Of a stretch of 64,000 nt of DNA, positions 1 through 64,000 are shown one piece after another; the first letter of the stretch is position 1, and the number at the start of each line of letters is the position of its first letter. This DNA comes from Megasphaera stantonii (GTDB lineage: Bacteria; Bacillota; Negativicutes; Veillonellales; Megasphaeraceae). The stretch is from the NCBI RefSeq assembly GCF_003367905.1, contig NZ_CP029462.1, positions 1,736,001-1,800,000 on the forward strand, given 5' to 3'. A program made the position numbers and the translations under genes. The notes below the pieces were generated by a model that saw only the letters and a program-made list of their open reading frames with translations, made no database searches and was not told the DNA's origin.

Positions 1-675
1 GGCTTTACGCGCGACAGGAAGTCCTTTTTGCAGGCTGTACGGGAATTGAAGCCGAAGCTGACGGTACTCTGTAATCCGAACAATCCGACAGGCGAGCTCC
101 TGCCCCTGTCGTTCTTGGAAGAGGTCTTGCAGGCCTCGCCGAATCCTGTCGTCGTCGACGAAGCGTATATCGAATTTGCCGGCAGCGACAGCATCATTAC
201 CAAGCTGGCCGATTACGACAACCTCATCGTCATCCGCACCTTGTCCAAGGCCTTTGGGTTGGCCGGTGTCCGCGTCGGCTACGCCGTGGCGCAGAAGGAT
301 GTCATCGACGCCTTGTCGCTGGTCAAGCTGGTCTACAATGTAGGTAATTTAGCGCAGATTGCGGCGCTGGCGGCCATGAAATACCGCGATGTGATATTGG
401 CCCATAACATCCCGCCGACCATTGCCGCCCGCGAGTATCTGGCGGCGGAGCTGAAGCAGATAGACGGCGTCACCGTATACGACAGCGTGACCAACTTCGT
501 CCTCATCCGGGTGCCCGACGGGCCGGCCGTCGTCAATGCCTTGAAGAAGGCCGACATCTGCGTCCGCTTTTACAAGGCCGCGGCCCTGCAGAACTGCCTG
601 CGCATTACCGTTACGACGAGGGACGTCGTACAAAGAGTTGTCGAAGTGATTCGAAAGGAGGTCGGCCATGCGTAG
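1..675 (+). CDS. hisC: Histidinol-phosphate aminotransferase, 3' part
   Basis: Fold-type I PLP enzyme that transaminates imidazole acetol phosphate with glutamate in histidine biosynthesis. The reading frame is open from base 1, so roughly the first third of the usual 350-residue protein lies outside the window. Visible are the NPNNPTG motif, VVDEAYIEF with the PLP-ring aspartate, and TLSKAFGLAGVRVGY carrying the Schiff-base lysine. The end overlaps the hisB start by 8 nt, which implies translational coupling in one his operon. Identity is firm from motifs plus context. Confidence 0.95.
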   Translation, partial: GFTRDRKSFLQAVRELKPKLTVLCNPNNPTGELLPLSFLEEVLQASPNPVVVDEAYIEFAGSDSIITKLADYDNLIVIRTLSKAFGLAGVRVGYAVAQKDVIDALSLVKLVYNVGNLAQIAALAAMKYRDVILAHNIPPTIAAREYLAAELKQIDGVTVYDSVTNFVLIRVPDGPAVVNALKKADICVRFYKAAALQNCLRITVTTRDVVQRVVEVIRKEVGHA

Positions 676-1252
676 CGCCCAGATAGAACGGGAAACGGCG
701 GAAACGCAGATTGCCCTTTCTCTCAATATAGACGGTACGGGAACCTTTGCCGGCACGACGGGCATCGGCTTTCTCGACCATATGATGAATTTGCTGGCCT
801 GCCACGGCGGCATGGATATTACCCTCCACGTCCACGGCGATTTGGATGTAGACACCCATCACACCGTGGAGGATCTGGCTATCGTATTGGGCGGCGCGCT
901 GGCTCAGGCCTTGGGCGACAAAAAGGGCATCCGCCGCTACGGCATGTTTTACTGCCCCATGGACGAAGCCCTGACCCGCGTCGTCGTCGACCTGAGCGGA
1001 CGGCCCTATCTGGTATACGACGTGAAGCTGAATGTCGAGCGCATCGGCGCCTTCGAGACGGAAATGCTGAAGGAATTTCTCTACGCCTTATCCGTCCACG
1101 GCCGCATGAACCTGCACGTGACGAATCTCTACGGCGAAAACGCCCACCACATCGTCGAATCGGTTTTCAAGGCCCTCGGCCACGCCCTGCGCGAAGCCGT
1201 GTCGCTCAGCGGCGACGAGTCGGCCGTCTTGTCTACGAAGGGGGTGCTGTAG
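668..1252 (+). CDS. hisB: Imidazoleglycerol-phosphate dehydratase (monofunctional)
   Basis: Dehydrates imidazole glycerol phosphate to imidazole acetol phosphate. At 194 residues it is only the IGPD domain; there is no N-terminal HAD phosphatase half as in the fused enterobacterial HisB. The two internally repeated metal-binding segments are visible: DHMM (37-40) with HHTVED (64-69), and a later HHIVES. The start at 668 is preceded by GAAAGGAGG, which lies inside the end of hisC. Histidinol-phosphate phosphatase activity must therefore come from another gene. Confidence 0.96.
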   Translation: MRSAQIERETAETQIALSLNIDGTGTFAGTTGIGFLDHMMNLLACHGGMDITLHVHGDLDVDTHHTVEDLAIVLGGALAQALGDKKGIRRYGMFYCPMDEALTRVVVDLSGRPYLVYDVKLNVERIGAFETEMLKEFLYALSVHGRMNLHVTNLYGENAHHIVESVFKALGHALREAVSLSGDESAVLSTKGVL

Positions 1253-1253
1253 C

Positions 1254-1871
1254 GTGAAGGTAGCTGTTATTGATTACGAAGTTGGCAATTTGGCCAACGT
1301 GTACAACGCCTGGAAGCGCCTGGGCGTGGCCGTCGACATTACCCGCGACCCGGTGGTCATCCGGCAGGCCGATTTCATCGAGCTGCCCGGCGTCGGGGCC
1401 ATTCGCGACGCCATGGCGAACCTGAAGAAATTCGAGCTCATTCCCGTACTGGAAGAACAGGTCCGGGCGGGCAAGTTTTTCATGGGCGTATGCCTGGGCA
1501 TGCAGGCGTTGTTTGAAAAGGATTACGAAGGCGGCGAATACGACTGCCTCGGCTTTCTGCCCGGCGACATCGTGCCATTCCGCACGGCGCTGAAGGTGCC
1601 GCATATGGGCTGGAACGAGCTGGAATTCCGCGGCAGCCACTGGCTGCAGAAGGGGCTTCCGGCCCATCCCTACGTGTATTTTGTCCATTCCTATCATAAG
1701 TCGCCTGCCGATTCGCCTGACGTCATCGCTACGGCCGATTACGGACAGGCCGTGCCGGCTATCTGCGGCAGGGACAACGTCCTGGGATTTCAGTTCCATC
1801 CCGAAAAGAGCGGCCCCGTAGGGGCGCGGCTCCTGCAGAATGTCATTGCGTACGTACAAGAGAAAGGATGA
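1254..1871 (+). CDS. hisH: Imidazole glycerol phosphate synthase, glutaminase subunit
   Basis: Class I glutamine amidotransferase subunit that supplies ammonia to HisF. GVCLGMQ carries the nucleophile Cys80, and HPEKS near the C terminus carries the catalytic His and Glu. The length of 205 residues is normal. The start is GTG, one base after the hisB stop, with AAGGGGG upstream. The partner HisF is encoded two genes downstream in the same operon. Confidence 0.96.
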   Translation: MKVAVIDYEVGNLANVYNAWKRLGVAVDITRDPVVIRQADFIELPGVGAIRDAMANLKKFELIPVLEEQVRAGKFFMGVCLGMQALFEKDYEGGEYDCLGFLPGDIVPFRTALKVPHMGWNELEFRGSHWLQKGLPAHPYVYFVHSYHKSPADSPDVIATADYGQAVPAICGRDNVLGFQFHPEKSGPVGARLLQNVIAYVQEKG

Positions 1872-1875
1872 GACT

Positions 1876-2592
1876 ATGATCGTATTTCCGGCGATAGATA
1901 TACAAGGCGGCAAGGTCGTCCGCCTGCGCCAGGGCGTGAAGGAAGACAGCACGACTTACTTTGACGACCCCGTAAAGACGGCCGTCAAGTGGCGCGATGA
2001 AGGGGCTATGTTCCTGCATGTCGTCGATTTGGACGGCGCTTTTTCCGGCAATCGCCGCAATGCCGACGTCATTGGCCGCATCTGCGACACAGTCGACATT
2101 CCCGTCCAGGTAGGCGGCGGCATCCGCAGCGAAGAAGCGATTGCAACGTATTTGGAAGAAGGGGTCAACCGGGTCATCATCGGCTCCAAGGCCGTAGAAG
2201 ACGCCGCCTTTATTACGGACATGGCCAAGAAATACGGCTCGGCCCTGGCTGTTTCCATCGACGCCAAGGGCGACATGGTGGCGACGCGGGGCTGGGTAGA
2301 CGGCAGCGATAAGGAAGTCCTGCCCTTTGCCCATTTTCTCTTGTCCATCGGCGTCAACACCATCGTGTATACCGACATCAGCCGCGACGGCATGCTGACG
2401 GGGCCGAACATGGAAATGCTGTCCCTGTTGCAGCAGCTGCCCTTCATCCGCCTCATCGCCTCAGGCGGCGTGAGCGGCATCGACGATTTGAAGCAGCTCC
2501 AGGCCATGAAGGTCTACGGGGCTATTACGGGGAAGGCCTTGTACGAGGGGAAAGTTACAATGGCTCAAATCCGGGCGTTAGGGGGAATGTAG
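1876..2592 (+). CDS. hisA: ProFAR isomerase
   Basis: TIM-barrel enzyme of 238 residues that isomerises the aminoaldose ProFAR to [24 protein letters not shown] at the N terminus contains the catalytic Asp, and [10 protein letters not shown] in the second half contains the other. Both half-barrel phosphate-binding loops are present (VGGGIRS and ASGGVSG). I place the start at the ATG at 1876, preceded by AGAAAGGATGAG, rather than at an in-frame codon 36 nt upstream that lies within hisH. Confidence 0.96.
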
Positions 2593-2593
2593 G

Positions 2594-3355
2594 ATGCTGG
2601 CCAAACGAATCGTACCGTGCCTGGACGTGCGCGACGGCCGCGTCGTCAAGGGCAAGCAGTTTAAAAATATACGCGACGTAGACGACCCGGTGAAATTAGG
2701 GAAATTTTACTCGGAGCAAGGGGCCGATGAGCTCGTTTTCTACGATATTACGGCGACCCATGAAAAGCGGAATATCTTCATCGACGTCGTCCGGGCCGTA
2801 GCTGAAGCTATCGACATTCCCTTTACGATCGGCGGCGGCATCGCCAGTATCGACGATTTCCATCAGGTACTGCGGGCCGGGGCCGACAAGGTGTCGGTCA
2901 ATTCGGCGGCAGTGATGCGGCCCGACCTCATCCGCGAGGCGGCGCTGCGCTTCGGCAGCCAGTGCGTCGTCTTGTCCATCGACGCCAAGCGCGACGGCCG
3001 CGGCGGCTGGCAGGTCTACGTCGAAGGCGGCCGGAAAAATACGGGCATCGATGCCATTGCCTGGGCAAAGCAGGGCGTGGCCCTCGGAGCCGGGGAAATC
3101 TGCATGAATTCCATGGATGCCGACGGCGAAAAAGCCGGCTTTGATTTAGAGCTGAACCGCCGTCTGGCGACGGAGCTGCCCGTGCCGATTATCGCGTCGG
3201 GCGGAGCCGGCACGATGGAAGATTTCAAGCGCGTCTTCGACGTCGGCGTCGACGCGGCCCTGGCGGCGTCGGTCTTTCATTTCGGGCAGATTCCGATTCC
3301 CGAGCTGAAGAAATACCTGAGCGAAGAGGGCGTCGCCATGAGAGGGGTAGAATAG
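2594..3355 (+). CDS. hisF: Imidazole glycerol phosphate synthase, cyclase subunit
   Basis: TIM-barrel cyclase that converts PRFAR plus HisH-derived ammonia to imidazole glycerol phosphate and [25 protein letters not shown] holds the first catalytic Asp, and [11 protein letters not shown] holds the second. Phosphate loops IGGGIAS and ASGGAGT are intact. The length is 253 residues, as usual. It begins 2 nt after hisA and ends in a 1-nt overlap with the next start (TAGTG). Confidence 0.97.
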
Positions 3356-4050
3356 TGGATACAGTACAACTGACAGATATACAATTTGACAGCCGCGGCC
3401 TCGTGCCGGCCGTCGTGCAGGAAGGGCGGAGCGGCAAGGTCCTCATGGTAGCCTATATGAACGCCGAGTCGCTGCAGAAGACCGTTGAAAGCGGCGAAAC
3501 GTGGTTTTACAGCCGCAGCCGGCAGGAGCTGTGGCATAAGGGCGAAACGTCGGGCCATTTCCAGAAGGTACGGGATATCTTTGTCGACTGCGACGCCGAC
3601 ACGCTTCTGGTCGTCGTAGACCAGATCGGCGCGGCCTGCCATACGGGCAGCAAGTCGTGCTTCTTCCGCCGCCTCGACGGCTGGGACGGGACGTATGCGG
3701 GCAGCCTGTCTATGCTGTCCGATTTGCGCGACGAAATTGAAGAAAAGAAGATTCATCCGACGGAAAAATCGTATACGGCCTATTTGCTCCAGACCGGCAT
3801 GGATAAGATCTGCAAGAAAATCGGCGAAGAATCGGCGGAGGTCATCATTGCCGCCAAAAACGCCGACGCCGGCGACGGCGCCGACCTGCGCCTGGAAGTA
3901 TGCAAGGAATCGGCCGATTTGCTCTATCACCTATCTGTATTGTGGGAAGCGGCCGGCGTCAGCGTCAACGACGTCATGGCCGTATTGGAAGAACGGTCCC
4001 ACGTCAAGGGAAATAAGAAAACGGTCGGGCATTTAGATAAGACCTTTTAA
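3355..4050 (+). CDS. hisIE: Bifunctional PRAMP cyclohydrolase / PRATP pyrophosphatase
   Basis: Carries out the second and third steps of histidine synthesis. The HisI domain (about residues 1-120) has the metal-binding CDADTLL and CHTGSKSCF segments. The HisE domain (about 130-231) has the [13 protein letters not shown] helix of the MazG-like pyrophosphatase fold. The start is GTG, overlapping the hisF stop by one base. With it, hisC through hisIE form one compact operon; hisG, hisD and hisZ are not in the window. Confidence 0.95.
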
Positions 4051-4059
4051 GGAGTCATC

Positions 4060-5178
4060 ATGAAAACTGTTATTTTTGACGTAGACGGCGTGCTTCTCAG
4101 CGAAAAACGCTATTTCGACGTGTCGGCCCTGACGGTATGGGAATGGTACTACAGCCCGTCGTTTATGAATCTGGGCCATGAAACGGTCAGGGCGGAGCTG
4201 ACAGACGAAGAAATCGACGCCCTGCGAGCCCGCTTTTGGCTCGACGACGCCATCCTGATCTGGCTCAAGAAACACGGCGTCAACAGCAACTGGGACATGA
4301 CCCACGCCCATATTGTGGCGACGTTGTGGATGCTGCTGGAGCAATACAAGGCCGACGGACATTCGCTGGACGATATTGTCATAGAATCGATGGCCGACGT
4401 CTGCGCCCTGGGCCGGCGGCTGCAAGGGTACGCCGTTCCCGACGCCGCAGCGGTCATGGAGCGCCTTGCCGGAGCCGTGCCGGACGATGCCGGCAAGGAT
4501 GACGTGTTCGCGTATTTGACGAAAGCCATCGAAGCCTCCTTGGGGATTGCCGCGCCATGGTCGGCTCTCGATTCCCCCTTATGGCAGCGGCACTTTGAAG
4601 CCTTTCAGGAATGGTATTTCGGCGACGAATTGTATGAACAGACCTACGGCAAAACGCCCTATGCGCCAGGGAAGGAGGGATTTCTGCGCCGTGAAGTCCC
4701 CTTGGGAACGGCCGAGGGCATACGGCGTATGTTTCAGGAGCTGAAGCGGCGCGGCTATGCCCTGGCCATTGCTACAGGCCGGTCGTACATGGAAATGGCC
4801 GTGCCCTTTGCGGCCTATCATTGGGATGAAGAATTTGATCCCCGTCACGTGGCGACCTATACGGACGTAGAGGAAGCGTCGAAGATGCTGGGCCTGTCCC
4901 TTGACAAGCCGAATCCCTTCGCCTATTATGCCGGGGCCTTCGGTACCTATCCTGAGCGGTATGCCGAGTATGTCAGCCGCCCTGATGAGTTCAAGGACGG
5001 CGAGTACTACATCGTCGGTGATTCCATGGCTGACATCTGGTGCGCCAAGGCCATGGGAGCCGTCATGATCGGAACGCTTACGGGACTGGACGGCCCGGCG
5101 GCGCGGGGTATGTTCGAAGCGGAGCAGGCCGACTACATCGTCGATTCTGTAGAAGATATATTGGATATATTGAAATAA
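4060..5178 (+). CDS. HAD-superfamily hydrolase, last gene of the his operon
   Basis: A 372-residue phosphohydrolase of the HAD fold. Motif I is DVDGVLL (7-13) with the nucleophile and acid aspartates, motif II is IATGRS, and motif IV is GDSMADIWCAK near the end. More than 200 residues separate motifs I and II, so it has an unusually large cap. It starts 9 nt after hisIE behind AAGGAG and ends just before a strong terminator, so it is co-transcribed with his genes. Because HisB here lacks a phosphatase domain, this could be the histidinol-phosphate phosphatase; that is inference from position. Confidence 0.8.
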   Translation: MKTVIFDVDGVLLSEKRYFDVSALTVWEWYYSPSFMNLGHETVRAELTDEEIDALRARFWLDDAILIWLKKHGVNSNWDMTHAHIVATLWMLLEQYKADGHSLDDIVIESMADVCALGRRLQGYAVPDAAAVMERLAGAVPDDAGKDDVFAYLTKAIEASLGIAAPWSALDSPLWQRHFEAFQEWYFGDELYEQTYGKTPYAPGKEGFLRREVPLGTAEGIRRMFQELKRRGYALAIATGRSYMEMAVPFAAYHWDEEFDPRHVATYTDVEEASKMLGLSLDKPNPFAYYAGAFGTYPERYAEYVSRPDEFKDGEYYIVGDSMADIWCAKAMGAVMIGTLTGLDGPAARGMFEAEQADYIVDSVEDILDILK

Positions 5179-5182
5179 TGCG

Positions 5183-5225
5183 AAAGCTGCCGTAGGAAGA
5201 ACGATTTTCTTCGTACGGCAGCTTT
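5183..5225 (+). terminator. Rho-independent terminator of the his operon
   Basis: A perfect 12-bp stem (AAAGCTGCCGTA and its complement TACGGCAGCTTT) with a loop that can pair further through GAAGAA and TTCTTC, followed by TT. It starts 4 nt after the HAD gene. Confidence 0.9.
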
Positions 5226-5300
5226 TTATAGTATGTAGTGCATTCATTTGACGGCGGCAGTGCCGGCAGTCCCTATCCCTTTCGGAAAGATAGTAAAATA

Positions 5301-5323
5301 GGGCTGCGCGTCCTGCGCAGCCC
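5301..5323 (-). terminator. Terminator downstream of eda
   Basis: A 9-bp stem GGGCTGCGC/GCGCAGCCC with a 5-nt loop. Read on the minus strand it is followed by TATTTTA and lies 46 nt past the KDPG aldolase stop. Confidence 0.75.
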
Positions 5324-5369
5324 TGCCTGCTGAGAGAGAGAAAATATATAAAGGAATGTGGTATCGGAA

Positions 5370-6011
5370 TTATTGACGAGCCGCTTTGACGGAAGCGATG
5401 AACTTTTTAGCCGCTTCGGTGATTTCAGCCGGCGTTTTTCCGCCGCCTGTCAGTGCTCCGCCTGCGCCGACAGCTACGCAGCCGGCTTTGATCCATTCGC
5501 CGGCGTTTTCGGCGTTGACGCCGCCTGTCGGCATGAGAGGAGCCTGAGGAATGGGGCCGTGGATGGCTTTGATGGCTTTCATGCCCAAAATTTCGCCCGG
5601 GAAGATCTTGATGACGTCGGCACCGGCTTCAAGAGCTGCGATGACGCCGTTGAGGGTCGTCGTGCCGGGCATGACGGCGATGCGGTAGCGGTTGCACAGC
5701 TTGACCGTTTCCAAATCGAAGGCCGGCGAAACGATGAACTGCGCGCCGTTTAAGATGGCGATGCGGGCCGTGACGGCGTCGAGGACGGTGCCGGCGCCGA
5801 TGACGACGTCGGGGTTATCGGCATATTTCTTGGACAACGCGGCGATGACTTCATGAGCCTGAGGCGTCGTGAAGGCCAATTCGATAATCGTGACGCCGCC
5901 GGCGATGCAAGCGTCGGACATAGCCATGGCTTCTTCCGCGTCTTTGCCGCGAATGACGGCGCAGACGCCGACTTCCTGAATTTTCTTTACTACGTCGATC
6001 TTATCCATCAT
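5370..6011 (-). CDS. eda: KDPG/KHG aldolase
   Basis: Class I aldolase that splits 2-keto-3-deoxy-6-phosphogluconate to pyruvate and glyceraldehyde 3-phosphate, the last step of hexuronate breakdown. The Schiff-base lysine is in ADVIKIFPGE, the catalytic Glu is in IIELAFTTP, and the phosphate loop is PTGGV. The length of 213 residues is typical. GGAGG lies 7 nt before the ATG. It shares a transcript with the HIT gene and sits at the end of the uronate locus, although KDG kinase is not in the window. Confidence 0.93.
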   Translation of the reverse strand: MMDKIDVVKKIQEVGVCAVIRGKDAEEAMAMSDACIAGGVTIIELAFTTPQAHEVIAALSKKYADNPDVVIGAGTVLDAVTARIAILNGAQFIVSPAFDLETVKLCNRYRIAVMPGTTTLNGVIAALEAGADVIKIFPGEILGMKAIKAIHGPIPQAPLMPTGGVNAENAGEWIKAGCVAVGAGGALTGGGKTPAEITEAAKKFIASVKAARQ

Positions 6012-6022
6012 GTGAGTTCCTC

Positions 6023-6442
6023 CTATACATTCTGCTTGATCTTTTCAATCATGTCTGCGTATTCTTCGTCGGTCAGGAAGACGCGCTGCGGGTTCATCTC
6101 GAAGGTCGTGTTCCATTCGAACTGGTCCTTGTACTTCGGCACGAGGTGGACGTGCAGGTGACAGCCCGTGTCGGCGTAGGAGCCGTAGTTGACCTTGTCA
6201 GGATGAAAGGCCGCGTGAATGGCCTTGGCGGCGCGGGCTACGTCGTCATAAAAGGCATGGCGTTCTTCGGCGCTCATGTCGGTCATTTCGCTGATGTGGT
6301 CCTTATAGGCGACGATGCAGCGGCCGGGATGGCTCTGTTCCTTGAATAAGATGAGCATGCTGACGGACAAGTCGCAGATGTAGATGCCGAACTTCGCCAG
6401 CGGCTCGCCTTTTACGCAATATCCGCAGTGGGTGTTGATCAT
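6023..6442 (-). CDS. HIT-family nucleotide-binding protein
   Basis: Histidine-triad hydrolase or transferase of nucleotide conjugates, 139 residues. The triad is HLHVHLVPK (HxHxH), and an early CGYC may bind zinc. I choose the ATG at 6442, with AGGAGGAG about 8 nt upstream, over an in-frame TTG two codons earlier. It is followed 11 nt later by eda. The physiological substrate cannot be read from sequence; its link to uronate metabolism may be only shared transcription. Confidence 0.85.
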   Translation of the reverse strand: MINTHCGYCVKGEPLAKFGIYICDLSVSMLILFKEQSHPGRCIVAYKDHISEMTDMSAEERHAFYDDVARAAKAIHAAFHPDKVNYGSYADTGCHLHVHLVPKYKDQFEWNTTFEMNPQRVFLTDEEYADMIEKIKQNV

Positions 6443-6475
6443 AACCAATCTCCTCCTATGGATACAAAGAATACG

Positions 6476-6507
6476 GGAAGGCCGGCGAATGCGGCGTCGG
6501 CCCTTCC
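6476..6507 (-). other. Hairpin in the uxa-HIT intergenic region
   Basis: GGAAGGCCG and CGGCCCTTCC form a stem with one bulged C. It lies downstream of a minus-strand promoter and upstream of the HIT gene. No clear U-run follows, so it may be a leader structure or a weak terminator of the uxa transcript. Confidence 0.4.
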
Positions 6508-6528
6508 TGTATAAACTTGTATACTAGT

Positions 6529-6558
6529 ATTATATCAGATAGTTCCCAATAATTTCAA
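6529..6558 (-). promoter_or_regulatory. Promoter for the HIT gene and eda
   Basis: Minus strand TTGAAA (6558-6553), 18-nt spacer, TATAAT (6534-6529). It begins just past the transporter stop and gives a leader of about 80 nt before the HIT start. Confidence 0.7.
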
Positions 6559-6572
6559 TCTATTTTCCAAGA

Positions 6573-7988
6573 TTATTCGATGGTGCCGTGTTCCCATTTG
6601 CCGTTGTTCAGGTCTTCGGCAATCTGTTTGAATTTGTCGTCTGTTAAACCGTAGAAGAAGTACAGGATGATGGCGGCAATGCCGAGGGCGACGCCGGGGT
6701 ACAAGGTCATGGCGGCCTTGATGCCCGTCAGGGTCATTTCGCTCTGTACGGCGTTGGCTACATAGCCCGTGAGGACCAGGATGCCCGAGCTTACGATAGC
6801 GGCGATGGCCTGGGCGATTTTGCGGGAGAAGTTGAAGGCCGCGTAGGTAATGCCTTCTTTACGGATGCCGTTGTGCCATTCGCTGTAGTCGATGACGTCG
6901 GAGACGAAGGCCCACGTAATGCCGTTCGGAATCGCCAGGGCGACATAGCCGATAGTGACGAGGATGATGAAGGAATAGAGGTTCGTCGGGATGACGAAGT
7001 TCAGAATGTCTGCCGCGCAGCCGATGAGCAGGCCGCCGATGGCTGTCTTTTTCTTGCCGAACATCTTTACCAGCTTCGGAATGAGCAGGATGCCGATGAC
7101 CGAGCAGCCCATCATGATGCCGTTGACGACAGGCTGCAGGCCCATGTGGCCCAGGTTATACTGGCAGAAGAAGATCATCATCTGGTTGTTCGTATTCATG
7201 GCGGAAATCGTGAATAAGGTCATCAAGATAATGCACAATAACGGCTTGTTGGTAAATACGATTTTGATGTAGTCCGAGAATTTCGCTTTCTGTTCCTTCG
7301 CCGTATTTCTCTTGACGGGAACGTGTTCGTGGCAGTTGAAATAGCAGATGGCAAAGCCGAGGACGCCGACGGCGGCCATGACGATGGAAGCCATGAAGAA
7401 GCCGTGGTGGGGCTGGTCAAACAGCAGTACGATGGGCACGAAGGCGATGCCCGTAATGAGCTGAGCCCCGATGGAGCCGGCCTGACGGGTTGTAGCCATC
7501 TGACTTCGTTCTTCGACATCGCGGGTCATGACGCTGGCCAGAGACGCGTAGGGGATATTCGTAAAGGAATAGACCAGGCCCCAGGCCATGTAAGCGCCGT
7601 AGGCGAAGAGGATTTTGCCGGCCGTGGAAATTTCCGGCATCGTAAAGGTAATAACTGTAAGAATGGCAAGAATAATACTGGAAATCATCATGACCGGGCG
7701 GAATTTGCCGCGGGGGCCGATGTTTTTACGGCTGTCGATAGCCGAACCGGCGATGGGGTCCATGAAGGCGTCGAAAATCTTCGTGAAGGCGAAGATCCCG
7801 GCTACGGCGCCGGCAGGGATTGTGCAGACGTCAATCCAGTATTTTGTTAAATAGGCCTGGCCCAAGTCGAACATGAAGCCGTTCCCAAAGTCGCCGAAGC
7901 CGTAACAGATTTTTTCGCGCCACGACAGTTTGACGTGGCCCGTTTTGGCGGCGTCCGTTCCGACGGCCGCCGTTGCTTGTTCGCTCAT
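6573..7988 (-). CDS. GPH-family (glycoside-pentoside-hexuronide) symporter
   Basis: Integral-membrane sugar:cation symporter of 471 residues with about 12 membrane segments. The GPH signature is seen in the first cytoplasmic loop: FDAFMDPIAGSAIDS followed by RGKFRPVMM. The soluble N terminus is alanine- and threonine-rich. It lies 12 nt downstream of uxaA in the same operon, so its substrate is most likely galacturonate, glucuronate or a short glycoside of them. A GGAGGA site precedes the ATG. Exact substrate is inferred from neighbours only. Confidence 0.88.
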   Translation of the reverse strand: MSEQATAAVGTDAAKTGHVKLSWREKICYGFGDFGNGFMFDLGQAYLTKYWIDVCTIPAGAVAGIFAFTKIFDAFMDPIAGSAIDSRKNIGPRGKFRPVMMISSIILAILTVITFTMPEISTAGKILFAYGAYMAWGLVYSFTNIPYASLASVMTRDVEERSQMATTRQAGSIGAQLITGIAFVPIVLLFDQPHHGFFMASIVMAAVGVLGFAICYFNCHEHVPVKRNTAKEQKAKFSDYIKIVFTNKPLLCIILMTLFTISAMNTNNQMMIFFCQYNLGHMGLQPVVNGIMMGCSVIGILLIPKLVKMFGKKKTAIGGLLIGCAADILNFVIPTNLYSFIILVTIGYVALAIPNGITWAFVSDVIDYSEWHNGIRKEGITYAAFNFSRKIAQAIAAIVSSGILVLTGYVANAVQSEMTLTGIKAAMTLYPGVALGIAAIILYFFYGLTDDKFKQIAEDLNNGKWEHGTIE

Positions 7989-8000
7989 AATAGTTCCTCC

Positions 8001-9491
8001 TTATAAGGTAACGCCGTTCTTAAAGATAGCCAATTCGTGCTTGTCCAGTTTTTCCGACTTGGCGTGGATCTTGCCTGAGGCGACGTCGAGGATGTACTGG
8101 AAAAAACGGTCTGCTATACTATCCTTTGCTTCGCCTTCTACTATCGTTCCGGCGTTGAAGTCTATCCAATTTGTTTTAAATCCGGCCAATTTGCTGTTGC
8201 TGGAAATCTTAATGGTCGGTACGGGGCAGGCGAAGGGCGTGCCCCGGCCTGTCGTGAACAGGACCATGTGGGCTCCCGCCGCAGCAAGGGCGTTGGACGC
8301 GACTAAGTCGTTGCCCGGAGCCTGCAGAAGGTTGAGGCCTTTTTTGACGGCCCGGTCGCCGTACAGGAGGACGTCCTCTATGAGGGCTCGTCCTCCCTTC
8401 TGTACGCAGCCCAGGGATTTGTCTTCCAGCGTTGTAATGCCGCCGGCTTTATTGCCCGGCGAAGGATTTTCATTTACCTTTTCGCCGTAGCTCATAAAGT
8501 ATTCTTTGAAATCGTTGATCAAGGAGACGGTCTTATCGAATACTTCTTCGTCGCGGGCCCGGTTCATGAGCAGCGTTTCAGCGCCGAACATTTCCGGTAC
8601 TTCCGTCAAAATCGACGTGCCGCCGGCGGCGACGAGGCGGTTGGAAATCTCTCCGACCAGGGGATTGGCCGTAATGCCGGAAAATCCGTCGGAGCCGCCG
8701 CATTTCAGGCCGATAGTCAGGAGCGACGCGTCGCAGGGCTGGCGATAAAACTGGTCGGCGTAGGCGCACAGCTCTTTTACGATAGCCGTTCCGGTAGCGA
8801 TTTCGTCTTCTACGTCTTGGCAGACGAGGAATTTAACCCGCTGGGGATCGTACTGGCCGATGACCTCTTTCATGAGGTCGACCTGGTTGTTCTCGCAGCC
8901 CAGGCTCAGGACGAGGACCGCGCCGGCGTTGGGGTTGTGGACGAGGCCGCTCAGCAGCTTCTGCGTGTGGAGCTGGTCGTCGCCGAGCTGGGAGCAGCCG
9001 TGGGGATGGCTGTAGGCGTAAATGCCGTCGATGCGTTCCGTTTTAAATGGCTGGGACGCCTCTTCGATGGCCCGGGCGATGCCGTTGACGCAGCCTACTG
9101 TCGGGATAATCCACACTTCGTTGCGGATGCCTGCCGTGCCGTCAGGACGCTTGTAGCCGAGAAATTCGTAGGTCTTGTCCGTCGTCAGTTCCCGGCGGTC
9201 GGCTTTTTCCGGCTCGTAGGTGTAATGGAGCAGGTCGCCGAGCTTGCTCTGTACGTTGTGCGTGTGAACCCAGGCCCCGGCGGGAATGTCTTCCTTGGCC
9301 GTGCCGATGGGAAAGCCGTATTTGACGACGTCCTGCCCCTTGGCGATGGGGACGACGGCGAGTTTATGGCCTGCCGGAATATCGTCCAAGACGGTCAAGG
9401 TCGTATTCCCGACCGTAACGGTTTCGCCTTTAGAGACGGGGGTTACGGCGACGGCTACGTTGTCTTTTTCGTGTATCTTAAATACTGCCAT
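8001..9491 (-). CDS. uxaA: Altronate dehydratase
   Basis: Fe/Mn-dependent dehydratase converting D-altronate to 2-keto-3-deoxygluconate. The protein has 496 residues, matching the usual full-length enzyme with the N-terminal SAF-type domain (about 1-90) and the large C-terminal domain. Family segments include YSHPHGCSQLGDD, LGCENNQ, GLKCGGSDGFSG and CPVPTIKISSNS. I set the start at 9491, behind GAGGAGA, rather than at an upstream in-frame codon. It follows uxaB by 11 nt. Confidence 0.95.
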   Translation of the reverse strand: MAVFKIHEKDNVAVAVTPVSKGETVTVGNTTLTVLDDIPAGHKLAVVPIAKGQDVVKYGFPIGTAKEDIPAGAWVHTHNVQSKLGDLLHYTYEPEKADRRELTTDKTYEFLGYKRPDGTAGIRNEVWIIPTVGCVNGIARAIEEASQPFKTERIDGIYAYSHPHGCSQLGDDQLHTQKLLSGLVHNPNAGAVLVLSLGCENNQVDLMKEVIGQYDPQRVKFLVCQDVEDEIATGTAIVKELCAYADQFYRQPCDASLLTIGLKCGGSDGFSGITANPLVGEISNRLVAAGGTSILTEVPEMFGAETLLMNRARDEEVFDKTVSLINDFKEYFMSYGEKVNENPSPGNKAGGITTLEDKSLGCVQKGGRALIEDVLLYGDRAVKKGLNLLQAPGNDLVASNALAAAGAHMVLFTTGRGTPFACPVPTIKISSNSKLAGFKTNWIDFNAGTIVEGEAKDSIADRFFQYILDVASGKIHAKSEKLDKHELAIFKNGVTL

Positions 9492-9502
9492 AGTCTGTCT
9501 CC

Positions 9503-10966
9503 TCATGCGTCCCGGCCCAGCTCTTCGATGTGGGCTTTTACGCCGACTTCAGCCATGCGGTCGATGTGGGCCGTCACGGCGTCGGCAAATCCGGCGATAG
9601 CCGTCAGATCTTCGCCCCAGAAATCGCTGCGGCTCATGACGGCCCGTACGTATTCGGCTGTCGCCTTGGCGGCGTTTTCCTTGATGAAGGCTAGCTTTTC
9701 GGCGTCGTCGTGGATTTCATAGGTGTTGCCGGCGGCGCGGGCGCCGATGAGGCAGCCGTCGCCTTCTTCTGTCGAGCGGTAGAAGGCCAGCAGGGCCGCT
9801 AAGGAATAGGTCAGCCATTTCGGCAGCTTGCCCGTGGCGGCGACGCTGTCCTTGAAGGTCGGCAGGATGCGGCCCTTCCATTTGGAAATGGAGTTGAGGG
9901 AAATAGCTAGCAGGGCGTGGTTGACGAAGGGGTTTTCAAAACGTTCGTATACGGCCTTGGCGAAGGCTTCCGCCTTTTCCCGCGGCAAGTCGACAGTCGG
10001 CACGATTTCCCCGAACACCGTCTGGTCCAGAGAGCGGCGGACGACGGGGTCGGCCATGCACTGGCCGACGTAATCGAGGCCCGACAGGTAGGCGCCGAGG
10101 ACCATAGACGTATGAGCGCCGTTCAGGATGCGGACCTTCTGTTCTTTAAAGGCTTGGATATTATCGGTAAATTCGACGTGGAATTTGTCGGAGCCGATGG
10201 TAAATTTGTCAGCTAAGGACGGGTCGCCGATGACCCAGAGGGAGAACGGCTCGGCCTGGTCGAGGAGGGCGTCTTCGTAGCCCAGCTCTTCCTGAATGGC
10301 GTCGATATTGCCGGCCGGATAACCTGCGACGATGCGGTCGACGAGAGTGTCGACGAAGCGGCAGGCCGAAGCGAGCCAGGCGGTAAAGGCGTCGTCTAAG
10401 TTCCACAGGGCGGCGTATTGGAGGACGCAGCTTTTGAGGAGCTGGCCGTTGTCGTCGTTTAATTCTGTCGGCACCATGACCAGGCCCTTCTGTATGTCGC
10501 CTTGATAATAGGTATACCGTTCGTAGAGGAACTTCGTCAGCTTGGCCGGGAAGGTCGACGGCGGGCAGTCGGAGAACTGGTCGGCTTCGTTGTATGCGAT
10601 GCCGGCGTCGGTCGTATTGGAAATGACGAATTCCAGGGCGTCTTCATGAGCCAGGGCCATGAAGGCGTCGTATTCGTCGCGGGCGCTGATGACCGAATCG
10701 ATAGAGGTTATGACGCGGTTTTCCTTATATACCTGGCCGTCCTGCTGGCCGCGCAGGCAGACGGTGTAGATGTTGTTCTGCTTGGCAAAGCGGTCCGTCT
10801 TGCCCGAGCGGGGCAGGATGACGGCGATGTTGCCGTTAAAGTTGTTTTCTTCGTTGGCGATGTCGACGGCGTAGTCGGCAAAGGCCCGGAGGAACACGCC
10901 TTCGCCGAACTGCAGTATCTTGATCGGGCGGGACGGGCGCGTATAGAGTTCGCTTACATTTTTCAT
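9503..10966 (-). CDS. uxaB: Tagaturonate reductase (altronate oxidoreductase)
   Basis: NAD-dependent reductase making altronate from tagaturonate; member of the mannitol/polyol long-chain dehydrogenase family. It has 487 residues. The N-terminal segment IKILQFGEGVFLRAFADYAVD carries the nucleotide-binding GEGVFLRAF motif, and KVRILNGAHTSMV is the family catalytic lysine region. A strong AGGAGAAGGA precedes the ATG. It lies between uxaC (28 nt upstream) and uxaA. Fructuronate reductase (uxuB) is a homologue, but the adjoining uxaA supports the altronate branch. Confidence 0.92.
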   Translation of the reverse strand: MKNVSELYTRPSRPIKILQFGEGVFLRAFADYAVDIANEENNFNGNIAVILPRSGKTDRFAKQNNIYTVCLRGQQDGQVYKENRVITSIDSVISARDEYDAFMALAHEDALEFVISNTTDAGIAYNEADQFSDCPPSTFPAKLTKFLYERYTYYQGDIQKGLVMVPTELNDDNGQLLKSCVLQYAALWNLDDAFTAWLASACRFVDTLVDRIVAGYPAGNIDAIQEELGYEDALLDQAEPFSLWVIGDPSLADKFTIGSDKFHVEFTDNIQAFKEQKVRILNGAHTSMVLGAYLSGLDYVGQCMADPVVRRSLDQTVFGEIVPTVDLPREKAEAFAKAVYERFENPFVNHALLAISLNSISKWKGRILPTFKDSVAATGKLPKWLTYSLAALLAFYRSTEEGDGCLIGARAAGNTYEIHDDAEKLAFIKENAAKATAEYVRAVMSRSDFWGEDLTAIAGFADAVTAHIDRMAEVGVKAHIEELGRDA

Positions 10967-10993
10967 AGGTCTGTCCTTCTCCTGTGCTGAAAT

Positions 10994-12403
10994 TTACATC
11001 TTAAAGCCGAAGTAGGCCGCTACGTTGTTGTAGCAAATATCTTCGACGAGCTGGCGGAGAGCGTCTTCGTCGTTAGGATATTCGCCGTTTTCTACGAGAT
11101 TGCCGATCCAGTTGCAGAGGATGCGGCGATAGTATTCGTGGCGGGCGTAGGACAGGAAGGAACGGGAGTCGGTCAGCATGCCGAGGATGTTGCCGAAGAC
11201 GGACAGGTTGGCGATGCTGGTCATCTGGTCGATCATGCCCTGTTTCGTATCGTTGAACCACCAGGCTGCGCCCTGCTGGATCTTGCCGCGGGCTTCCGGT
11301 CCCTGGAAGCAGCCGATAATCGTGCCGATCATGGCGTTGTCCGACGGCGTGCCCGAGTAGAGGATCGTTTTCGGCAGGATGCCCAGTTCATGCAGATGGT
11401 CGAGGAAGGCTGCCAGGCCCTTGCCGCAGTTGCCGGCGGCGATGCTGTCGAAGCCCGTGTCGGGGCCGAGCTTTTTGTACATTTCCGTGTTCAGGTCGCG
11501 GAGCGTCGCGAAGTGGAGCTGCATAACCCAGCCGCGTTTGTAGTATTCGCCGGCTAAATAGGTGAGGACAGCCGTTTTGTAGGCTTCCGTTTCTTCAACT
11601 GTTACGGCTTCGCCGCTGAATGCCTTGGTCATGATGGCATCGACTTCGTCTTCGCTGGCCGGGCGGCAAAATACGTATTCGATGGCGTGGTCCGTAGCGC
11701 GGCAGCCCATGTCTTCGAAGAAGGCGATGCGCTTGTCCATGGCCGTGCGGATGTCGGCGAAGGTCTTGATTTCCACGCCGGCAGCTTCGCCGAGGCGGGC
11801 CATGTATTCGGCGTAGCCGGCCTTATCGATGTTCAGCAGCTTGTCGGGGCGCATAGCCGGATATACCTTGGCGCTGCAGGTCTGCTCTTCTTTCAGCTTC
11901 TGATGCCATTTCAAATCGTCGGCCGGGTCGTCGGTCGTGCAGATGACCTTGACGTTGGACTGTTTGATGAGGCCCTGGACGCCCATGTCGGCGTCTTTCA
12001 GCTTAGCGTTGCACTTTTTGAAGACTTCTTCGGCGTTCTTTTCATTGAGCGGTTCGGTAATGCCGAAGTAGCGCTGCAGCTCTAAATGGCTCCAATGATA
12101 GAGGGGATTGCCAATAGCTCTTGGAAGCGCTTTCGCGTATTCGACGAATTTTTCCAAATCCGTCGATTCCTTGCCGGTAATCTTTTCTTCCGGCGTGCCG
12201 TTGGAGCGGATGAGACGCCATTTATAATGGTCGCCGCCGAGCCATACCTCCGTAATGCTGTTAAAATGGCGGTCTTCTGCGATTTCCTGAGGGGAAATGT
12301 GGCAGTGGTAATCGATGATCGGCATCGTTTCAGCGTAGTTGTGGAACAGGCGGCGAGCCGTTTCCGTTTCTAATAAAAAGTCTTTGTCCATGAATTGTTT
12401 CAT
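10994..12403 (-). CDS. uxaC: Uronate (glucuronate/galacturonate) isomerase
   Basis: First enzyme of the pathway, isomerising galacturonate to tagaturonate and glucuronate to fructuronate. It has 469 residues, the usual length of this amidohydrolase-fold family. The metal-binding IDYHCHISPQEIAED is near residue 30; other family segments are GWVMQLHFATLRDLN and RQLVEDICYNNVAAYFG at the end. It is the promoter-proximal gene; AAAGGAGA lies upstream of the ATG, and the operator overlaps its transcription start. Confidence 0.95.
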   Translation of the reverse strand: MKQFMDKDFLLETETARRLFHNYAETMPIIDYHCHISPQEIAEDRHFNSITEVWLGGDHYKWRLIRSNGTPEEKITGKESTDLEKFVEYAKALPRAIGNPLYHWSHLELQRYFGITEPLNEKNAEEVFKKCNAKLKDADMGVQGLIKQSNVKVICTTDDPADDLKWHQKLKEEQTCSAKVYPAMRPDKLLNIDKAGYAEYMARLGEAAGVEIKTFADIRTAMDKRIAFFEDMGCRATDHAIEYVFCRPASEDEVDAIMTKAFSGEAVTVEETEAYKTAVLTYLAGEYYKRGWVMQLHFATLRDLNTEMYKKLGPDTGFDSIAAGNCGKGLAAFLDHLHELGILPKTILYSGTPSDNAMIGTIIGCFQGPEARGKIQQGAAWWFNDTKQGMIDQMTSIANLSVFGNILGMLTDSRSFLSYARHEYYRRILCNWIGNLVENGEYPNDEDALRQLVEDICYNNVAAYFGFKM

Positions 12404-12454
12404 AATGTAATGCGTCTCCTTTCATGTTTTCGACGGTATCTCTGCTAACTTTAC

Positions 12455-12468
12455 TGTAAGCACTTACA
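12455..12468. promoter_or_regulatory. Operator for the LacI regulator at the uxa promoter
   Basis: A perfect 14-bp palindrome TGTAAGCACTTACA, about 12 bp downstream of the -10 box of the uxaC promoter and so over the transcription start. Its form suits a LacI-family repressor, and the divergent gene encodes one. Binding is inferred. Confidence 0.7.
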
Positions 12469-12480
12469 TTTGTTACTGTA

Positions 12481-12509
12481 AATGTACTACGGAAGAACAT
12501 GGTTGTCAA
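12481..12509 (-). promoter_or_regulatory. Promoter of the uxaC-uxaB-uxaA-transporter operon
   Basis: Minus strand TTGACA (12509-12504), 17-nt spacer, TACATT (12486-12481). The leader of about 70 nt carries the operator and ends with AAAGGAGA before uxaC. Confidence 0.82.
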
Positions 12510-12682
12510 CGCAATATGCCGCAATTGTATAGGAATAGAAAAAATAAGGCGTTTTCATGCGTTTATCTCATTAAAAATTATGTGAAAAAACTATCAAAGT
12601 GTTGGAAAATAGATTCCTCTTCGCTATATATCTTGGAAAAACAGGGGATTTTTTCTCTGGACAGCGTAAAAAATAACTTTTG

Positions 12683-12697
12683 TATAAAGCGCTTACA
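12683..12697. promoter_or_regulatory. Second LacI-type operator, before the regulator gene
   Basis: TATAAAGCGCTTACA has the AAGCGCTT core and one half-site (CTTACA) identical to the uxa operator. It sits about 35 bp upstream of a TATAAT (12730-12735) that may be the -10 of the regulator gene; no good -35 is visible. This suggests autoregulation. The rest of the 12404-12805 gap holds no gene that I can see. Confidence 0.5.
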
Positions 12698-12805
12698 ATG
12701 AATAAGCTATCCCATTGCCATTTTTATGCTATAATATGGTAAAGCGCCGCGGCAGAGGCTGCGGCGGCGAGATTTTACGAGCAATACAAGAGGAATGATA
12801 CGTTC

Positions 12806-13801
12806 ATGAATATAACGATTTACGATATTGCCCAGAAATGCGGCGTGTCTATCGCGACGGTATCGCGAGTGCTCAACGGCAGCAGCCGCGTCAGCGAAAA
12901 GACCCGTGCCCGCATTCTGGAAGTCATGAAGGACATGGGGTACAAGCCCAATCCCTTTGCCCGCGGCTTGGGCCTTGATTCCATGAAAATCGTCGGCGTA
13001 ATTTGTACAGATGTAGCCGATATTTTTTATGCCCGCGCCGTGTCGCTGCTGGAAGAGGGCCTGCGCCGCCACAACCTGGACGTCATGCTGTCCAATACGG
13101 GCGAGGACCGGGGCCGCAACAGCAAGTACATCACGGATATGACGGCCAAGCACGTCGACGCCATCATCACGATCGGCACGCCCTTTTCGTCGGAAAAGGA
13201 TATACGGCAGCTGCAGCAGGTCGCGGAATCTGTCCCGGTCATTACGATCAACTGCGACTATCATCTGCCGAACATGTACAGCGTCGTCTGCAATGAAAAG
13301 GAAGGCATGCGCAAGCTCGTCCATTGGCTGGCGGAAAAGGGATGCCGCAAGCCGGCGTATTTATACGATTTCCTGACCTACAGCGGCCGCCATAAGCTCG
13401 ACGGATTTTATCAGGGCTGCCGGGAATTGAAACTGGACGTGTCGGACGAGCGGATCTGCCAGATCGAGCGGACCCTCGAGGCGGCGGAAGCCAGCGTCGA
13501 CCGCCTCGTCGCATCGCAGTGCGAATTCGACGCCATTCTGACGTCGGAAGACGTGCTGGCCGTCGGCGCCCAGCGGGCTATGCTGCGCAGCGGCATGAAC
13601 GTGCCCGTCGTCGGCTGGAACAATTCGATTCTGGCCCAGTGCGCTACGCCGACCTTGTCGAGCGTAGACAATAAGCTGGCCAGTCTCTGCGCCGCCGCCG
13701 TCAATTTGGTAATTACCTTGACAGAAAACGGCGGAGACGCCGTGCCGGTGCGGACGGAATTCAGCGCCGATCTGGTAGAACGAGAAAGCTTCCGCCTGTA
13801 A
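12806..13801 (+). CDS. LacI-family transcriptional regulator of hexuronate genes
   Basis: 331 residues with an N-terminal LacI helix-turn-helix (TIYDIAQKCGVSIATVSRVLNG, residues 4-25), the hinge helix NPFARGL, then a periplasmic-binding-protein-like effector domain. It is divergent from the uxa operon, and palindromes of LacI type lie in the shared gap. An intermediate such as KDG or a hexuronate is a plausible effector, but this cannot be read from sequence. The ribosome site is AAGAGGAA. Confidence 0.9.
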   Translation: MNITIYDIAQKCGVSIATVSRVLNGSSRVSEKTRARILEVMKDMGYKPNPFARGLGLDSMKIVGVICTDVADIFYARAVSLLEEGLRRHNLDVMLSNTGEDRGRNSKYITDMTAKHVDAIITIGTPFSSEKDIRQLQQVAESVPVITINCDYHLPNMYSVVCNEKEGMRKLVHWLAEKGCRKPAYLYDFLTYSGRHKLDGFYQGCRELKLDVSDERICQIERTLEAAEASVDRLVASQCEFDAILTSEDVLAVGAQRAMLRSGMNVPVVGWNNSILAQCATPTLSSVDNKLASLCAAAVNLVITLTENGGDAVPVRTEFSADLVERESFRL

Positions 13802-13833
13802 GGGATAGGGGCGGAGAAACGAGGACAGGATAT

Positions 13834-14922
13834 ATGAAAATTCAGGATATACGCGTCGGGAAGGTGAGTATTCCCTTAAAGACGCCCTTTAAAACGGCCC
13901 TGCGGCGCGTCGATACGGCAGAGGATTTGATCGTGCAGGTGCGGGCTGACGATGGTTCCGTCGGCTACGGCAATGCGCCGGCGACGGTCGTCATTACCGG
14001 CGACAGCCACGAGTCCGTCGCGGCGGCGATCCTTCATACGATCGGGCCGAAGCTCGTCGGCCGGGATATCGACGACAGGGAAGAGATATTGCAGGCTATC
14101 CAGTCGGCTATGGTCCACAATACGTCGGCTAAGGCCGCCCTGGACATGGCCGTCCACGACTTGTTCGGCCAGCGGTACGGCATGCCGCTGCACCGCTTTT
14201 TCGGCGGGGCGAGATGCCGCGTCGTATCGGATTTGACAGTCAGCGTCAACGAGCCCGCCGTGATGGCCGCCGACGCGCGCCGTGCCGTCGCCGCCGGGTA
14301 TCGCCATATCAAGGTCAAAGTCGGCCTCGACGGAGCCGAAGATTTCCGGCGCGTCCAAGCTGTGCGGCAGGCTGTCGGGCCGGATATTTCCATCCGCCTC
14401 GACGCCAATCAGGGCTGGAAGCCGAAGGAAGCCGTGCGGCTCATCCGCCGTATGGAGGATGCGGGACTGGACATCGAATTGGTCGAGCAGCCCGTGGCGG
14501 CCTGGGATTTCGAAGGGCTGAAGCAGGTGACGGATCATGTCGATACGGATGTCATGGCCGACGAGAGCGCTTTCAGCCTCCGCGACGTCTTCCGCCTGTT
14601 GTCCATGCGGGCCTGCGACCTCATCAACGTCAAGCTCATGAAGGCCGGCGGCCTGGGCCCGGCGGCAAAGATAGCGGCCCTGGCCGAAAGCGCCGGCGTC
14701 GGCTGCATGATGGGCTGCATGCTTGAGAGCAAGGTCGGCATTACGGCGGCGGCAGCCTTGTCGGCCGGCCGGACCGTATTCGTCAAAAACGACCTGGACG
14801 CTGCCGATTTGATGGCCAGCGACCCCGTAGAAGGCGGCATATCCTATGAGGCGAATGAGCTCGTCCTGCCGGAACGGCCGGGCCTGGGCATTACAGGCGT
14901 CAAAGGGTGGAAAGAACTGTAA
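13834..14922 (+). CDS. Dipeptide epimerase (L-Ala-D/L-Glu epimerase type)
   Basis: Enolase-superfamily enzyme of 362 residues. The N-terminal capping domain is followed by a barrel with the epimerase pattern: KVKVG (KxK base), DANQGW and VEQPV metal ligands, MADES, KLMKAGG with the second catalytic lysine, and GCMLESKVG, which is typical of Ala-Glu epimerases in murein-peptide recycling. It follows the LacI gene by 32 nt and may share its transcript, although a link with uronates is not obvious. Confidence 0.85.
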   Translation: MKIQDIRVGKVSIPLKTPFKTALRRVDTAEDLIVQVRADDGSVGYGNAPATVVITGDSHESVAAAILHTIGPKLVGRDIDDREEILQAIQSAMVHNTSAKAALDMAVHDLFGQRYGMPLHRFFGGARCRVVSDLTVSVNEPAVMAADARRAVAAGYRHIKVKVGLDGAEDFRRVQAVRQAVGPDISIRLDANQGWKPKEAVRLIRRMEDAGLDIELVEQPVAAWDFEGLKQVTDHVDTDVMADESAFSLRDVFRLLSMRACDLINVKLMKAGGLGPAAKIAALAESAGVGCMMGCMLESKVGITAAAALSAGRTVFVKNDLDAADLMASDPVEGGISYEANELVLPERPGLGITGVKGWKEL

Positions 14923-14928
14923 TTTCAG

Positions 14929-14958
14929 TTGACACTGCCTTTTGCCATATCCTATAAT
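14929..14958 (+). promoter_or_regulatory. Promoter of trmB-ftsW-uraA
   Basis: TTGACA, 18-nt spacer, TATAAT, starting 6 nt after the epimerase stop. The trmB start lies about 63 nt past the likely transcription start. Confidence 0.8.
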
Positions 14959-15027
14959 AATACGAGTATTACAGGCTGATTTCGCGTGGAATCAGCCTCT
15001 TTATATACGCAGATAAAGGAGGAACTC

Positions 15028-15702
15028 ATGCGTTTACGGAGAAAACCGTGGATTGACGAGGCCATTTTGGATTACGCTTCGTTCGTCCACTTGGAACATT
15101 GTGAAGAACATAAAGGAAAATGGCGGGAGCTGTTCGAAGATCCGGACAAGCCCCTGTGGGTAGAGCTCGGCACGGGCAAGGGGAATTTCATTTCCCAAAT
15201 GGCCCAGCTCCATCCGGAAGCAAATTTCATCGGCATTGAAATCCAGGTCGGCGTCCTGTATTACGCCGGCAAGAAATGCGCCGCCGCCGAGGTGAACAAC
15301 GTCCACCTGCTGCGGTTCGACGTGGCCCGTTTGGAAGAAATCTTCGCGCCCGGCGAGGTATCCCGCTTTTTTATCAATTTCTGCGACCCCTGGCCGAAGA
15401 AGCGCCACGCCAAGCGCCGCCTGACGTACCGCGATTTTCTCGACCGCTACGCCCGTCTGCTGGCGGAGGGCGGCCGCATCGATTTTAAATCTGACAACGC
15501 GGGCTTGTTCGACTTTACGCTGGAAGAATTTAAGGAACGGCAGTGGCAGCTGTCGGAAGTGACGTACGACCTTCATCACAGCGATATCGTCAACGAAGCG
15601 ATGACCGAATACGAAGCAAAATTCAGCGCGAAAGGACAGCCTATTTTTCATTGCGCGGCTATGCCGCCGGCCGGAGGAATAGGTCATGACGAAGGAAACT
15701 AA
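15028..15702 (+). CDS. trmB: tRNA (guanine46-N7)-methyltransferase
   Basis: SAM-dependent methyltransferase that modifies G46 in the tRNA variable loop. It has 224 residues. ELGTGKGNFI is the SAM-binding loop, and NFCDPWPKKRHAKRRL is the TrmB signature with catalytic Asp and substrate-binding residues. The ATG at 15028 follows AAAGGAGG; an in-frame GTG 42 nt upstream has no ribosome site. The end overlaps the next gene by 17 nt. Confidence 0.95.
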   Translation: MRLRRKPWIDEAILDYASFVHLEHCEEHKGKWRELFEDPDKPLWVELGTGKGNFISQMAQLHPEANFIGIEIQVGVLYYAGKKCAAAEVNNVHLLRFDVARLEEIFAPGEVSRFFINFCDPWPKKRHAKRRLTYRDFLDRYARLLAEGGRIDFKSDNAGLFDFTLEEFKERQWQLSEVTYDLHHSDIVNEAMTEYEAKFSAKGQPIFHCAAMPPAGGIGHDEGN

Positions 15703-16924
15703 AGAACTGCGGCGGACCTACTGGGCCCTGCTGACGGCCTTTGCCCTGCTGGTCGCTATGGGCATGGCCAACGTATTCAGCGCGACCTTCGTGTCCGACG
15801 GCGTTCACGGCCGGTTTTTCAATCACCTGATGCGCCAGGCCATTTTTTTCGCCGTCGGGCTGGGGCCGGCGCTTTTCCTGTATAAAAAAGATTACCGCAT
15901 ATGGCGGAACTATACGAAGTGGATTATCATCGGAGCCGTCGTCCTCCTGCTGATCGTCTTTCCCATCGGCATCGTCGTCAACGGCGCGCGCCGCTGGATC
16001 GGCGTCGCCGGATTTACCTTTCAGCCGTCGGAGGTGGCGAAGCTGGCCGGTATTTTGTATGCGGCGTCCCATCTGGCCGACTTCTTGGAAAAGCGCAGGC
16101 CTATTGAATTTTTATACCGCCTGTCTCATGCTAAAGACGTCGTATTCTGGCGGCGGCTGCGGTTTGTGCCCCATATCGCCCTATGGGGGCCGCTGCTCAT
16201 GTTCCTATTGGTCATGGAACAGCCCGACGCCGGCACGGCCTTTGTCATCCTGGCGATTCCGGCGGTCATGGTCTTTGCCGGCGGCGCGCGCCTGTCCCAT
16301 ATCAAGTGGCACTGCGCCGTACTGGGCGGCGGCGCGCTGCTGTACCTGTTGTCGGCGCCGTACCGCATGAACCGCATCATCGCCTGGCTCGACCCTTGGG
16401 AATATGAAAAGACTCTGGGCTACCAGACGGTGCAGAGCCTCATCGCCATTGGCTCCGGCGGCATCCTGGGACAAGGCATCGGCGACGGCGTCAGCAAATT
16501 CAGCTATCTGCCCGAAGCCCATACGGACTTTGCCTTTGCCATACTGGCCCAGGAATGGGGTCTGCGCGGGTCTATTTTTATCCTGCTCCTGTTCTGTACG
16601 GTCGTCTACTTCGGGGCCATGACGGCCTGGAACTGCCGGGATAAATTCGGCATGTTTACGGCCTTGGGCATTACGCTGTATTTCGGCGGCCAGGGCTTTA
16701 TCAACATCGGCATGGTCTGCGGCGTCCTGCCCGTCGTCGGCGTGCCCCTGCCCTTTATCAGCTACGGCGGCACGTCCCTGGTAGTCAACATGGCGGCGGC
16801 GGCCCTGCTGCTCAACATTTGCCGGCAAAATTACAAACAGGCCATGGAGCGGGCCGCGGCGGAACCGCAGCCTGTTCTGCGGTCCATGAAGGAAGAAACG
16901 CGCAGCCGCTTTCCCCTGCGCTGA
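15686..16924 (+). CDS. FtsW/RodA/SpoVE-family SEDS glycosyltransferase
   Basis: Polytopic SEDS protein of 412 residues that polymerises peptidoglycan glycan strands with a partner class B PBP. Recognisable are LPEAHTDFAFAILAQEWG in the extracytoplasmic loop and GVPLPFISYGGTSLV near the end. About ten membrane segments are apparent. The sequence does not settle whether it acts in division or elongation; the PBP partner is not adjacent. It overlaps trmB, and GGAGGAA precedes its ATG. Confidence 0.9.
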   Translation: MTKETKELRRTYWALLTAFALLVAMGMANVFSATFVSDGVHGRFFNHLMRQAIFFAVGLGPALFLYKKDYRIWRNYTKWIIIGAVVLLLIVFPIGIVVNGARRWIGVAGFTFQPSEVAKLAGILYAASHLADFLEKRRPIEFLYRLSHAKDVVFWRRLRFVPHIALWGPLLMFLLVMEQPDAGTAFVILAIPAVMVFAGGARLSHIKWHCAVLGGGALLYLLSAPYRMNRIIAWLDPWEYEKTLGYQTVQSLIAIGSGGILGQGIGDGVSKFSYLPEAHTDFAFAILAQEWGLRGSIFILLLFCTVVYFGAMTAWNCRDKFGMFTALGITLYFGGQGFINIGMVCGVLPVVGVPLPFISYGGTSLVVNMAAAALLLNICRQNYKQAMERAAAEPQPVLRSMKEETRSRFPLR

Positions 16925-16942
16925 TTGCATTAGGAGGAATAT

Positions 16943-18211
16943 ATGGAACAACGAAGGATTATTCACGTAGAGGAACGGCTGCCCCTGCTGCCGACGATTC
17001 CTCTTAGCTTGCAGCATTTGTTTGCCATGTTCGGCTCGACGGTGCTCGTGCCGTTCCTGCTGCACGTAGATCCGGCGACGGCCCTGTTTATGAACGGCAT
17101 CGGCACGCTCATTTACCTGACCATCTGCAAATGGCGGCTGCCGGCGTACCTAGGCTCGAGCTTTGCCTTTATCTCGCCAGTCTTGGCCGTCTGCGCCGTG
17201 CCGGGCATGTCCTACGGCGACGCCCAAGGGGGCTTCATCGTCTTTGGCCTGTCCTTTATCGTCATTGCGGCTCTCGTCGACAAAATCGGCACGAAGTGGA
17301 TCGACGTCCTCTTCCCGCCGGCGGCGATGGGCTCTATCGTAGCCATCATCGGCCTGGAGCTGGCGCCCCTGGCTATGACCATGTCGGGCTATATAGGCGA
17401 AGCCCAGGGCATGTCCAACGAAACGGCTATGATTATCTCGACCTTTACGCTTATCGTTACGATTCTCACCAGCGTACTGGGCCGCGGATTTTTAGGCATC
17501 ATTCCCATCCTGGTCGGCGTCGTCGCCGGCTATATCCTGTCGTATTTCATGGGCGTCGTCGACTTGAGCCACGTACAGGAAACACCGTGGTTTGCCTTCC
17601 CGACGTTTTACAAGCCGGAGTTTAACCTCAGCGCTATCATGATGATTATGCCGGCCCTGTTCGTCGTACTGGCCGAGCACCTGGGACACCTCTTCGTGAC
17701 CAGCGACATCGTCAGCCGCGACCTCATCAAAGACCCGGGCCTGCACCGCTCCCTCTTTGCCGACGGCGTGTCCAACGTCCTGTCGGGCCTTCTCGGCTCG
17801 ACGCCGAATACGACGTACGGCGAAAACATGGGCGTCATGGCCATTACAGGCGTATACAGCACCTGGGTTATCGGCGGTGCCGCCGTCTTCGCCATCATCT
17901 TTTCCTTTATCGGCAAGATAGCCGCCCTCATCCACGCCATTCCGACGCCGGTCATGGGCGGCGTGTGCATTCTCCTGTTCGGCTTCATTGCCGCGTCGGG
18001 CCTGCGCATGCTCGTCGAAAAGAAGGTCGACTACACCCGGTCAAAGAACCTCATCCTCACGGCTGTGACGATGATTTCCGGCCTCAGCGGCGCGACCATC
18101 GTCTTCGGCCCCGTCCAGCTCAAGGGCATGGGCCTCGCGACAGTCGTCGCCATGATACTGAGCCTCGTCTTCCTGCTCTTTGAACGGCTCCATTGGGCCA
18201 ATAAAAATTAA
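16943..18211 (+). CDS. uraA: Uracil permease (NCS2 family)
   Basis: Proton-coupled nucleobase symporter with 14 predicted membrane segments, 422 residues. LQHLFAMFGSTVLVP near the N terminus and VLAEHLGHLFVTSDIV, followed by GSTPNTTYGENMGVMA, match the uracil branch of NCS2, including the substrate-binding glutamates. It is the last gene of the trmB-ftsW-uraA unit, starting 18 nt after ftsW, and is closed by a terminator. No pyrimidine-responsive leader is visible directly before it. Confidence 0.92.
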   Translation: MEQRRIIHVEERLPLLPTIPLSLQHLFAMFGSTVLVPFLLHVDPATALFMNGIGTLIYLTICKWRLPAYLGSSFAFISPVLAVCAVPGMSYGDAQGGFIVFGLSFIVIAALVDKIGTKWIDVLFPPAAMGSIVAIIGLELAPLAMTMSGYIGEAQGMSNETAMIISTFTLIVTILTSVLGRGFLGIIPILVGVVAGYILSYFMGVVDLSHVQETPWFAFPTFYKPEFNLSAIMMIMPALFVVLAEHLGHLFVTSDIVSRDLIKDPGLHRSLFADGVSNVLSGLLGSTPNTTYGENMGVMAITGVYSTWVIGGAAVFAIIFSFIGKIAALIHAIPTPVMGGVCILLFGFIAASGLRMLVEKKVDYTRSKNLILTAVTMISGLSGATIVFGPVQLKGMGLATVVAMILSLVFLLFERLHWANKN

Positions 18212-18225
18212 AAAAATATGCAAAG

Positions 18226-18254
18226 GACCTGCTGCATGGGCGGCAGGTCTTTTA
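18226..18254 (+). terminator. Terminator after uraA
   Basis: GACCTGCTGC pairs with GCGGCAGGTC (one G-U pair), 4-nt loop, then TTTTA. It lies 14 nt past the stop codon. Confidence 0.88.
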
Positions 18255-18353
18255 TTATGGAAGACGGCGGGCTGCGGCCGCACGATATAGGACTGTTGAG
18301 ATAAGGGAAACGTTAAAGAACATGACAAAATGATTTCTTTCTGACGATACGCA

Positions 18354-18379
18354 AGGGACTCGAAAGAGTCCTCTTTTTT
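18354..18379 (+). terminator. Isolated terminator upstream of hydE
   Basis: GGGACTC, GAAA loop, GAGTCCT, then CTTTTTT. It lies 100 nt beyond the uraA terminator and ahead of the hydE promoter, with no gene between; it may end readthrough or a short RNA. Confidence 0.75.
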
Positions 18380-18419
18380 CGTCTTCTATACAATGGGGAG
18401 GAAGGTGTGAAAAACGGGC

Positions 18420-18448
18420 TTGATAAATCGCGGCGGTCATAGTATTAT
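18420..18448 (+). promoter_or_regulatory. Promoter of hydE
   Basis: TTGATA, 17-nt spacer, TATTAT. The -10 region shares GTCATAGTATTATC with the promoter at 20960. Confidence 0.75.
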
Positions 18449-18502
18449 CGGATTACGAAAATGATTCCTAATCCACTGTGCAATCGCAAAGGAGGGAGCG
18501 CT

Positions 18503-19603
18503 ATGTTGCTTGCCGATGTATTATATAAAAAGGATTTAACCCGCGACGATTTAATTTACCTGCTCAGCCTGACCGACGCTGACGAGATGCAGGCCTTGTA
18601 CGACCGGGCCTATGAGGTCAAGGCGGCCAACGTTGGCCGCGTCGTCTATTATCGCGGCCTCATTGAATTTTCCAACCGCTGCATCAAGAACTGTCTGTAC
18701 TGCGGCATCCGGCGGGACAACGACGAGGTGGAGCGATTTGACACCGACCGGGACGATATCCTGGCGATGGCGAAATGGGCTTATGACAACCAGTACGGTT
18801 CTTTGACGCTTCAGTCGGGCGAACGGCAGGATGAGGCGTTCATCGATTACATCGAAGGGCTGGTGCGGGACATCAAAGCCTTGAGCCACGGCGAGCTGGG
18901 CATTACCCTCTGCGTTGGCGAGCAGGACGAGGCGGCCTACCGCCGCTGGTTTGAAGCCGGCGCGCACCGCTACCTGCTGCGCATCGAGACGAGCAATCCC
19001 GCATTATACGCCAAGCTTCATCCGCAGGACGGCCACCATCAATGGCAGGTTCGTAAGAACTGCCTCGACGTGCTGCGGGCCATTGGCTATCAGGTCGGCA
19101 CCGGCGACATGAGCGGCCTGCCCGGCCAGACTATAGAAGATTTGGCCGACGACATATTGTTTTACCGCGACATGGATATCGACATGATCGGCATGGGGCC
19201 TTACGTCGTCCATCACAATACGCCTCTTGGCAAGGCCGTCGTAGCCCAGGGGCTTGATTCGGCCGAGGGGAAACGTCGCCGTCTTGAACTGGGCCTCAAG
19301 ATGATCGCCGTGACGCGCCTGTTTTTGCCGGACGTCAACATCGCTTCGACGACGGCCCTGCAGGCCCTGCATCCCATGGGCCGCGAGCTGGGCCTTAAGG
19401 CCGGGGCCAACGTCCTCATGCCCATCGTGACGGTGCCGAAGTTCCGCTCTCAGTATTTGCTGTACGACAACAAGCCCTGCGTCGAAGACACGCCGGGCCA
19501 ATGCAAGAACTGCCTGGCCGCCCGCGTCGCGTCGGTCGGCGATACCGTAGGGCTCGGCCAGTGGGGCGATTCGCCGCACTTTTTTCATAAGCAAAAGACG
19601 TAG
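18503..19603 (+). CDS. hydE: [FeFe]-hydrogenase maturase, radical SAM HydE
   Basis: Radical SAM enzyme that helps build the dithiolate-bridged H-cluster of [FeFe] hydrogenase. The CxxxCxxC cluster motif is CIKNCLYC (Cys60, 64, 67), preceded by GLIEFSNR. LRIETSN, GDMSGLPGQT and QCKNCLAARV are typical of the HydE branch as opposed to ThiH, BioB or PylB. The ATG at 18503 follows AAAGGAGGG; an in-frame ATG 42 nt upstream lacks a ribosome site. HydF, HydG and the hydrogenase are not in the window. Confidence 0.88.
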   Translation: MLLADVLYKKDLTRDDLIYLLSLTDADEMQALYDRAYEVKAANVGRVVYYRGLIEFSNRCIKNCLYCGIRRDNDEVERFDTDRDDILAMAKWAYDNQYGSLTLQSGERQDEAFIDYIEGLVRDIKALSHGELGITLCVGEQDEAAYRRWFEAGAHRYLLRIETSNPALYAKLHPQDGHHQWQVRKNCLDVLRAIGYQVGTGDMSGLPGQTIEDLADDILFYRDMDIDMIGMGPYVVHHNTPLGKAVVAQGLDSAEGKRRRLELGLKMIAVTRLFLPDVNIASTTALQALHPMGRELGLKAGANVLMPIVTVPKFRSQYLLYDNKPCVEDTPGQCKNCLAARVASVGDTVGLGQWGDSPHFFHKQKT

Positions 19604-19624
19604 GCATGCTAATTTCGCATACAG

Positions 19625-19654
19625 TTGCCAAAGCGCCTTTTCGTAGGTCATAAT
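19625..19654 (+). promoter_or_regulatory. Promoter of the acyl-CoA dehydrogenase gene
   Basis: TTGCCA, 18-nt spacer, CATAAT, about 30 nt before the start region. Confidence 0.6.
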
Positions 19655-19688
19655 AGAAGTATAGCTTACGATGAAAGGCGGGATTTCT

Positions 19689-20825
19689 ATGCAGTTGACA
19701 GAAGAGCAGCGAGATATACAGAGGATGGTGCGCAACTATGCGCAGGAAAAGATCGCGCCCTTGGCGAAGGAAATCGACGAGACGGGGCGGTTCCCGGCCG
19801 AGGCGATTCAGGGATTGGCCGACATGGGCATTATGGGGCTGAACATTCCCGAAGAATACGGCGGAGCCGGCATGGATGAAATCTGCAAGGTCGTCGCTAT
19901 TGAAGAAGTGGCGAAATGCTGCGCCAGTACGGCGGAGATCTTGGCCGTTCACCTGCTGGTCAACGATATCATCGTCAAGCGCGGCACGGAAGAACAGAAG
20001 CGGGAGTTCTTGCCGGCTGCGGCCGAAGGGTGTTTGGGAGCCTTTGCCCTAACCGAAGCCGGAGCCGGTACAGATGCCGGCGGGCTGACGACTAAGGCAG
20101 TCTATGCAGACGGACACTATGTATTAAACGGCACGAAGTGCTTTATCAGCAATATGGGGCCTCATGAAGGGCATCACGTCGTAGTCATCGCCGTGACGGA
20201 CAAGGAAAAGGGGACTCGCGGCGGCATGACGGCCTTTTTGATGAAGCGGGACACGTCGGGATTTTCATTGGGCAAGACGGAAGATAAGATGGGGATCCGC
20301 GGTGCCGCTGTGTCGGAGCTGATTTTTACGGACTGCGCTGTGCCGGAATCGTGCGTGCTGGGTCGTGTCGGCGACGGATTTAAGGTCGCTATGAGCGGCC
20401 TCGACGGCGGGCGCATCGGCATTGCTGCTCAATCCCTGGGCGTGGCCGAAGCGGCCATGGCCGGCGCTGTTAAATACGCAAAGGAACGGGTTCAATTCGG
20501 CAAGCCCATTGCGGCCAAGCAGGGCCTGCAGTGGTATCTGGCCGACATGGCGACGCGTCTGGAAGCGGCTCGTCTCCTCGTATACAACGCCGCGTCGGAA
20601 CGGATGGCCGGCGGCGATATCAGCCAAGCGGCGGCGATGGCGAAATATTATGCCTCTGAAGCAGCCTGCTACATCTGCGATTTGTCCTTGCAGATACACG
20701 GCGGCTACGGCTACATGAAGGATTACGACATCGAACGCTTGTACCGCGACGCCCGCATCCTGCGCATTTACGAGGGGACGAGCGAAGTGCAGAAAATGGT
20801 CATTGCCAGACACGTGCTGCAGTAA
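19689..20825 (+). CDS. Short-chain acyl-CoA dehydrogenase (butyryl-CoA dehydrogenase-like)
   Basis: FAD flavoprotein of 378 residues that oxidises, or in fermenters reduces, the alpha-beta bond of short acyl/enoyl-CoA. AFALTEAGAGTDAGG and ISNMG bind FAD and substrate, ERVQFGKPIAAKQ is the dimer and FAD region, and YEGTSEVQ holds the catalytic glutamate of the short-chain type. HGGYGYMKDYDIERLYRDAR is strongly conserved in this family. No etfAB genes lie beside it. The start at 19689 follows AAAGGCGGG. Confidence 0.9.
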   Translation: MQLTEEQRDIQRMVRNYAQEKIAPLAKEIDETGRFPAEAIQGLADMGIMGLNIPEEYGGAGMDEICKVVAIEEVAKCCASTAEILAVHLLVNDIIVKRGTEEQKREFLPAAAEGCLGAFALTEAGAGTDAGGLTTKAVYADGHYVLNGTKCFISNMGPHEGHHVVVIAVTDKEKGTRGGMTAFLMKRDTSGFSLGKTEDKMGIRGAAVSELIFTDCAVPESCVLGRVGDGFKVAMSGLDGGRIGIAAQSLGVAEAAMAGAVKYAKERVQFGKPIAAKQGLQWYLADMATRLEAARLLVYNAASERMAGGDISQAAAMAKYYASEAACYICDLSLQIHGGYGYMKDYDIERLYRDARILRIYEGTSEVQKMVIARHVLQ

Positions 20826-20845
20826 GGCGCGAATTTGATACTATA

Positions 20846-20884
20846 TACCCTCTTTGCTGGATGTCACGGCAAAGAGGGTATTTT
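20846..20884 (+). terminator. Terminator of the acyl-CoA dehydrogenase gene
   Basis: A perfect 12-bp stem TACCCTCTTTGC/GCAAAGAGGGTA, 11-nt loop, then TTTT. Confidence 0.92.
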
Positions 20885-20933
20885 GTCATGCCGGAATGAC
20901 AAAATAGCCGCCTTCGGTGAAAGAGAAGGCGGC
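20881..20933 (+). other. Two further hairpins stacked behind the terminator
   Basis: TTTTGTCAT and ATGACAAAA (20881-20904) form a perfect 9-bp dyad; GCCGCCTTC and GAAGGCGGC (20907-20933) form a second, followed by CTTTG. Both lie between the terminator and the next promoter. Confidence 0.7.
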
Positions 20934-20959
20934 CTTTGTGGATTGAACGCAAGTATACC

Positions 20960-20989
20960 TTGCCAACGGGCTGGCAGTCATAGTATTAT
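20960..20989 (+). promoter_or_regulatory. Promoter of the M20 amidohydrolase gene
   Basis: TTGCCA, 18-nt spacer, TATTAT. The sequence around the -10 matches the hydE promoter over 14 nt. Confidence 0.6.
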
Positions 20990-21048
20990 CAAACTAATTC
21001 CATTTCGGGAACATATAGCATAGATATGTATATACAAGGGGGATTCAG

Positions 21049-22275
21049 ATGAACAGAGCAGATGCGGCAGAACAAATCGTCGCCGATTTAAGAGAACTGG
21101 CGGCGCTTACGTCAGACGAAGGCGGTGCCCAACGCCTGTCGTGGACGCCGGTGTGGCAGCAGGCGACGGAATGGTTTCGCCGCCATATGGAAGCGGCCGG
21201 AGCCGAAGTGTCAATGGATGCCGTCGGCAATATATGGGCGAAGTTTGCCGGTGAAAGTGAAGCGTCCGTCGTCGTAGGGAGCCATATTGACTCCGTACCG
21301 GACGGCGGCTGGCTGGACGGGGCCCTGGGTGTAGCGGCCGGCATGGGCTACGGCGCGTATTGCCTAGATGGAAAGAAGCCGAAGAAGACTTTGTATGTCG
21401 TCGGCTGGGTCGATGAGGAAGGTATGGCCTTCGGCAAGAGCTGCTTTGGGTCTGCCGTCGCCAGCGGTTCTATGACGGCCCAGTCGGCGGCGTCTCTGAC
21501 AACGAAAGACGGGGAATCCTTCGCCGACGTGCTGCGAACGTGCGGATTGGACGGCGAGCGGATAGACGAGGCGAGGGCGGCCTTTGCAGCGCGGCAGGTC
21601 CAGGCCTATTTGGAACTGCACATCGAACAGGCGCCGCTGCTGGCGCAGAACAAGACGAGCGCTGCTTGCGTGTACGGCGTGTGCGGCTGCCACCGCGAGT
21701 ACATTACGTTTACGGGACAGCAGAGCCATTGCGGTTCGCCTGTAGCGTTGCGGCGCGACGCCTTTTTAGCGGCTGCCGAAGCAACCGTTGATTTTAATAA
21801 AATAGCGTTGAAATACGGCGCGTACTGCACAGTCGGGCAAGTAGACGTCGCCCCCAATGTCGTGACCATTTCTCCCGGCCGCTGCCGCATTTCCTTGGAT
21901 ATCCGCTGCATCGACAAAGAAACGTTCCAGACGATGATAGACGAAGCCCGCGCCGCCTATGAAGGGCGGGCCAGGGAACACGGCGTAGCTGCAGCGCATG
22001 ACGTCCTTTGGCACAAGGAGCCCGTATTGTTTGACGAAACGCTGAAAGAGCTGTGCCGTCGTGCCGTCCAGGAGGAAACGGGAAGGGACGCCGTCATGTA
22101 TTCCGCTCCGCTCCACGACGCCGTAGAAATGGTCAAGGCCGCGCCGTCCATCATGATGTTCGTCATGTCGGACCCGGGTATTTCCCACTGCAAGGAAGAA
22201 GACACGCCGGAACCGGCTTTAAAAGAAGGCATCCGGGCCTTCCTGCGGCTCATCGAAGCCGTATTGGGAAGGTGA
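21049..22275 (+). CDS. M20-family amidohydrolase (hydantoinase/carbamoylase type)
   Basis: Binuclear-zinc amidase of 408 residues in the group of N-carbamoyl-L-amino-acid hydrolases, allantoate amidohydrolases and beta-ureidopropionases. GSHIDSVPDGGWLDGALGV and DEEGMAFG hold metal ligands, ELHIEQ carries a further ligand, and QSHCGSP begins the dimerisation domain. The substrate cannot be chosen between carbamoyl amino acids and ureides. It is a single gene with its own promoter, so context does not help. AAGGGGG precedes the ATG. Confidence 0.85.
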   Translation: MNRADAAEQIVADLRELAALTSDEGGAQRLSWTPVWQQATEWFRRHMEAAGAEVSMDAVGNIWAKFAGESEASVVVGSHIDSVPDGGWLDGALGVAAGMGYGAYCLDGKKPKKTLYVVGWVDEEGMAFGKSCFGSAVASGSMTAQSAASLTTKDGESFADVLRTCGLDGERIDEARAAFAARQVQAYLELHIEQAPLLAQNKTSAACVYGVCGCHREYITFTGQQSHCGSPVALRRDAFLAAAEATVDFNKIALKYGAYCTVGQVDVAPNVVTISPGRCRISLDIRCIDKETFQTMIDEARAAYEGRAREHGVAAAHDVLWHKEPVLFDETLKELCRRAVQEETGRDAVMYSAPLHDAVEMVKAAPSIMMFVMSDPGISHCKEEDTPEPALKEGIRAFLRLIEAVLGR

Positions 22276-22282
22276 AATTTTC

Positions 22283-22312
22283 TTGACGGAAATTATAGAT
22301 GTTTGCTATAAT
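22283..22312 (+). promoter_or_regulatory. Promoter of tRNA-Ser
   Basis: TTGACG, 18-nt spacer, TATAAT, 11 nt before the mature tRNA 5' end. Confidence 0.85.
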
Positions 22313-22323
22313 AATTCCGTTAT

Positions 22324-22412
22324 GGAAAGGTGTCCGAGTGGTTTAAGGAGCTAGTCTTGAAAACTAGTGATGCGGCAACGCACCGTGGGTTCGAATCCCA
22401 CCCTTTCCGCCA
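22324..22412 (+). tRNA. tRNA-Ser (anticodon UGA)
   Basis: An 89-nt tRNA with acceptor GGAAAGG/CCTTTCC, discriminator G and encoded CCA. The anticodon stem is CTAGT/ACTAG with loop CTTGAAA (anticodon TGA at 22358-22360). There is a long variable arm (GATGCGGCAACGCACC) as expected for tRNA-Ser, and the T loop is TTCGAAT. It reads UCA and probably UCG. Confidence 0.97.
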
Positions 22413-22420
22413 AGCAAACA

Positions 22421-22451
22421 ACAGGGCTCGCCGGTTTTCGGCGGGCCCTGT
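22421..22451 (+). terminator. Terminator after tRNA-Ser
   Basis: ACAGGGCTCGCCG pairs with CGGCGGGCCCTGT (13 bp, one G-U pair), followed by TAGTTTA. The U-run is weak. Confidence 0.7.
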
Positions 22452-22604
22452 TAGTTTACTAGTTTGAGCTGTTTTTTGGACAAGGGGTTTAAAAAAGGGG
22501 TTTATTTCATGAAAGACAGGCGCAGGAAGGCGTATTGGCAGCTTCCCTATGGCATAAAATCTGTCTGTGAGCGATTTCGTCCTGTCATAGCTGCGCCGTA
22601 TGCG

Positions 22605-22787
22605 TCATCCTTGTGATACATTGAGCAGGGCGAAGGCGGACCAAATGGCCGTGATGATGATGTACAGGATAATCTGCGTTTTCGTGTAGTTGCGGCGCTG
22701 GCGATACAAGAGATACAAGCCGAGGGGCCAGCAGATGATGAGGGCAGCCCACAACATCCATTTTTTGTCATACCATTTCGTTTCCAT
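22605..22787 (-). CDS. Small membrane protein, 60 residues
   Basis: Two hydrophobic segments (about residues 10-27 and 38-55) are separated by a basic loop, RQRRNYTK. A strong TTAGGAGG site 9 nt before the ATG supports expression. PLGLYLLYR recalls the short hydrophobic-plus-basic motif of many small Firmicute membrane proteins, but I do not recognise the family. It stands alone between the tRNA-Ser and the CpXC gene. Confidence 0.65.
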   Translation of the reverse strand: METKWYDKKWMLWAALIICWPLGLYLLYRQRRNYTKTQIILYIIITAIWSAFALLNVSQG

Positions 22788-23046
22788 ACGTATATCCTCC
22801 TAATTTTTTGTTTTATAGGCAATAAAGCCGGCTTTGCGCAGTCCGAGGCTGCGTGTTTCGTCTGGAAGAAGGGCTCAGCGCGGCCGGCGGGAATCTATTT
22901 TGCCCGGAGAGTTTAGGTACAGCATAGAATACTTTTTTATCGCTGTCAATAACGGGGCGCGCTTATTCGTGCTCTTGAAAGCAGCGGCGGCGAGGCTGCG
23001 GCAACGCTGGCAGAGGGGCGCAAAGCGTTGAATTTTCGGCAGGGAA

Positions 23047-23075
23047 TTGACAGTTTTTTTTCGTAAAAATATAAT
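23047..23075 (+). promoter_or_regulatory. Consensus promoter of the CpXC gene
   Basis: TTGACA, 17-nt spacer, TATAAT: a perfect match to the sigma70 consensus. It lies 82 nt before the start codon. Upstream, 22788-23040 has no supported gene. Confidence 0.9.
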
Positions 23076-23157
23076 AGGAATGGAATAGCTGGAAAGCTGC
23101 AGGCGGCGTGTCTGCGGCGAAACATATATCGTATGGAGAGAAGTAAGGAGGTTCGTT

Positions 23158-23823
23158 ATGTCGAGATTCCATGAGGAAGAAATTACCTGTCCCCAGTGCG
23201 GCAAAACCAGCCGGTTTAAGGTATGGGACAGCGTGAATACACAGACCGATGAAGAAATGAAGGACGCGGTGCGGTCGCTGGAAGCATTTACCATGCATTG
23301 TCCGCACTGCGGATACGAGCACGTCGTCAGCTATAATTTCTTGTATCATGATATGGATGGAGCTGTTATGATCTATCATGCTGCCGACGAAACGGGAGAG
23401 GAAACGGCGCGTCAGGCTTTTAAGCAAGCTATGGCGGTACTGCACGACGCGGCGCATTACGTCTGCCGCATCGTCCATTCCTTCGACGAAATGCTGGAAA
23501 AGCTCCGCATCGCTGACGCCGGTCTGGACGACCGCATTATCGCGTTGCTGAAGCTGCTGGCTGAACGGCAGGTGGAAGCCCAGTATCCCGAGTTTCATAC
23601 GACGGGCTGTTATTTTATCCGGGACGAAGAGGGCAAGTTTATTATCCACCTCATTGACGATGGCACGAACGAAGCGCTGAACGTCGATTACGAAGCCAGC
23701 TTCGCTGAATTGTACGAAACGCTGCGGAACGAATTCAGCAAGGAATTGGAAGAACAGGCGAAGGACGTGCCGGTCATCGATAAGGACTGGGCCATTGCGT
23801 TTTTAGATACCGTTATGAAATAA
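23158..23823 (+). CDS. CpXC-domain protein
   Basis: 221 residues with an N-terminal treble-clef-like zinc site made of CPQCGK (about 11-16) and CPHCGYEH (about 49-56), the motif that names the CpXC family. The remainder is acidic and mostly helical with no catalytic motif that I recognise. The family is known only as probable metal-binding proteins of unknown role. It has a consensus promoter and its own terminator, so it appears to be a well-expressed single gene. Confidence 0.8.
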   Translation: MSRFHEEEITCPQCGKTSRFKVWDSVNTQTDEEMKDAVRSLEAFTMHCPHCGYEHVVSYNFLYHDMDGAVMIYHAADETGEETARQAFKQAMAVLHDAAHYVCRIVHSFDEMLEKLRIADAGLDDRIIALLKLLAERQVEAQYPEFHTTGCYFIRDEEGKFIIHLIDDGTNEALNVDYEASFAELYETLRNEFSKELEEQAKDVPVIDKDWAIAFLDTVMK

Positions 23824-23850
23824 ACCGCTGTGAAGGGCAGCGGACATATC

Positions 23851-23882
23851 AAAGCTCGCGGGGCCATGCTTCCGCGGGCTTT
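23851..23882 (+). terminator. Terminator after the CpXC gene
   Basis: AAAGCTCGCGG pairs with CCGCGGGCTTT (one G-U pair), 10-nt loop, then TG. Confidence 0.78.
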
Positions 23883-23954
23883 TGCTGTAGCTGCAGGCAG
23901 GGCACGCAGGCTGCCCCGGGGGGAAGAGAAATGAGGGGGAATGGCCCTATTTAC

Positions 23955-23984
23955 TTGCGAAGTGGCAAATATGTGTTATATAAT
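23955..23984 (+). promoter_or_regulatory. Promoter of the 2-hydroxyacid dehydrogenase gene
   Basis: TTGCGA, 18-nt spacer, TATAAT, about 55 nt upstream of the start codon. Confidence 0.72.
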
Positions 23985-24045
23985 TAAGGATATATGTAGG
24001 TTTTTAATTAGATGATTGTTTTTACCAAAGAAAAGGGGCTGTGAT

Positions 24046-25014
24046 ATGTATCACATAAGTGTTTTGACGGGACGTCAGGACGAAGATGATTTTGGAGAGC
24101 GGTTGCGGGATATTGCCCGCGTCGAATACTGCCCGGAAGCCGACGAAGACGTCATGGCTGACCGGCTGGAAGACGCCGACGTGATTATCTGCAAATCGGA
24201 ACGGATTTCCGGCTCGCTTTTGGACCGGCTCGACGACTTGAAGCTCATCGTCATTTTATCGACGCGGTATGACAACGTCGATTTGGATGGGGCTGCCCGC
24301 AACGGCGTTCTCGTCGTCAATAACATGTCGTACTGCGTCGACGATATTGCCGACCATACGTGCGCTATGATATTGGCGCTGATTCGGCAGCTGCCGGAAT
24401 ACTTGACGGACATCAACGTCAACAGCCGCTGGGAATACGGCTCCGTGGCCTGGCCTATCCACCGCGTGAGCAGCAACCTCATCGGCCTCGTCGGCTTCGG
24501 CCATATCGGACGGGCCGTCGCGTCGCGCATGCAGGCCTTCGGCTGCAGCATTCAGGCGTACGACCCGTTTGTCAGTGAAGACATCATGAACGCGCATCAT
24601 GTCCGTCCTGTCGATATGGACCAGCTGCTGGAGACGAGCGACGTCGTATCGCTCCATATGCCGCTGAATGAAACGACGCGGTATATTTTCCAGGATGAAC
24701 AGTTCGAGCAGATGAAGCAGGGCGCTATGTTCGTCAACTGCTGCCGCGGCGGCCTGGCCGACGAAGCGGCGCTGTACCATGCCGTCGACGACGGGCATAT
24801 CCGCAGCGCGGCGCTGGACGTCTTGTCTATGGAGCATCCCAGTCCGATGCTGCTTAAAATGATCGCCCGGCCGGAATTCCTGCTGACGCCTAACGTCAGC
24901 TTCCATTCGGTCGAAGCCGATAAGCAGGTCCGCGACGACGCCGAGACATATATCCGCCGGTTCTTCGAAGGGCGGCGGGACGAACTGCCGATCGTCGTAA
25001 AAGATACATATTAA
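24046..25014 (+). CDS. D-isomer-specific 2-hydroxyacid dehydrogenase family protein
   Basis: 322 residues. The NAD-binding Rossmann motif is GLVGFGHIGRAVASRMQAFG. Catalytic Arg is in NCCRGG and Glu in ALDVLSMEHP. At the place of the usual catalytic His (TPH) the sequence reads LTPNVSFHS, so the acid/base histidine is asparagine unless the His four residues later replaces it. Physiological substrate is unknown. The ATG at 24046 is chosen because AAAAGGGG precedes it; an upstream in-frame ATG would add ten residues. Confidence 0.82.
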   Translation: MYHISVLTGRQDEDDFGERLRDIARVEYCPEADEDVMADRLEDADVIICKSERISGSLLDRLDDLKLIVILSTRYDNVDLDGAARNGVLVVNNMSYCVDDIADHTCAMILALIRQLPEYLTDINVNSRWEYGSVAWPIHRVSSNLIGLVGFGHIGRAVASRMQAFGCSIQAYDPFVSEDIMNAHHVRPVDMDQLLETSDVVSLHMPLNETTRYIFQDEQFEQMKQGAMFVNCCRGGLADEAALYHAVDDGHIRSAALDVLSMEHPSPMLLKMIARPEFLLTPNVSFHSVEADKQVRDDAETYIRRFFEGRRDELPIVVKDTY

Positions 25015-25096
25015 CATCGTGCATACAAGCGGCGTATCGGCGCAAGGGCGCCGGCGCGCCGCAGGATAAACCGACATACGAAGGGGGCTTTATGTC

Positions 25097-25912
25097 TTGC
25101 GCATTTGGAAATTCGCCGCAATGGCATGTCTTTGCTGCGCCCTGTTAGGGGGCTGCGGCCCGTCTTCCGACACGAAGACGGCAGCCGAGTCCGCCGCGCC
25201 GGCAGCGCAGCAGGAACAAGTGGAAATGGCCGTTCCCGAAAAAGGGATTCCGGTCCTCATGTATCATATGATAGGCGACGTGCCTGATAACGACGCCGTC
25301 CTGCTGGAATCGCACTTCCGCGAGCAGATGCAGTTTTTAAAGGACAACGGGTTCCATCCCATTACGCTGCAGCAGCTCCATGAATACATGACGGAAGGGA
25401 AGGCCGTCCCTGTAAAACCTGTCGTGCTGACCTTTGACGACGGGTATCCCGACACGTATTCCATCGTCATGCCCATCATGAAGGAATTCGGATTTCCCTG
25501 CACCGTATTCATCCCGACGTATGACGCCGACCAGGGTACGCGCCTGACATGGCAGCAGATCCAGGAAATGAAAGACGCAGGCATTACTATCGCTTCGCAC
25601 AGCTACCGTCATGAACGCCTGACCGAGCTTTCGGCGGCAGCCGTCGAAGAAGACGTGCAAAAGAGCCAGGCAGAGCTGAAGCAGCGCCTGGGTATCGACA
25701 ACGAATTTTTCTGCTATCCCTATGGCCGGGTCAACGAGGCCGTCGAAGACGTCATGAAAAAGCACGGCATCAAGCTGGCCGTCACCATGAATCCGGGATG
25801 GGCGAAGCGCGGCGACAATCCCTATGCCGTCAACCGCATCTGGATTGGCAACGCCGTCGATATAGGAAACTTTGAGCAGCGCGTTACGACAGAGCAGTAC
25901 GAAGAACGATAA
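25097..25912 (+). CDS. Polysaccharide deacetylase-family lipoprotein
   Basis: NodB-fold (CE4) enzyme of about 271 residues. The N terminus is a lipoprotein signal with lipobox LLGGC (Cys at about residue 20). The first catalytic motif is LTFDDGY and the second is SHSYRH, both with metal ligands. Start is TTG: it gives the basic N terminus MRIWKF and follows AAGGGGG, whereas the in-frame ATG 24 nt later would lose it. It probably deacetylates an envelope glycan. It heads a five-gene cluster of exported or membrane proteins. Confidence 0.88.
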   Translation: MRIWKFAAMACLCCALLGGCGPSSDTKTAAESAAPAAQQEQVEMAVPEKGIPVLMYHMIGDVPDNDAVLLESHFREQMQFLKDNGFHPITLQQLHEYMTEGKAVPVKPVVLTFDDGYPDTYSIVMPIMKEFGFPCTVFIPTYDADQGTRLTWQQIQEMKDAGITIASHSYRHERLTELSAAAVEEDVQKSQAELKQRLGIDNEFFCYPYGRVNEAVEDVMKKHGIKLAVTMNPGWAKRGDNPYAVNRIWIGNAVDIGNFEQRVTTEQYEER

Positions 25913-25945
25913 CGCCGGGTCTATCTTTACATTTCTGAGGTAACT

Positions 25946-26890
25946 ATGAAGAAACATTTCAAAGATATTTGCAAATTTTTAATAGTATTGCTGGTCTTTT
26001 TCGGCGTGACGTCGCCTGTCGTCGTACTGTTCGGCCCCTTTGACAACATCAAGCGGACCGTCGTCGGCGCGATTTTAAAGAGCCGCCATCCCCAGTACAT
26101 TACGTGGCTTTTTTCTCAGGAAGAAATCGATAAAATACTGGGCGGCATCAGCACGGCGCCGAAGCAGGAGCTGTTTACGTTTACGGCCCGTACCGACTCC
26201 ACCTTGAATTTGAAGCAGATCGAATCGAGCCGCTTCAAGGGCTTTTTGCTGGAAATCCCCGACCCGAAGCGCATCGAAGTGGCGACGGCGGAAAACATGG
26301 ATGAGAAAGGCGACACGACGAGCGGCATCGCCAAGCGGCACGACGCCGTGGCGGCTATCAATGCCGGCGGTTTCTATGATGCCAACGGCACCGGCACGGG
26401 CCGCAGCCCGTACGGCTTTATCATCCATGACGGGCGATTCCTCCTGGGGCAGAATTCCCTCGACGTAGAAGTAAACGAGTTCGTCGGCTTCAATGAAGAT
26501 GGAAACCTCATCGCCGGCACGTACAGCAAGGGCGAAATCATCGAAATGGGCGCGAAAGAAGGCATCTCCTTCGGCCCGGCCCTCATCGTCAACGGCGAAA
26601 AGATGATTACTGACGGCGACGGCGGCTGGGGCGTCGGCCCCCGTACGGCTATCGGCCAGCGCAAAGACGGCACGGTGCTGTTCCTGGTCATCGACGGCCG
26701 TCAGCCCGGCTATTCTGTCGGCGCGACGCTTCGGGACCTGCAGAATATCCTTTATGAAGAAGGCGCGGTCATCGCGGCTAATTTGGACGGAGGCTCCAGC
26801 TCGACGCTGTACCTCAACGGCAATGTAGTGAACAAACCGGCGGACTTGCTGGGCGAACGCATGATTCCGACGGCATTTATCGTCAAATAG
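25946..26890 (+). CDS. Phosphodiester glycosidase (NAGPA-domain) envelope protein
   Basis: 314 residues with an N-terminal membrane anchor (about 10-32) and an extracytoplasmic NAGPA domain. Signature pieces are AINAGGFYDANG, SFGPALIVNG, GVGPRTAIGQ and ANLDGGSSSTLYLNG. Members cleave glycosyl phosphodiesters; in bacteria, substrates are likely cell-wall or capsular polymers. It lies between the deacetylase and a membrane-anchored protein of unknown function, which supports an envelope-glycan role. Confidence 0.87.
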   Translation: MKKHFKDICKFLIVLLVFFGVTSPVVVLFGPFDNIKRTVVGAILKSRHPQYITWLFSQEEIDKILGGISTAPKQELFTFTARTDSTLNLKQIESSRFKGFLLEIPDPKRIEVATAENMDEKGDTTSGIAKRHDAVAAINAGGFYDANGTGTGRSPYGFIIHDGRFLLGQNSLDVEVNEFVGFNEDGNLIAGTYSKGEIIEMGAKEGISFGPALIVNGEKMITDGDGGWGVGPRTAIGQRKDGTVLFLVIDGRQPGYSVGATLRDLQNILYEEGAVIAANLDGGSSSTLYLNGNVVNKPADLLGERMIPTAFIVK

Positions 26891-26899
26891 GAGGTATGT

Positions 26900-27808
26900 A
26901 TGAACACGAAACGAGTTCTCTTAGCCTTCGTTGTCGGCATTGCCGTCCAGGCAGGCGTATATTTATATTTGGACAGGGTGCTCTTTGCGCCGGCTTCGGA
27001 TTTCCAGATCGCCGGCACGAACCAGCAGGAAGCCCTGGGCTTCGGCGTAGAGCCGAACGGCCAGTCCTATTATTCCTTTGACAAGCGGTTTATGGCGACT
27101 ATTGTCGACGACCAGGTGTCGATTTACGAAGCCGGTAAGAAGGGCGAGCCGCAGCGCATCAACCTGCACGGCAAGAAGGTATCCTTCTTCGAATGGCTGC
27201 CGGACCGCAATCTGGCTATCTTCGCTACTTACGGCTACGATAACGAGTCGGGCAATTACGAAGTCCACATCGCCCAGTACGACCCGGTATATCCCGAACG
27301 GGAGCTGGACACGCCTATCGAAGATGCGCCGGAAGACAGCAAGATCGTCGACGTAGCCTACTCGACGGCGACGAACGTCGTATACATGAAGCTGGAAGTG
27401 GCTCCCGAACGGTACCGCATCTACCGTACCGACGCCAACTACGACACGCGGCGCATCCACGTCCAGGCTGAAAACATCGGCCGCATCGCCGTATTCTACG
27501 ACGAAGACATCTTCTTCTACGATAACCTGCGCACCGGCGTCGTCTACATGTTCGAAGGTGCGACGAGCAGCTGGCGGGAAATCTCGCCGGTCGGCAAGTA
27601 CCGCCTCGTCGGCATCGACGGCCAGGATATTTACGTCGCCGAGCTGAACCGCGACGACAAGGTCATTGCGGCATACCGCGGCCGCCTGCGCCAAGGCTTC
27701 ACGAAGATAGCGACATATAAAACGCCGGAAGACTTTTCCAAGCTGACCCTCAACAGCATGCTGGAAGCGTCGGATAAGATGGAAAGCTCCGGCGATACAA
27801 ACAAGTAA
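26900..27808 (+). CDS. Membrane-anchored protein, possible beta-propeller
   Basis: 302 residues with an N-terminal hydrophobic anchor (about 6-25) and an extracytoplasmic domain rich in short beta-like segments: SYYSFDKRFMATIVDDQVSI, FFEWLPDRNLAIF and RLVGIDGQDIYVAEL. The rhythm of such segments suggests blades of a propeller, but I do not recognise a family. It starts 9 nt after the NAGPA gene with GGAGG upstream, so translation is coupled to the envelope cluster. Confidence 0.75.
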   Translation: MNTKRVLLAFVVGIAVQAGVYLYLDRVLFAPASDFQIAGTNQQEALGFGVEPNGQSYYSFDKRFMATIVDDQVSIYEAGKKGEPQRINLHGKKVSFFEWLPDRNLAIFATYGYDNESGNYEVHIAQYDPVYPERELDTPIEDAPEDSKIVDVAYSTATNVVYMKLEVAPERYRIYRTDANYDTRRIHVQAENIGRIAVFYDEDIFFYDNLRTGVVYMFEGATSSWREISPVGKYRLVGIDGQDIYVAELNRDDKVIAAYRGRLRQGFTKIATYKTPEDFSKLTLNSMLEASDKMESSGDTNK

Positions 27809-27817
27809 GGTGATACG

Positions 27818-28147
27818 ATGGCAAAGCATAAAATCCCCAAGAACCGGTCTCTCGAAGACATGTTCAAGGGCGTAAAAGAAGAAATAACCTTTGAAACGGC
27901 CGATTGGGACGACGAACCGGCGGCAAAGCCCCGCGTCGTTCAGAAACCGGCAAAAAAGCAGACGGCGTCGGATTTCCGCAAGCAGTTCTTCACGGACGAC
28001 TTGCAGGAAAAGGTCGGCTCCCTGCTGTTGGAAATCAAGATGGCCTACTATAAAGACGGCGTCGGAGATATTTCCCTGGAAGTCGTCAAGGACGGCCGCA
28101 ACGTCGTCATCAAGACGGGGCCGAAGACAAGTAAGAAGACTCGCTGA
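27818..28147 (+). CDS. Small basic cytoplasmic protein of unknown function
   Basis: 109 residues, lysine-rich at both ends, without a signal peptide or membrane segment. A short ordered stretch, VGSLLLEIKMAYYKDGVGD, lies near the middle. It starts 9 nt after the preceding gene behind AAGGTGA, and a terminator follows, so it is the last gene of the main envelope transcript. I do not recognise a family. Confidence 0.72.
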   Translation: MAKHKIPKNRSLEDMFKGVKEEITFETADWDDEPAAKPRVVQKPAKKQTASDFRKQFFTDDLQEKVGSLLLEIKMAYYKDGVGDISLEVVKDGRNVVIKTGPKTSKKTR

Positions 28148-28156
28148 GTCTGTATT

Positions 28157-28184
28157 GGGGGACGCTGGGCGTTCCCCTTTTTTT
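28157..28184 (+). terminator. Terminator inside the envelope cluster
   Basis: GGGGGACGC pairs with GCGTTCCCC (one G-U pair), 3-nt loop, then seven T. It separates the 109-residue and 168-residue genes. Confidence 0.88.
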
Positions 28185-28210
28185 CATGAAGCCGCCCGGC
28201 AGGAGGGACT

Positions 28211-28717
28211 ATGGTTACGAGAGAAGACATGATGCGCCGCTATCCGAACTGCGGCGTCATCGAAGAAGAATTTGAAAACTCCAAATGGTTTTCCGTATTC
28301 ATGCAGCTCGTCTTCACCTTGGTCGGTATGTATTTCTTCTGGCTCATGCTCGGTGAAGCGACGCTGGCGGCACGCCTGGACAACATCGCCGTCCTGCTGT
28401 TCTGCCTGTGGCGCATCCACAGACAGCGCGACGTCGTCTGCTTCGTCACCGACAAGGGCCTCATCGTGCGCCGCCAGTTCATGTCTCTCCGGGAATTTTG
28501 CGACGAGCAGATTCACGAAGAGCGCAGCTTCGTCTTCCTCCCTTACAAGGATATTTTTCTCATCTCCGACAACTGGCAGGAAATCGAGCTGGGCAAGGCC
28601 GAAGAAGGGGGTATCGCCGTGCTGCCGGTCCACATGCAGTTCTTGTCCAGGAAAAACAAGCAGCGCATCATCGACCGCATCAAGGAATGGCAGGAGACGC
28701 ACGACGACGAATCGTAG
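28211..28717 (+). CDS. Membrane protein of unknown function, 168 residues
   Basis: Two membrane segments (about residues 27-47 and 55-68) precede a cytoplasmic domain with alternating hydrophobic strands (VVCFVTDKGLIVRRQF and VFLPYKDIFLISD), which recalls the PH-like domains of small bacterial membrane proteins. CAGGAGGGAC precedes the ATG. It begins 27 nt past a strong terminator, with little room for its own promoter, so its level may depend on readthrough. The following 160 nt hold no gene. Confidence 0.72.
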   Translation: MVTREDMMRRYPNCGVIEEEFENSKWFSVFMQLVFTLVGMYFFWLMLGEATLAARLDNIAVLLFCLWRIHRQRDVVCFVTDKGLIVRRQFMSLREFCDEQIHEERSFVFLPYKDIFLISDNWQEIELGKAEEGGIAVLPVHMQFLSRKNKQRIIDRIKEWQETHDDES

Positions 28718-28897
28718 GGCACAAGAAGAGAAAGACGAGCGTAAAAAAGAGATTTGAAGAGGATAAGAGCAAAATAAAGGGGATTCATGAAAAAATTCCA
28801 TCATTTTGAATAGCGAAAACTCTTTATTATTTTAACGAAATAAAGTAAAATAAGGACTGTATTTAGAACTGTGTAAGATATGAAGGGGAGATTCAAG

Positions 28898-29689
28898 ATG
28901 ATGTGGAAACGGTTGGCAGTCGTAGGGGCGGCTGCACTTGTAGCAATGAATATAGTCGGCTGCGGCAGCGAGGGGTCTAAGGATAGCGCCGCAGCGGAAC
29001 GAAATAAAATCGTCATCGGGCTGGACGACAACTTCCCGCCCTTCGGCTTTCACGACGAAAAAGGCGAGCTCGTAGGTTTCGACATCGACATGGCGAAGGA
29101 AGCGGCGAAGCGCCTGGGCATGGAAGTCGAATTCAAGTCCGTCGACTGGGACAGCAAGGAAACGGAGCTGACGAGCAAGCGCATCGACGCTATCTGGAAC
29201 GGCTTGTCCATCACGCCGGAACGAGAAAAGAACATTCTCTTCTCCCGGCCCTATCAGAATGGCCCGCAGATCCTGTTAGTCCGCGGCGATTCGCCTATTC
29301 AGGGCAAGGCCGACCTGGCCGGCAAGATCGTCGGCACCCAGCAGAGCAGCACGGGCCTCGAAGCGATCAACGCTGAGCCGGAGCTGCGCGATTCCTTTAA
29401 GGAACTGAAGCAGTATTCGGACAACGTCACGTCCTTCATGGATTTGGAAGTCGGCCGCATCGACGCCGTAGTCGTAGCCTTGACGACGGCAGCATACTTC
29501 AAGCAGCAGAACAACGCCGATTTCCGCATTATCGACGTGGGCTATCCCAGCATTCCCTGCGGCGTCGGCATGCGCAAGGACGATACGGAGCTGAAGGCAA
29601 AGCTGGACAAGGTATTGGAAGACATGCACAACGACGGCACGTCTAAGAAGATTTCGGAAAAATGGTTTGGCATGGACGTATCCATGTAG
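28898..29689 (+). CDS. Amino-acid ABC transporter binding lipoprotein, copy 1
   Basis: Cluster-3 periplasmic binding protein of 263 residues. The lipoprotein signal ends in NIVGC. IVIGLDDNFPPFGFHDEKG and GFDIDMAKEAAKRLG are the family signature; VDWDSKETELTSKRIDAIW continues the ligand-binding lobe. I start it at the ATG behind AGGGGAGA rather than six codons upstream. The next gene is a close paralogue; permease and ATPase genes follow. A polar amino acid is the likely ligand. Confidence 0.9.
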   Translation: MMWKRLAVVGAAALVAMNIVGCGSEGSKDSAAAERNKIVIGLDDNFPPFGFHDEKGELVGFDIDMAKEAAKRLGMEVEFKSVDWDSKETELTSKRIDAIWNGLSITPEREKNILFSRPYQNGPQILLVRGDSPIQGKADLAGKIVGTQQSSTGLEAINAEPELRDSFKELKQYSDNVTSFMDLEVGRIDAVVVALTTAAYFKQQNNADFRIIDVGYPSIPCGVGMRKDDTELKAKLDKVLEDMHNDGTSKKISEKWFGMDVSM

Positions 29690-29701
29690 GAGGTATGGAA
29701 A

Positions 29702-30499
29702 ATGGACGTAAAAAAATTAGCAGCTGTAGGAATGGCAGCGGTAGCGGCAATGACGATGCTGGCCGGCTGCGGCGGTGAAGAAAAGACGGCTGATAAGCTG
29801 CCTGATAAAATCGTCATCGGTCTCGACGACAATTTCCCGCCTATGGGCTTCCGCGATGACAGCGGCAATATCGTAGGCTTTGACATCGACCTGGCTACGG
29901 AAGCAGGCAAGCGTATGGGTATTCCCGTCGAGTTCAAGCCTATCGACTGGGACAGCAAGGAAGCGGCCTTGAAGAGCAAGCAGGTCGACATGCTCTGGAA
30001 CGGGTTGACTATTACGGAAGAACGGGCCAAGCAGATCGCCTTCTCCAAGCCGTATCTGGACAACGCCCAGATCCTCGTCGTCCGGGCCGATTCGCCCATT
30101 GCCGACCGGGCGGGCCTGTCGGGCAAGATCATCGGCACCCAGGAAGGTAGCAGCTCTATCGATGCCTTGGAAAAACAGCCGGAATTTAAAAACTCCCTTC
30201 AGGAAGTCAAACGGTACGGCGATTTCGTCGCCGCCTTCATGGACTTGGAACTGGAACGCATCGACGGTATCCTCGTGGACAGCGTCGTAGGCCGCTACTA
30301 CATGAGCAAGAAGCCGGGACAGTTCAAGGTCATCGACAACAAGATGGGCGACGAACAGTACGGCATCGGCATGCGCCAGGAAGACAAAATGCTTCAGGAC
30401 AAGCTCAACGAAACCTTGAAGCAGATGAGCGCCGACGGCACCATGACCAAGATTTCCCAGAAATGGTTCGGCGAAGACATTACGATCAAAGTAGAATAA
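29702..30499 (+). CDS. Amino-acid ABC transporter binding lipoprotein, copy 2
   Basis: 265 residues, paralogous to the preceding protein over its full length (shared IVIGLDDNFPP and GFDID, and an ending KISQKWFGEDI against KISEKWFGMDV). The lipobox is MLAGC. It starts 12 nt after copy 1 behind GTAGGAGG. Two binding proteins for one permease can widen the substrate range; residues in the binding-pocket stretches differ (NGLTITEERAKQIAF here, NGLSITPEREKNILF in copy 1). Confidence 0.9.
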   Translation: MDVKKLAAVGMAAVAAMTMLAGCGGEEKTADKLPDKIVIGLDDNFPPMGFRDDSGNIVGFDIDLATEAGKRMGIPVEFKPIDWDSKEAALKSKQVDMLWNGLTITEERAKQIAFSKPYLDNAQILVVRADSPIADRAGLSGKIIGTQEGSSSIDALEKQPEFKNSLQEVKRYGDFVAAFMDLELERIDGILVDSVVGRYYMSKKPGQFKVIDNKMGDEQYGIGMRQEDKMLQDKLNETLKQMSADGTMTKISQKWFGEDITIKVE

Positions 30500-30504
30500 T
30501 CACG

Positions 30505-30596
30505 AAGGGCCCAGCAGGTGATAGCATGCAGAGGGCGAGGGGCGGCGGCTCCGCGCTTTCTGCGCCTATCACCTTATGTGCGTCTTTACGGCCCTT
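30505..30596 (+). other. Structured spacer between binding-protein and permease genes
   Basis: Nested complementary arms: AAGGGCC (30505-30511) with GGCCCTT (30590-30596), and AGGTGATAG (30516-30524) with CTATCACCT (30566-30574), with a GC-rich centre. No U-run follows, so it is more likely an RNA-stability or attenuation structure than a full terminator. Confidence 0.65.
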
Positions 30597-30613
30597 GTAA
30601 GCGAGGAGACACC

Positions 30614-31264
30614 ATGGAGTATTTATTGAATATTGTCCCGGCTATTGCCGGAGGGTTGGAAATCACCCTGCAGATTTTTGTCATTACTATCGTACTGAGC
30701 CTGCCCCTTGGCATTCTCATGTCTATTGCCCGCATTTCGCGCATTATGCCCCTGCGGAAATTCATGGGCGCCTATATTTACGTCATGCGCGGCACGCCGC
30801 TCATGCTCCAGATCTTATTCATTTATTACGGCCTGCCTTTTATTATCGAAGGCCTGCGCCTGCCCGATTTCCCGGCGGCTATCATCGCCTTCGTATTCAA
30901 CTACGCGGCGTACTTTGCGGAAATTTTCCGCGGCGGTATCCAGTCTATCGACAAGGGCCAGTACGAAGGGGCTAAGGTTCTCGGCATGACCTACGTCCAG
31001 ACCATGCGGCGCATTATCCTGCCCCAGGTCGTCAAACGCGTCCTGCCGCCGGTGGCTAACGAAACGATCAACCTCCTGAAGGATACGTCCCTGGTCTACA
31101 TCCTGGCCATGAACGACATCCTGCGCATTACGCGCTCCATCGTACAGCGCGACTTCGACACGACGGCCTTCGTCGTCGCCGCCGTGTTCTACCTGTTCTT
31201 TACCTTTATTCTGACAAAGGTATTCACCTATCTGGAAAAACGCTACGCCGTATACGACGAATAA
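30614..31264 (+). CDS. Amino-acid ABC transporter permease (HisM/GlnP type)
   Basis: 216 residues with about five membrane segments, one domain of the polar amino-acid permease family. The EAA loop that docks the ATPase is [20 protein letters not shown], and [15 protein letters not shown] precedes it. The ATG at 30614 follows GAGGAGA; an in-frame ATG 96 nt upstream would place a hairpin region in the protein and is rejected. It probably acts as a homodimer. Confidence 0.93.
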
Positions 31265-31280
31265 AGGAGGAAACGACACG

Positions 31281-32048
31281 ATGAGTTTTATTGAAATGGA
31301 TCATATACGCAAGCAATTTGGCAATCTGGAAGTCTTAAAGGACGTGACGCTCCACGTCGACGAAGGAGAAGTCGTCTCGATCATCGGCCCGTCGGGCAGC
31401 GGCAAGAGTACCTTCCTGCGCTGCCTGTGCCAGCTCGAAACCATCGACGGCGGCACGATTACCGTCGACGGCGACGTCATGGTCAGCCAGCCCGAAGGCA
31501 GCCGCCGTTCCGTCTACGCCCCGCCGGCCCAGGTGCGGGCTATCTGCCGCCGCATGGGCATGTGCTTCCAGCACTTCAACCTCTTTCCTCATATGACCGT
31601 CCTCGACAACATCCTTGAAGCGCCGCGCATCGTCAAGGGCATGAAGACCGAAGACATCATGCCGACGGCGGAAGAGCTGCTGAAAAAGGTCGGCCTGTGG
31701 GAGAAACGGGACGAATACCCGTCGCGCCTGTCCGGCGGCCAGCAGCAGCGCGTAGCCATCGCCCGCGCCTTGGCTATGAATCCGGACATCATGCTGTTCG
31801 ATGAACCGACGTCGGCTCTCGACCCGGAACTGACAGGCGAAGTCCTGCGGACGATCAAGCAGCTGGCCGACGAAGAAATGACTATGATTATCGTCACTCA
31901 TGAAATGGCCTTTGCGAAAGAAGTGGCCGATCGGGTCATTTTCATGGCTGACGGTCTTATCCAGGAAGAAGGCACGCCCCAGCAAGTCTTCGAAAACCCG
32001 CAAAACGAACGGACGAAAAGCTTTCTCAAATCCATGCTGCGCTTCTAA
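31281..32048 (+). CDS. Amino-acid ABC transporter ATP-binding protein
   Basis: 255 residues of the GlnQ/HisP type. Walker A is GPSGSGKST, the Q loop is [16 protein letters not shown], the signature is LSGGQQQR, Walker B is [12 protein letters not shown], and the switch histidine is in VTHEMAF. It starts 17 nt after the permease behind AAAGGAGG, and the operon ends at the terminator that follows. The insert [19 protein letters not shown] between Walker A and the Q loop is longer than in HisP. Confidence 0.95.
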
Positions 32049-32058
32049 TGGAATATAC

Positions 32059-32084
32059 CGGCACAGGTACTTTTGCCTGTGCCG
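32059..32084 (+). terminator. Terminator of the ABC transporter operon
   Basis: CGGCACAGG pairs with CCTGTGCCG, 8-nt loop, then TTTATTTT. Confidence 0.9.
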
Positions 32085-32213
32085 TTTATTTTGCGTTGCA
32101 CAGTCGATTATACATGCCCTTGATGCTGAACATAACCTCTATGATAGAAATATATATGATTTTTATGAAAAAGAGTATCTTTTTTCGTTAAAATAGTGTA
32201 AAATAGTCATAGT

Positions 32214-32294
32214 GGCATATAGCGTTTCTCCTGACATAATAGGTTGCTTTCGCAGACACCATTATGTCAAGATAAGCGCTATATGCCGTTTTTT
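32214..32294 (+). ncRNA. Nested hairpin RNA ending in a U-run, possible small RNA
   Basis: GGCATATAGCG (32214-32224) pairs perfectly with CGCTATATGCC (32277-32287). Inside it, TGACATAAT (32232-32240) pairs perfectly with ATTATGTCA (32261-32269), with internal loops of 7 nt on each side, and GTTTTTT follows. TAAAAT boxes lie just upstream at 32189 and 32199, without a clear -35. It could be a stand-alone small RNA or a leader of the autotransporter mRNA that can terminate. The remainder of 32085-32213 holds no gene. Confidence 0.5.
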
Positions 32295-32373
32295 ATATTG
32301 GACATCCTGACTCAGGCATTTGCAGTCCTTGAAATATGATAAAAAACATCTTATTTATAGAAGAGAGGTACTC

Positions 32374-35300
32374 ATGAATACACGAAAGCTTCAACGGACT
32401 ATTTTTTTAGGATTGGCGATGAGTATGTGGGGACATGCCGGCGCAGCGGCAGAGACCATTCAGCTTAAGGAATCCATGAACAATGCATATATTGCGGCCC
32501 ATCATACGCATCGATATGATGGAGAAGCCGTGAGCATTGATCCTACAGATAAAACAAAGCCAGCGATTGAGCTGAAATATGAAAAGGAAGTGGAAATCCA
32601 CGCTGATTCGTCAATTCGTCTTGATGGTCATACCGGTATCAAGACGGATCATTCGGATATCCTGCTGCAAGCCGGTAGCAATACAGATATTACAGCTGTA
32701 AGTGAGGATAGAGACGATGCTTATGGAATGTATAACGCTGTTGGCCATATAGATGTCATGGGAACCAACAACTCCATTACTGCAAAAAGTACTGGTAATT
32801 CCCGAGGAATCGGTATTTCCTCAGGGGGAATCGGTGATGCTGATAACTGGGAGGCAGAGATTTCTTTGCAGGCTCAAGGTGAAAACCGCATTGCAGCCGA
32901 TACCATTGGCATTGAATTCGGCATGGGCAGTACCATTACGTTATCAGGCAGCCATAATATTGTACAGGCTGGCCAGATAGGCTTGTATTCCTGGTGGGGC
33001 GGATGGCGCGGTGATGAATCGGTTCTCGTTGTCAATGGAGAAAATAGTGACATTATGGCTGGCAATGACGGCGGCGACGCTTTTGGCGTACAGTTTGAAC
33101 GGGCGCATCTCGTCCTTGACGGGACATCTCCGAGGCTGGTGTTGTCAGCGGCGAGCACGACGGGCAGTGCGACGGGAATATACCTGCTGGATTCGACGAT
33201 GACGTCCCGCCTTTCGGATGTAGCCATTGCTGCGTCGACAGACACGGCTGCCGACGCAGCCGGCATACGGACAGACAAGGGAAGCCGTGATAAGGCCGTG
33301 GCTGTTACAGCCAAAGGTATGACGATTCTCAGCCGTGCTGGCGTGCAGGGGAGGGCTATGGGAATCGAATCGACTGCCGGTGTGGCTGCTGTGCAGGCTG
33401 ATAAGCTGTATATTCAGACGATGACTTCTGGTGAGGAATCTCTGGGCATAGGGCTGGAAGCGACGACAGGAAACATAGCCGTACAGGCCGGAACTGTACA
33501 GATACAAAATGAATCCTCCTATGCCGGCCGCACGATAGGGATTCACGCGGAAAAGACGAATGATTCATCGGGGACGGTGACGGTACAAGCGCAGACGATT
33601 GCCGTGCAGACTGCTGACGGCAGCGGTACTGCGATACAGGCGGCAGCAGGCGGCGTTGTCCAGTTGGAGGCACAGGAAAGAGATGACTACGGCATCCGGC
33701 TGGAAGGGGCTGTTGCAGGACGCGGCAGCGCTTCGATTCGTCTGGAAAGCCAGGGCGGAACGGTTATTTCTTCTCGGGCAGCTGTGCAGGGAACGAATGG
33801 AGAACTATATCATAATGCCGTCTTTGCTGACGGGCAGGCTGCTGTGTCTATCGCGGCTGAACGGGGACGCAATGTGATACAAAGTATGGGCACGGCGCAG
33901 CAGCGTACTGTCTGGGCGGCAGACGGCGGCACTATTGCTGTTCGCGGGACGACCAGCATTCAACCAGGAGATGTACAGGCAGAAGCCATCGCTGCCGGTG
34001 ATGAGACAGCAGCCGCCGGAACGGTACGGAGCCGTGTCGATATGGCTTATGGTGACGGCAGCGCTGTTGCAGGACAGATAACGGCAATGGCCGGCGGCGA
34101 CGTGACCCTTGCTTCGCTGTCCGGTACGGAGAGCGTGCAGATAGACGGCAATGTGGCTGCAACGCGCGGCGGGACAGCAACGCTTCGCCTTGACGGACAC
34201 AGTACATGGACCGGCAGGGCGGATACCCATGGAGCAGCAGCCGATAAAGGAGTGATTCACCTTGTGCTGGGAGATAACGCGGTGTGGCACGTACAAGGAC
34301 AGAGCCGGCTGTCTTCTTTGCAAGGAAGAGGTACGGTAGATATGGCGTCCCACACGGGTAAGCATAATGAATCCTATGCCTTGCATGTGGACCGCCTGGA
34401 AGGAAACCATGCCTTTGTTATGAATTTGAACCGTAACGACCATGCGCACAGTGATATGTTGTATATTGATGACAGTACATCGGCCGGTACGCAGACCGTT
34501 CAGTTTGGAACGATTACCGGCATGGAAGACATGACCGATGGAAAAACGATTCGCTTTGCTACGGTCAATGCCAAACCGGAAACGCTGACCTTTGACAGCT
34601 CCGAGTACCCGACACTGCGCCATGTACGCATACGCGACAAAGGCATTATGGATGCAGCTTTCAGCATTGGCTATGAAGCCTTTTCTGCTGGCAGCAGCGA
34701 CAATATTGGCTATAACGGCGCAGAGGCTTCGGCAGATAAACCAGGCGAAGCCTACGTAGAATCCGTATATTCTGAAGGAACGAATTGGTTTGTCCGGCGA
34801 GAAATGCAGGACGATGTCCTGTCTGACGCTGGAAAGACGATTATCGCCATGTCCCGTATTAACTACTCCAACGCTATCTATATGGATAGACTGAACAAGC
34901 GCATGGGCGAAGCGCGGTACATCGACGGCGATGAAGGGCTCTGGGTGCGCATGCGTCATGACCGCATCGGCAAGTCCGACGCCTTCCGCAGCATGAATAC
35001 CATGATGGAACTGGGCTACGATACGCGGGTGAACGACCGGGAAGACGGAGAACACCGTCAGGGCGTGGCCATCGACTACATGCGCGGCACGGCGGACTAC
35101 AAGAACGTAGCCGGTGAAGGCGACGTACGGCGCGGCGGCATCTGGTTCTACGATACGTGGCTGGGCAATAAGGGCCATTACACGGACTACGTCTTGAAGT
35201 TCGGCAGATTGTCCAATGATTTCGAGCTGTACACGAGAACCCTCGGCGAAAAAGTCACCGGCGACTACAGCAACTTCGTTTACTCGGCCAGCGCCGAATA

Positions 35301-35724
35301 CGGCCGCAAGAAAGACCTGGGCAACAACTGGTACATCGAGCCTCAGGCTCAGATCCAGTACGCTCATGTCACTGACGCGGACTACACGACGAGCCAGGAT
35401 ACGCACGTCCAGCTCGACGCCATCGACAGCTTGATTGGCCGCGTCGGCTTCCGCCTCGGCAAGGATATGGGCGAAAACAATACCTTCTATGTGAAGGCCG
35501 ACGTGCTCCATGAATTCCTGGGTGATCAGGACATCAGCGCCTTCGACGACACAGGCCGCCTCGATACGACGTACGAAAACGAAGGCACATGGTATGACGT
35601 AGGCCTCGGCTTCTCCCATCAGTTCAGCAAAGGGACGTACATGTTCCTCGACGTGGAAAAGACCTTCGGCAATGACAATGAAGATACATACCAGTTCAAC
35701 GTCGGCATGAACTGGAAGGTTTAA
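32374..35724 (+). CDS. Autotransporter (type V secretion) with beta-helical passenger
   Basis: 1116 residues. A signal peptide (1 to about 25, ending GHAGAAAE) is followed by a long passenger of repeated beta-strand-rich, alanine/glycine/threonine-rich segments, then a C-terminal autotransporter beta-barrel (about 840-1116) that begins near DEGLWVRMRHDR and ends YQFNVGMNWKV. The barrel would insert in the outer membrane through BAM and display the passenger. Base composition changes: the passenger is visibly more AT-rich than the barrel. The ATG at 32374 follows AGAGAGG. Passenger function (adhesin or other) is not readable. Confidence 0.88.
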   Translation: MNTRKLQRTIFLGLAMSMWGHAGAAAETIQLKESMNNAYIAAHHTHRYDGEAVSIDPTDKTKPAIELKYEKEVEIHADSSIRLDGHTGIKTDHSDILLQAGSNTDITAVSEDRDDAYGMYNAVGHIDVMGTNNSITAKSTGNSRGIGISSGGIGDADNWEAEISLQAQGENRIAADTIGIEFGMGSTITLSGSHNIVQAGQIGLYSWWGGWRGDESVLVVNGENSDIMAGNDGGDAFGVQFERAHLVLDGTSPRLVLSAASTTGSATGIYLLDSTMTSRLSDVAIAASTDTAADAAGIRTDKGSRDKAVAVTAKGMTILSRAGVQGRAMGIESTAGVAAVQADKLYIQTMTSGEESLGIGLEATTGNIAVQAGTVQIQNESSYAGRTIGIHAEKTNDSSGTVTVQAQTIAVQTADGSGTAIQAAAGGVVQLEAQERDDYGIRLEGAVAGRGSASIRLESQGGTVISSRAAVQGTNGELYHNAVFADGQAAVSIAAERGRNVIQSMGTAQQRTVWAADGGTIAVRGTTSIQPGDVQAEAIAAGDETAAAGTVRSRVDMAYGDGSAVAGQITAMAGGDVTLASLSGTESVQIDGNVAATRGGTATLRLDGHSTWTGRADTHGAAADKGVIHLVLGDNAVWHVQGQSRLSSLQGRGTVDMASHTGKHNESYALHVDRLEGNHAFVMNLNRNDHAHSDMLYIDDSTSAGTQTVQFGTITGMEDMTDGKTIRFATVNAKPETLTFDSSEYPTLRHVRIRDKGIMDAAFSIGYEAFSAGSSDNIGYNGAEASADKPGEAYVESVYSEGTNWFVRREMQDDVLSDAGKTIIAMSRINYSNAIYMDRLNKRMGEARYIDGDEGLWVRMRHDRIGKSDAFRSMNTMMELGYDTRVNDREDGEHRQGVAIDYMRGTADYKNVAGEGDVRRGGIWFYDTWLGNKGHYTDYVLKFGRLSNDFELYTRTLGEKVTGDYSNFVYSASAEYGRKKDLGNNWYIEPQAQIQYAHVTDADYTTSQDTHVQLDAIDSLIGRVGFRLGKDMGENNTFYVKADVLHEFLGDQDISAFDDTGRLDTTYENEGTWYDVGLGFSHQFSKGTYMFLDVEKTFGNDNEDTYQFNVGMNWKV

Positions 35725-35732
35725 GGTCGGCT

Positions 35733-36143
35733 ATGGAACGGGAAGCAGTCTGCCCGGTCTGCGGAAAGACGTTTGTGGCAGACCGGTCGACGCAGCGATA
35801 TTGCAGCGCCGCCTGCCGGCGCTACGCCTACCGCCATCGGGACGAAGCACCGCCGTCTCAGAGGGCCGTTGGAAAGACGCTGCGATCCTTTCGCTGCATC
35901 CGCTGCGGCAAGCAGGTCGTCGTGACCCAGGGGGCGGACAAGCGGAGAAAATTCTGCTCGCCCCACTGCGAGCGGCTGTACTGGAAGCATTCCAAAAACG
36001 TGGAGTCCCAGCCCGTACAGCATAGCTTCTGCTGCCGGAACTGCGGCGTCCTCGTGGAAATACGGGACGCCAAGGACAGGCGGACGGCCTTCTGCAGCGC
36101 CGATTGCCGCAAGCAATGGTTTTCCTTACATAGAAACAGATAA
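35733..36143 (+). CDS. Triple zinc-ribbon protein
   Basis: 136 residues built of three similar modules of CxxC-(13 to 16)-CxxxC form: Cys7/10/24/28, Cys55/58/75/79 and Cys101/104/121/125. Each second half reads (Y/F)CSxxC, as in treble-clef fingers that bind DNA, RNA or protein. It starts 8 nt after the autotransporter stop and may be coupled to it, although no function linking them is known to me. A terminator follows. Confidence 0.75.
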   Translation: MEREAVCPVCGKTFVADRSTQRYCSAACRRYAYRHRDEAPPSQRAVGKTLRSFRCIRCGKQVVVTQGADKRRKFCSPHCERLYWKHSKNVESQPVQHSFCCRNCGVLVEIRDAKDRRTAFCSADCRKQWFSLHRNR

Positions 36144-36150
36144 TATACGA

Positions 36151-36186
36151 CAAGAGCCGGCCCATCCATGCGATGACCGGCTCTTG
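36151..36186 (+). terminator. Hairpin after the zinc-ribbon gene
   Basis: CAAGAGCCGG and CCGGCTCTTG form a perfect 10-bp stem with a 16-nt loop. The U-run is poor (CCATTTA). Confidence 0.65.
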
Positions 36187-36203
36187 CCATTTATGAAATA
36201 TAC

Positions 36204-36232
36204 TTGACGCTGGGAGCGCCATCCAGTACAAT
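36204..36232 (+). promoter_or_regulatory. Antisense-RNA promoter, unit 1
   Basis: TTGACG, 17-nt spacer, TACAAT. It drives an RNA that converges on peptide gene 1. Confidence 0.8.
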
Positions 36233-36238
36233 AAAGGT

Positions 36239-36338
36239 GAAAAAACAAGGTGCTGCGCCGACAAACGGTTAACCCAAAATATTTTATGGCAACAAAAATA
36301 GTCGCATTAGTTGGTAGCTAAAGGGGCGGCTATTTTTG
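36239..36338 (+). ncRNA. Candidate antitoxin RNA, unit 1
   Basis: About 100 nt from the promoter at 36204 to the U-run of a hairpin whose arms are AAAATAGTCGC (36296-36306) and GCGGCTATTTT (36327-36337). The 3' end covers the stop codon and last codons of peptide gene 1 on the other strand. The 5' part carries AGGTGCTGCG and CAAACGG, which are also found in the peptide mRNA leader. Confidence 0.65.
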
Positions 36339-36401
36339 TTTATGCGAAATGAGATAGAACAATACTATCAGCAGCACTAGAGTAGTATTGATAGAATCCA
36401 T
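36330..36401 (-). CDS. Type I toxin-like 23-residue hydrophobic peptide, copy 1
   Basis: Starts MDSINTTLVLL, has one membrane-spanning core and ends ISHKQK. GGGGTGAT lies 4 nt before the ATG, inside a hairpin CCCCG-AAAG-CGGGG that would hide it. The stop TAG sits in the stem of a bidirectional terminator. The identical peptide is encoded in two further copies with only silent differences, which is strong evidence for translation. Size, hydrophobicity with basic tail, and the convergent RNA resemble Fst/TxpA toxins; toxicity is inferred. Confidence 0.75.
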   Translation of the reverse strand: MDSINTTLVLLIVLFYLISHKQK

Positions 36402-36468
36402 ACGCATCACCCCGCTTTCGGGGCATGATTACCGCCTGCCGTTTGGTGTACGCAGCACCTCTTGGGAT

Positions 36469-36497
36469 AGCGTACAGGAAAGAGTGGGCCGTGTCAA
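36469..36497 (-). promoter_or_regulatory. Peptide-gene promoter, unit 1
   Basis: Minus strand TTGACA (36497-36492), 17-nt spacer, TACGCT (36474-36469). It gives a leader of about 60 nt before the peptide ATG. Confidence 0.8.
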
Positions 36498-36537
36498 GAG
36501 ACGGATAAATCATATGTTTGCTGAATCGGCATATGCC

Positions 36538-36566
36538 TTGACGGCTCGGAAGGGGTATGCTATGAT
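36538..36566 (+). promoter_or_regulatory. Antisense-RNA promoter, unit 2
   Basis: TTGACG, 17-nt spacer, TATGAT. It is back to back with the peptide promoter of unit 1. Confidence 0.82.
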
Positions 36567-36572
36567 GAACAT

Positions 36573-36671
36573 GAAAACGAGGTGCTGCGCCGACAAACGG
36601 TTAGCCCCTCTAGTTAACGAACAAAGATAGTCGCCAAGTAGAAGTGGAGCTCTAATGGGCGGCTATTTTTG
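36573..36671 (+). ncRNA. Candidate antitoxin RNA, unit 2
   Basis: About 98 nt from the promoter at 36538 to a terminator whose arms are GATAGTCGCC (36626-36635) and GGCGGCTATT (36659-36668), followed by TTTG. The 3' end overlaps the end of peptide gene 2. The loop between the arms (about 23 nt) differs from those of units 1 and 3. The 5' end begins GAAAACGAGGTGCTGCG. Confidence 0.65.
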
Positions 36672-36734
36672 TTTGTGCGAAATGAGATAGAACAATACTA
36701 TCAGCAGCACTAGAGTAGTATTGATAGAATCCAT
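36663..36734 (-). CDS. Type I toxin-like 23-residue hydrophobic peptide, copy 2
   Basis: Same amino-acid sequence as copy 1; the only codon change is CAC for CAT at His20. The ribosome site GGGGTGAT and its sequestering hairpin (CCCC-GGAAGC-GGGG) are kept. The gene lies between its own promoter at 36802 and the terminator shared with the antisense RNA. Confidence 0.75.
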   Translation of the reverse strand: MDSINTTLVLLIVLFYLISHKQK

Positions 36735-36801
36735 ACGCATCACCCCGCTTCCGGGGCGCAATTACCGCCTGCCGTTTGGTGTACGCAGCACCTCTTGGGA
36801 T

Positions 36802-36830
36802 AGCGTACAGGAAAGAGTGGGCCGTGTCAA
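36802..36830 (-). promoter_or_regulatory. Peptide-gene promoter, unit 2
   Basis: Minus strand TTGACA (36830-36825), 17-nt spacer, TACGCT (36807-36802), the same as unit 1. Confidence 0.8.
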
Positions 36831-36870
36831 GAGACAGATAAACCATATGTTTGCTGAATCGGCATATGCC

Positions 36871-36899
36871 TTGACGGCTCGGAAGGGGTATGCTATGAT
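36871..36899 (+). promoter_or_regulatory. Antisense-RNA promoter, unit 3
   Basis: TTGACG, 17-nt spacer, TATGAT, identical in boxes to unit 2. Confidence 0.82.
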
Positions 36900-36905
36900 G
36901 AACAT

Positions 36906-36997
36906 GAAAACGAGGTGTTGCGCCGACAAACGGTCAGCCCCTATATGTTAAGCAACAAAGATAGTCGCAACAGTTGGGCGCTGGCGGCTATTTTTGT
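36906..36997 (+). ncRNA. Candidate antitoxin RNA, unit 3
   Basis: About 90 nt from the promoter at 36871 to a terminator with arms GATAGTCGC (36960-36968) and GCGGCTATT (36984-36992), then TTTG. The loop (15 nt) is unlike those of units 1 and 2. The 3' end overlaps the end of peptide gene 3. Confidence 0.63.
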
Positions 36998-37059
36998 TTA
37001 TGCGATATAAGATAGAACAATACTATTAGCAGCACTAAGGTAGTATTGATAGAATCCAT
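36988..37059 (-). CDS. Type I toxin-like 23-residue hydrophobic peptide, copy 3
   Basis: Encodes the same 23 residues as copies 1 and 2 although five codons differ from copy 1 (T7 ACC, L8 TTA, L11 CTA, L17 CTT, I18 ATA), all silent. The ribosome site and hairpin are kept. Its promoter -10 is weaker than in the other units, so expression may be lower. Confidence 0.75.
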   Translation of the reverse strand: MDSINTTLVLLIVLFYLISHKQK

Positions 37060-37126
37060 ACGCATCACCCCGCTTCCGGGGCACGATTACCGCCTGACGT
37101 TTGGTGTACGCAGCACCTCTTGGTAT

Positions 37127-37155
37127 GGTGTACAGGATGGACTGCACCGTGTCAA
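37127..37155 (-). promoter_or_regulatory. Peptide-gene promoter, unit 3 (weakened)
   Basis: Minus strand TTGACA (37155-37150), 17-nt spacer, TACACC (37132-37127). The -10 departs from the TACGCT of units 1 and 2. Confidence 0.6.
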
Positions 37156-37204
37156 TGAAAGACAGACCGTATGTTTGCTGAATTGATATACAATACGCAC
37201 GAAT

Positions 37205-37238
37205 AAAAGGAGCCTCTGTCAGAGAGACTCCTTTTTTG
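37205..37238 (-). terminator. Terminator after the MFS transporter gene (bidirectional)
   Basis: AAAAGGAG and CTCCTTTT arms with an inner CTCT/AGAG pairing. On the minus strand it ends in CTCCTTTTATT; on the plus strand in CTCCTTTTTT. Confidence 0.82.
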
Positions 37239-37251
37239 CTGTGTACAGATA

Positions 37252-38559
37252 TTATTCGTTCGGCGTCAGGGCCTTGCCCGGTTTGACGAAGATCCAGGCG
37301 ACGATGGCTACGATGCCGAAGAGAGACGTGGCGATGAAGGCGTCGTTCCAGCCGTAGTTGGTGACGAAGTAGGCTGTGACGATGGGGGCGAGGACGCCGC
37401 CGATGTTGCCCCAGAGGTTCATCCAGCCCGATACGGAGCCGGTGTATTTGCCGCCCAGGGAGATAACCGTGGCCCAGCTGGCGCTCATGGAGAAGCCTAA
37501 TGCGCCGAGAGAGACGGTCATCCAGAAGATGTTCATTTCGGCACTCGGCGTATGTGCGGCGACGTACAGGCCGATAGAGGTGACGGCGACGCCGGCCATA
37601 GCCGTGAAGGTACGCATGGTGTACTGCCGTTCGCTGTTTTTGCCGTTGGCCATTTTATCGGAAATATAACCGGCGACGAAGACCATGGCCATGAGGGCGA
37701 TCCACGGGAAGGAAGCCCAGATGCCCATAGCTTTCAGGGACAGGTTGTGCACTTCCGTCAGGTACAGGGGCAGCCAGGCCAGGAAGACGTACATGATGTA
37801 GTCGACGACCATGAACTGAATGCCGACGGCCCAGAACTGGGACGAGCGGAGGAATTTGCTCCACGGGGCGACGCTTTTCTTTTCACTGGCAGCGGCGCGG
37901 CCTTCGGTGATATGAGCGTATTCGGCTTCGTTGACGTAGGGGCTGTGAGCCGGGTTATCGTGGGCGTATTTGTGCCATACCCAGGCCAGGACGATGCCGA
38001 CGAGGCCGAAGATGATGAATACGGCATGCCAGCCCATGGCGGCCATGAGGGCGACCGTAATGGCCGGGCCGACGACGGGGCCGAAGAAGGTGCCCATGAG
38101 GATGGACGAGCTGGCCTTGCCCTTTTCACGGGTATTGAACCAGCTGAAGGTCGCTGCTCCCAAGGCCGGGAAGACCGGGCCTTCGCCCATGCCGAAGAGC
38201 AGGCGGACGGCGGCGAAGCTGACCTTGCCTTTGGCAAAGGCTGTCAGAGCCGTGAAGATAGACCACCAGAGAATGGCCAGGGCGCCGGTGCGGCGCAGGC
38301 CCAGCTTTTCGGCGAGCATGCCGCCGGGAACCTGCATGAGTGCGTAGCCTGCGAAGAAACACGTCTGAATGAAGCCCATATCAATTTTTGTAAAACCGAA
38401 TTCTTGCATGATGACAGGTGTCGCTACGGATAAATTGACGCGGTCCATGTAAGCTACAAAGCTGATTAAAAAGATAAGAAAGGCGATTTTCCAGCGGAAA
38501 TTCGTCCTTGCCGGCGCAGCTGCCGCGGCGGTTTGTTGTCTTTCCATTGCATTTTCCAT
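37252..38559 (-). CDS. MFS transporter, anion:cation symporter (ACS) type, T-box controlled
   Basis: 435 residues with 12 membrane segments. FVAYMDRVNLSVATPVI in the first segment and PGGMLAEKLGLRRTGA in the first loop are typical of the ACS family (hexuronate, galactonate, glucarate and phthalate carriers). It has its own T-box leader, so expression responds to an uncharged tRNA. This makes an amino acid, or a biosynthetic precursor of one, more likely as substrate than a sugar acid. GGGGGAG precedes the ATG. Confidence 0.85.
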   Translation of the reverse strand: MENAMERQQTAAAAAPARTNFRWKIAFLIFLISFVAYMDRVNLSVATPVIMQEFGFTKIDMGFIQTCFFAGYALMQVPGGMLAEKLGLRRTGALAILWWSIFTALTAFAKGKVSFAAVRLLFGMGEGPVFPALGAATFSWFNTREKGKASSSILMGTFFGPVVGPAITVALMAAMGWHAVFIIFGLVGIVLAWVWHKYAHDNPAHSPYVNEAEYAHITEGRAAASEKKSVAPWSKFLRSSQFWAVGIQFMVVDYIMYVFLAWLPLYLTEVHNLSLKAMGIWASFPWIALMAMVFVAGYISDKMANGKNSERQYTMRTFTAMAGVAVTSIGLYVAAHTPSAEMNIFWMTVSLGALGFSMSASWATVISLGGKYTGSVSGWMNLWGNIGGVLAPIVTAYFVTNYGWNDAFIATSLFGIVAIVAWIFVKPGKALTPNE

Positions 38560-38604
38560 ACGATACTCCCCCTTGATAGATCATTTCCTCAAACTGCCAT
38601 GTAT

Positions 38605-38888
38605 ACGAAAAGCCCCTGCCGTCTCGACGATGGAGACGGCAGGGGCGAAGGCTCGCGGTACCACCCTGCTTTATCACTTAGGGCCCGAAGGCTGTCCTTA
38701 ACGCTGACATACGGCTGCGCCTCCCGTGCAGGACGCTCGGCGCGGCAGCTCGCAGGCGATGTCGAAGTAGGTCTGTTTCTGGTCCGGCTCTCACCGCTGC
38801 CGGATTCTCTGTAGGAAAGGGAAACCTGTTCTTTACCTGGTCATGGCCTGTATAGGCTCCGCATATATGCGGGGCGTTTTGAGGTGTT
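38605..38888 (-). promoter_or_regulatory. T-box leader upstream of the MFS gene
   Basis: On the minus strand the conserved T-box AGGGTGGTACCGCG (38667-38654) is followed by a perfect 14-bp terminator, GCCCCTGCCGTCTC with GAGACGGCAGGGGC (38646-38612), and TTTT. Upstream there is a stem I-like region with AGAGAA and GGTGAGAGCCGG. The specifier codon could not be fixed with confidence by hand folding, so the cognate amino acid is left open. Confidence 0.9.
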
Positions 38889-38894
38889 GAACTT

Positions 38895-38923
38895 ATTATC
38901 CATGGATACAGGTCGTTTGTCAA
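38895..38923 (-). promoter_or_regulatory. Promoter of the T-box transcript
   Basis: Minus strand TTGACA (38923-38918), 17-nt spacer, GATAAT (38900-38895). Confidence 0.85.
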
Positions 38924-38947
38924 GAGGATTTTTTAGGGATTTACCGG

Positions 38948-38979
38948 GTTAAACGTTATAATATTTGAGTTAAACGTTA
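38948..38979. repeat. Tandem 11-bp direct repeat, 21 bp apart
   Basis: GTTAAACGTTA occurs at 38948-38958 and 38969-38979. The offset of 21 bp is two helical turns, and the pair sits just upstream of the -35 of the T-box promoter, as an operator would. No terminator for the macB-like gene is visible here. Confidence 0.6.
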
Positions 38980-38992
38980 AAATTTTTAAGCT

Positions 38993-40210
38993 TTATTCGT
39001 AGCGCAGGGCTTCGATGGGGTCGAGGCGAGCCGCTTTGCGGGCCGGGTAAATGCCGAAGAACAGGCCGATGCCGACGGAAAAGCCAAAGGAAATGACGAT
39101 AGGAGCGGCTGTGATGACCGTCGTAAACAGGCCGAGCTCGGCGATGCCCATAGCCAGGCCGACGCCGCAGGCAACGCCTAAGAGGCCGCCGATGACGCCG
39201 ATGACGACTGACTCGATGAGAAACTGCATCATGATGTTGCGGAAGGTCGCGCCAAGGGCCTTGCGGATGCCGATTTCCCGCGTCCGTTCCGTGACGGATA
39301 CCATCATGATGTTCATGATGCCGATGCCGCCGACGATGAGGGAAATGGCGGCGATGCTGCCGAGGAACAAGGTAAGCATCGTCGTCGTGTCGTTCATCGT
39401 TTCCATGAGGCTGGTCAGATTGCGGACGGTGAAGTCGTCTTCTTTATCGCCGACGATGTGATGGCGCTGGCGGAGGAGAGATTCGACCTGGCCCTGTACG
39501 TATTCGATGCGGTCGGCGCTCGATACCTGGATGTTGATGGAGCGGATGTACGTAATGCCCATGAGGCGTTCCTGAGCCGTCGTCAGAGGGATGATGACGA
39601 TGTCGTCCTGGTCGCTGCCCATAGACGACTGGCCCTTGCTTTCGAGGACGCCGACGACCTTATAGGGCTGGCCGTTGATGCGGATGTTCTTGCCGACGGG
39701 GTTCTGGGCGTCGAAGAGGTTGGCGGCGACGGTCGTGCCGATGACGGCGATGCGGTTGCGCGAGTTGACGTCAGCCTGAGTGATGAACGAGCCCGTCGAT
39801 ACGGACAGGTCGCGGATCTGCAGGTATTCCGGCGTGACGCCGTAGACCGACGAGTTCCAGTTCTGGTTGCCGTTGACGATCTGGTACGAGCTGTTGACCG
39901 TCGGCGATACGTAGTCGATGTTCTTTATCTTTTTCTTAATGGCTTCGGCGTCTTCCAGCTTCAGACGCTGGCTGGAGCCGGCTGCCGAACGGACGCCGCC
40001 CTGGTTCGTCGAGCCCGGCGTGACGATGAGCATGTTGCTGCCCAGGCTGGCGATAGAGTCGGTGACGTTCTGGCGGACGCCCATGCCGATGGAAATCATA
40101 GCGATGACGGCGCCGACGCCGATGATGATGCCCAGCATGGTGAGGATGGAGCGGAGCTTGTTGGACAGGAGGGCCGTAATGGCGATCTGCACGCTTTCTT
40201 TAAACAACAT
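38993..40210 (-). CDS. MacB-like ABC efflux permease (FtsX-type)
   Basis: 405 residues. An N-terminal membrane segment (LRSILTMLGIIIGVGAVIAMIS) is followed by a large extracytoplasmic MacB domain (about 45-270) and three C-terminal membrane segments containing GIGIMNIMMVSVTERTREIGIRKALGA, the FtsX coupling signature. The ATPase is a separate gene, overlapping its start by 11 nt. With the adaptor upstream it would form a tripartite export pump for a drug, peptide or toxin; the outer-membrane channel is not encoded here. Confidence 0.92.
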   Translation of the reverse strand: MLFKESVQIAITALLSNKLRSILTMLGIIIGVGAVIAMISIGMGVRQNVTDSIASLGSNMLIVTPGSTNQGGVRSAAGSSQRLKLEDAEAIKKKIKNIDYVSPTVNSSYQIVNGNQNWNSSVYGVTPEYLQIRDLSVSTGSFITQADVNSRNRIAVIGTTVAANLFDAQNPVGKNIRINGQPYKVVGVLESKGQSSMGSDQDDIVIIPLTTAQERLMGITYIRSINIQVSSADRIEYVQGQVESLLRQRHHIVGDKEDDFTVRNLTSLMETMNDTTTMLTLFLGSIAAISLIVGGIGIMNIMMVSVTERTREIGIRKALGATFRNIMMQFLIESVVIGVIGGLLGVACGVGLAMGIAELGLFTTVITAAPIVISFGFSVGIGLFFGIYPARKAARLDPIEALRYE

Positions 40211-40904
40211 CCATGACGACCCCCTTTCCTTCGTCCCGCGTAATCAGGCCGTCGCACATGAGGAGCTGGCGGCTGGCGCAGGCGGCGATTTCCGGCTCGT
40301 GGGTGACGAGGATGACCGTCTTATGGTCTTCGTGGAGGGATTCGAAAATCGCCATGATTTCCTTTGTCGACTTCGTGTCGAGGTTCCCCGTCGGTTCGTC
40401 GGCCATGATGATGCTCGGCTCGTTGACCAGTGCCCTGGCAATGGCTACGCGCTGGCGCTGGCCGCCGGACAGCTCGTTGGGCTTGTGGTGGGCCCACGTA
40501 GCCAGTCCTACGGCTTCGAGCTTTTTCATAGCCCGCTGGGTCCGTTCCTTATGGCCGACGCCGGCGTAGACTAAGGGCAGGGCGACATTTTCCAGCGCTG
40601 TAATGCGCGACAGGAGGTTAAAGTTCTGGAAGACGAAGCCGATGCGCTGGTTCCGTGTGACGGCCAGCTCGTCGTCGCTCAGGTGGGCAACTTCCTTGCC
40701 GCTGAGCTTGTACGACCCTTCCGTGGGCCTGTCGAGGCAGCCGAGGATATTCATGAGCGTCGATTTCCCTGAGCCGGACGGGCCCATAAGGGCGGCGAAT
40801 TCGCCTTTCTTGATGGTTAGGGTAATGCCGGCCAGAGCAGCGAAGTCCTCTCCGCCGATATGATATATTTTTTTAATATCTTTTAATTCGATTACGTTTT
40901 CCAT
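40200..40904 (-). CDS. MacB/LolD-type ABC transporter ATPase
   Basis: 234 residues. Walker A is GPSGSGKST, the Q loop is FVFQNFNLL, the signature is [15 protein letters not shown], Walker B is IIMADEPTGNLD, and the switch is VTHEPEIA. It lies between adaptor and permease genes of the same operon, so it powers the MacB-like permease. It begins 22 nt after the adaptor stop, with AGGGAG upstream of the ATG. Confidence 0.94.
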   Translation of the reverse strand: MENVIELKDIKKIYHIGGEDFAALAGITLTIKKGEFAALMGPSGSGKSTLMNILGCLDRPTEGSYKLSGKEVAHLSDDELAVTRNQRIGFVFQNFNLLSRITALENVALPLVYAGVGHKERTQRAMKKLEAVGLATWAHHKPNELSGGQRQRVAIARALVNEPSIIMADEPTGNLDTKSTKEIMAIFESLHEDHKTVILVTHEPEIAACASRQLLMCDGLITRDEGKGVVMDVV

Positions 40905-40926
40905 AGGTTTCTCCCTTGCGAGGATG

Positions 40927-42060
40927 CTACATGCGAGGCGGCGGTCCTTGACGCTGGTTTTTATTCTGGGAGCTCGTCGCCTTGGCGGCCGTGTAGGTAA
41001 TGGAAATCTTGTCGCCTACGTCGAGGCCCGACAGGATTTCTACGAATTCATCGCTGTAAATGCCTGTCGTAACCGGTACCTGTTCGGTATGGCCGGCGCT
41101 GTTGACGCGCAGGACATAGGAACCCTTGTCATTGGTCTTGAGGGCTGCGATGGGGACGACCATGGCGTTTTCCTTTTCCGACGTATTGATGTCTACGCGG
41201 GCCGTCATGCCGATGCGCAGCTCGTCGTTCGGGTCGTCTACGTCAAGGGTGACGTAGTAATAAATGACGCTGCCCGACGAAGACGAGGACGATGTGGTGC
41301 TGGACGTGCCCGTTGTGTTCCACGTATTGCTCGTGTCGGTCTGGGAAATCTTTGATACGCGGGCCGTAAAGGTCTTATCCATATAGGTGTCGACGGTGAA
41401 GGTCGCCGTCTGGCCTACCTGGATCTGGCCGATATCCGTTTCGTCGATTTTGGCTAAAATCTGCTTCTGCGACGTGTCGGCAATGTACATGATGACCGTC
41501 GGGTTGTTGTTGCCTTGTACGGCCATGGTGCCGACGCTCTTCGGTTCGCCGACGACGATGCCGTCCATCGGGGCGGTGATGACCGTTTCGGCTACGTCCG
41601 ATTCGGCTTCGTTGAGCTGGCTGACAGCTGTATCGTAGTTGAATTCGGCGTTGTCCAGGGCCTGCTTCGTATCGGCTCCGACTGCGTACAGCTCCTTGGC
41701 ACGGTTATATTCTCGCAGCGTATTGGTAACGCGGAACTGGGCCTGGTCGCGCTGGGCCTGATAGTCCTTGCCGTCGAGGATAGCGACGGTCTGGCCGGCT
41801 GTGACATGGTCATTTTCCTTGACCAGTATCTGACTGATACGGGCCGTAATTTTCGGCGATACTTCAACGGAATTAACCGGCTTGATCGTACCTGTCGCCG
41901 AGACTGTAGACTTCAAGTTCATGCGGACGACTTTTGCCGTTTCTACTGCCGCGGCCTGAGCTTCGGCCTGCTTGGTCTGATAGTATTGGTAGCCGCCGAA
42001 CGCGCAGGCTGCGATGACGACGGCGGCGACAGCCATTTTTACCTTCTTGTTGATATTCAT
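40927..42060 (-). CDS. MacA-like periplasmic adaptor (HlyD/RND adaptor family)
   Basis: 377 residues with an N-terminal membrane anchor (about 8-25), a barrel-sandwich domain split by an alpha-helical hairpin (YQAQRDQAQFRVTNTLREYN region), beta-barrel and membrane-proximal domains. A serine/threonine-rich stretch (TGTSSTTSSSSSSGS, about 255-270) interrupts a surface loop. The ATG at 42060 follows GGGGAGA; an upstream in-frame start would add eight residues. It would join the inner-membrane MacB pair to an outer-membrane channel. A weak TTTACT-N16-TATAAG lies upstream. Confidence 0.9.
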   Translation of the reverse strand: MNINKKVKMAVAAVVIAACAFGGYQYYQTKQAEAQAAAVETAKVVRMNLKSTVSATGTIKPVNSVEVSPKITARISQILVKENDHVTAGQTVAILDGKDYQAQRDQAQFRVTNTLREYNRAKELYAVGADTKQALDNAEFNYDTAVSQLNEAESDVAETVITAPMDGIVVGEPKSVGTMAVQGNNNPTVIMYIADTSQKQILAKIDETDIGQIQVGQTATFTVDTYMDKTFTARVSKISQTDTSNTWNTTGTSSTTSSSSSSGSVIYYYVTLDVDDPNDELRIGMTARVDINTSEKENAMVVPIAALKTNDKGSYVLRVNSAGHTEQVPVTTGIYSDEFVEILSGLDVGDKISITYTAAKATSSQNKNQRQGPPPRM

Positions 42061-42330
42061 AGTAAATCTCCCCTGCGAATTCATTTTCTTGCTTATACAA
42101 AGTATATCATGACAGTAAAGAAAATAAGAGGCAAAATGACGATTTTAGTCGAAACTGTAACAATTCGCCTAAAATTGTAGGGAAATTGCTATAAAAGAAG
42201 GGGAATTTGCCAAGAAACGGCGGCTGCAAAGGGGACGCTGTTTTTAGATTTACATTGACAACGTATATCAATATAAACTTGTTATTCTAAGACGTAAAAA
42301 ACGAAGCGATGCGCCCGTTGGATAAGAAAC

Positions 42331-42355
42331 ACGCCGCCCTGAGATAGGACGGCGT
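42331..42355 (-). terminator. Terminator of the SnoaL-like gene
   Basis: Minus strand ACGCCGTCC, 7-nt loop, GGGCGGCGT (one G-U pair), then TTTCTT. Confidence 0.8.
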
Positions 42356-42368
42356 CGATTGATAGAAT

Positions 42369-42776
42369 TTATTTTTCCGGTAAGGGCGAGTAGTGGATGT
42401 GGACGATTTTCCAGCTGGTATCCTCACGAACTAAAAACTGCGATTCCCGTCCCTGTGTATGGACGGCAGAGCCGTCTTCGCGGGCTGTAGCATAAAAATC
42501 CCATTCGAATTCAAGGACAGCCGTGTCGCCGTACTGGGCGCAGCGCAGGTGCTTGGGGACTAACTCGCGTTTAGAAAAGCGGGCCTCCATCGTATCCCGG
42601 TAAAAATGCTGCACGACCTCGGAAAAGGAATGCTCGTAGCCCGACGGGTGAATAAAGGATACGGCGCCGTCCTGCTTCCAAAGGGATTTGGCCAGGGCCA
42701 TATCGCAGGTATTCACAGAACGGGCGTAGGCTTGGACGAATGCTTCCATATCTTGCGTAAACGTAGGGTTTTCCAT
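42369..42776 (-). CDS. SnoaL-like / NTF2-fold protein
   Basis: 135 residues that fit the cone-shaped NTF2 fold: a helical N terminus with YARSVNTCDMALAKSLW, then antiparallel strands ending WKIVHIHYSPLPEK, the usual close of the SnoaL-like ketosteroid-isomerase-related group. Members range from enzymes to small-ligand binders; function here is open. TAAGGAGG precedes the ATG. It is a single gene with its own terminator. Confidence 0.78.
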   Translation of the reverse strand: MENPTFTQDMEAFVQAYARSVNTCDMALAKSLWKQDGAVSFIHPSGYEHSFSEVVQHFYRDTMEARFSKRELVPKHLRCAQYGDTAVLEFEWDFYATAREDGSAVHTQGRESQFLVREDTSWKIVHIHYSPLPEK

Positions 42777-42958
42777 GACGATTCCTCCTTACAGACAATG
42801 TTGTTGTTACGGGAACATTGTACTATAGGAAGCGCCTGTTGGCAATGAATCGTAGATAGTAGTCTGAATGGACAAATGGCTCGTGATTATAGATAAAAGA
42901 TACCGATAAATATTCTACAAAAGAATTAATAATTAGCAAAAATAATTCCAAAAAAGCA

Positions 42959-42987
42959 TTGACTAAGAGCCCGATTTGATTTATAGT
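42959..42987 (+). promoter_or_regulatory. Promoter of the 70-residue peptide gene
   Basis: TTGACT, 17-nt spacer, TATAGT. The leader of about 40 nt can fold through GCAGGC (42994-42999) and GCCTGC (43016-43021). Confidence 0.75.
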
Positions 42988-43035
42988 ATGGTCAGCAGGC
43001 GAGATGAAACGGTGATGCCTGCAGGGAGGGATGCT

Positions 43036-43248
43036 ATGATGAAGCGATTTTCTTTTGACCAGATGATCAATGTCATGGTACCGCTGCCGTTCAGCGGAGA
43101 AGCAAACGGCGAAGGCATTTACTGCCGCGGCGAAGATTTAGCCGCTTCTATCGGAGCGCAGCCTGTGCGCGACGGAGAACCGGTTCGCCAGATGGAAAGC
43201 CGTCAGTTTGATTTGACCGGCGTCTTTTGCCAGTACTGCTTTAACTAA
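43036..43248 (+). CDS. Small protein of unknown function with C-terminal CxxC
   Basis: 70 residues beginning MMKRFSFDQMINVMVPLPFSG and ending GVFCQYCFN; a further Cys lies in IYCRGED. It has a good promoter, AGGGAGGG 5 nt before the ATG, and a terminator 57 nt after the stop, so it looks like a real monocistronic gene. No membrane segment or signal is present. I do not recognise the family. No modification enzymes or exporter adjoin it. Confidence 0.6.
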   Translation: MMKRFSFDQMINVMVPLPFSGEANGEGIYCRGEDLAASIGAQPVRDGEPVRQMESRQFDLTGVFCQYCFN

Positions 43249-43304
43249 TTATGCTGCTTGTCCATACCATTTTTATCACATAAATCTTTCTATACTCTCT
43301 TTCG

Positions 43305-43336
43305 CGCCCTCGCCTCGTGCGGGGGCGTCTCCTTTT
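43305..43336 (+). terminator. Terminator after the small-protein gene
   Basis: CGCCCTCGC pairs with GCGGGGGCG (one G-U pair), 5-nt loop, then TCTCCTTTTT. Confidence 0.85.
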
Positions 43337-43390
43337 TCGGAACCCCCGGCGGCTGCCGGCCTTATGCCTGCTGTCCGCCGGGGTTCTTTC

Positions 43391-43665
43391 TTAGTCGTCT
43401 ATGTCGATGCGTTCGCTTTTGAAGATAACCGGCCGCGTTTTGTCGCTGCATCAGGTAATTCTTATCTTCTCGTTATTAACCTGCCGCGTATGATAGAGCC
43501 GCCCTGCAAGGCTGCGCAGGCGCAGCGGCTGACGCAGTCCCACGCTTCGGAACAGAATTTGCCGTCCAGCATGTGCCAGAAATCGCCGAGTTCGTCGTTT
43601 CGTTCTAACACAAAGGTGTCGCCGGCCTTAAGCAGGGGCAGGGAGCGGAGTTTCGGTACAGGCTA
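43391..43665 (-). pseudogene. Decayed gene resembling the TIGR04076 family
   Basis: On the minus strand one frame reads LPLLKAGDTFVLERND, then DFWHMLDGKFCSEAWDCVSR and LQGGSIIRG, and stops. A shift of one frame restores NNEKIRIT, a stop codon, then CSDKTRPVIFKSERID and a final stop. Together these match the end of a small cysteine-containing protein family that I recall as TIGR04076. At least one frameshift and one internal stop are present, and no start codon is in frame. The 528-nt gap 43249-43777 holds this remnant plus a terminator and a promoter. Confidence 0.65.
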
Positions 43666-43701
43666 TGGCGGCAAGGAACACGAAGGGGCAGCATCTCCGT
43701 A

Positions 43702-43730
43702 TTGACAAACGGGCCGGAGTATACTATACT
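43702..43730 (+). promoter_or_regulatory. Promoter of the MarR and acetyltransferase genes
   Basis: TTGACA, 17-nt spacer, TATACT. Confidence 0.85.
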
Positions 43731-43738
43731 GCATTTAG

Positions 43739-43750
43739 TTGAAATTTCAA
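43739..43750. promoter_or_regulatory. Palindromic operator for the MarR regulator
   Basis: TTGAAATTTCAA, a perfect 12-bp palindrome, lies over the likely transcription start of the marR promoter. Autoregulation is inferred. Confidence 0.6.
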
Positions 43751-43777
43751 TTAAAAAAACAAAAAGGAGGCTTGCCG

Positions 43778-44224
43778 ATGGAAGCGCTGGAGTGCGACTT
43801 GCTGCGCTATATTGGGACGCTGAGCCGGTGCATCCATTCGATTATGGATGAGAAATTCAAAGCCTACGGGTTTCAGCGGGGGCAATTTGTTTTCTTTACC
43901 CGCATCTGCGAAACGCCGGGCTTGACGCTGACCGACTTGACGCAGCAGTGTGCCGTCGACAAGGCGACGACGACCAAGGCCGTCGATAAGCTGGCCGCCG
44001 CCGGCTATGTGGAAAAACGGCGCGACAGCCGGGATGGCCGGGCATGGAACGTATACCCTGCGGAAAAGGGACTGGCTATATACGATGCGTTTATTGCCGA
44101 AGAAAACCGGCAGGCCGCGGCCTGTCTGGCCGGACTGAGCGATGAAGACAAGGCGGCGGCTCTGCGGCTGGCCGCCGTCATGAGCCGGAACGCCGCCGAC
44201 GAGTGGAACCGGATGAAACGATAA
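43778..44224 (+). CDS. MarR-family transcriptional regulator
   Basis: 148 residues with the winged-helix core (TDLTQQCAVDKATTTKAVDKL recognition region, then the wing EKRRDSRDGRAWNVYPAEKG). The ATG at 43778 follows AAGGAGG. It probably represses its own promoter and the acetyltransferase gene 17 nt downstream. The ligand is unknown. Confidence 0.9.
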   Translation: MEALECDLLRYIGTLSRCIHSIMDEKFKAYGFQRGQFVFFTRICETPGLTLTDLTQQCAVDKATTTKAVDKLAAAGYVEKRRDSRDGRAWNVYPAEKGLAIYDAFIAEENRQAAACLAGLSDEDKAAALRLAAVMSRNAADEWNRMKR

Positions 44225-44241
44225 GAAGGAAGACGGATGGA

Positions 44242-44754
44242 ATGATTACATTTCGCATGGCAACGACAGAAGATATACAGGGGAGCATGGCCTTAATAGA
44301 TCAGGCTAAGGCCTTTTTGAAGAACAAGGGCGTCGACCAGTGGCAGGACGGCTATCCGGAAGAACAGGATATTGCCGGCGATATTGCTGCGGAAAAGGGC
44401 TATGTCCTGACCGACGGCGACGATATGATCGCCTATTGCTGCATTGATTTCGGCGGCGAACCAGCTTATGAGGGCTTAAAAGGTCAATGGCTGGCCGACG
44501 GGCCGTACGTCGTCATTCACCGTATGGCCGTCAGCGACGCCTATAAAGGGAAAGGATTGGCAAAGCGTCTTTTTGCTGAAGCCGAAGCGATGGCAGCGGC
44601 CAAGGGCGTATATTCCGTCCGCGTGGATACAGATGAAGACAACGCGATTATGCGGGGCATTATTGCTGCGATGGGATTTACATACTGTGGGACGATTTGG
44701 TTTGCGAACAGCACGAAGATTGCTTTTCAAAAGGTGTTGCCGACGACAATATAG
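44242..44754 (+). CDS. GNAT-family N-acetyltransferase
   Basis: 170 residues with the acetyl-CoA site in AVSDAYKGKGLAKRLFAEAE (the R/QxxGxG/A position reads YKGKGLA) and a C-terminal FTYCGTIWF strand. It follows marR by 17 nt and shares its transcript, so it is likely the regulated function, possibly modifying a small toxic compound or peptide. The start at 44242 follows AAGAAGGAAGA. Confidence 0.85.
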   Translation: MITFRMATTEDIQGSMALIDQAKAFLKNKGVDQWQDGYPEEQDIAGDIAAEKGYVLTDGDDMIAYCCIDFGGEPAYEGLKGQWLADGPYVVIHRMAVSDAYKGKGLAKRLFAEAEAMAAAKGVYSVRVDTDEDNAIMRGIIAAMGFTYCGTIWFANSTKIAFQKVLPTTI

Positions 44755-44763
44755 GAAATATGC

Positions 44764-44791
44764 AAACGGGCTGCCTAGGGGCAGCCCGTTT
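44764..44791. terminator. Bidirectional terminator
   Basis: A perfect 12-bp stem AAACGGGCTGCC/GGCAGCCCGTTT with a 4-nt loop, between converging genes. It serves the acetyltransferase gene and the flavoprotein gene. Confidence 0.88.
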
Positions 44792-44797
44792 ATACTA

Positions 44798-45355
44798 TTA
44801 CAGGGATTTTCCTAATTCTCTTGCTTCTTGGAGTTGTGCCGGCTTGTCGATGATGTCACCGGCAGCCATATTGCCGCCAGCGTAGACGATGCCGAGATTA
44901 TTCCAGCCTAAATGATGGAGCAGGCCTTCATAAGCTGCTTTGACGGGAGCAAAATTATCTTCTGTATCGCCTTCGGCTGCCATAAGGAGAATGCAATCCT
45001 TTATAGGATTGGCATAGTTCGGATTTAATTCGGCGACGGCAAACAGGCGGTCAAAAGCACATTTTAGCTGGCCGCTGAATCCCCAGTAATACATGGGTGA
45101 AGCGAGGACAAGGATGTCGGCTGCGATATATGCAGGATAAATCTTGGACATGTCATCTTGCTGTATACAGGGATTGGCTGTGTCTGTACCGCCTCGGCAG
45201 CAGCCTAGACAGCCGTGGATATTCATGGTTTGCAAATCAAAACAGACGACGTCACAGCCAGCTTCTTTGGCGCCGTCTGTAAAGTGCTTAATGAGTTCTT
45301 TCGTATTGCCGTTTGCGCGAGGGCTTCCATTTAATATACAGATTTTTTTTTGCAT
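44798..45355 (-). CDS. Flavodoxin-fold NAD(P)H-dependent oxidoreductase
   Basis: 185 residues of the NADPH-dependent FMN reductase/iron-sulfur-flavoprotein-like family. The FMN phosphate loop is LNGSPRANGNT, and ASPMYYWGFSGQLKCAFDRL is the flavin-binding loop and dimer helix. A cysteine cluster, HGCLGCCRGG, follows about residue 50. It is divergent from an HxlR regulator, a common pairing for redox- or aldehyde-responsive genes. Confidence 0.87.
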   Translation of the reverse strand: MQKKICILNGSPRANGNTKELIKHFTDGAKEAGCDVVCFDLQTMNIHGCLGCCRGGTDTANPCIQQDDMSKIYPAYIAADILVLASPMYYWGFSGQLKCAFDRLFAVAELNPNYANPIKDCILLMAAEGDTEDNFAPVKAAYEGLLHHLGWNNLGIVYAGGNMAAGDIIDKPAQLQEARELGKSL

Positions 45356-45429
45356 TATAAAACGCCTCCTTTATTTGTATGGTATAATTATAGCAATATA
45401 TATAGATAGAATGAAGTACGCACAAATAT

Positions 45430-45442
45430 GTTAGATACTAAC
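45430..45442. promoter_or_regulatory. Possible HxlR operator
   Basis: GTTAG-ATA-CTAAC dyad 17 nt before the HxlR start, in the gap shared with the flavoprotein gene. A TATAAT (45383-45388) that is nearly self-complementary lies between the two genes. Confidence 0.45.
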
Positions 45443-45458
45443 TAAAAGGAGAGCGTAT

Positions 45459-45812
45459 ATGATTGTAAATTATATAGAAAAAGCTAATTTTGAAGATACG
45501 GGGTTCAGCTATACGTTGTCGTTGATCAGCGGCAAATATAAAATGGTAATCTTATATTGCCTCATGGAATTCCATGTTGTCCGATACAATGAATTAAAAC
45601 GATATATCAAGACAATTTCTCATAAAACACTGAGCAATGCATTGAAGGAACTCGAAAAGGACGGCCTTATCATTCGTACAGAATACCCCCAGATACCGCC
45701 GAAAGTTGAATATCGCCTGTCGAATACAGGCCTGTCGCTAATGAATATTTTAGATCAGCTTTGCATTTGGGGAGACGCTCATAAACCCAAGACGGAAAAG
45801 GCAGACGTGTAA
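45459..45812 (+). CDS. HxlR-family transcriptional regulator, first
   Basis: 117 residues with the HxlR winged helix: SGKYKMVILYCLMEF, then YNELKRYIKTISHKTLSNALKELEKDGLI and the wing PPKVEYRLSNTG. AAAGGAGAG precedes the ATG. Its codon use is more AT-rich than most neighbours. It likely controls the divergent flavoprotein gene. Confidence 0.88.
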   Translation: MIVNYIEKANFEDTGFSYTLSLISGKYKMVILYCLMEFHVVRYNELKRYIKTISHKTLSNALKELEKDGLIIRTEYPQIPPKVEYRLSNTGLSLMNILDQLCIWGDAHKPKTEKADV

Positions 45813-45855
45813 CGGGCCGGTCAGATGCGCTGCGCGGCGTATGGCAGCTTTGGTC

Positions 45856-46182
45856 TTAGCGATGCAGTGTTTTGTAGTATTCGCCCCATTCAGCCATCGC
45901 TTTTAAAATAGGGCTCAGGCTTCGACCTAAATCGGTCAGGCTGTATTCGACGCGAGGCGGTACCTCTGCATATACTTTTCGGCTGACCAGACCTTTTGCT
46001 TCCATGTCGCGGAGCTGAGCTGTCAAGACTTTTTGTGACACGGAGCCAATGGATTTTTTTAGTTCGCCGAAACGCTTGGTTCCGGGCAAGAGGTCACGAA
46101 GGATGAGAACTTTCCATTTGTCGCCGATCAGCATAAGCGTCGTTTCGACAGGGCAGGCTGGCAGTTGTTTTATCGGTTCCAT
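45856..46182 (-). CDS. HxlR-family transcriptional regulator, second
   Basis: 108 residues: PVETTLMLIGDKWKVLILRDL, FGELKKSIGSVSQKVLTAQLRDME and PPRVEYSLTDLGRSL are the family landmarks, with an N-terminal CP motif at about residues 10-11 that in related proteins senses redox or electrophiles. It is divergent from a PNPOx-like flavoprotein gene that it probably regulates. AGGAGG precedes the ATG. Confidence 0.9.
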   Translation of the reverse strand: MEPIKQLPACPVETTLMLIGDKWKVLILRDLLPGTKRFGELKKSIGSVSQKVLTAQLRDMEAKGLVSRKVYAEVPPRVEYSLTDLGRSLSPILKAMAEWGEYYKTLHR

Positions 46183-46222
46183 AAAAAGGCCTCCTATTCC
46201 ATAGTTTCTATTAGGTAACTAC

Positions 46223-46238
46223 AGCACAAAAAAGTGCT
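46223..46238. promoter_or_regulatory. Dyad in the HxlR/PNPOx intergenic region
   Basis: AGCAC-AAAAAA-GTGCT, a 5-bp dyad between the divergent genes; a candidate binding site of the second HxlR protein. Confidence 0.4.
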
Positions 46239-46329
46239 TACTTTACAATATATCTCTATGGAATTATTATAATCTTGCAAGCGGAAAGTTGCAATTTTTA
46301 AGATGTGCATAGGCAGGAGGTCTTTTACG

Positions 46330-46731
46330 ATGAAGAAAGTCATTGCGTTTTTACAGGAAAACCCCGTACAGTATTTAGCGACTATTGGCCGCGACGGTAA
46401 GGCGAAATGCCGTCCCTTTATGTTTGCCGGCGAGATGGACGGAAAGCTGTGGTTCTGCACGAACAGCACAAAGGACGTGTACAAGGATATGCAGGTCAAC
46501 CCCTATGTGGAGCTGTCCGTTTCCAGCCCGTCGTATGCTTGGATTCGCCTGAGCGGCAAGGCTGTCTTTGAAAACAACATGGCGGCGAAGGACATGTGCA
46601 TGGCAAATCCCATCGTCAAGGGCCAGTACGGCGACGCGTCCAATCCGATTTTCGAAGTCTTTTATTTAGCCGAAGCCCGTGCAGTCATCGCCGATTTTTC
46701 CGGCAATCCGCCTCAGGAATATTCTCTGTAA
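46330..46731 (+). CDS. Pyridoxamine 5'-phosphate oxidase-like flavoprotein
   Basis: 133 residues of the split-barrel FMN-binding fold: YLATIGRDGKAKCRPFMF, LWFCTNSTKDVYKDMQ and VELSVSSPSYAWIRLSGKA are typical of the small PNPOx-like group (often annotated nitroimidazole-resistance-like). The ATG at 46330 follows GGAGGTC. It pairs with the divergent HxlR gene. Confidence 0.86.
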   Translation: MKKVIAFLQENPVQYLATIGRDGKAKCRPFMFAGEMDGKLWFCTNSTKDVYKDMQVNPYVELSVSSPSYAWIRLSGKAVFENNMAAKDMCMANPIVKGQYGDASNPIFEVFYLAEARAVIADFSGNPPQEYSL

Positions 46732-46788
46732 GAGATGGCGGCATGAGGTATCTATGTCTTATAAAATATAATACTTTGTTATAATATA

Positions 46789-46834
46789 ACCGGCTCGCAG
46801 CAGGAGATTCTGTCCTTCCTTCGGGCCGGTTTTG
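46789..46834 (+). terminator. Terminator after the PNPOx-like gene
   Basis: ACCGGCTCG pairs with CGGGCCGGT (one G-U pair) across a 24-nt loop, then TTTG. Confidence 0.65.
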
Positions 46835-46915
46835 TCTGGGAAAATGGGTGCAGTTATACAATAGAACTCTCCAAATAGGGTATAATAGAACTATCTTTAT
46901 ACTCAGGAGGGATAG

Positions 46916-47788
46916 ATGATGAAGACGATAGGATTTATTGGCGTAGGGATTATGGGCAAGCCCATGGCCCGGAACTTGATGAAGCGGGGATTTTCCTTGA
47001 GGGTGTTTGCCCGGATGGAAGCAAAGGCGGCGGATCTCGTCGCCGAAGGGGCTGTATTCTGCCCGACTATCGGCCAGTGCGTGCAGGGCTGCGACGCCGT
47101 CATTACGATGGTCGGCTTTCCCAAGGACGTAGAGGAAGTCTATTTCGGCGCAGGTAATATTTTTGATAGCGCCGCATCGGGGACGTATCTCATCGACATG
47201 ACGACGACGAGCCCGACCCTGGCCGAAAGGATATACGTTGAAGGGAAGAAACGAGGCTTTCCTGTCCTCGACGCGCCTGTCACCGGCGGCGATACAGGTG
47301 CCATCAACGGTACCTTGTCTATCTTAGCCGGCGGCGACGAAGATGATTTCAAGTCTTGCCGGCCCTTGTTTGAAGCTATGGGAACGAACATCAATTATCA
47401 GGGAAAAGCCGGCAGCGGGCAGCACGCCAAGATGGCCAATCAGATTATGATTGCCGGCGCCTTGTCGGGTGTGTGCGAGGCCTTGGCTTATGCGAAGGCC
47501 AAGGGACTCGACCTGGACGTGTTCCTGCGCTCCGTCGCGACGGGAGCTGCCGGCAGCGCCCAGCTCAACGCCTTCGGCGGAAAAATCGTCTGCGGCGACT
47601 ATCGTCCGGGATTTTACATCAAGCATTTCATCAAGGATATGACTCTGGCAAAGAGCGAAGCCGAAGGGGAGGGACTTCATCTGGATATGCTGAGTCAGGT
47701 CCTGGCGAATTATGAAGCCTTGGCGGCGGAAGACGGGGCGAACGGCGAGCTGGGAACACAGGGCTTAATCAAGTATTATCAGAAATAA
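46916..47788 (+). CDS. NAD(P)-dependent beta-hydroxyacid dehydrogenase
   Basis: 290 residues of the 3-hydroxyisobutyrate dehydrogenase/tartronate semialdehyde reductase family. IGFIGVGIMGKPMARNL binds NAD(P), DAPVTGGDTGA is the substrate-binding segment, and GSGQHAKMANQ carries the catalytic lysine. Which acid it reduces is not clear: tartronate semialdehyde, 3-hydroxyisobutyrate or succinic semialdehyde are options. CAGGAGGG precedes tandem ATG codons; a TATAAT lies at 46881. Confidence 0.9.
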   Translation: MMKTIGFIGVGIMGKPMARNLMKRGFSLRVFARMEAKAADLVAEGAVFCPTIGQCVQGCDAVITMVGFPKDVEEVYFGAGNIFDSAASGTYLIDMTTTSPTLAERIYVEGKKRGFPVLDAPVTGGDTGAINGTLSILAGGDEDDFKSCRPLFEAMGTNINYQGKAGSGQHAKMANQIMIAGALSGVCEALAYAKAKGLDLDVFLRSVATGAAGSAQLNAFGGKIVCGDYRPGFYIKHFIKDMTLAKSEAEGEGLHLDMLSQVLANYEALAAEDGANGELGTQGLIKYYQK

Positions 47789-47801
47789 AGGGGGATTGGC
47801 T

Positions 47802-48338
47802 GTGACCTATACGATACGAAAGGGAACTGCGGCCGACGTGCCGGCTGTTGCGGCGGTGTACGACGCCCTGCTGCAGTATGAGGAAGCGCATGGCACGGCG
47901 ACGGGCTGGCAGGCAGGCGTGTATCCGACGGCTGCCGTTGCGGAAGGGGCGGCCGTCCAGGGAACGCTGTTTGTATTGGAAGACGGCGGAGCCGTCGGCG
48001 CGGCGATGATACTCAACCATGTACAGGCGCCGGAATACGCCGCTGCTGGCTGGCAGTACGGCGCGCTGCCGGAACAGGTATTGGTTCTCCATACGCTGTG
48101 CATCTCGCCGAGAGTGGCTCGCCGTGGGTATGGACGGGCCATGGTGCAATATGCCGAAGATTGGGCTGTCCGCACGGGCTGTGCCGTCGTGCGCCTCGAT
48201 ACGTGGATGCATAATAGGCCGGCCCGCAGCTTGTACGAGGCTTTGGGATACCGTCTGGCCGGGTCGTCGCCGGCCAAGCTGAACGGCCTGATTCCGCTGG
48301 AGCTGGTCTTTTATGAAAAGGCGGTCGGCAGGACATGA
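47802..48338 (+). CDS. GNAT-family N-acetyltransferase
   Basis: 178 residues with acetyl-CoA motif A in LCISPRVARRGYGRAMVQYAED and a C-terminal RSLYEALGYRLAG. The GTG at 47802 after AAGGGGGAT is the likely start. It follows the dehydrogenase by 13 nt and overlaps the exporter gene by 4 nt, so the three form one transcript. The acceptor substrate is unknown. Confidence 0.85.
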   Translation: MTYTIRKGTAADVPAVAAVYDALLQYEEAHGTATGWQAGVYPTAAVAEGAAVQGTLFVLEDGGAVGAAMILNHVQAPEYAAAGWQYGALPEQVLVLHTLCISPRVARRGYGRAMVQYAEDWAVRTGCAVVRLDTWMHNRPARSLYEALGYRLAGSSPAKLNGLIPLELVFYEKAVGRT

Positions 48339-49114
48339 TAGAGATAGGCGGTACGGCCCTGTCCTTGCTGCTGTGCGGCGTCGGCGGCATATTTGTCGGC
48401 TTCATCGATTCCATTGCCGGCGGCGGAGGCCTCGTATCCCTGCCCATGCTGCTTGCAATGGGGCTGCCGCCCAACCTGGCGATTGGTACGAATAAATTGG
48501 CCGCGGCCTGCGGCAATATCGTCAGCTCCGTACAATTTATCCGGGCCGGCAAGACGAAGCTGTCCTTGGCTTGGCGCATGATTCCCCTGGCCCTGGCCGG
48601 TTCGGCTGCCGGCAGCGCCTTCATGATCTATCTTCCCGAAGACGTGCTGCGGCCCCTGCTTCTCGCCGTGCTGGCGGCGACGGCGGCCGTCGTGTTTTTC
48701 AAACGCGATATCGGGAGGAACAGCGCGTCGGAATCGGCGAAGGTATTTTCCGCCAAGATACTGGCGGCGTCCTTTGCTATCGGTGCCTACGACGGCTTTG
48801 CCGGTCCCGGCGCGGGGACCTTTATGGTCATCGTCTTTGCCATGGTAGGCTTTGATTTCGTCGTCGCCGCCGGCAACGCCAAGATATTGGCCGTCGGGAC
48901 GAACTGCACGTCCTTGCTGCTGTTCATCATATGGGACCAAATCCTGTACGAATACGCCGTCGTTCTGGCAGCCGGACTGATGATCGGCGCCTATTTCGGC
49001 TCCCGCACGGCCATACGGCGCGGCGCGCCGTTTATCCGCTTCGTCATGATGGCTGTGACCATCGCCTTGCTCGGCAAGCTGCTGCTGGAATACGGCCAGG
49101 CCTATTTGCTGTAG
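48335..49114 (+). CDS. TauE/SafE-family membrane exporter
   Basis: 259 residues with about eight membrane segments in two related halves: FVGFIDSIAGGGGLVSLPMLLAMGLPP in the first and GAYDGFAGPGAGTFMVIVF in the second are the paired family motifs. Members move sulfite, sulfoacetate or other organic anions. Its start overlaps the acetyltransferase stop by 4 nt. Confidence 0.88.
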   Translation: MIEIGGTALSLLLCGVGGIFVGFIDSIAGGGGLVSLPMLLAMGLPPNLAIGTNKLAAACGNIVSSVQFIRAGKTKLSLAWRMIPLALAGSAAGSAFMIYLPEDVLRPLLLAVLAATAAVVFFKRDIGRNSASESAKVFSAKILAASFAIGAYDGFAGPGAGTFMVIVFAMVGFDFVVAAGNAKILAVGTNCTSLLLFIIWDQILYEYAVVLAAGLMIGAYFGSRTAIRRGAPFIRFVMMAVTIALLGKLLLEYGQAYLL

Positions 49115-49166
49115 TCCTGCTCCGTATCATATGACGAATTTTCATCACCTATCTGAATAAATTAAC

Positions 49167-49195
49167 TTTACAAGGGACAAACCCTGTAGTATGTT
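49167..49195 (+). promoter_or_regulatory. Promoter of the aminotransferase gene
   Basis: TTTACA, 17-nt spacer, TATGTT. The spacer holds GGG-ACAAA-CCC, a small dyad that might bind a regulator. Confidence 0.55.
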
Positions 49196-49265
49196 AAGTT
49201 TATAAAGAAATATGCGGCGTTGTGGAAATTAAAACGGCGTCGGACGGTGAAGGAGAGTGGTTCAT

Positions 49266-50465
49266 ATGGTACGATTGGCAAAGCGGATGGAAACGATGGA
49301 AGGCTCGGCGAGGATTGTGCGCCATTTATTCAGCGCCATGACCGATCCGGAGATAATTTCCTTCGGCGGCGGCGCGCCGGCCATGGAGGCCCTGCCCGTC
49401 GATATCGTGCGGGAAATTGCAAACGACGTGCTGACGAGGGACAAGCGCGGTCTGGAAGCGCTGCAGTACAACAATCCCATCGGCTTGAAGGATTTGCGCG
49501 ACGTCGTGGCCCGTATCCTCCTGGAACCGAAGGGCGTCCATGCCGAAGCGGACGACATCATGATCGTCAACGGCGGCTTGGAAGCGATGAACCTTCTCTG
49601 TCAGGTCGTCATCGGTCCGGGCGACGTCATCCTCGTCGAATCGCCGTCCTTTGTCCACTGCATCGAGATTTTTGAAATGTTTCAGGCCCACTGCGTCGCC
49701 GTGGAAACGGACGAAGACGGCATCGTGCCCGACGACGCAGAGCGGAAGATGAAGGAATACCATCCCAAGATGGTCTACGTCATTCCGACCTTCCACAACC
49801 CGACGGGCAAGACGCTGACGAGGGAGCGGCGGCAGCGGCTGGCCGAGCTGGGCAGCCAGTACGACGTGCTCATCCTGGAAGACGACCCGTACCGGGACCT
49901 GCGCTACAGCGGCGAAGAGCTGCCGCCGATCAAGGTATTCGATAAGACGGGCCATACGGTCCTGGCCAACAGCTTTTCCAAGATTTTCTCGCCAGGGTCG
50001 CGCCTGGGCTACGTCGTGGCGGCTCCGCCGATTATGGAGAGGCTCCTCGACGCTAAGACGGCGACGAACTCCCATACGTCGGCCCTGGCCCAGGTACTGT
50101 GCGCCGAGTTCTTCAAGCGGGGCTACTTCGACGAGCACTTGAAGAAAATCCGGGCGATTTACCGGGAGCGGCGCGACGTCATGATCGACAGCATCGACAC
50201 TTACCTGCCGAAAGGGACGAAGCGCGTCTTCCCCGACGGCGGCCTGTTTACCTGGGTCGAGCTGCCCGGCGACATCAATACGACGGAGCTGCTCCAGGAA
50301 GCGGCGGCCTATAAGGTGGCCTTCATCGCCGGCGAAGGATTTTTCGTCGAAGGAGGCGGCAAGGGGCGCAACTGCATGCGCATCAGCTTCGGCAACGTGC
50401 CGCCGGAAAAAATCCGCATCGGCATGGAGCGATTGGGACGGCTCATCGCGTCTAAAATGAAATAG
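49266..50465 (+). CDS. PLP-dependent aminotransferase (2-aminoadipate/LysN type)
   Basis: Class I/II aminotransferase of 399 residues. IISFGGGAPAMEALP, LQYNNPIGLKDLRD, IPTFHNPTGKTL, EDDPYRDLRYSG and ANSFSKIFSPGSRLGYV (Schiff-base lysine) match the group of 2-aminoadipate, aromatic and branched-chain aminotransferases related to MocR C-terminal domains. The ATG at 49266 follows AAGGAGAG. The true amino donor is not readable. Confidence 0.9.
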   Translation: MVRLAKRMETMEGSARIVRHLFSAMTDPEIISFGGGAPAMEALPVDIVREIANDVLTRDKRGLEALQYNNPIGLKDLRDVVARILLEPKGVHAEADDIMIVNGGLEAMNLLCQVVIGPGDVILVESPSFVHCIEIFEMFQAHCVAVETDEDGIVPDDAERKMKEYHPKMVYVIPTFHNPTGKTLTRERRQRLAELGSQYDVLILEDDPYRDLRYSGEELPPIKVFDKTGHTVLANSFSKIFSPGSRLGYVVAAPPIMERLLDAKTATNSHTSALAQVLCAEFFKRGYFDEHLKKIRAIYRERRDVMIDSIDTYLPKGTKRVFPDGGLFTWVELPGDINTTELLQEAAAYKVAFIAGEGFFVEGGGKGRNCMRISFGNVPPEKIRIGMERLGRLIASKMK

Positions 50466-50474
50466 GACATGATA

Positions 50475-50513
50475 ATACCCCCTGTCTCGGCGGCGTGCCG
50501 AAGCAGGGGGTAT
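50475..50513. terminator. Bidirectional terminator
   Basis: ATACCCCCTG pairs with CAGGGGGTAT, with an inner CGGC/GCCG, between converging genes. Confidence 0.8.
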
Positions 50514-50518
50514 GTGCG

Positions 50519-51604
50519 TTACGTGCGGTGTATGTGAAGGACGACGATTTCCGGCCGGGGACCGGTGCGGAAGGGCGTGCCCCAGAAGCCGTAGCCGCTG
50601 GTGACGACGGCCAGGAGCCGGCCGAAGCGGCGCACGCCGTAGCACAAAGTGTACATGCGGCGGGTGACGACGTTTTCCGGGAAGAACTGGCCGCCGTGGG
50701 TATGGCCGGCCAGGTACAGGTCGTACCCTTGCCGGGCTGCCGGCGCCATGCGCAGCGGCTCGTGGTCGACGGCGATGTTGAAGGCCAAGGCATCGACGGC
50801 GGGCATGGCGTGGTTTGGATAGTGGATATAGTCGCTCATGCCCGTCAGGACGATGTTCCGGCCTATAGGGCTTTGCTCGTCAGCGAGAAAGCGGACAGCC
50901 GGCAGCAGGCGGGCCAGCTCGCCGACGTCGCTGTCGAAGTAGTCGTGATTGCCGTAGACGGCGTAGACGCCTAAGGGTGCGTGCAGGCCGTTTATGTACG
51001 TATAGCTTCCGTCGCGGCGGACGAAGTCCAAATGGGCGTCGATGAGGTCGCCGCCGAATAGAATGGCGTCGGCATGGACCGACTGGATGCGGCGCACCAT
51101 GTTCTTGACGAACCAATGGCTCAGCAAGGGGCTGAAATGGGTGTCTGACAAGAAAGCGATCGTCGTGTCGGCTTCCACTTTGTCGGTTTCGACGAAAATA
51201 TGGCGGTATACCGGCACGAGAGCCCGGTACGAGCCGACGATGAGTATCATGAGGATGCAGGCCCGTATGTACGCCGACAAGCGGGGGCCGACGGCCTGCC
51301 AGTCAAAGCCAGCGGCGGCGCAGAGCAGCCAGGCCAGGCCATACACGACGGCGCCCATAAAGGAATAGATCGTAAAGATAAGCCAGTAGCCGCCGGCCCA
51401 GGCGAAGAACTTGGCCAGCCAGAGCGGCACGGCGTGAATGGCGTTGTGGGCTAAGGAAAAGAAAAAGGGCGCGATACAGAATAGGAGAAATGCCGGCAGC
51501 GTGTCCAGCCAGGGCACAGACGCGCAGTACATGGGCCAGGCGGCGACGCTGCCGACGAGTGATAGAACGCCGATTTTCCAGAAAAAGGCGGTGCGGTTGA
51601 ACAT
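50519..51604 (-). CDS. Membrane-anchored metallophosphoesterase
   Basis: 361 residues. The N-terminal third holds about four membrane segments; the C-terminal calcineurin-like domain has all blocks: FLSDTHFS, LFGGDLIDAH, YGNHDYF, and AGHTHGGQ near the end. It resembles the YkuE-like group of unknown substrate, possibly a phospholipid or lipid-linked phosphate. CAGGAGGATC precedes the ATG. Confidence 0.9.
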   Translation of the reverse strand: MFNRTAFFWKIGVLSLVGSVAAWPMYCASVPWLDTLPAFLLFCIAPFFFSLAHNAIHAVPLWLAKFFAWAGGYWLIFTIYSFMGAVVYGLAWLLCAAAGFDWQAVGPRLSAYIRACILMILIVGSYRALVPVYRHIFVETDKVEADTTIAFLSDTHFSPLLSHWFVKNMVRRIQSVHADAILFGGDLIDAHLDFVRRDGSYTYINGLHAPLGVYAVYGNHDYFDSDVGELARLLPAVRFLADEQSPIGRNIVLTGMSDYIHYPNHAMPAVDALAFNIAVDHEPLRMAPAARQGYDLYLAGHTHGGQFFPENVVTRRMYTLCYGVRRFGRLLAVVTSGYGFWGTPFRTGPRPEIVVLHIHRT

Positions 51605-51687
51605 AAGACGATCCTCCTGTCTGATGGCATCGCCCTTATAATACCCTTTTCCGCCGTTTCTTTCAACGCCGTGTCCGCTCCAAGGGC

Positions 51688-52305
51688 TTATACCCAGCCC
51701 ATGAGCTGCAAGAAGTTCCAGAACAGCTTGGCCCCGTAGAAGGCGATGACGGCGCCGCAGACGACGTTGACGATTCGCAGGGCCTTAGTGTTGAATTTAT
51801 GGCTGTACAGGGAAATGAAAAAGGTCAGGCCGAAAAACCAGAGAAAGGACGCTGATACGACGCCGGCCATAAAGGGCGTGGCCTGGCTCATGGACAAGGT
51901 GACGTGGAAGGCACCGAGCATCATCGTGCCGTCCAGGATAGCCTGCGGGTTAAACCAGGTGACGACGCAGGCCTTGGAAATCGTCTTGCCAAGAGGCATG
52001 CGCTGGCCCGACTGAGCGATTTCGTCCTGGCGGGAGCGGATGAGGTTGACGCCGATGGACATGACGATGAGGCTGCCGATGCAGAGGATGAGGGCCTGGA
52101 GCCATTCGTAGCGGTCCATGAGGGCGCCGACGCCGTAAAAACACGAAATCGACAGGGTAGCGTCGAAGAATAAGACGATGAGAGCTGTGAGCAGGGCCCG
52201 GCGGCGCGACGACGTGAGGGCGGCGTTGATGACGAACAGATTTTGCATGCCGATGGGAGCTACATAGGCCAAGCCCATGGTCAGCCCTTGTAAAAAGAAC
52301 TGCAT
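51688..52305 (-). CDS. LysE/ArgO-family amino-acid exporter
   Basis: 205 residues with six membrane segments. LTMGLAYVAPIGMQNLFVINAAL is the N-terminal signature and VVTWFNPQAILDG the central one. It is divergent from a MocR-type regulator, which probably controls it. ArgO exports arginine and LysE exports lysine plus arginine; the choice cannot be made here. TAAGGAGGAAT precedes the ATG. Confidence 0.9.
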   Translation of the reverse strand: MQFFLQGLTMGLAYVAPIGMQNLFVINAALTSSRRRALLTALIVLFFDATLSISCFYGVGALMDRYEWLQALILCIGSLIVMSIGVNLIRSRQDEIAQSGQRMPLGKTISKACVVTWFNPQAILDGTMMLGAFHVTLSMSQATPFMAGVVSASFLWFFGLTFFISLYSHKFNTKALRIVNVVCGAVIAFYGAKLFWNFLQLMGWV

Positions 52306-52409
52306 ACATATTCCTCCTTAAACCGGCCGAATCAGCGGCGGCATATAGTATTTCGCAGCGGTTATAGTGTATAATAACAGCATCGTTATCGTATCTGCTA
52401 TTAGTATAT

Positions 52410-52463
52410 CAAACCGGCTTCGCCTTTCAATGAGCCAAACCGGCAAAATTGAAGTGAGCCAAA
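52410..52463. repeat. Interleaved direct repeats before the MocR gene
   Basis: CAAACCGGC at 52410-52418 and 52436-52444, and TGAGCCAAA-like at 52431-52439 and 52455-52463. MocR proteins are known to bind direct repeats, so these are candidate operators. Confidence 0.45.
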
Positions 52464-52474
52464 AGGAGGACATC

Positions 52475-53944
52475 ATGTATCGTATCCAGCCAGTACAGAT
52501 CGACTGGAAGCCAGACAAATCCGGCCCCGACGCCGTCTATGCCCAAATCGTCCGCTTCGTCTGCCAGAAGGTAGAGACGGGAGAATGGCCTATCGGCACG
52601 CGTCTGCCGTCCCACCGGGAGCTGGCCCGCCTGTTCGGCGTCAACCGCGGCACCATCGGGAAAGCCCTGGACATGCTGAATTCGTACGGCTTGATCAAGG
52701 GCAACAGGGGCAACGGCACGGTTATTGCCAGCAACACCTGGTCGGTGCTGCTGCCCCATCAGGCCGACTGGGGCAGCTACGTGTCGGCAGGCTATTTCCA
52801 GGCCAATAAGACCGTCGTGCAGGAGATTAACCGGTTGGAATTTTCTCCGCAGATGGTGCGCCTCGGCACGGGCGAACTCGACCCGCGCCTCTTTCCGGCC
52901 GACATGATGAAGGAGGCATTGTCGCGCGTCGCATCATCGATAGAGTCCCTGGGCTATCCGGAGCCGCTGGGGCTGGAGCGCCTGCGCAAAGCCGTGTCTC
53001 GCCATCTGGAAAAAATCGGCATCATCGCCCCGCCGTCGTCTATCCTCATCACGTCGGGAGCCTTGCAAGCCCTGCAGCTCATCTCGGCCAGCCTCCTCGA
53101 AGGCGGCTCCGTCGTGTATACAGAGCGGCCGACGTATTTGAATTCCCTCCGCGTCTTTCAGTCGGCAGGGCTGCGCCTGACCGGCGTGGCCATGGACGCC
53201 CAGGGCATCAGCATGGCGTCGCTGCAGAACATCGTGCCCCTGTCGTCGGCGAAAACCGACGCCGTGCTGTACACCATCCCGACGAATCACAATCCGACGG
53301 GACGCACGATGACGGCAGACCGCCGCTATGCCCTCTTGAAATTCTGCGCCAACCGCCGCCTGCCGATTATCGAAGACGGCGCCTATCAGGATCTGTCCTT
53401 TGACGCCGCCCCGCCGCCGCTGAAAGCCATCGACAAGATCGGCACGGTCATCTACCTGGGCAGCGCTTCGAAATCCCTGGCCCCGGGCCTGCGCATCGGC
53501 TGGCTCGTCGGCCCGGAGCCCGTCGTCCAGCGATTAGGCGACGTGAAGATGCAGGTCGATTACGGCGCGAGCTCCCTGTCGCAGATGGTCATGGCCGAAT
53601 TTCTCGAAAGCGGCATGTACGACGAGTACAACGTCTTTTTGCGGAACGAACTGCGCCGCCGCCGCGACGCGGCCCTCGACGTGCTGAACAAGCGCTTCCG
53701 CAGCATCGCCTCGTGGCAGGTCCCCGACGGGGGCTTCTACATCTGGCTGACCTTAAAGGAGACGATTCACATGGAATTCATCTTCCGGGCCGCCGCCAAG
53801 GAGGGCATCCTCATCAACCCCGGCGACATCTACGACTTCCGCCGCAATAACTCCCTGCGCCTGTCGTATTCCTATACGACGCCGGAAGAATTCAGGGATG
53901 CGGCCCTGAAGCTGGCTGATATTATTGAGAGAGAAATAGAATAG
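52475..53944 (+). CDS. MocR/GntR-type regulator with aminotransferase domain
   Basis: 489 residues. The N-terminal GntR winged helix (about 18-85; LPSHRELARLFGVNRGTIGKAL) is followed by a fold-type I PLP domain with YTIPTNHNPTGRTM, EDGAYQDLSFD and YLGSASKSLAPGLRIGWLV carrying the PLP lysine. Such proteins sense PLP or an amino acid. The ATG at 52475 follows AAAGGAGGACATC; upstream in-frame starts lie in the repeat region. It is divergent from the LysE-type exporter. Confidence 0.92.
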   Translation: MYRIQPVQIDWKPDKSGPDAVYAQIVRFVCQKVETGEWPIGTRLPSHRELARLFGVNRGTIGKALDMLNSYGLIKGNRGNGTVIASNTWSVLLPHQADWGSYVSAGYFQANKTVVQEINRLEFSPQMVRLGTGELDPRLFPADMMKEALSRVASSIESLGYPEPLGLERLRKAVSRHLEKIGIIAPPSSILITSGALQALQLISASLLEGGSVVYTERPTYLNSLRVFQSAGLRLTGVAMDAQGISMASLQNIVPLSSAKTDAVLYTIPTNHNPTGRTMTADRRYALLKFCANRRLPIIEDGAYQDLSFDAAPPPLKAIDKIGTVIYLGSASKSLAPGLRIGWLVGPEPVVQRLGDVKMQVDYGASSLSQMVMAEFLESGMYDEYNVFLRNELRRRRDAALDVLNKRFRSIASWQVPDGGFYIWLTLKETIHMEFIFRAAAKEGILINPGDIYDFRRNNSLRLSYSYTTPEEFRDAALKLADIIEREIE

Positions 53945-53954
53945 AAAAATATAA

Positions 53955-53997
53955 ACGCCTTTCTGCACAAGTAATTTTAATTTGTGCGGAGAGGCGT
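53955..53997. terminator. Bidirectional terminator
   Basis: ACGCCT...AGGCGT outer arms and GCACAA...TTGTGC inner arms with an AT-rich loop, then ATTTTT on the plus strand and ATATTTTT on the minus strand. Confidence 0.85.
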
Positions 53998-54001
53998 ATT
54001 T

Positions 54002-54451
54002 TTATGAGGGAGAGGAGGTTTTATAAAATGGCATTTGACAACAAATTAAAAAATACAAATTAGCAATAGCTGAAGCTACAGTATTAGGGATAAGAGAACC
54101 CGATATACGTTGATTGGTAAATGTTTCCGACAAATCACCGTTAGAATATGTTGAGATTTTATTACATTCAAAAAATATTTTTTGTCTGGCGTAGTCATAA
54201 GTATATATCGTTGGATACACAACTATAGTATTATGTTTTTTGTTATGCAGGATTGTTTCTCCTTGAATTGTATAATACGGTGGAGAGCATTTTATAATTG
54301 AAGGAGAGTGGATATTTACATATACTTCCGTCACCGTATCTTCAGATATTTTTAGGTACTGACCTTGCGCTAAGTCAATTGCACCTGCATGTGTACATGA
54401 AAACAGCAGCATGAATAACAGGCTAATCAGAATGACAGTATGCTTTCTCAT
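54002..54451 (-). CDS. AT-rich secreted or lipoprotein-like protein of unknown function
   Basis: 149 residues. The N terminus is a signal sequence (KHTVILISLLFMLLFSCTHAGA) with LLFSC that could serve as a lipobox, or signal cleavage after AGA. The mature part has short beta-like segments and few charged residues. Base composition is clearly more AT-rich than neighbours, which suggests transfer. GGAGGTAAC precedes the ATG. I do not recognise a family. Confidence 0.62.
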   Translation of the reverse strand: MRKHTVILISLLFMLLFSCTHAGAIDLAQGQYLKISEDTVTEVYVNIHSPSIIKCSPPYYTIQGETILHNKKHNTIVVYPTIYTYDYARQKIFFECNKISTYSNGDLSETFTNQRISGSLIPNTVASAIANLYFLICCQMPFYKTSSPS

Positions 54452-54542
54452 GATGTTACCTCCATCCCCTCCTTTTGATTACTTTATTTCTTTATAATAT
54501 AACAGACAGATATGCGTACCGCCAAGTTCGTTAAACGATACT

Positions 54543-55679
54543 TTATATGGATGCAGTTGAATCCGTCAACATATATTCTGCCAAGATTTGCAGCCCCGTT
54601 TCTATCGTATCGAGTTCCAGCCATTCGTGGGTCGTGTGTTCGTCGTGGCTGCGGCAGACGCCGAAGGACAGGGCCGGGATGCCCAGGCTGAGGGGGATGT
54701 TGGCGTCGGTACTGCCGGAAATAAAGGGCGTGCCGAGGCCGTACTTGCTGCGGATGGCGGCGATGCGCCGGCATTGAGCCGAGATATCTGCGCCGCTGCT
54801 GCAGGGCCGTTCGCCGAGAAGGGTCGTCGTAAGGGTCAGGCCGTCCCGACGGACGTCGGCGACGAGACCCAGAAAGGCCTTGTCCAGTTTTTCCAATTCG
54901 TCGTGTGATTCAGAGCGCAGGTCGACAGTGAATTCGGCGCTGGCGGCGATGGAGTTAATCGTCGTGCCGCCGCAGATGGTGCCGACGTTATACGTCGTCT
55001 TCGGAGCAGCTGGGACAGGCAGGCTGTAGAGTTTGGAAATAATAGACGCGGCGGCAGCGATGGCGCTGGTGTGTCCGAAGTGCATCCAGCTGTGGCCGCC
55101 CTGGGCTTCGATGGAGACGCGGTAGCGGCGCGACCCGACAGGAATGGCGACGACGTCGTCGAAGGTGCAGTCGACGGCGAGGGCCTCTGTAATGCGCCCC
55201 TTCCAGTCCTCCATGATGCGGCGCATGCCCTTGAGATTGCCCATGCCTTCTTCGCCGACGTTGAAGGCAAAGAGGGCTCCCTGCGGCAGGGTGAGATTCA
55301 AATCGCGCAGCATGGTGAGGAGAAACAGCAGCCCTGCCACGCCGACGCTGTTGTCGCCGCACGACGGTGCAGCGAGGATATGGCCGTCTATGCGGGGCGT
55401 TAGATCCACAGGGCCTTTGAATACGGTGTCCATATGGGCGCTGTACAGCGGAAAGGCTGTCCGCCCCTCGATTTGGCAGGGGCAGAGGACGTTTCCCGCC
55501 TCGTCGATGCAGGCCCGCCCTTGGCCTAGGTCGTGCAGATATTTCAGCACCCAGGCGGCTTTTTTGCCCTCCTGTCCCGTCGGCGAGGGAATGGTGATAA
55601 TCTGGCGCAGCAATTCTGTGAATTGAGACTGGCGGCTGCGGATATAGGTATTGAGTTGTTCTACTATAGAGGAATGCAT
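54543..55679 (-). CDS. M20-family metallopeptidase
   Basis: 378 residues. YSAHMDTVFKGPVDL, APSCGDNSVGVAGLLFLL and FNVGEEGMGNLKGMR hold the zinc ligands and catalytic acids; GGHSWMHFG is in the dimerisation lid domain. It is nearest the PepT/ArgE-like M20 group that cleaves short peptides or deacylates amino acids. The ATG at 55679 is placed 9 nt after AAGGAG; the ATG nine bases upstream is too close to that site. Confidence 0.85.
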   Translation of the reverse strand: MHSSIVEQLNTYIRSRQSQFTELLRQIITIPSPTGQEGKKAAWVLKYLHDLGQGRACIDEAGNVLCPCQIEGRTAFPLYSAHMDTVFKGPVDLTPRIDGHILAAPSCGDNSVGVAGLLFLLTMLRDLNLTLPQGALFAFNVGEEGMGNLKGMRRIMEDWKGRITEALAVDCTFDDVVAIPVGSRRYRVSIEAQGGHSWMHFGHTSAIAAAASIISKLYSLPVPAAPKTTYNVGTICGGTTINSIAASAEFTVDLRSESHDELEKLDKAFLGLVADVRRDGLTLTTTLLGERPCSSGADISAQCRRIAAIRSKYGLGTPFISGSTDANIPLSLGIPALSFGVCRSHDEHTTHEWLELDTIETGLQILAEYMLTDSTASI

Positions 55680-55747
55680 GACTTTCATCTCCTTGCAATG
55701 CCGATGGGCTGTCCCATGTATCTCCTCATATCATGGGGCGGCCAAAG

Positions 55748-55785
55748 AAAAACATCAGGAACGGCTTCACGTACCTGATGTTTTT
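55748..55785 (-). terminator. Terminator of the Rpn nuclease gene
   Basis: AAACATCAGG and CCTGATGTTT arms with a 14-nt loop. On the minus strand CCTGATGTTTTT follows; on the plus strand there is an even longer U-run. Confidence 0.85.
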
Positions 55786-55788
55786 TTA

Positions 55789-56766
55789 TTACTCCGTTGC
55801 CGGCGCAGGCTGGGCGGCGGCAATGGCATGGACCGTTTCTTCCGGCAGGCCCATGATGCGGGCGATCAGTTCATGGGACAGGCCTTCCTGGAGCATCGTC
55901 GCTACGGTTTGTTCTGTCAGCCGTTTCCGTTCCTCCAACCGTCCTTCTTCCCGTCCTTCCTTTCGCCCTTCAGCCCGTCCTTCTTCCCGGCCCTCAGCTA
56001 AGCCCTCGGCCCGGCCTTCTTCGAGGCCTTTCTGCCAGCCTTCGGTCCGGCTCTTTTCGATATTATGCATCATAGAAATATAGTCGCGCCGCGCTTTTTC
56101 CTGAATTTCGTATTTTCGGCGCAGCTTTTCGTCCTGCGTGAAATACATTTCGCATTTCATCGCTTCTTTGATGGCCGGTTCGCTCATAGCCAGCACCTCC
56201 CGTTCTTCGTCGCTGCATTGGTGGGAAAAATAGGCGATCCAGCGCTCTGATTTCCGCAGCTTGCGGATGTCGCCGATGCGGATTTTTTCCAGCTCGATAA
56301 AGTGCATTTCTAAATCGTCGATGAGGATGTCCTTTGTTTCATCGTTGCAGATATGGTATGAATGATGGCATGTCGTGTATTGGGCAAAGGCGTTGAAATC
56401 CATCAGGTTGATGGAAATTGCCGGCATGAGCTTGTCATAGGGCTCGCCTTCGCGGAGCTCGCTGCCGTACATTTTTGCCCAATAGTAGAGGGAACGGCGG
56501 GCCATGTCCGGATCTTTGCAGACCTGTACTTCGATATTGACCTGCGTGCCGTCGTTCATTTTCGCCCGGATATCCAGGACAGATACCTTGCCGTCCTGCA
56601 TGATGGGGGTCATTTCCTTGTCTAAGAATTCTAAATCGATGAATAGCATATCGTCGGTCCGGTTCAGGATTCCGTTGATAAAACTCAGCGTCAGGAATTT
56701 CTTTTTTGTATCGCCGAGGAGATATTTGAAAAATACGTCGTTTAGCCGGTTTAATTGCTGCGCCAT
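55789..56766 (-). CDS. Rpn-family PD-(D/E)XK nuclease
   Basis: 325 residues of the recombination-promoting nuclease (transposase_31-like) family. NDVFFKYLLGD opens the domain; SVLDIRAKMNDGTQVNIEVQV holds the D...ExQ active site, and RSLYYWAKMYG follows. A charged tract (about 240-280) repeats EGRAEG, EGREEG and EGRKEG as a helix. The family makes DNA breaks during horizontal transfer and is highly mobile. AAGGAGGCGG precedes the ATG. Confidence 0.9.
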   Translation of the reverse strand: MAQQLNRLNDVFFKYLLGDTKKKFLTLSFINGILNRTDDMLFIDLEFLDKEMTPIMQDGKVSVLDIRAKMNDGTQVNIEVQVCKDPDMARRSLYYWAKMYGSELREGEPYDKLMPAISINLMDFNAFAQYTTCHHSYHICNDETKDILIDDLEMHFIELEKIRIGDIRKLRKSERWIAYFSHQCSDEEREVLAMSEPAIKEAMKCEMYFTQDEKLRRKYEIQEKARRDYISMMHNIEKSRTEGWQKGLEEGRAEGLAEGREEGRAEGRKEGREEGRLEERKRLTEQTVATMLQEGLSHELIARIMGLPEETVHAIAAAQPAPATE

Positions 56767-56905
56767 AGCCGCCTCCTTTTTTACTGTTCTTACTTGTATT
56801 GTATCACGATTTGCCTTTATGCCATAGGGAGAAAGACGTTATATTATGAGCTGGAGGCATAGAAAAACTCGCTGCGGCGAGGTGTGCCGCAGCGAGCTGA
56901 TAGGA

Positions 56906-58468
56906 TTAGCCCAATATCTTTTTCAAGTCTTCTTCCGGTGTGGAAATGGGGGTGATGTTGTAGTTTTCTACGAGGAAGTTCAGGACATTCGGCGATACGA
57001 AGGCCGGCAGCGTCGGGCCGAGGTAAATGTTCTTGAGTCCCAGGTACAGGAGCGTGAGGAGAATGCAGACGGCCTTCTGCTCGTACCAGGAGAGAACCAA
57101 GGTGAGAGGCAGGTCGTTGACGCCGCAGCCAAAGGCTTCTGACAGGGCGACTGCTACTTTGATGGCACTGTAGGCGTCGTTGCACTGGCCCATATCCATG
57201 ATGCGGGGCAGGCCGCCGATAGTGCCGAGGTCGAGGTCGTTGAAGCGGTATTTGCCGCAGGCCAAGGTCAGGATGACCGTGTCGGCCGGAGTCTGTTTGA
57301 CAAAGTCCGTATAGTAATTGCGGCCCGGACGGGCGCCGTCGCAGCCGCCGACGAGGAAGAAGTGTTTAATGGCGCCGCCTTTGACTGCGTCGATGACTTT
57401 GTCGGCGACAGAAAGAACTGTGCCGTGACCGAAGCCGGTCATGACCGTCGTGCCGCCGTTGATGCCCGTGAAATGCTGTTCTTCGCTGTATCCGCCCAGG
57501 GCCAGGGCCTTTTCGATGACCGGCGTAAAGTCCTTATCTTCGCCGATGTGGACGAGACCGGGGTAGGAGACGACTTCCGTCGTGAAGACGCGGTCGCTGT
57601 ACGAGCTGCGCGGCGGCATGAGGCAGTTTGTCGTGAACAGAATAGCGCCGGGAACGTTGTCAAATTCCTTCTGCTGATTCTGCCAGGCTGTGCCGAAGTT
57701 GCCCTTCAAATGGCCGTATTTCTTGAGCAGGGGATAGCCGTGGGCCGGCAGCATTTCGCCGTGGGTATAGATGTTGATGCCTTTTCCTTCGGTCTGCTTC
57801 AGGAGCAGTTCCAAATCCTTCAGGTCGTGGCCTGTTACGATGATAAAGGGGCCCTTTTCAATCGTCAGGGGAACCGTCGTCGGCGTCGGCGTGCCGTACG
57901 CCGTCGTGTTGGCTTCGTCGAGGAGAGCCATGCAGGTCAGGTTGACCTTGCCCGTTTCCATGACGATGGGCAGGAGTTCATCCATGCCCCAGTCTTCGCC
58001 GAGGGCAGCCAATCCCTTCAAGAAGAAGGCGTCGACCTCTTCGCTGCTGCGGCCCAGCATGAGGGCATGATAGGCGTAGGCTGCCATGCCGCGCAGGCCG
58101 AAGAGGATGAGAGATTTCAGGGAGCGGATATCTTCGTCGGCTTTCCAAATCTGACGGACGTCATAGTCGCCGGCCTGTCCGCCGAGGGCCGCTTTTTCCG
58201 CACGCACTCTATCTATCATGATCTGAATAGTTGATTCGTCGAAGTTGACGTTAGTAATCGTTGTAAATAAAGCTTCCAGCACGAGGCGGTGCGTCTGGGC
58301 TGTCGGAGCATTTGTCTGACAGACGCGGGCCAGGCCGATGAGGGCGCTGGTCAGTTCATCCTGCAAATCTGCTGCGGCAGCCGATTTGCCGCATACGCCG
58401 GCGCAGCCCGTGCAGCCAGTGCCTCTCATCGTTTGCTCACATTGAAAACAGAACATTTTATTTTCCAT
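56906..58468 (-). CDS. hcp: Hybrid cluster protein (hydroxylamine/NO reductase)
   Basis: 520 residues. The N-terminal cluster motif is CFQCEQTMRGTGCTG then GVCGK (Cys7, 10, 19 and 26). Later cysteine segments ligating the hybrid cluster include LTCMAL, TNCLMPP and LTLACGKYRF, and VGGCDGARPGRNYY is typical. It deals with NO and hydroxylamine during nitrosative stress in anaerobes. The ATG at 58468 follows AAAGGAGG; an in-frame start 99 nt upstream would cover the promoter. No hcr reductase gene follows. Confidence 0.95.
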   Translation of the reverse strand: MENKMFCFQCEQTMRGTGCTGCAGVCGKSAAAADLQDELTSALIGLARVCQTNAPTAQTHRLVLEALFTTITNVNFDESTIQIMIDRVRAEKAALGGQAGDYDVRQIWKADEDIRSLKSLILFGLRGMAAYAYHALMLGRSSEEVDAFFLKGLAALGEDWGMDELLPIVMETGKVNLTCMALLDEANTTAYGTPTPTTVPLTIEKGPFIIVTGHDLKDLELLLKQTEGKGINIYTHGEMLPAHGYPLLKKYGHLKGNFGTAWQNQQKEFDNVPGAILFTTNCLMPPRSSYSDRVFTTEVVSYPGLVHIGEDKDFTPVIEKALALGGYSEEQHFTGINGGTTVMTGFGHGTVLSVADKVIDAVKGGAIKHFFLVGGCDGARPGRNYYTDFVKQTPADTVILTLACGKYRFNDLDLGTIGGLPRIMDMGQCNDAYSAIKVAVALSEAFGCGVNDLPLTLVLSWYEQKAVCILLTLLYLGLKNIYLGPTLPAFVSPNVLNFLVENYNITPISTPEEDLKKILG

Positions 58469-58514
58469 AGTAAAGACCTCCTTTGGAACGATACTCATTT
58501 CAGTTGATATACTA

Positions 58515-58556
58515 AGTATAGTGGCAAAGGAGGGATCTGTCTGTTGTAAATACAAC
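58515..58556 (-). promoter_or_regulatory. hcp promoter with activator-type dyad at -41.5
   Basis: Minus strand dyad GTTGTA-TT-TACAAC (58556-58543), 22 nt, then TATACT (58520-58515). If transcription starts 7 nt past the -10 box, the dyad centre is at -41.5, the class II position of Crp/FNR activators. There is no -35 match, as expected for an activated promoter. HcpR-like control is inferred. Confidence 0.65.
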
Positions 58557-58589
58557 GGATATATCAATTTTGTAGAATTTTTGTATACA

Positions 58590-59021
58590 TTAGTCGCCGT
58601 GAATGCGATCCAGCATGGACTGGATGAAGGACAGCATCTGCTGCCGGTCGTCCCGTGAGAGGCCCGCTAAGACGGCGCTGCGGTGATTGCCGGCGGCCTG
58701 GGCTGCCAGGGGGTACAGCTCCCGGCCCTTTTCTGTGAGGGAAATGCGTTTTTCCCGTTTGTCCTGGCTGCTCGTCCGCACGATGAGTCCTTTCTGCTCC
58801 ATCTTGCTCAGGGTCTTGGAAATGGCCGCCCCTTCGATTTCCAAGGCTGCGGCGATGTCCGATTGGGGAAAGGAGTCGTGATTGGCGACGAAGTTGAGGA
58901 CGGCCCACTCGGAGCTGTACAGGCCGAGGGGCTTCATGACCTCGTTGACGCCTTTCGTAAAGGCTCGGACCGTGACGTGAAGCTGCCGTATTAATGCGTC
59001 GTCTAACTGTGTATCAGCCAT
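58590..59021 (-). CDS. MarR-family transcriptional regulator
   Basis: 143 residues. QSDIAAALEIEGAAISKTLSKMEQKGLI is the recognition helix region and SSQDKREKRISLTEKG the wing. It overlaps the upstream MFS gene by 8 nt in one operon and likely represses the shared promoter at 60324, which has palindromic sites. Confidence 0.9.
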   Translation of the reverse strand: MADTQLDDALIRQLHVTVRAFTKGVNEVMKPLGLYSSEWAVLNFVANHDSFPQSDIAAALEIEGAAISKTLSKMEQKGLIVRTSSQDKREKRISLTEKGRELYPLAAQAAGNHRSAVLAGLSRDDRQQMLSFIQSMLDRIHGD

Positions 59022-60225
59022 GAGCGGAATCCTCCTGATGCACCATCAGCTTGCGGGCTGCCGACGGCTTATAGAAATGCTGGCCTAAGAAAGCGGCTAA
59101 GAACAATACCATAGCGGCCAGGACATAGTAAAACATGTTGACGTAGCCGATGACGCCGGCGACGCCGCCGAGGACGATAATGCCGCCGCTGGTGCCGACG
59201 TCCAGCATGTTGTAGTAGGTAGCGCTGGCGCTGCTGCGGCGTTCCGGCGCGACGGAGTTAAACAGCCAGGTCATAAGGGACGGCATGATGAGTCCTGCGC
59301 CGGTGCCGTAAAAGACGGCGGCAATCATGAGGGCCGTAAAGGAAGTAGCGTTGATGATGACGACCAGGCCGACGGTGTAGGAGACGATACCCGGCAGCAG
59401 TACCCAGAAGGGCCCCTTGCTGTCGTAGACCCGGCCGCCGAAGGTACGGGTCAGAAAGACGAATACCGTACCGACGACGAAGAAGAAGCCTGAGTTGGGA
59501 ATATGGACTTCTTGGGCCAGCAGGGCGATGAAGGTATTGACGCAGCCGTAGGCCAGGCCAAAGAGCATCGTAAAGAAGGAGGGAAACCCCGTGCCGGCTT
59601 CGAAGAAACGGCTCCGCCACGGTACCTTTACCTTCGGCGCGCGGCGGGAGCGGCGGACGGCGCTGGCTGATTCGCTGCAGAACACGGTGCAGCCGACGGC
59701 CAAGGCGGCGGCGATGGTGGAAAAGGCAAAGAGGAAATCGGAGCTGAAATCAGTAAGAAGCATGACGCCCAGAGCCGGGGCGATGCCCATAGAAATGGTG
59801 TTGCCTAACCCGAAATAGCCGACACCTTCGCCGCGGCGCGACGAGGGGATGATGTCGACGGCCAGGGCGGCGGCAAAGGTCGTGCCCAGGCCGAAGCCCA
59901 GCCCTTGTACGACACGGGCAATCAGCAGCATGTGGATGGATGTGAAGAAGGCGTAGGCTACTGTCGAAATGAGGGAGAAAAACAGGCCCAGGTATAAGCA
60001 TTTTTTCTTGCCCAGCAGCTTGACAAAATCATCCGTAAAGAAGCGGATGAAGATGGCCGACACGCCGAAGATGCCGGAAATCAGGCCGATTTCCGCGCCC
60101 GACGCGCCTAAGGACGCCACGTACAGGGGCAGCGTCGGCAATAAGCAGTGGAAGCTGGCAAATAACAGGCCGTTGGCAATAATGATAGCAAAAAAACGTC
60201 TTGTCCATAACGGAGCTTTCGTCAT
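59014..60225 (-). CDS. MFS transporter, drug-efflux-like
   Basis: 403 residues with 12 membrane segments. LLPTLPLYVASLGASGAEIGLISG in the first segments and FFTDDFVKLLGKKKCLYLG in the first loop fit the multidrug-resistance branch of MFS. Co-transcription with a MarR gene, overlap of the two genes and operator repeats in the leader suggest substrate-induced efflux. No ribosome site as strong as its neighbours is seen (AAAGGATA). Confidence 0.88.
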   Translation of the reverse strand: MTKAPLWTRRFFAIIIANGLLFASFHCLLPTLPLYVASLGASGAEIGLISGIFGVSAIFIRFFTDDFVKLLGKKKCLYLGLFFSLISTVAYAFFTSIHMLLIARVVQGLGFGLGTTFAAALAVDIIPSSRRGEGVGYFGLGNTISMGIAPALGVMLLTDFSSDFLFAFSTIAAALAVGCTVFCSESASAVRRSRRAPKVKVPWRSRFFEAGTGFPSFFTMLFGLAYGCVNTFIALLAQEVHIPNSGFFFVVGTVFVFLTRTFGGRVYDSKGPFWVLLPGIVSYTVGLVVIINATSFTALMIAAVFYGTGAGLIMPSLMTWLFNSVAPERRSSASATYYNMLDVGTSGGIIVLGGVAGVIGYVNMFYYVLAAMVLFLAAFLGQHFYKPSAARKLMVHQEDSAHG

Positions 60226-60254
60226 GAAATCATATCCTTTCTGAAAAAAATAGA

Positions 60255-60304
60255 TAACTAGTTAACTATTGATGAATAAAAAAATCAGATAATTAACTAG
60301 TTAA
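60255..60304. promoter_or_regulatory. Pair of MarR-type palindromes
   Basis: TAACTAGTTA (60255-60264) and TTAACTAGTTAA (60293-60304), centres 39 bp apart, lie between the promoter and the MFS start. They are candidate sites of the MarR protein encoded in the operon. Confidence 0.65.
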
Positions 60305-60323
60305 ATATCTGATGAATGAATAT

Positions 60324-60352
60324 ACTATACCGCTGCGCCTCCGATTTGTCAA
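60324..60352 (-). promoter_or_regulatory. Promoter of the MFS-MarR operon
   Basis: Minus strand TTGACA (60352-60347), 17-nt spacer, TATAGT (60329-60324). Confidence 0.85.
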
Positions 60353-60526
60353 GCCGCCCGGCGGCAGGACAACACGGATTGGCTGCGGGACATGGCATAT
60401 CAGGCGAGAATATAGTATAATTTCTTACAAGCATAGGACGGATCCTTCTCTCTGGATGGATATATTCCCGGTCCTTCTTATGCTATAATATAAGTAGTAT
60501 AGAGAAAACACATAGGAGGCTGTACG

Positions 60527-61003
60527 ATGGCAGACACAGTATACGCAGTATTTAAGACCAATCACGGCGATTTCACCGTCGAATTATTCCCCGACAAGGC
60601 GCCCATTACGGTGGCGAACTTCCGCAAGCTGGCCGAATCGGGCTTTTACGACGGCACGATTTTCCACCGCATCATTCCCCAGTTCATGATCCAGGGCGGC
60701 GACCCCGAAGGCACGGGCTACGGCGGTTCGGACGAAATGATCCCTGACGAATTCGACCCGTCCCTGACCTTTGCCGAACCGGGCGTCCTGGCCATGGCCA
60801 ACGCCGGCCCCAACACGGGCAGCTCCCAGTTCTTCGTCACCGTCGTGCCGACGCCGTGGCTCCAGAACCACCACTCCATTTTCGGCAAGGTCGTCAAAAA
60901 TTACGACGTCGTCGAAGCCCTCAGCCAGGTGCCGACGAACCGGTTTGACCGTCCTCTCGACGACGTAGTCCTCGAAACCGTCGCCATTACGGATACGCTC
61001 TAA
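60527..61003 (+). CDS. Cyclophilin-type peptidyl-prolyl isomerase
   Basis: 158 residues, cytoplasmic (no signal). GTIFHRIIPQFMIQGGDPEGTG has the catalytic Arg and the substrate pocket, and MANAGPNTGSSQFFVTVVPTPWLQNHHSIFGKV completes the family landmarks. AGGAGG lies before the ATG, and a TATAAT is at 60484. Short spacing suggests the next two genes are in the same transcript. Confidence 0.95.
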   Translation: MADTVYAVFKTNHGDFTVELFPDKAPITVANFRKLAESGFYDGTIFHRIIPQFMIQGGDPEGTGYGGSDEMIPDEFDPSLTFAEPGVLAMANAGPNTGSSQFFVTVVPTPWLQNHHSIFGKVVKNYDVVEALSQVPTNRFDRPLDDVVLETVAITDTL

Positions 61004-61011
61004 GAGGTTCC

Positions 61012-61272
61012 ATGCCATTTTATACCTACATGGTGCGCTGCGCTGACGGCACGCTGTACACCGGCTGGACCTTGGACGTAGACAAGCGCGTCGCCGCTCA
61101 CAACGCGGGCCGCGGCGCCAAGTATACTCGTTCCCGTCGTCCCGTCCGCCTCGTGTGGAGCCGGGCCTTCCCGACGAAGCACGACGCGATGCACTGGGAA
61201 TGGCAGATCAAGCAGATGCCCCGGGCAGAAAAAGAAGCCCTCTGCCAGTCCCTGCCAAAGGAGATGGTATAA
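61012..61272 (+). CDS. GIY-YIG domain protein (UPF0213 type)
   Basis: 86 residues that are a bare GIY-YIG fold: YTYMVRCADGTLYTGWT takes the place of GIY...YIG, RVAAHNAGRGAKYTRSRRPV has the conserved Arg/His, and AMHWEWQIKQ carries the metal-binding Glu. Family role is uncertain (possible structure-specific nuclease). It begins 8 nt after the cyclophilin gene and ends 1 nt before the protease gene. Confidence 0.92.
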   Translation: MPFYTYMVRCADGTLYTGWTLDVDKRVAAHNAGRGAKYTRSRRPVRLVWSRAFPTKHDAMHWEWQIKQMPRAEKEALCQSLPKEMV

Positions 61273-61273
61273 C

Positions 61274-62557
61274 ATGATACATTGGAAGAAAGCCTTGACG
61301 GCAGGCTTCCTGAGCCTGACCTTGTTCGCCGTCCCCGTCAGCACGGCTATGGCCGCGTCGTGGTGGCAGACCCTGGCCTACGGGGCCGCCGCCATGACCT
61401 TGGCCAAGCAGCAGCTGACGAAAATGGACGACGGCGCGAAGCAGCAGATGCTGGCCAGCACCCAGGCCAAGACGGGCGTCGTCGCCGGCGAAGCCTACGG
61501 CGACCGTTTGGAAGGGATTCAGCGCAACATCGTAGCCACGGGCATGATCGAACGCCAATACGACGTATACGCCAACCCGTCGGAGGACCTGAACGCCTTT
61601 GAAACCATCGGCGGCGTCATTTCCGTCAACAAGGGCATGATGGACGCCCTGAGCGACGACGAGCTGGCCTTTACGCTGTGCCATGAAATGCAGCACGGCG
61701 AAAAACGCCACGCCGTCAACGGCGTCTTGAAGAGCATCGGCATCGCGACCCTCGTCGATGTGGCTCTCGGCGGCGACCTCAACGTCCTCGACGTCCTCTT
61801 GGGCAGCGTCGCCGTCAACTACATCGACAACGAAGTGGTGACGATGGACCAGGAAAAAGAAGCCGACGCCCACGGGTTTGACGTCTTCAAGAACACCCAG
61901 TACAACGTCGGCGGCGCGGCCTCGTCCATGCAGCTCGTCTACGAGCAGTACGGCGAGCTGTATCAGGAAGGCTTCAAGCGCATCATCAATCCGAACAACC
62001 ATCCGCAGATGACCAGCCGCATTGAAAAGCTGGCTTTCCGCATGAGCCAGTGGTCGGGCAACCACGTCCAGGTCGGCGGCGACGTCGTGTACGTCAACGC
62101 CCAGCCGGTCATCCATCCCGTCCCGTCGGGCGACTACTCGCCGCGGCGTAGGGCCTTTCTGGCGGCGGGCAATCTGGCCCGCGTGACCCACAACGAGTAC
62201 GGCGAGGCCATCGATGAAGACGAAGTCCAGGCCGTGCCGCTGAACCAGCAGGATAAAAAGGGCAAGAAAGCCCATAAGGACGCCCCCATCTATCCGCCGG
62301 CATGGAACGTAGCCCAGCATGGTTCCGACATTTACGTCAACGGCCTGCGCATCATGACCTGCGCGCCCGGCGACGACGGAGGGGCCATTACCCAATCCCT
62401 GGAAAAGGCCTTGAAGGCCGAGCCGGCCATGTTGTCGGAAAAGGAAATCAAGAAGCTCAACAAAGAGTGGAAAAAACAATACGAAGCAGATAAGAAAGCC
62501 AAAGAAGAGGCCGAACAGGCCACGGCGGAAGCCCAGCAGCCTGCCGAAGCTTCGTAG
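61274..62557 (+). CDS. Exported M48-family metalloprotease
   Basis: 427 residues. A signal peptide (1 to about 28, ending STAMAA) precedes an M48 catalytic domain with LCHEMQHGEKRH (HExxH zinc site) and EKEADAHG (third ligand). This recalls the BepA/LoiP group of periplasmic proteases that guard outer-membrane assembly. The C-terminal 70 residues are lysine/glutamate/alanine-rich and helical. AAAGGAGATG precedes the ATG. Confidence 0.9.
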   Translation: MIHWKKALTAGFLSLTLFAVPVSTAMAASWWQTLAYGAAAMTLAKQQLTKMDDGAKQQMLASTQAKTGVVAGEAYGDRLEGIQRNIVATGMIERQYDVYANPSEDLNAFETIGGVISVNKGMMDALSDDELAFTLCHEMQHGEKRHAVNGVLKSIGIATLVDVALGGDLNVLDVLLGSVAVNYIDNEVVTMDQEKEADAHGFDVFKNTQYNVGGAASSMQLVYEQYGELYQEGFKRIINPNNHPQMTSRIEKLAFRMSQWSGNHVQVGGDVVYVNAQPVIHPVPSGDYSPRRRAFLAAGNLARVTHNEYGEAIDEDEVQAVPLNQQDKKGKKAHKDAPIYPPAWNVAQHGSDIYVNGLRIMTCAPGDDGGAITQSLEKALKAEPAMLSEKEIKKLNKEWKKQYEADKKAKEEAEQATAEAQQPAEAS

Positions 62558-62568
62558 GCTCAATACGT

Positions 62569-62612
62569 ACGCGCCGCCGACGGGACAGACTTCCTGCCCG
62601 ACGGCGGCGCGT
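62569..62612 (+). terminator. Hairpin after the protease gene
   Basis: ACGCGCCGCCG pairs with CGGCGGCGCGT, with CGGG/CCCG inside after one mismatch. It lacks a U-run, so termination is uncertain. Confidence 0.5.
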
Positions 62613-62652
62613 CGTTATGCTGTCTTGGATTTTGAGAAAGGAGGAGAAGGCC

Positions 62653-64000
62653 ATGCGTTACAGCGCTTTCTGCTGCGCCGTCCTGACAGCCCTTACCCTG
62701 GGCGCGGGCCTCGTCGCCGTGGCCTATCAGACGGCAGAGCCCCAGGAGCTCGTCGACCCGCCGATGGAACAAGCCCGCCATCTGTTGATCGACCACGCGG
62801 AGACAGACTGCCGGCATCAGCCCCTTGTCATAGCACATTATACGGCGGACGATCCGGCGTCATCCCGGCCGGTCCTGCGCTGGAGCCGTATCGACGGCGC
62901 CGTCATGTACGACGTGCAGGTTGTAAAGCGCCATGGCGGCGGCCCGTCTCCGTGCTACGAGCCGGTCATGGCGGTGCAGCGCGTCTACAGTACGGCCTGC
63001 GAGCTCCTGCTTCCCGCCGGCTGCCGCGAACCCGTCCTGTACTGGCGCGTCAAGCCCCTGAACCTGCGCGGCCAAGCCATCGGCCCCTTTTCCGAGCTGG
63101 AGCCCCTGCCCGTAGACTGGCAGAAACAGGACGTAGTCAAGCCCGTTCCCCTGTCGACGTACAATCAGGGCCAGGGGCAGACCTTGCTCTATCCCGTGTA
63201 CGACTGGATTGCCATGCCCGATGCCGACCATTACGAAGTAGAAATCCTCGACGCGCCGCCGGAAAATCCCAACGGCACAGCGCCCTCGACGCACCGCATC
63301 GCCGTCTATACGACGTCAATCGCCCATCAGTACGACAGCCAGGCGCGCATGTCGGCGCAGCCCTTCTATTGGCGCGTCCGGGCCGTCCGCAGCGACGGCA
63401 GTCCTTTGGGCGTGTACTCCGACGCCTCGTCGTATACGACCGACCCGGGCCGGCCCTGCGCGGCCGCTATCTACGGGGACAGCATCAGCCACGGCGGCGG
63501 CAGCGTGTCCTATTCGCCGGCGGACTGGGAATTCAGCTACGGCCATTACCTCGCGTTCCCTACGGTCAACCTGTCCTTCAGCGGCGACACGAGCCGCACG
63601 GCCGTCGAGCGGTTTGACAAGGACGTCGCGCCCTTTCGGCCGCCGTACTTGCTCATCCTCATGGGGACGAACAGCCTCCGCGCCGGCGTCGAGCCGGCCG
63701 ACGTCATCGCCGACATGGAACAGGTCAAAGCGAAATGCCTGGCATACGGCATCCGCCCCGTCTTTCTAACCTTGCCGCCCCTCAACCCGGACAACATCCG
63801 CGCGGCCTTTGGGCAGGACACGGTACGGAGCTGGCGCGAAGCCATTGCGGCGGTCAATTCCTATGTGAAGACCCAGGTTCACGTAGACATTACGCCGGGC
63901 ATGGCCGACGAACGAGGCGAGCTGCGGGAAGACCTGGCCGTCGACGGGCTCCACCTCGACCCGCCGGGCAAGCGCCTCATGGCCGAGGCCATCAACGCTG
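62653..64000 (+). CDS. Exported SGNH/GDSL-family hydrolase, 3' end outside window
   Basis: An open frame of at least 449 codons that runs off the window. A signal sequence (1 to about 22, MRYSAFCCAVLTALTLGAG) is followed by two fibronectin-III-like stretches (LRWSRIDGAVMYDVQVV and YDWIAMPDADHYEVEIL; each ends in a YWRV strand). The catalytic domain begins near AAIYGDSISHGGG (block I serine); GTNSLRAG is block III and VDGLHLDPPGK block V with Asp and His. AAAGGAGGAGAAGG precedes the ATG. It likely deacylates an envelope or dietary glycan. Confidence 0.88.
   Translation, partial: MRYSAFCCAVLTALTLGAGLVAVAYQTAEPQELVDPPMEQARHLLIDHAETDCRHQPLVIAHYTADDPASSRPVLRWSRIDGAVMYDVQVVKRHGGGPSPCYEPVMAVQRVYSTACELLLPAGCREPVLYWRVKPLNLRGQAIGPFSELEPLPVDWQKQDVVKPVPLSTYNQGQGQTLLYPVYDWIAMPDADHYEVEILDAPPENPNGTAPSTHRIAVYTTSIAHQYDSQARMSAQPFYWRVRAVRSDGSPLGVYSDASSYTTDPGRPCAAAIYGDSISHGGGSVSYSPADWEFSYGHYLAFPTVNLSFSGDTSRTAVERFDKDVAPFRPPYLLILMGTNSLRAGVEPADVIADMEQVKAKCLAYGIRPVFLTLPPLNPDNIRAAFGQDTVRSWREAIAAVNSYVKTQVHVDITPGMADERGELREDLAVDGLHLDPPGKRLMAEAINA

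Follow-up and report, generated by a model that had tools for sequence, protein, structure and literature searches.

An isoleucine-type T-box leader precedes an ACS-type MFS carrier gene of Megasphaera stantonii whose product may take up hydrophobic 2-hydroxy or 2-oxo acids

In a 64,000-nucleotide stretch of Megasphaera stantonii DNA (hereafter the window) a lone gene for an ACS-type MFS carrier lies behind a T-box leader whose specifier codon reads AUC (Ile). T-box control of this MFS gene is well supported; as an RNA element, the T-box belongs to a known class and is ordinary within it (for general background see PMC3766115 and PMC12452182, in part). The tRNA response, the transport direction, the substrate and the metabolic route of the carrier system are what we infer in the following. 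The substrate is probably an acid from which the cell can make amino acids; it is unlikely to be a sugar acid, and the free amino acid may not be carried either. From sequence comparisons we regard it as quite possible, if still tentative, that the carrier takes up 2-hydroxy (or 2-oxo) acids of the Ile, Val and Phe type at times when the amino acid concerned is short. The first-pass annotation had claimed AGGGTGGTACCGCG, a 14-bp terminator, a promoter, a stem I-like region and a lone MFS gene on the minus strand, and all of these are present among the following features (window coordinates).

38948..38978, plus strand: two GTTAAACGTT repeats (38948-38957 and 38969-38978) upstream of the promoter, a possible DNA-binding site (exact-site count)
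38895..38923, minus strand: sigma-70-type promoter TTGACA-17-GATAAT (11/12 consensus matches)
38638..38853, minus strand: T-box leader, RF00230 (covariance model)
38753..38839, minus strand: Stem I, with lower helix CAGG (38839-38836) to CCUG (38756-38753) and CAGAGAAUCCGGC...GGUGAGAGCCGGA upper arm (sequence, covariance match, ortholog alignment)
38758..38760, minus strand: specifier codon AUC (Ile); next come G and the CCUG strand of the lower Stem I helix (Rfam alignment register)
38654..38667, minus strand: T-box sequence AGGGTGGTACCGCG, with variable base U at 38660, complementary to discriminator A73 (sequence; tRNA-Ile end ACCA)
38612..38646, minus strand: perfect 14-bp intrinsic terminator with TTTTC tail, its 5' arm overlapping the antiterminator (terminator search, folding)
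38566..38573, minus strand: Shine-Dalgarno sequence AGGGGGAG (read directly)
37252..38559, minus strand: MFS transporter of 435 aa, TIGR00893-like (ACS type), lone gene (ORF, profile matches)

The leader matches RF00230 over the full length of the covariance model (1-219 of 219, at 38853..38638 on the minus strand) with 71.2 bits and an E-value of 1.7e-15 in 551 bases, or 1.9e-15 over the whole genome, which bears out the earlier claim of a T-box ahead of a lone ACS-type MFS gene. The score lies below the Rfam gathering threshold of this family, 93 bits, for which reason a scan of the 64-kb window at that threshold listed no T-box, only a tRNA; the leader is reported with an E-value threshold. 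A genome-wide covariance search of the source genome (G000, one contig, 2.65 Mb) led to the identification of 18 T-boxes, 12 of which are below the gathering score when the present leader is counted. Since these 12 include the T-boxes of valS, pheS, ileS, cysS, glyQ, trpS and trpE, the score of the leader is normal for this organism. The promoter scan found one site against a mean of 0.4 in shuffles, and two terminator-like sites were found on both strands of the 551 bases against a shuffled mean of 0.7. Compensatory changes in the ortholog alignment support the pairing of the terminator, and the antiterminator, GCAGGG...CCCCUGC, shares sequence with the 5' arm of the 14-bp terminator, so that the two are mutually exclusive. 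Single-sequence folding of the leader barely beats shuffled sequences (z -1.66, with 11 out of 200 shuffles as good) and was consequently not counted in favour of the T-box. In the RNAalifold consensus of the orthologs Stem I is interspersed with long-range pairs, and this consensus was likewise left out for the specifier helix.

With the Ile-specific transcriptional T-boxes of ileS and ilvC the leader shares Stem I with its specifier, the AGAGA...GGUGA arm, the T-box sequence and an antiterminator overlapping an intrinsic terminator. It differs from them in controlling an ACS-type MFS carrier and in lacking the usual AGUA/GAA letters of the specifier loop, which here read GGUAAAGAA / GAC. This consensus is common but not universal, and it is also absent from the valS, thrS and serC T-boxes of the genome. 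As to the GTTAAACGTT repeats, similar repeats were seen by eye before several orthologs. The pattern is not enriched genome-wide, with six exact sites (two of them here) against seven for the reversed control pattern; elsewhere the exact pattern occurs close to a POR_N gene (733493) and to the SSS/BASS paralogs (1465143).

To read the specifier we used the register of the Rfam alignments, in which one base separates the codon from the CC of the lower helix of Stem I. The register was calibrated on 13 T-boxes ahead of enzyme genes identified by NCBIfam, some of these genes being cut at the locus edge, and it yielded the expected amino acid in 13/13 cases.

AUC: ilvC, ileS
CUC: leuA
AUG: O-acetylhomoserine sulfhydrylase
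ACC: thrS
UGG: trpS, trpE
GUC: valS
UUC: pheS
UGC: cysS, cysE
UCC: serC
GGC: glyQ

This agreement indicates that the specifier of the leader is AUC, for Ile. The tRNA-Ile(GAU) of the genome ends in ACCA, complementary to the UGGU of the leader, and the U of this UGGU fits A73 of tRNA-Ile, tRNA-Val and tRNA-Phe. The corresponding bases of the other 17 T-boxes match their tRNAs with the one exception of trpS (U against G73), tRNA ends having been read at 30 tRNA loci of 57 tRNA matches. Other triplets were tried and rejected. Shifting the codon one base later gives Ser in all nine T-box-bearing ortholog leaders (UCG, or UCA in L166), and the preceding triplet would mean Asp (GAC/GAU) in eight of them. 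Both readings were discarded because the register is fixed by the 13 enzyme-linked T-boxes and because the T-box base U would face G73 in tRNA-Asp, in tRNA-Ser(GGA) and in the tRNA-Ser at window position 22324, whose anticodon is UGA by eye. An Ala (GCC) reading is out of register.

Orthologs, defined as matches at E <= 1e-100, were found in 10 out of 61 genomes of the order, and nine of the ten (source genome included) have kept the T-box. Read by eye, their specifiers are AUC in four, UUC (Phe) in four and GUC (Val) in one, so that five of the nine T-box-bearing orthologs carry UUC or GUC where the leader in the window carries AUC.

AUC leaders: G000, G013 (L091), G014 (L086), G019 (L166, another family)
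UUC leaders: G001 (L085), G002 (L087), G006 (L088), G015 (L089)
GUC leader: G012 (L084)

The remaining ortholog, in G003 (L090), lacks the T-box; by eye, the leader of this T-box-less ortholog (L027 / L090) still has what resembles a promoter and a terminator hairpin. The eight leaders that were aligned, without L166, all read GA(C/U)-NUC-GC, the codon varying in its first base only and the preceding base being C or U, and the variable base of the T-box is U in all nine. Beyond the source genome T-boxes were scanned for with a regular expression on the T-box motif. Among 64 related loci in the named collection the motif occurs close upstream in four, all from Megasphaera, whose leaders look identical to L084, L085, L088 and L091; one looser match at -847 in L047 was left uncounted. 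None of 20 class homologs (L175-L194), several of which have fewer than 700 bases upstream, has the motif. In a tree of 15 carrier rows the inner support is weak, with 4 of 11 branches starred. The specifier labels require six changes on this tree, the least possible being three, and shuffled labels do as well in 16 of 200 trials; this suggests that the specifier may have switched repeatedly among the orthologs. Because the ortholog specifiers name Ile, Val and Phe, the carrier would be one for hydrophobic amino acids or for their carbon skeletons. The orthologs with Ile, Val and Phe specifiers also form a natural series in which to study how a T-box changes its amino-acid identity.

In the mechanism that we propose, uncharged tRNA-Ile(GAU) would pair through its anticodon with the AUC in Stem I when Ile is short, and its free ACCA end would pair with the UGGU in the antiterminator. 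The tRNA-bound antiterminator would then keep the 14-bp terminator from forming, so that the MFS gene would be transcribed, whereas charged tRNA would let the terminator form. As a cation symporter, the carrier would bring in hydrophobic 2-hydroxy acids (or their 2-oxo counterparts) that correspond to Ile, Val and Phe, candidate substrates being 2-hydroxy-3-methylvalerate, 2-hydroxyisovalerate and phenyllactate. Racemases of the LarAH10 type and dehydrogenases of the GlcD type would convert these to 2-oxo acids, from which a transaminase would make the missing amino acid. Branched-chain hydroxy acids occur in yogurt and mouse liver, according to part of PMC8924213.

The carrier protein matches Pfam MFS_1 (PF07690) with 207.4 bits, above the gathering cut-off of 33.4. 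Its closest named relatives, from Megasphaera, are 81-85% identical. The genes that flank it within the window look unrelated by eye. The window also has, by eye, an autotransporter-like large ORF of 1134 aa (32320-35724, plus strand). The best NCBIfam model is the D-galactonate transporter TIGR00893 and the best PDB sequence match is DgoT (E 1.1e-44), and both would suit a carrier for sugar acids of the hexonate or gluconate type, whose T-box would have been captured by chance or would serve a general starvation response. We consider this improbable. The carrier shares the MFS subfamily of DgoT and TIGR00893 but scores 233.3 bits with the latter, far below its cut-off of 395, in line with the earlier remark that a sugar-acid annotation would mislead, and a T-box captured by chance would hardly be maintained in nine of ten orthologs with specifiers confined to Ile, Val and Phe. 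Aligned with DgoT, the carrier keeps a DR pair, R and E in the next motif, a W and an N, and has T in place of a Q; the shared residues would suit an anionic substrate but prove nothing.

The genes beside homologs of the carrier bear on the substrate. Class-wide there are at least 62 carrier matches, with up to four candidates scored per genome, and 40 loci were examined with wider flanks: 8 of the 30 for which a locus was already at hand and all 32 of the others. A LarAH10-like 2-hydroxyacid racemase gene is present at 22 of these 40 loci, in 20 cases within 600 bp and in 16 immediately downstream, in the same orientation and no more than 300 bp away; the five of the 22 racemases that were scored against NCBIfam all pass the LarAH10 cut-off. 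All 22 loci, which come from five families (f9, f11, f18, f29 and f31), fall among the 35 at which the MFS protein is less than 60.5% identical to ours, and eight of them also have a gene resembling the aminotransferase beside L193. At the loci of the closer homologs (63-70% identity) a LarAH10-like gene was found in 0/5. LUD-like genes occur at 2/40 of the class-wide loci, and genes resembling DUF2848, carbon-nitrogen hydrolase or Ldh_2 at 0/40. In the named collection, where neighbour genes are listed at 13/64 related loci, two homologs from outside Negativicutes (Desulfosporosinus and Holophagaceae, 48-50% identity) adjoin LUD-domain, LutB/LdhH-like genes that resemble lactate-oxidation genes and score under those NCBIfam cut-offs. 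A homolog of 33% identity, also from outside Negativicutes, lies upstream of a malate/L-lactate dehydrogenase-family gene, and beside four from Bacillales (41-43% identity) lie DUF2848 and carbon-nitrogen hydrolase genes, two by Pfam and two by eye. The source genome has three larA-like genes, none of them beside the carrier; the two that were scored are both above the LarAH10 cut-off, and one LarAH10 gene is followed by a GlcD-like gene (below the cut-off of its model). In the motif scan 0/25 larA-like loci of the family have a T-box before larA, one motif in L243 lying after the gene.

The Val and Phe specifiers of the orthologs, together with the 2-hydroxyacid enzymes beside the homologs, are the reason for reading the substrate as a hydrophobic 2-hydroxy or 2-oxo acid. 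LarAH10 itself has been studied in M. elsdenii; it is an enzyme and absent from the carrier locus, although genes of its family adjoin many distant carrier homologs and two lie in the source genome. It racemizes phenyllactate (PMC7583248, in part) and, in the sections available of PMC11770544, acts on 16 hydroxy acids with mostly hydrophobic side chains, 2-hydroxyisovalerate included. The same sections give its epimerization of D-gluconate/D-mannonate as the fastest listed reaction by kcat/KM, with D-mannonate at least about 30-fold above the hydrophobic acids shown, and their authors note that D-gluconate may be native and that linear side chains are preferred over branched ones (PMC11770544). 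The data on D-mannonate, D-gluconate and linear side chains count against a hydroxy-acid substrate and would suit a sugar-acid carrier. Other points against a hydroxy-acid substrate are the few LUD-like genes, the different neighbours in Bacillales, the lack of a T-box before larA and a second T-box-bearing MFS gene (L001, below) whose case is not conserved. With no LarAH10 gene beside the carrier or the closer homologs examined, the T-box-bearing orthologs and the homologs with a LarAH10 link form separate sets, between which the substrate may have shifted.

Five of the 18 T-boxes of the genome precede transporters.

AUC (Ile): the carrier described here
CUC (Leu): L001, a second ACS-like MFS
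UUC (Phe): L004, an SSS symporter
GUC (Val): L007, a BASS carrier
UGG (Trp): L012, an ECF-type ATPase

BASS/PanS-like carriers belong to a different family from the MFS carrier and in Megasphaera are likewise under Val, Ile or Leu T-boxes. All 14 BASS carriers at least 72% identical to L007, from the same genus, have a T-box (by eye GUC in eight, AUC in five and CUC in one), as against 0/3 of the more distant BASS loci examined; L007 scores 217.7 with the PanS model against a cut-off of 400. In G001 a Leu-T-box copy has ilvN and, by eye, an ilvD-like gene in its vicinity, and an Ile-T-box copy in G004 adjoins a GlcD-like gene. SSS symporters of at least 69% identity have a UUC T-box at 12/12 loci, compared with 0/8 of the SSS paralogs examined. 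For L001 the T-box is found in G000 only, six relatives at 42-50% identity having none. Loose motif matches in coding-like sequence (L106, L115, L119, L131 and L135) were not counted. We put forward, tentatively, that a whole T-box regulon of Megasphaera and its close kin may have been redirected from the uptake of amino acids to that of their carbon skeletons by way of separate organic-anion carrier families. Two ACS-type MFS carriers, BASS carriers and perhaps the SSS symporter would answer shortage of Ile, Val, Leu or Phe, the 2-hydroxy or 2-oxo acids would be fed into amination, and the specifiers of orthologs would differ by single bases.

The main rival to a hydroxy- or oxo-acid substrate is the amino acid itself, the carrier importing branched-chain and aromatic amino acids and the specifier switching according to which amino acid in its range is limiting; we hold this to be rather unlikely. 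T-box-controlled transporters, an MFS among them, and changes of specifier have precedent in Wels et al. 2008, whose Firmicutes set in the sections available comprises MFS, APC, LIVCS, NSS, NhaC, DAACS and ABC transporters (PMC2494555). Like the present carrier, these have a T-box before the transporter gene and specifiers that vary between related transporters, but the substrates inferred there are amino acids, and their Table 1 gives MFS for Lys only and no BASS family (PMC2494555). The assigned substrates speak for amino-acid import, as does the argument made there that multi-specific carriers of the LIVCS family are each controlled by one amino acid, which differs between carriers (PMC2494555). 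An amino-acid substrate is also possible because the ACS relatives of the carrier, among those with solved structures, include the vesicular glutamate transporters and the sialic-acid carrier sialin. Against it, carriers of the ACS kind mostly transport organic or inorganic anions, many of the distant homologs neighbour 2-hydroxyacid enzymes, and the parallel T-box-bearing BASS carriers are likewise of an organic-anion family. The LarAH10-like genes at 22/40 distant loci and the T-boxes on 14/14 BASS carriers thus favour a carbon skeleton as substrate; the specifiers name hydrophobic amino acids only, and the sole BrnQ-family gene of G000 has no T-box, both further points for a skeleton. Where the first-pass annotation proposed uptake of an amino acid or a precursor, the context now favours a precursor-type 2-hydroxy or 2-oxo acid, and the amino acid itself has become the less favoured half of that proposal. 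A search of titles and abstracts, with subscription papers mostly outside its scope, found no report that couples a T-box to carriers of keto or hydroxy acids or to bile-acid symporters.

Another kind of precursor is conceivable. Reductive carboxylation of branched-chain and aryl carboxylates to amino acids is known in rumen anaerobes, and the carrier could import 2-methylbutyrate, isobutyrate or phenylacetate for conversion to Ile, Val and Phe by this route, an explanation we think very improbable. The specifier set fits these precursors and six POR_N matches over the cut-off (2-oxoacid:ferredoxin oxidoreductase-type genes) are present in the genome, but the neighbour genes of the homologs point to 2-hydroxy acids and one literature search on the route in M. 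elsdenii found no paper that matched it in full. Preferring 2-hydroxy or 2-oxo acids, we note that the specifier, taken with the genes beside distant homologs, yields a testable substrate for an MFS carrier which would otherwise be anonymous and be mis-annotated as a sugar-acid transporter. If this reading is true, T-boxes mark carriers of hydrophobic 2-hydroxy and 2-oxo acids, and Megasphaera would be linked to the salvage of branched-chain hydroxy acids.

Several further observations were made on the other T-boxes and carriers. The Leu T-boxes of leuA and of the L001 MFS gene (L001, L003) are 87.7% identical (214/244), and the Leu T-box was apparently copied recently onto the L001 carrier gene, judging from this likeness. 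G007 (L261, L099, L105) has BASS paralogs in one region, one with a Val and one with an Ile T-box, near ilvD, and in G000 a PanS-like BASS paralog (under the PanS cut-off) lies directly before panC (L264 5189-7021). The Trp T-box of L012 stands ahead of the ECF-type ATPase gene and of a gene for a probable transmembrane (T) component, the second assigned by eye. Finally, the Phe T-box ahead of the SSS symporter gene combines a single Stem I with two T-box/antiterminator sequences in tandem behind it (in the source genome L004, G000:C1 near 943427-943643), an arrangement found in 12/12 orthologs (L116-L127).
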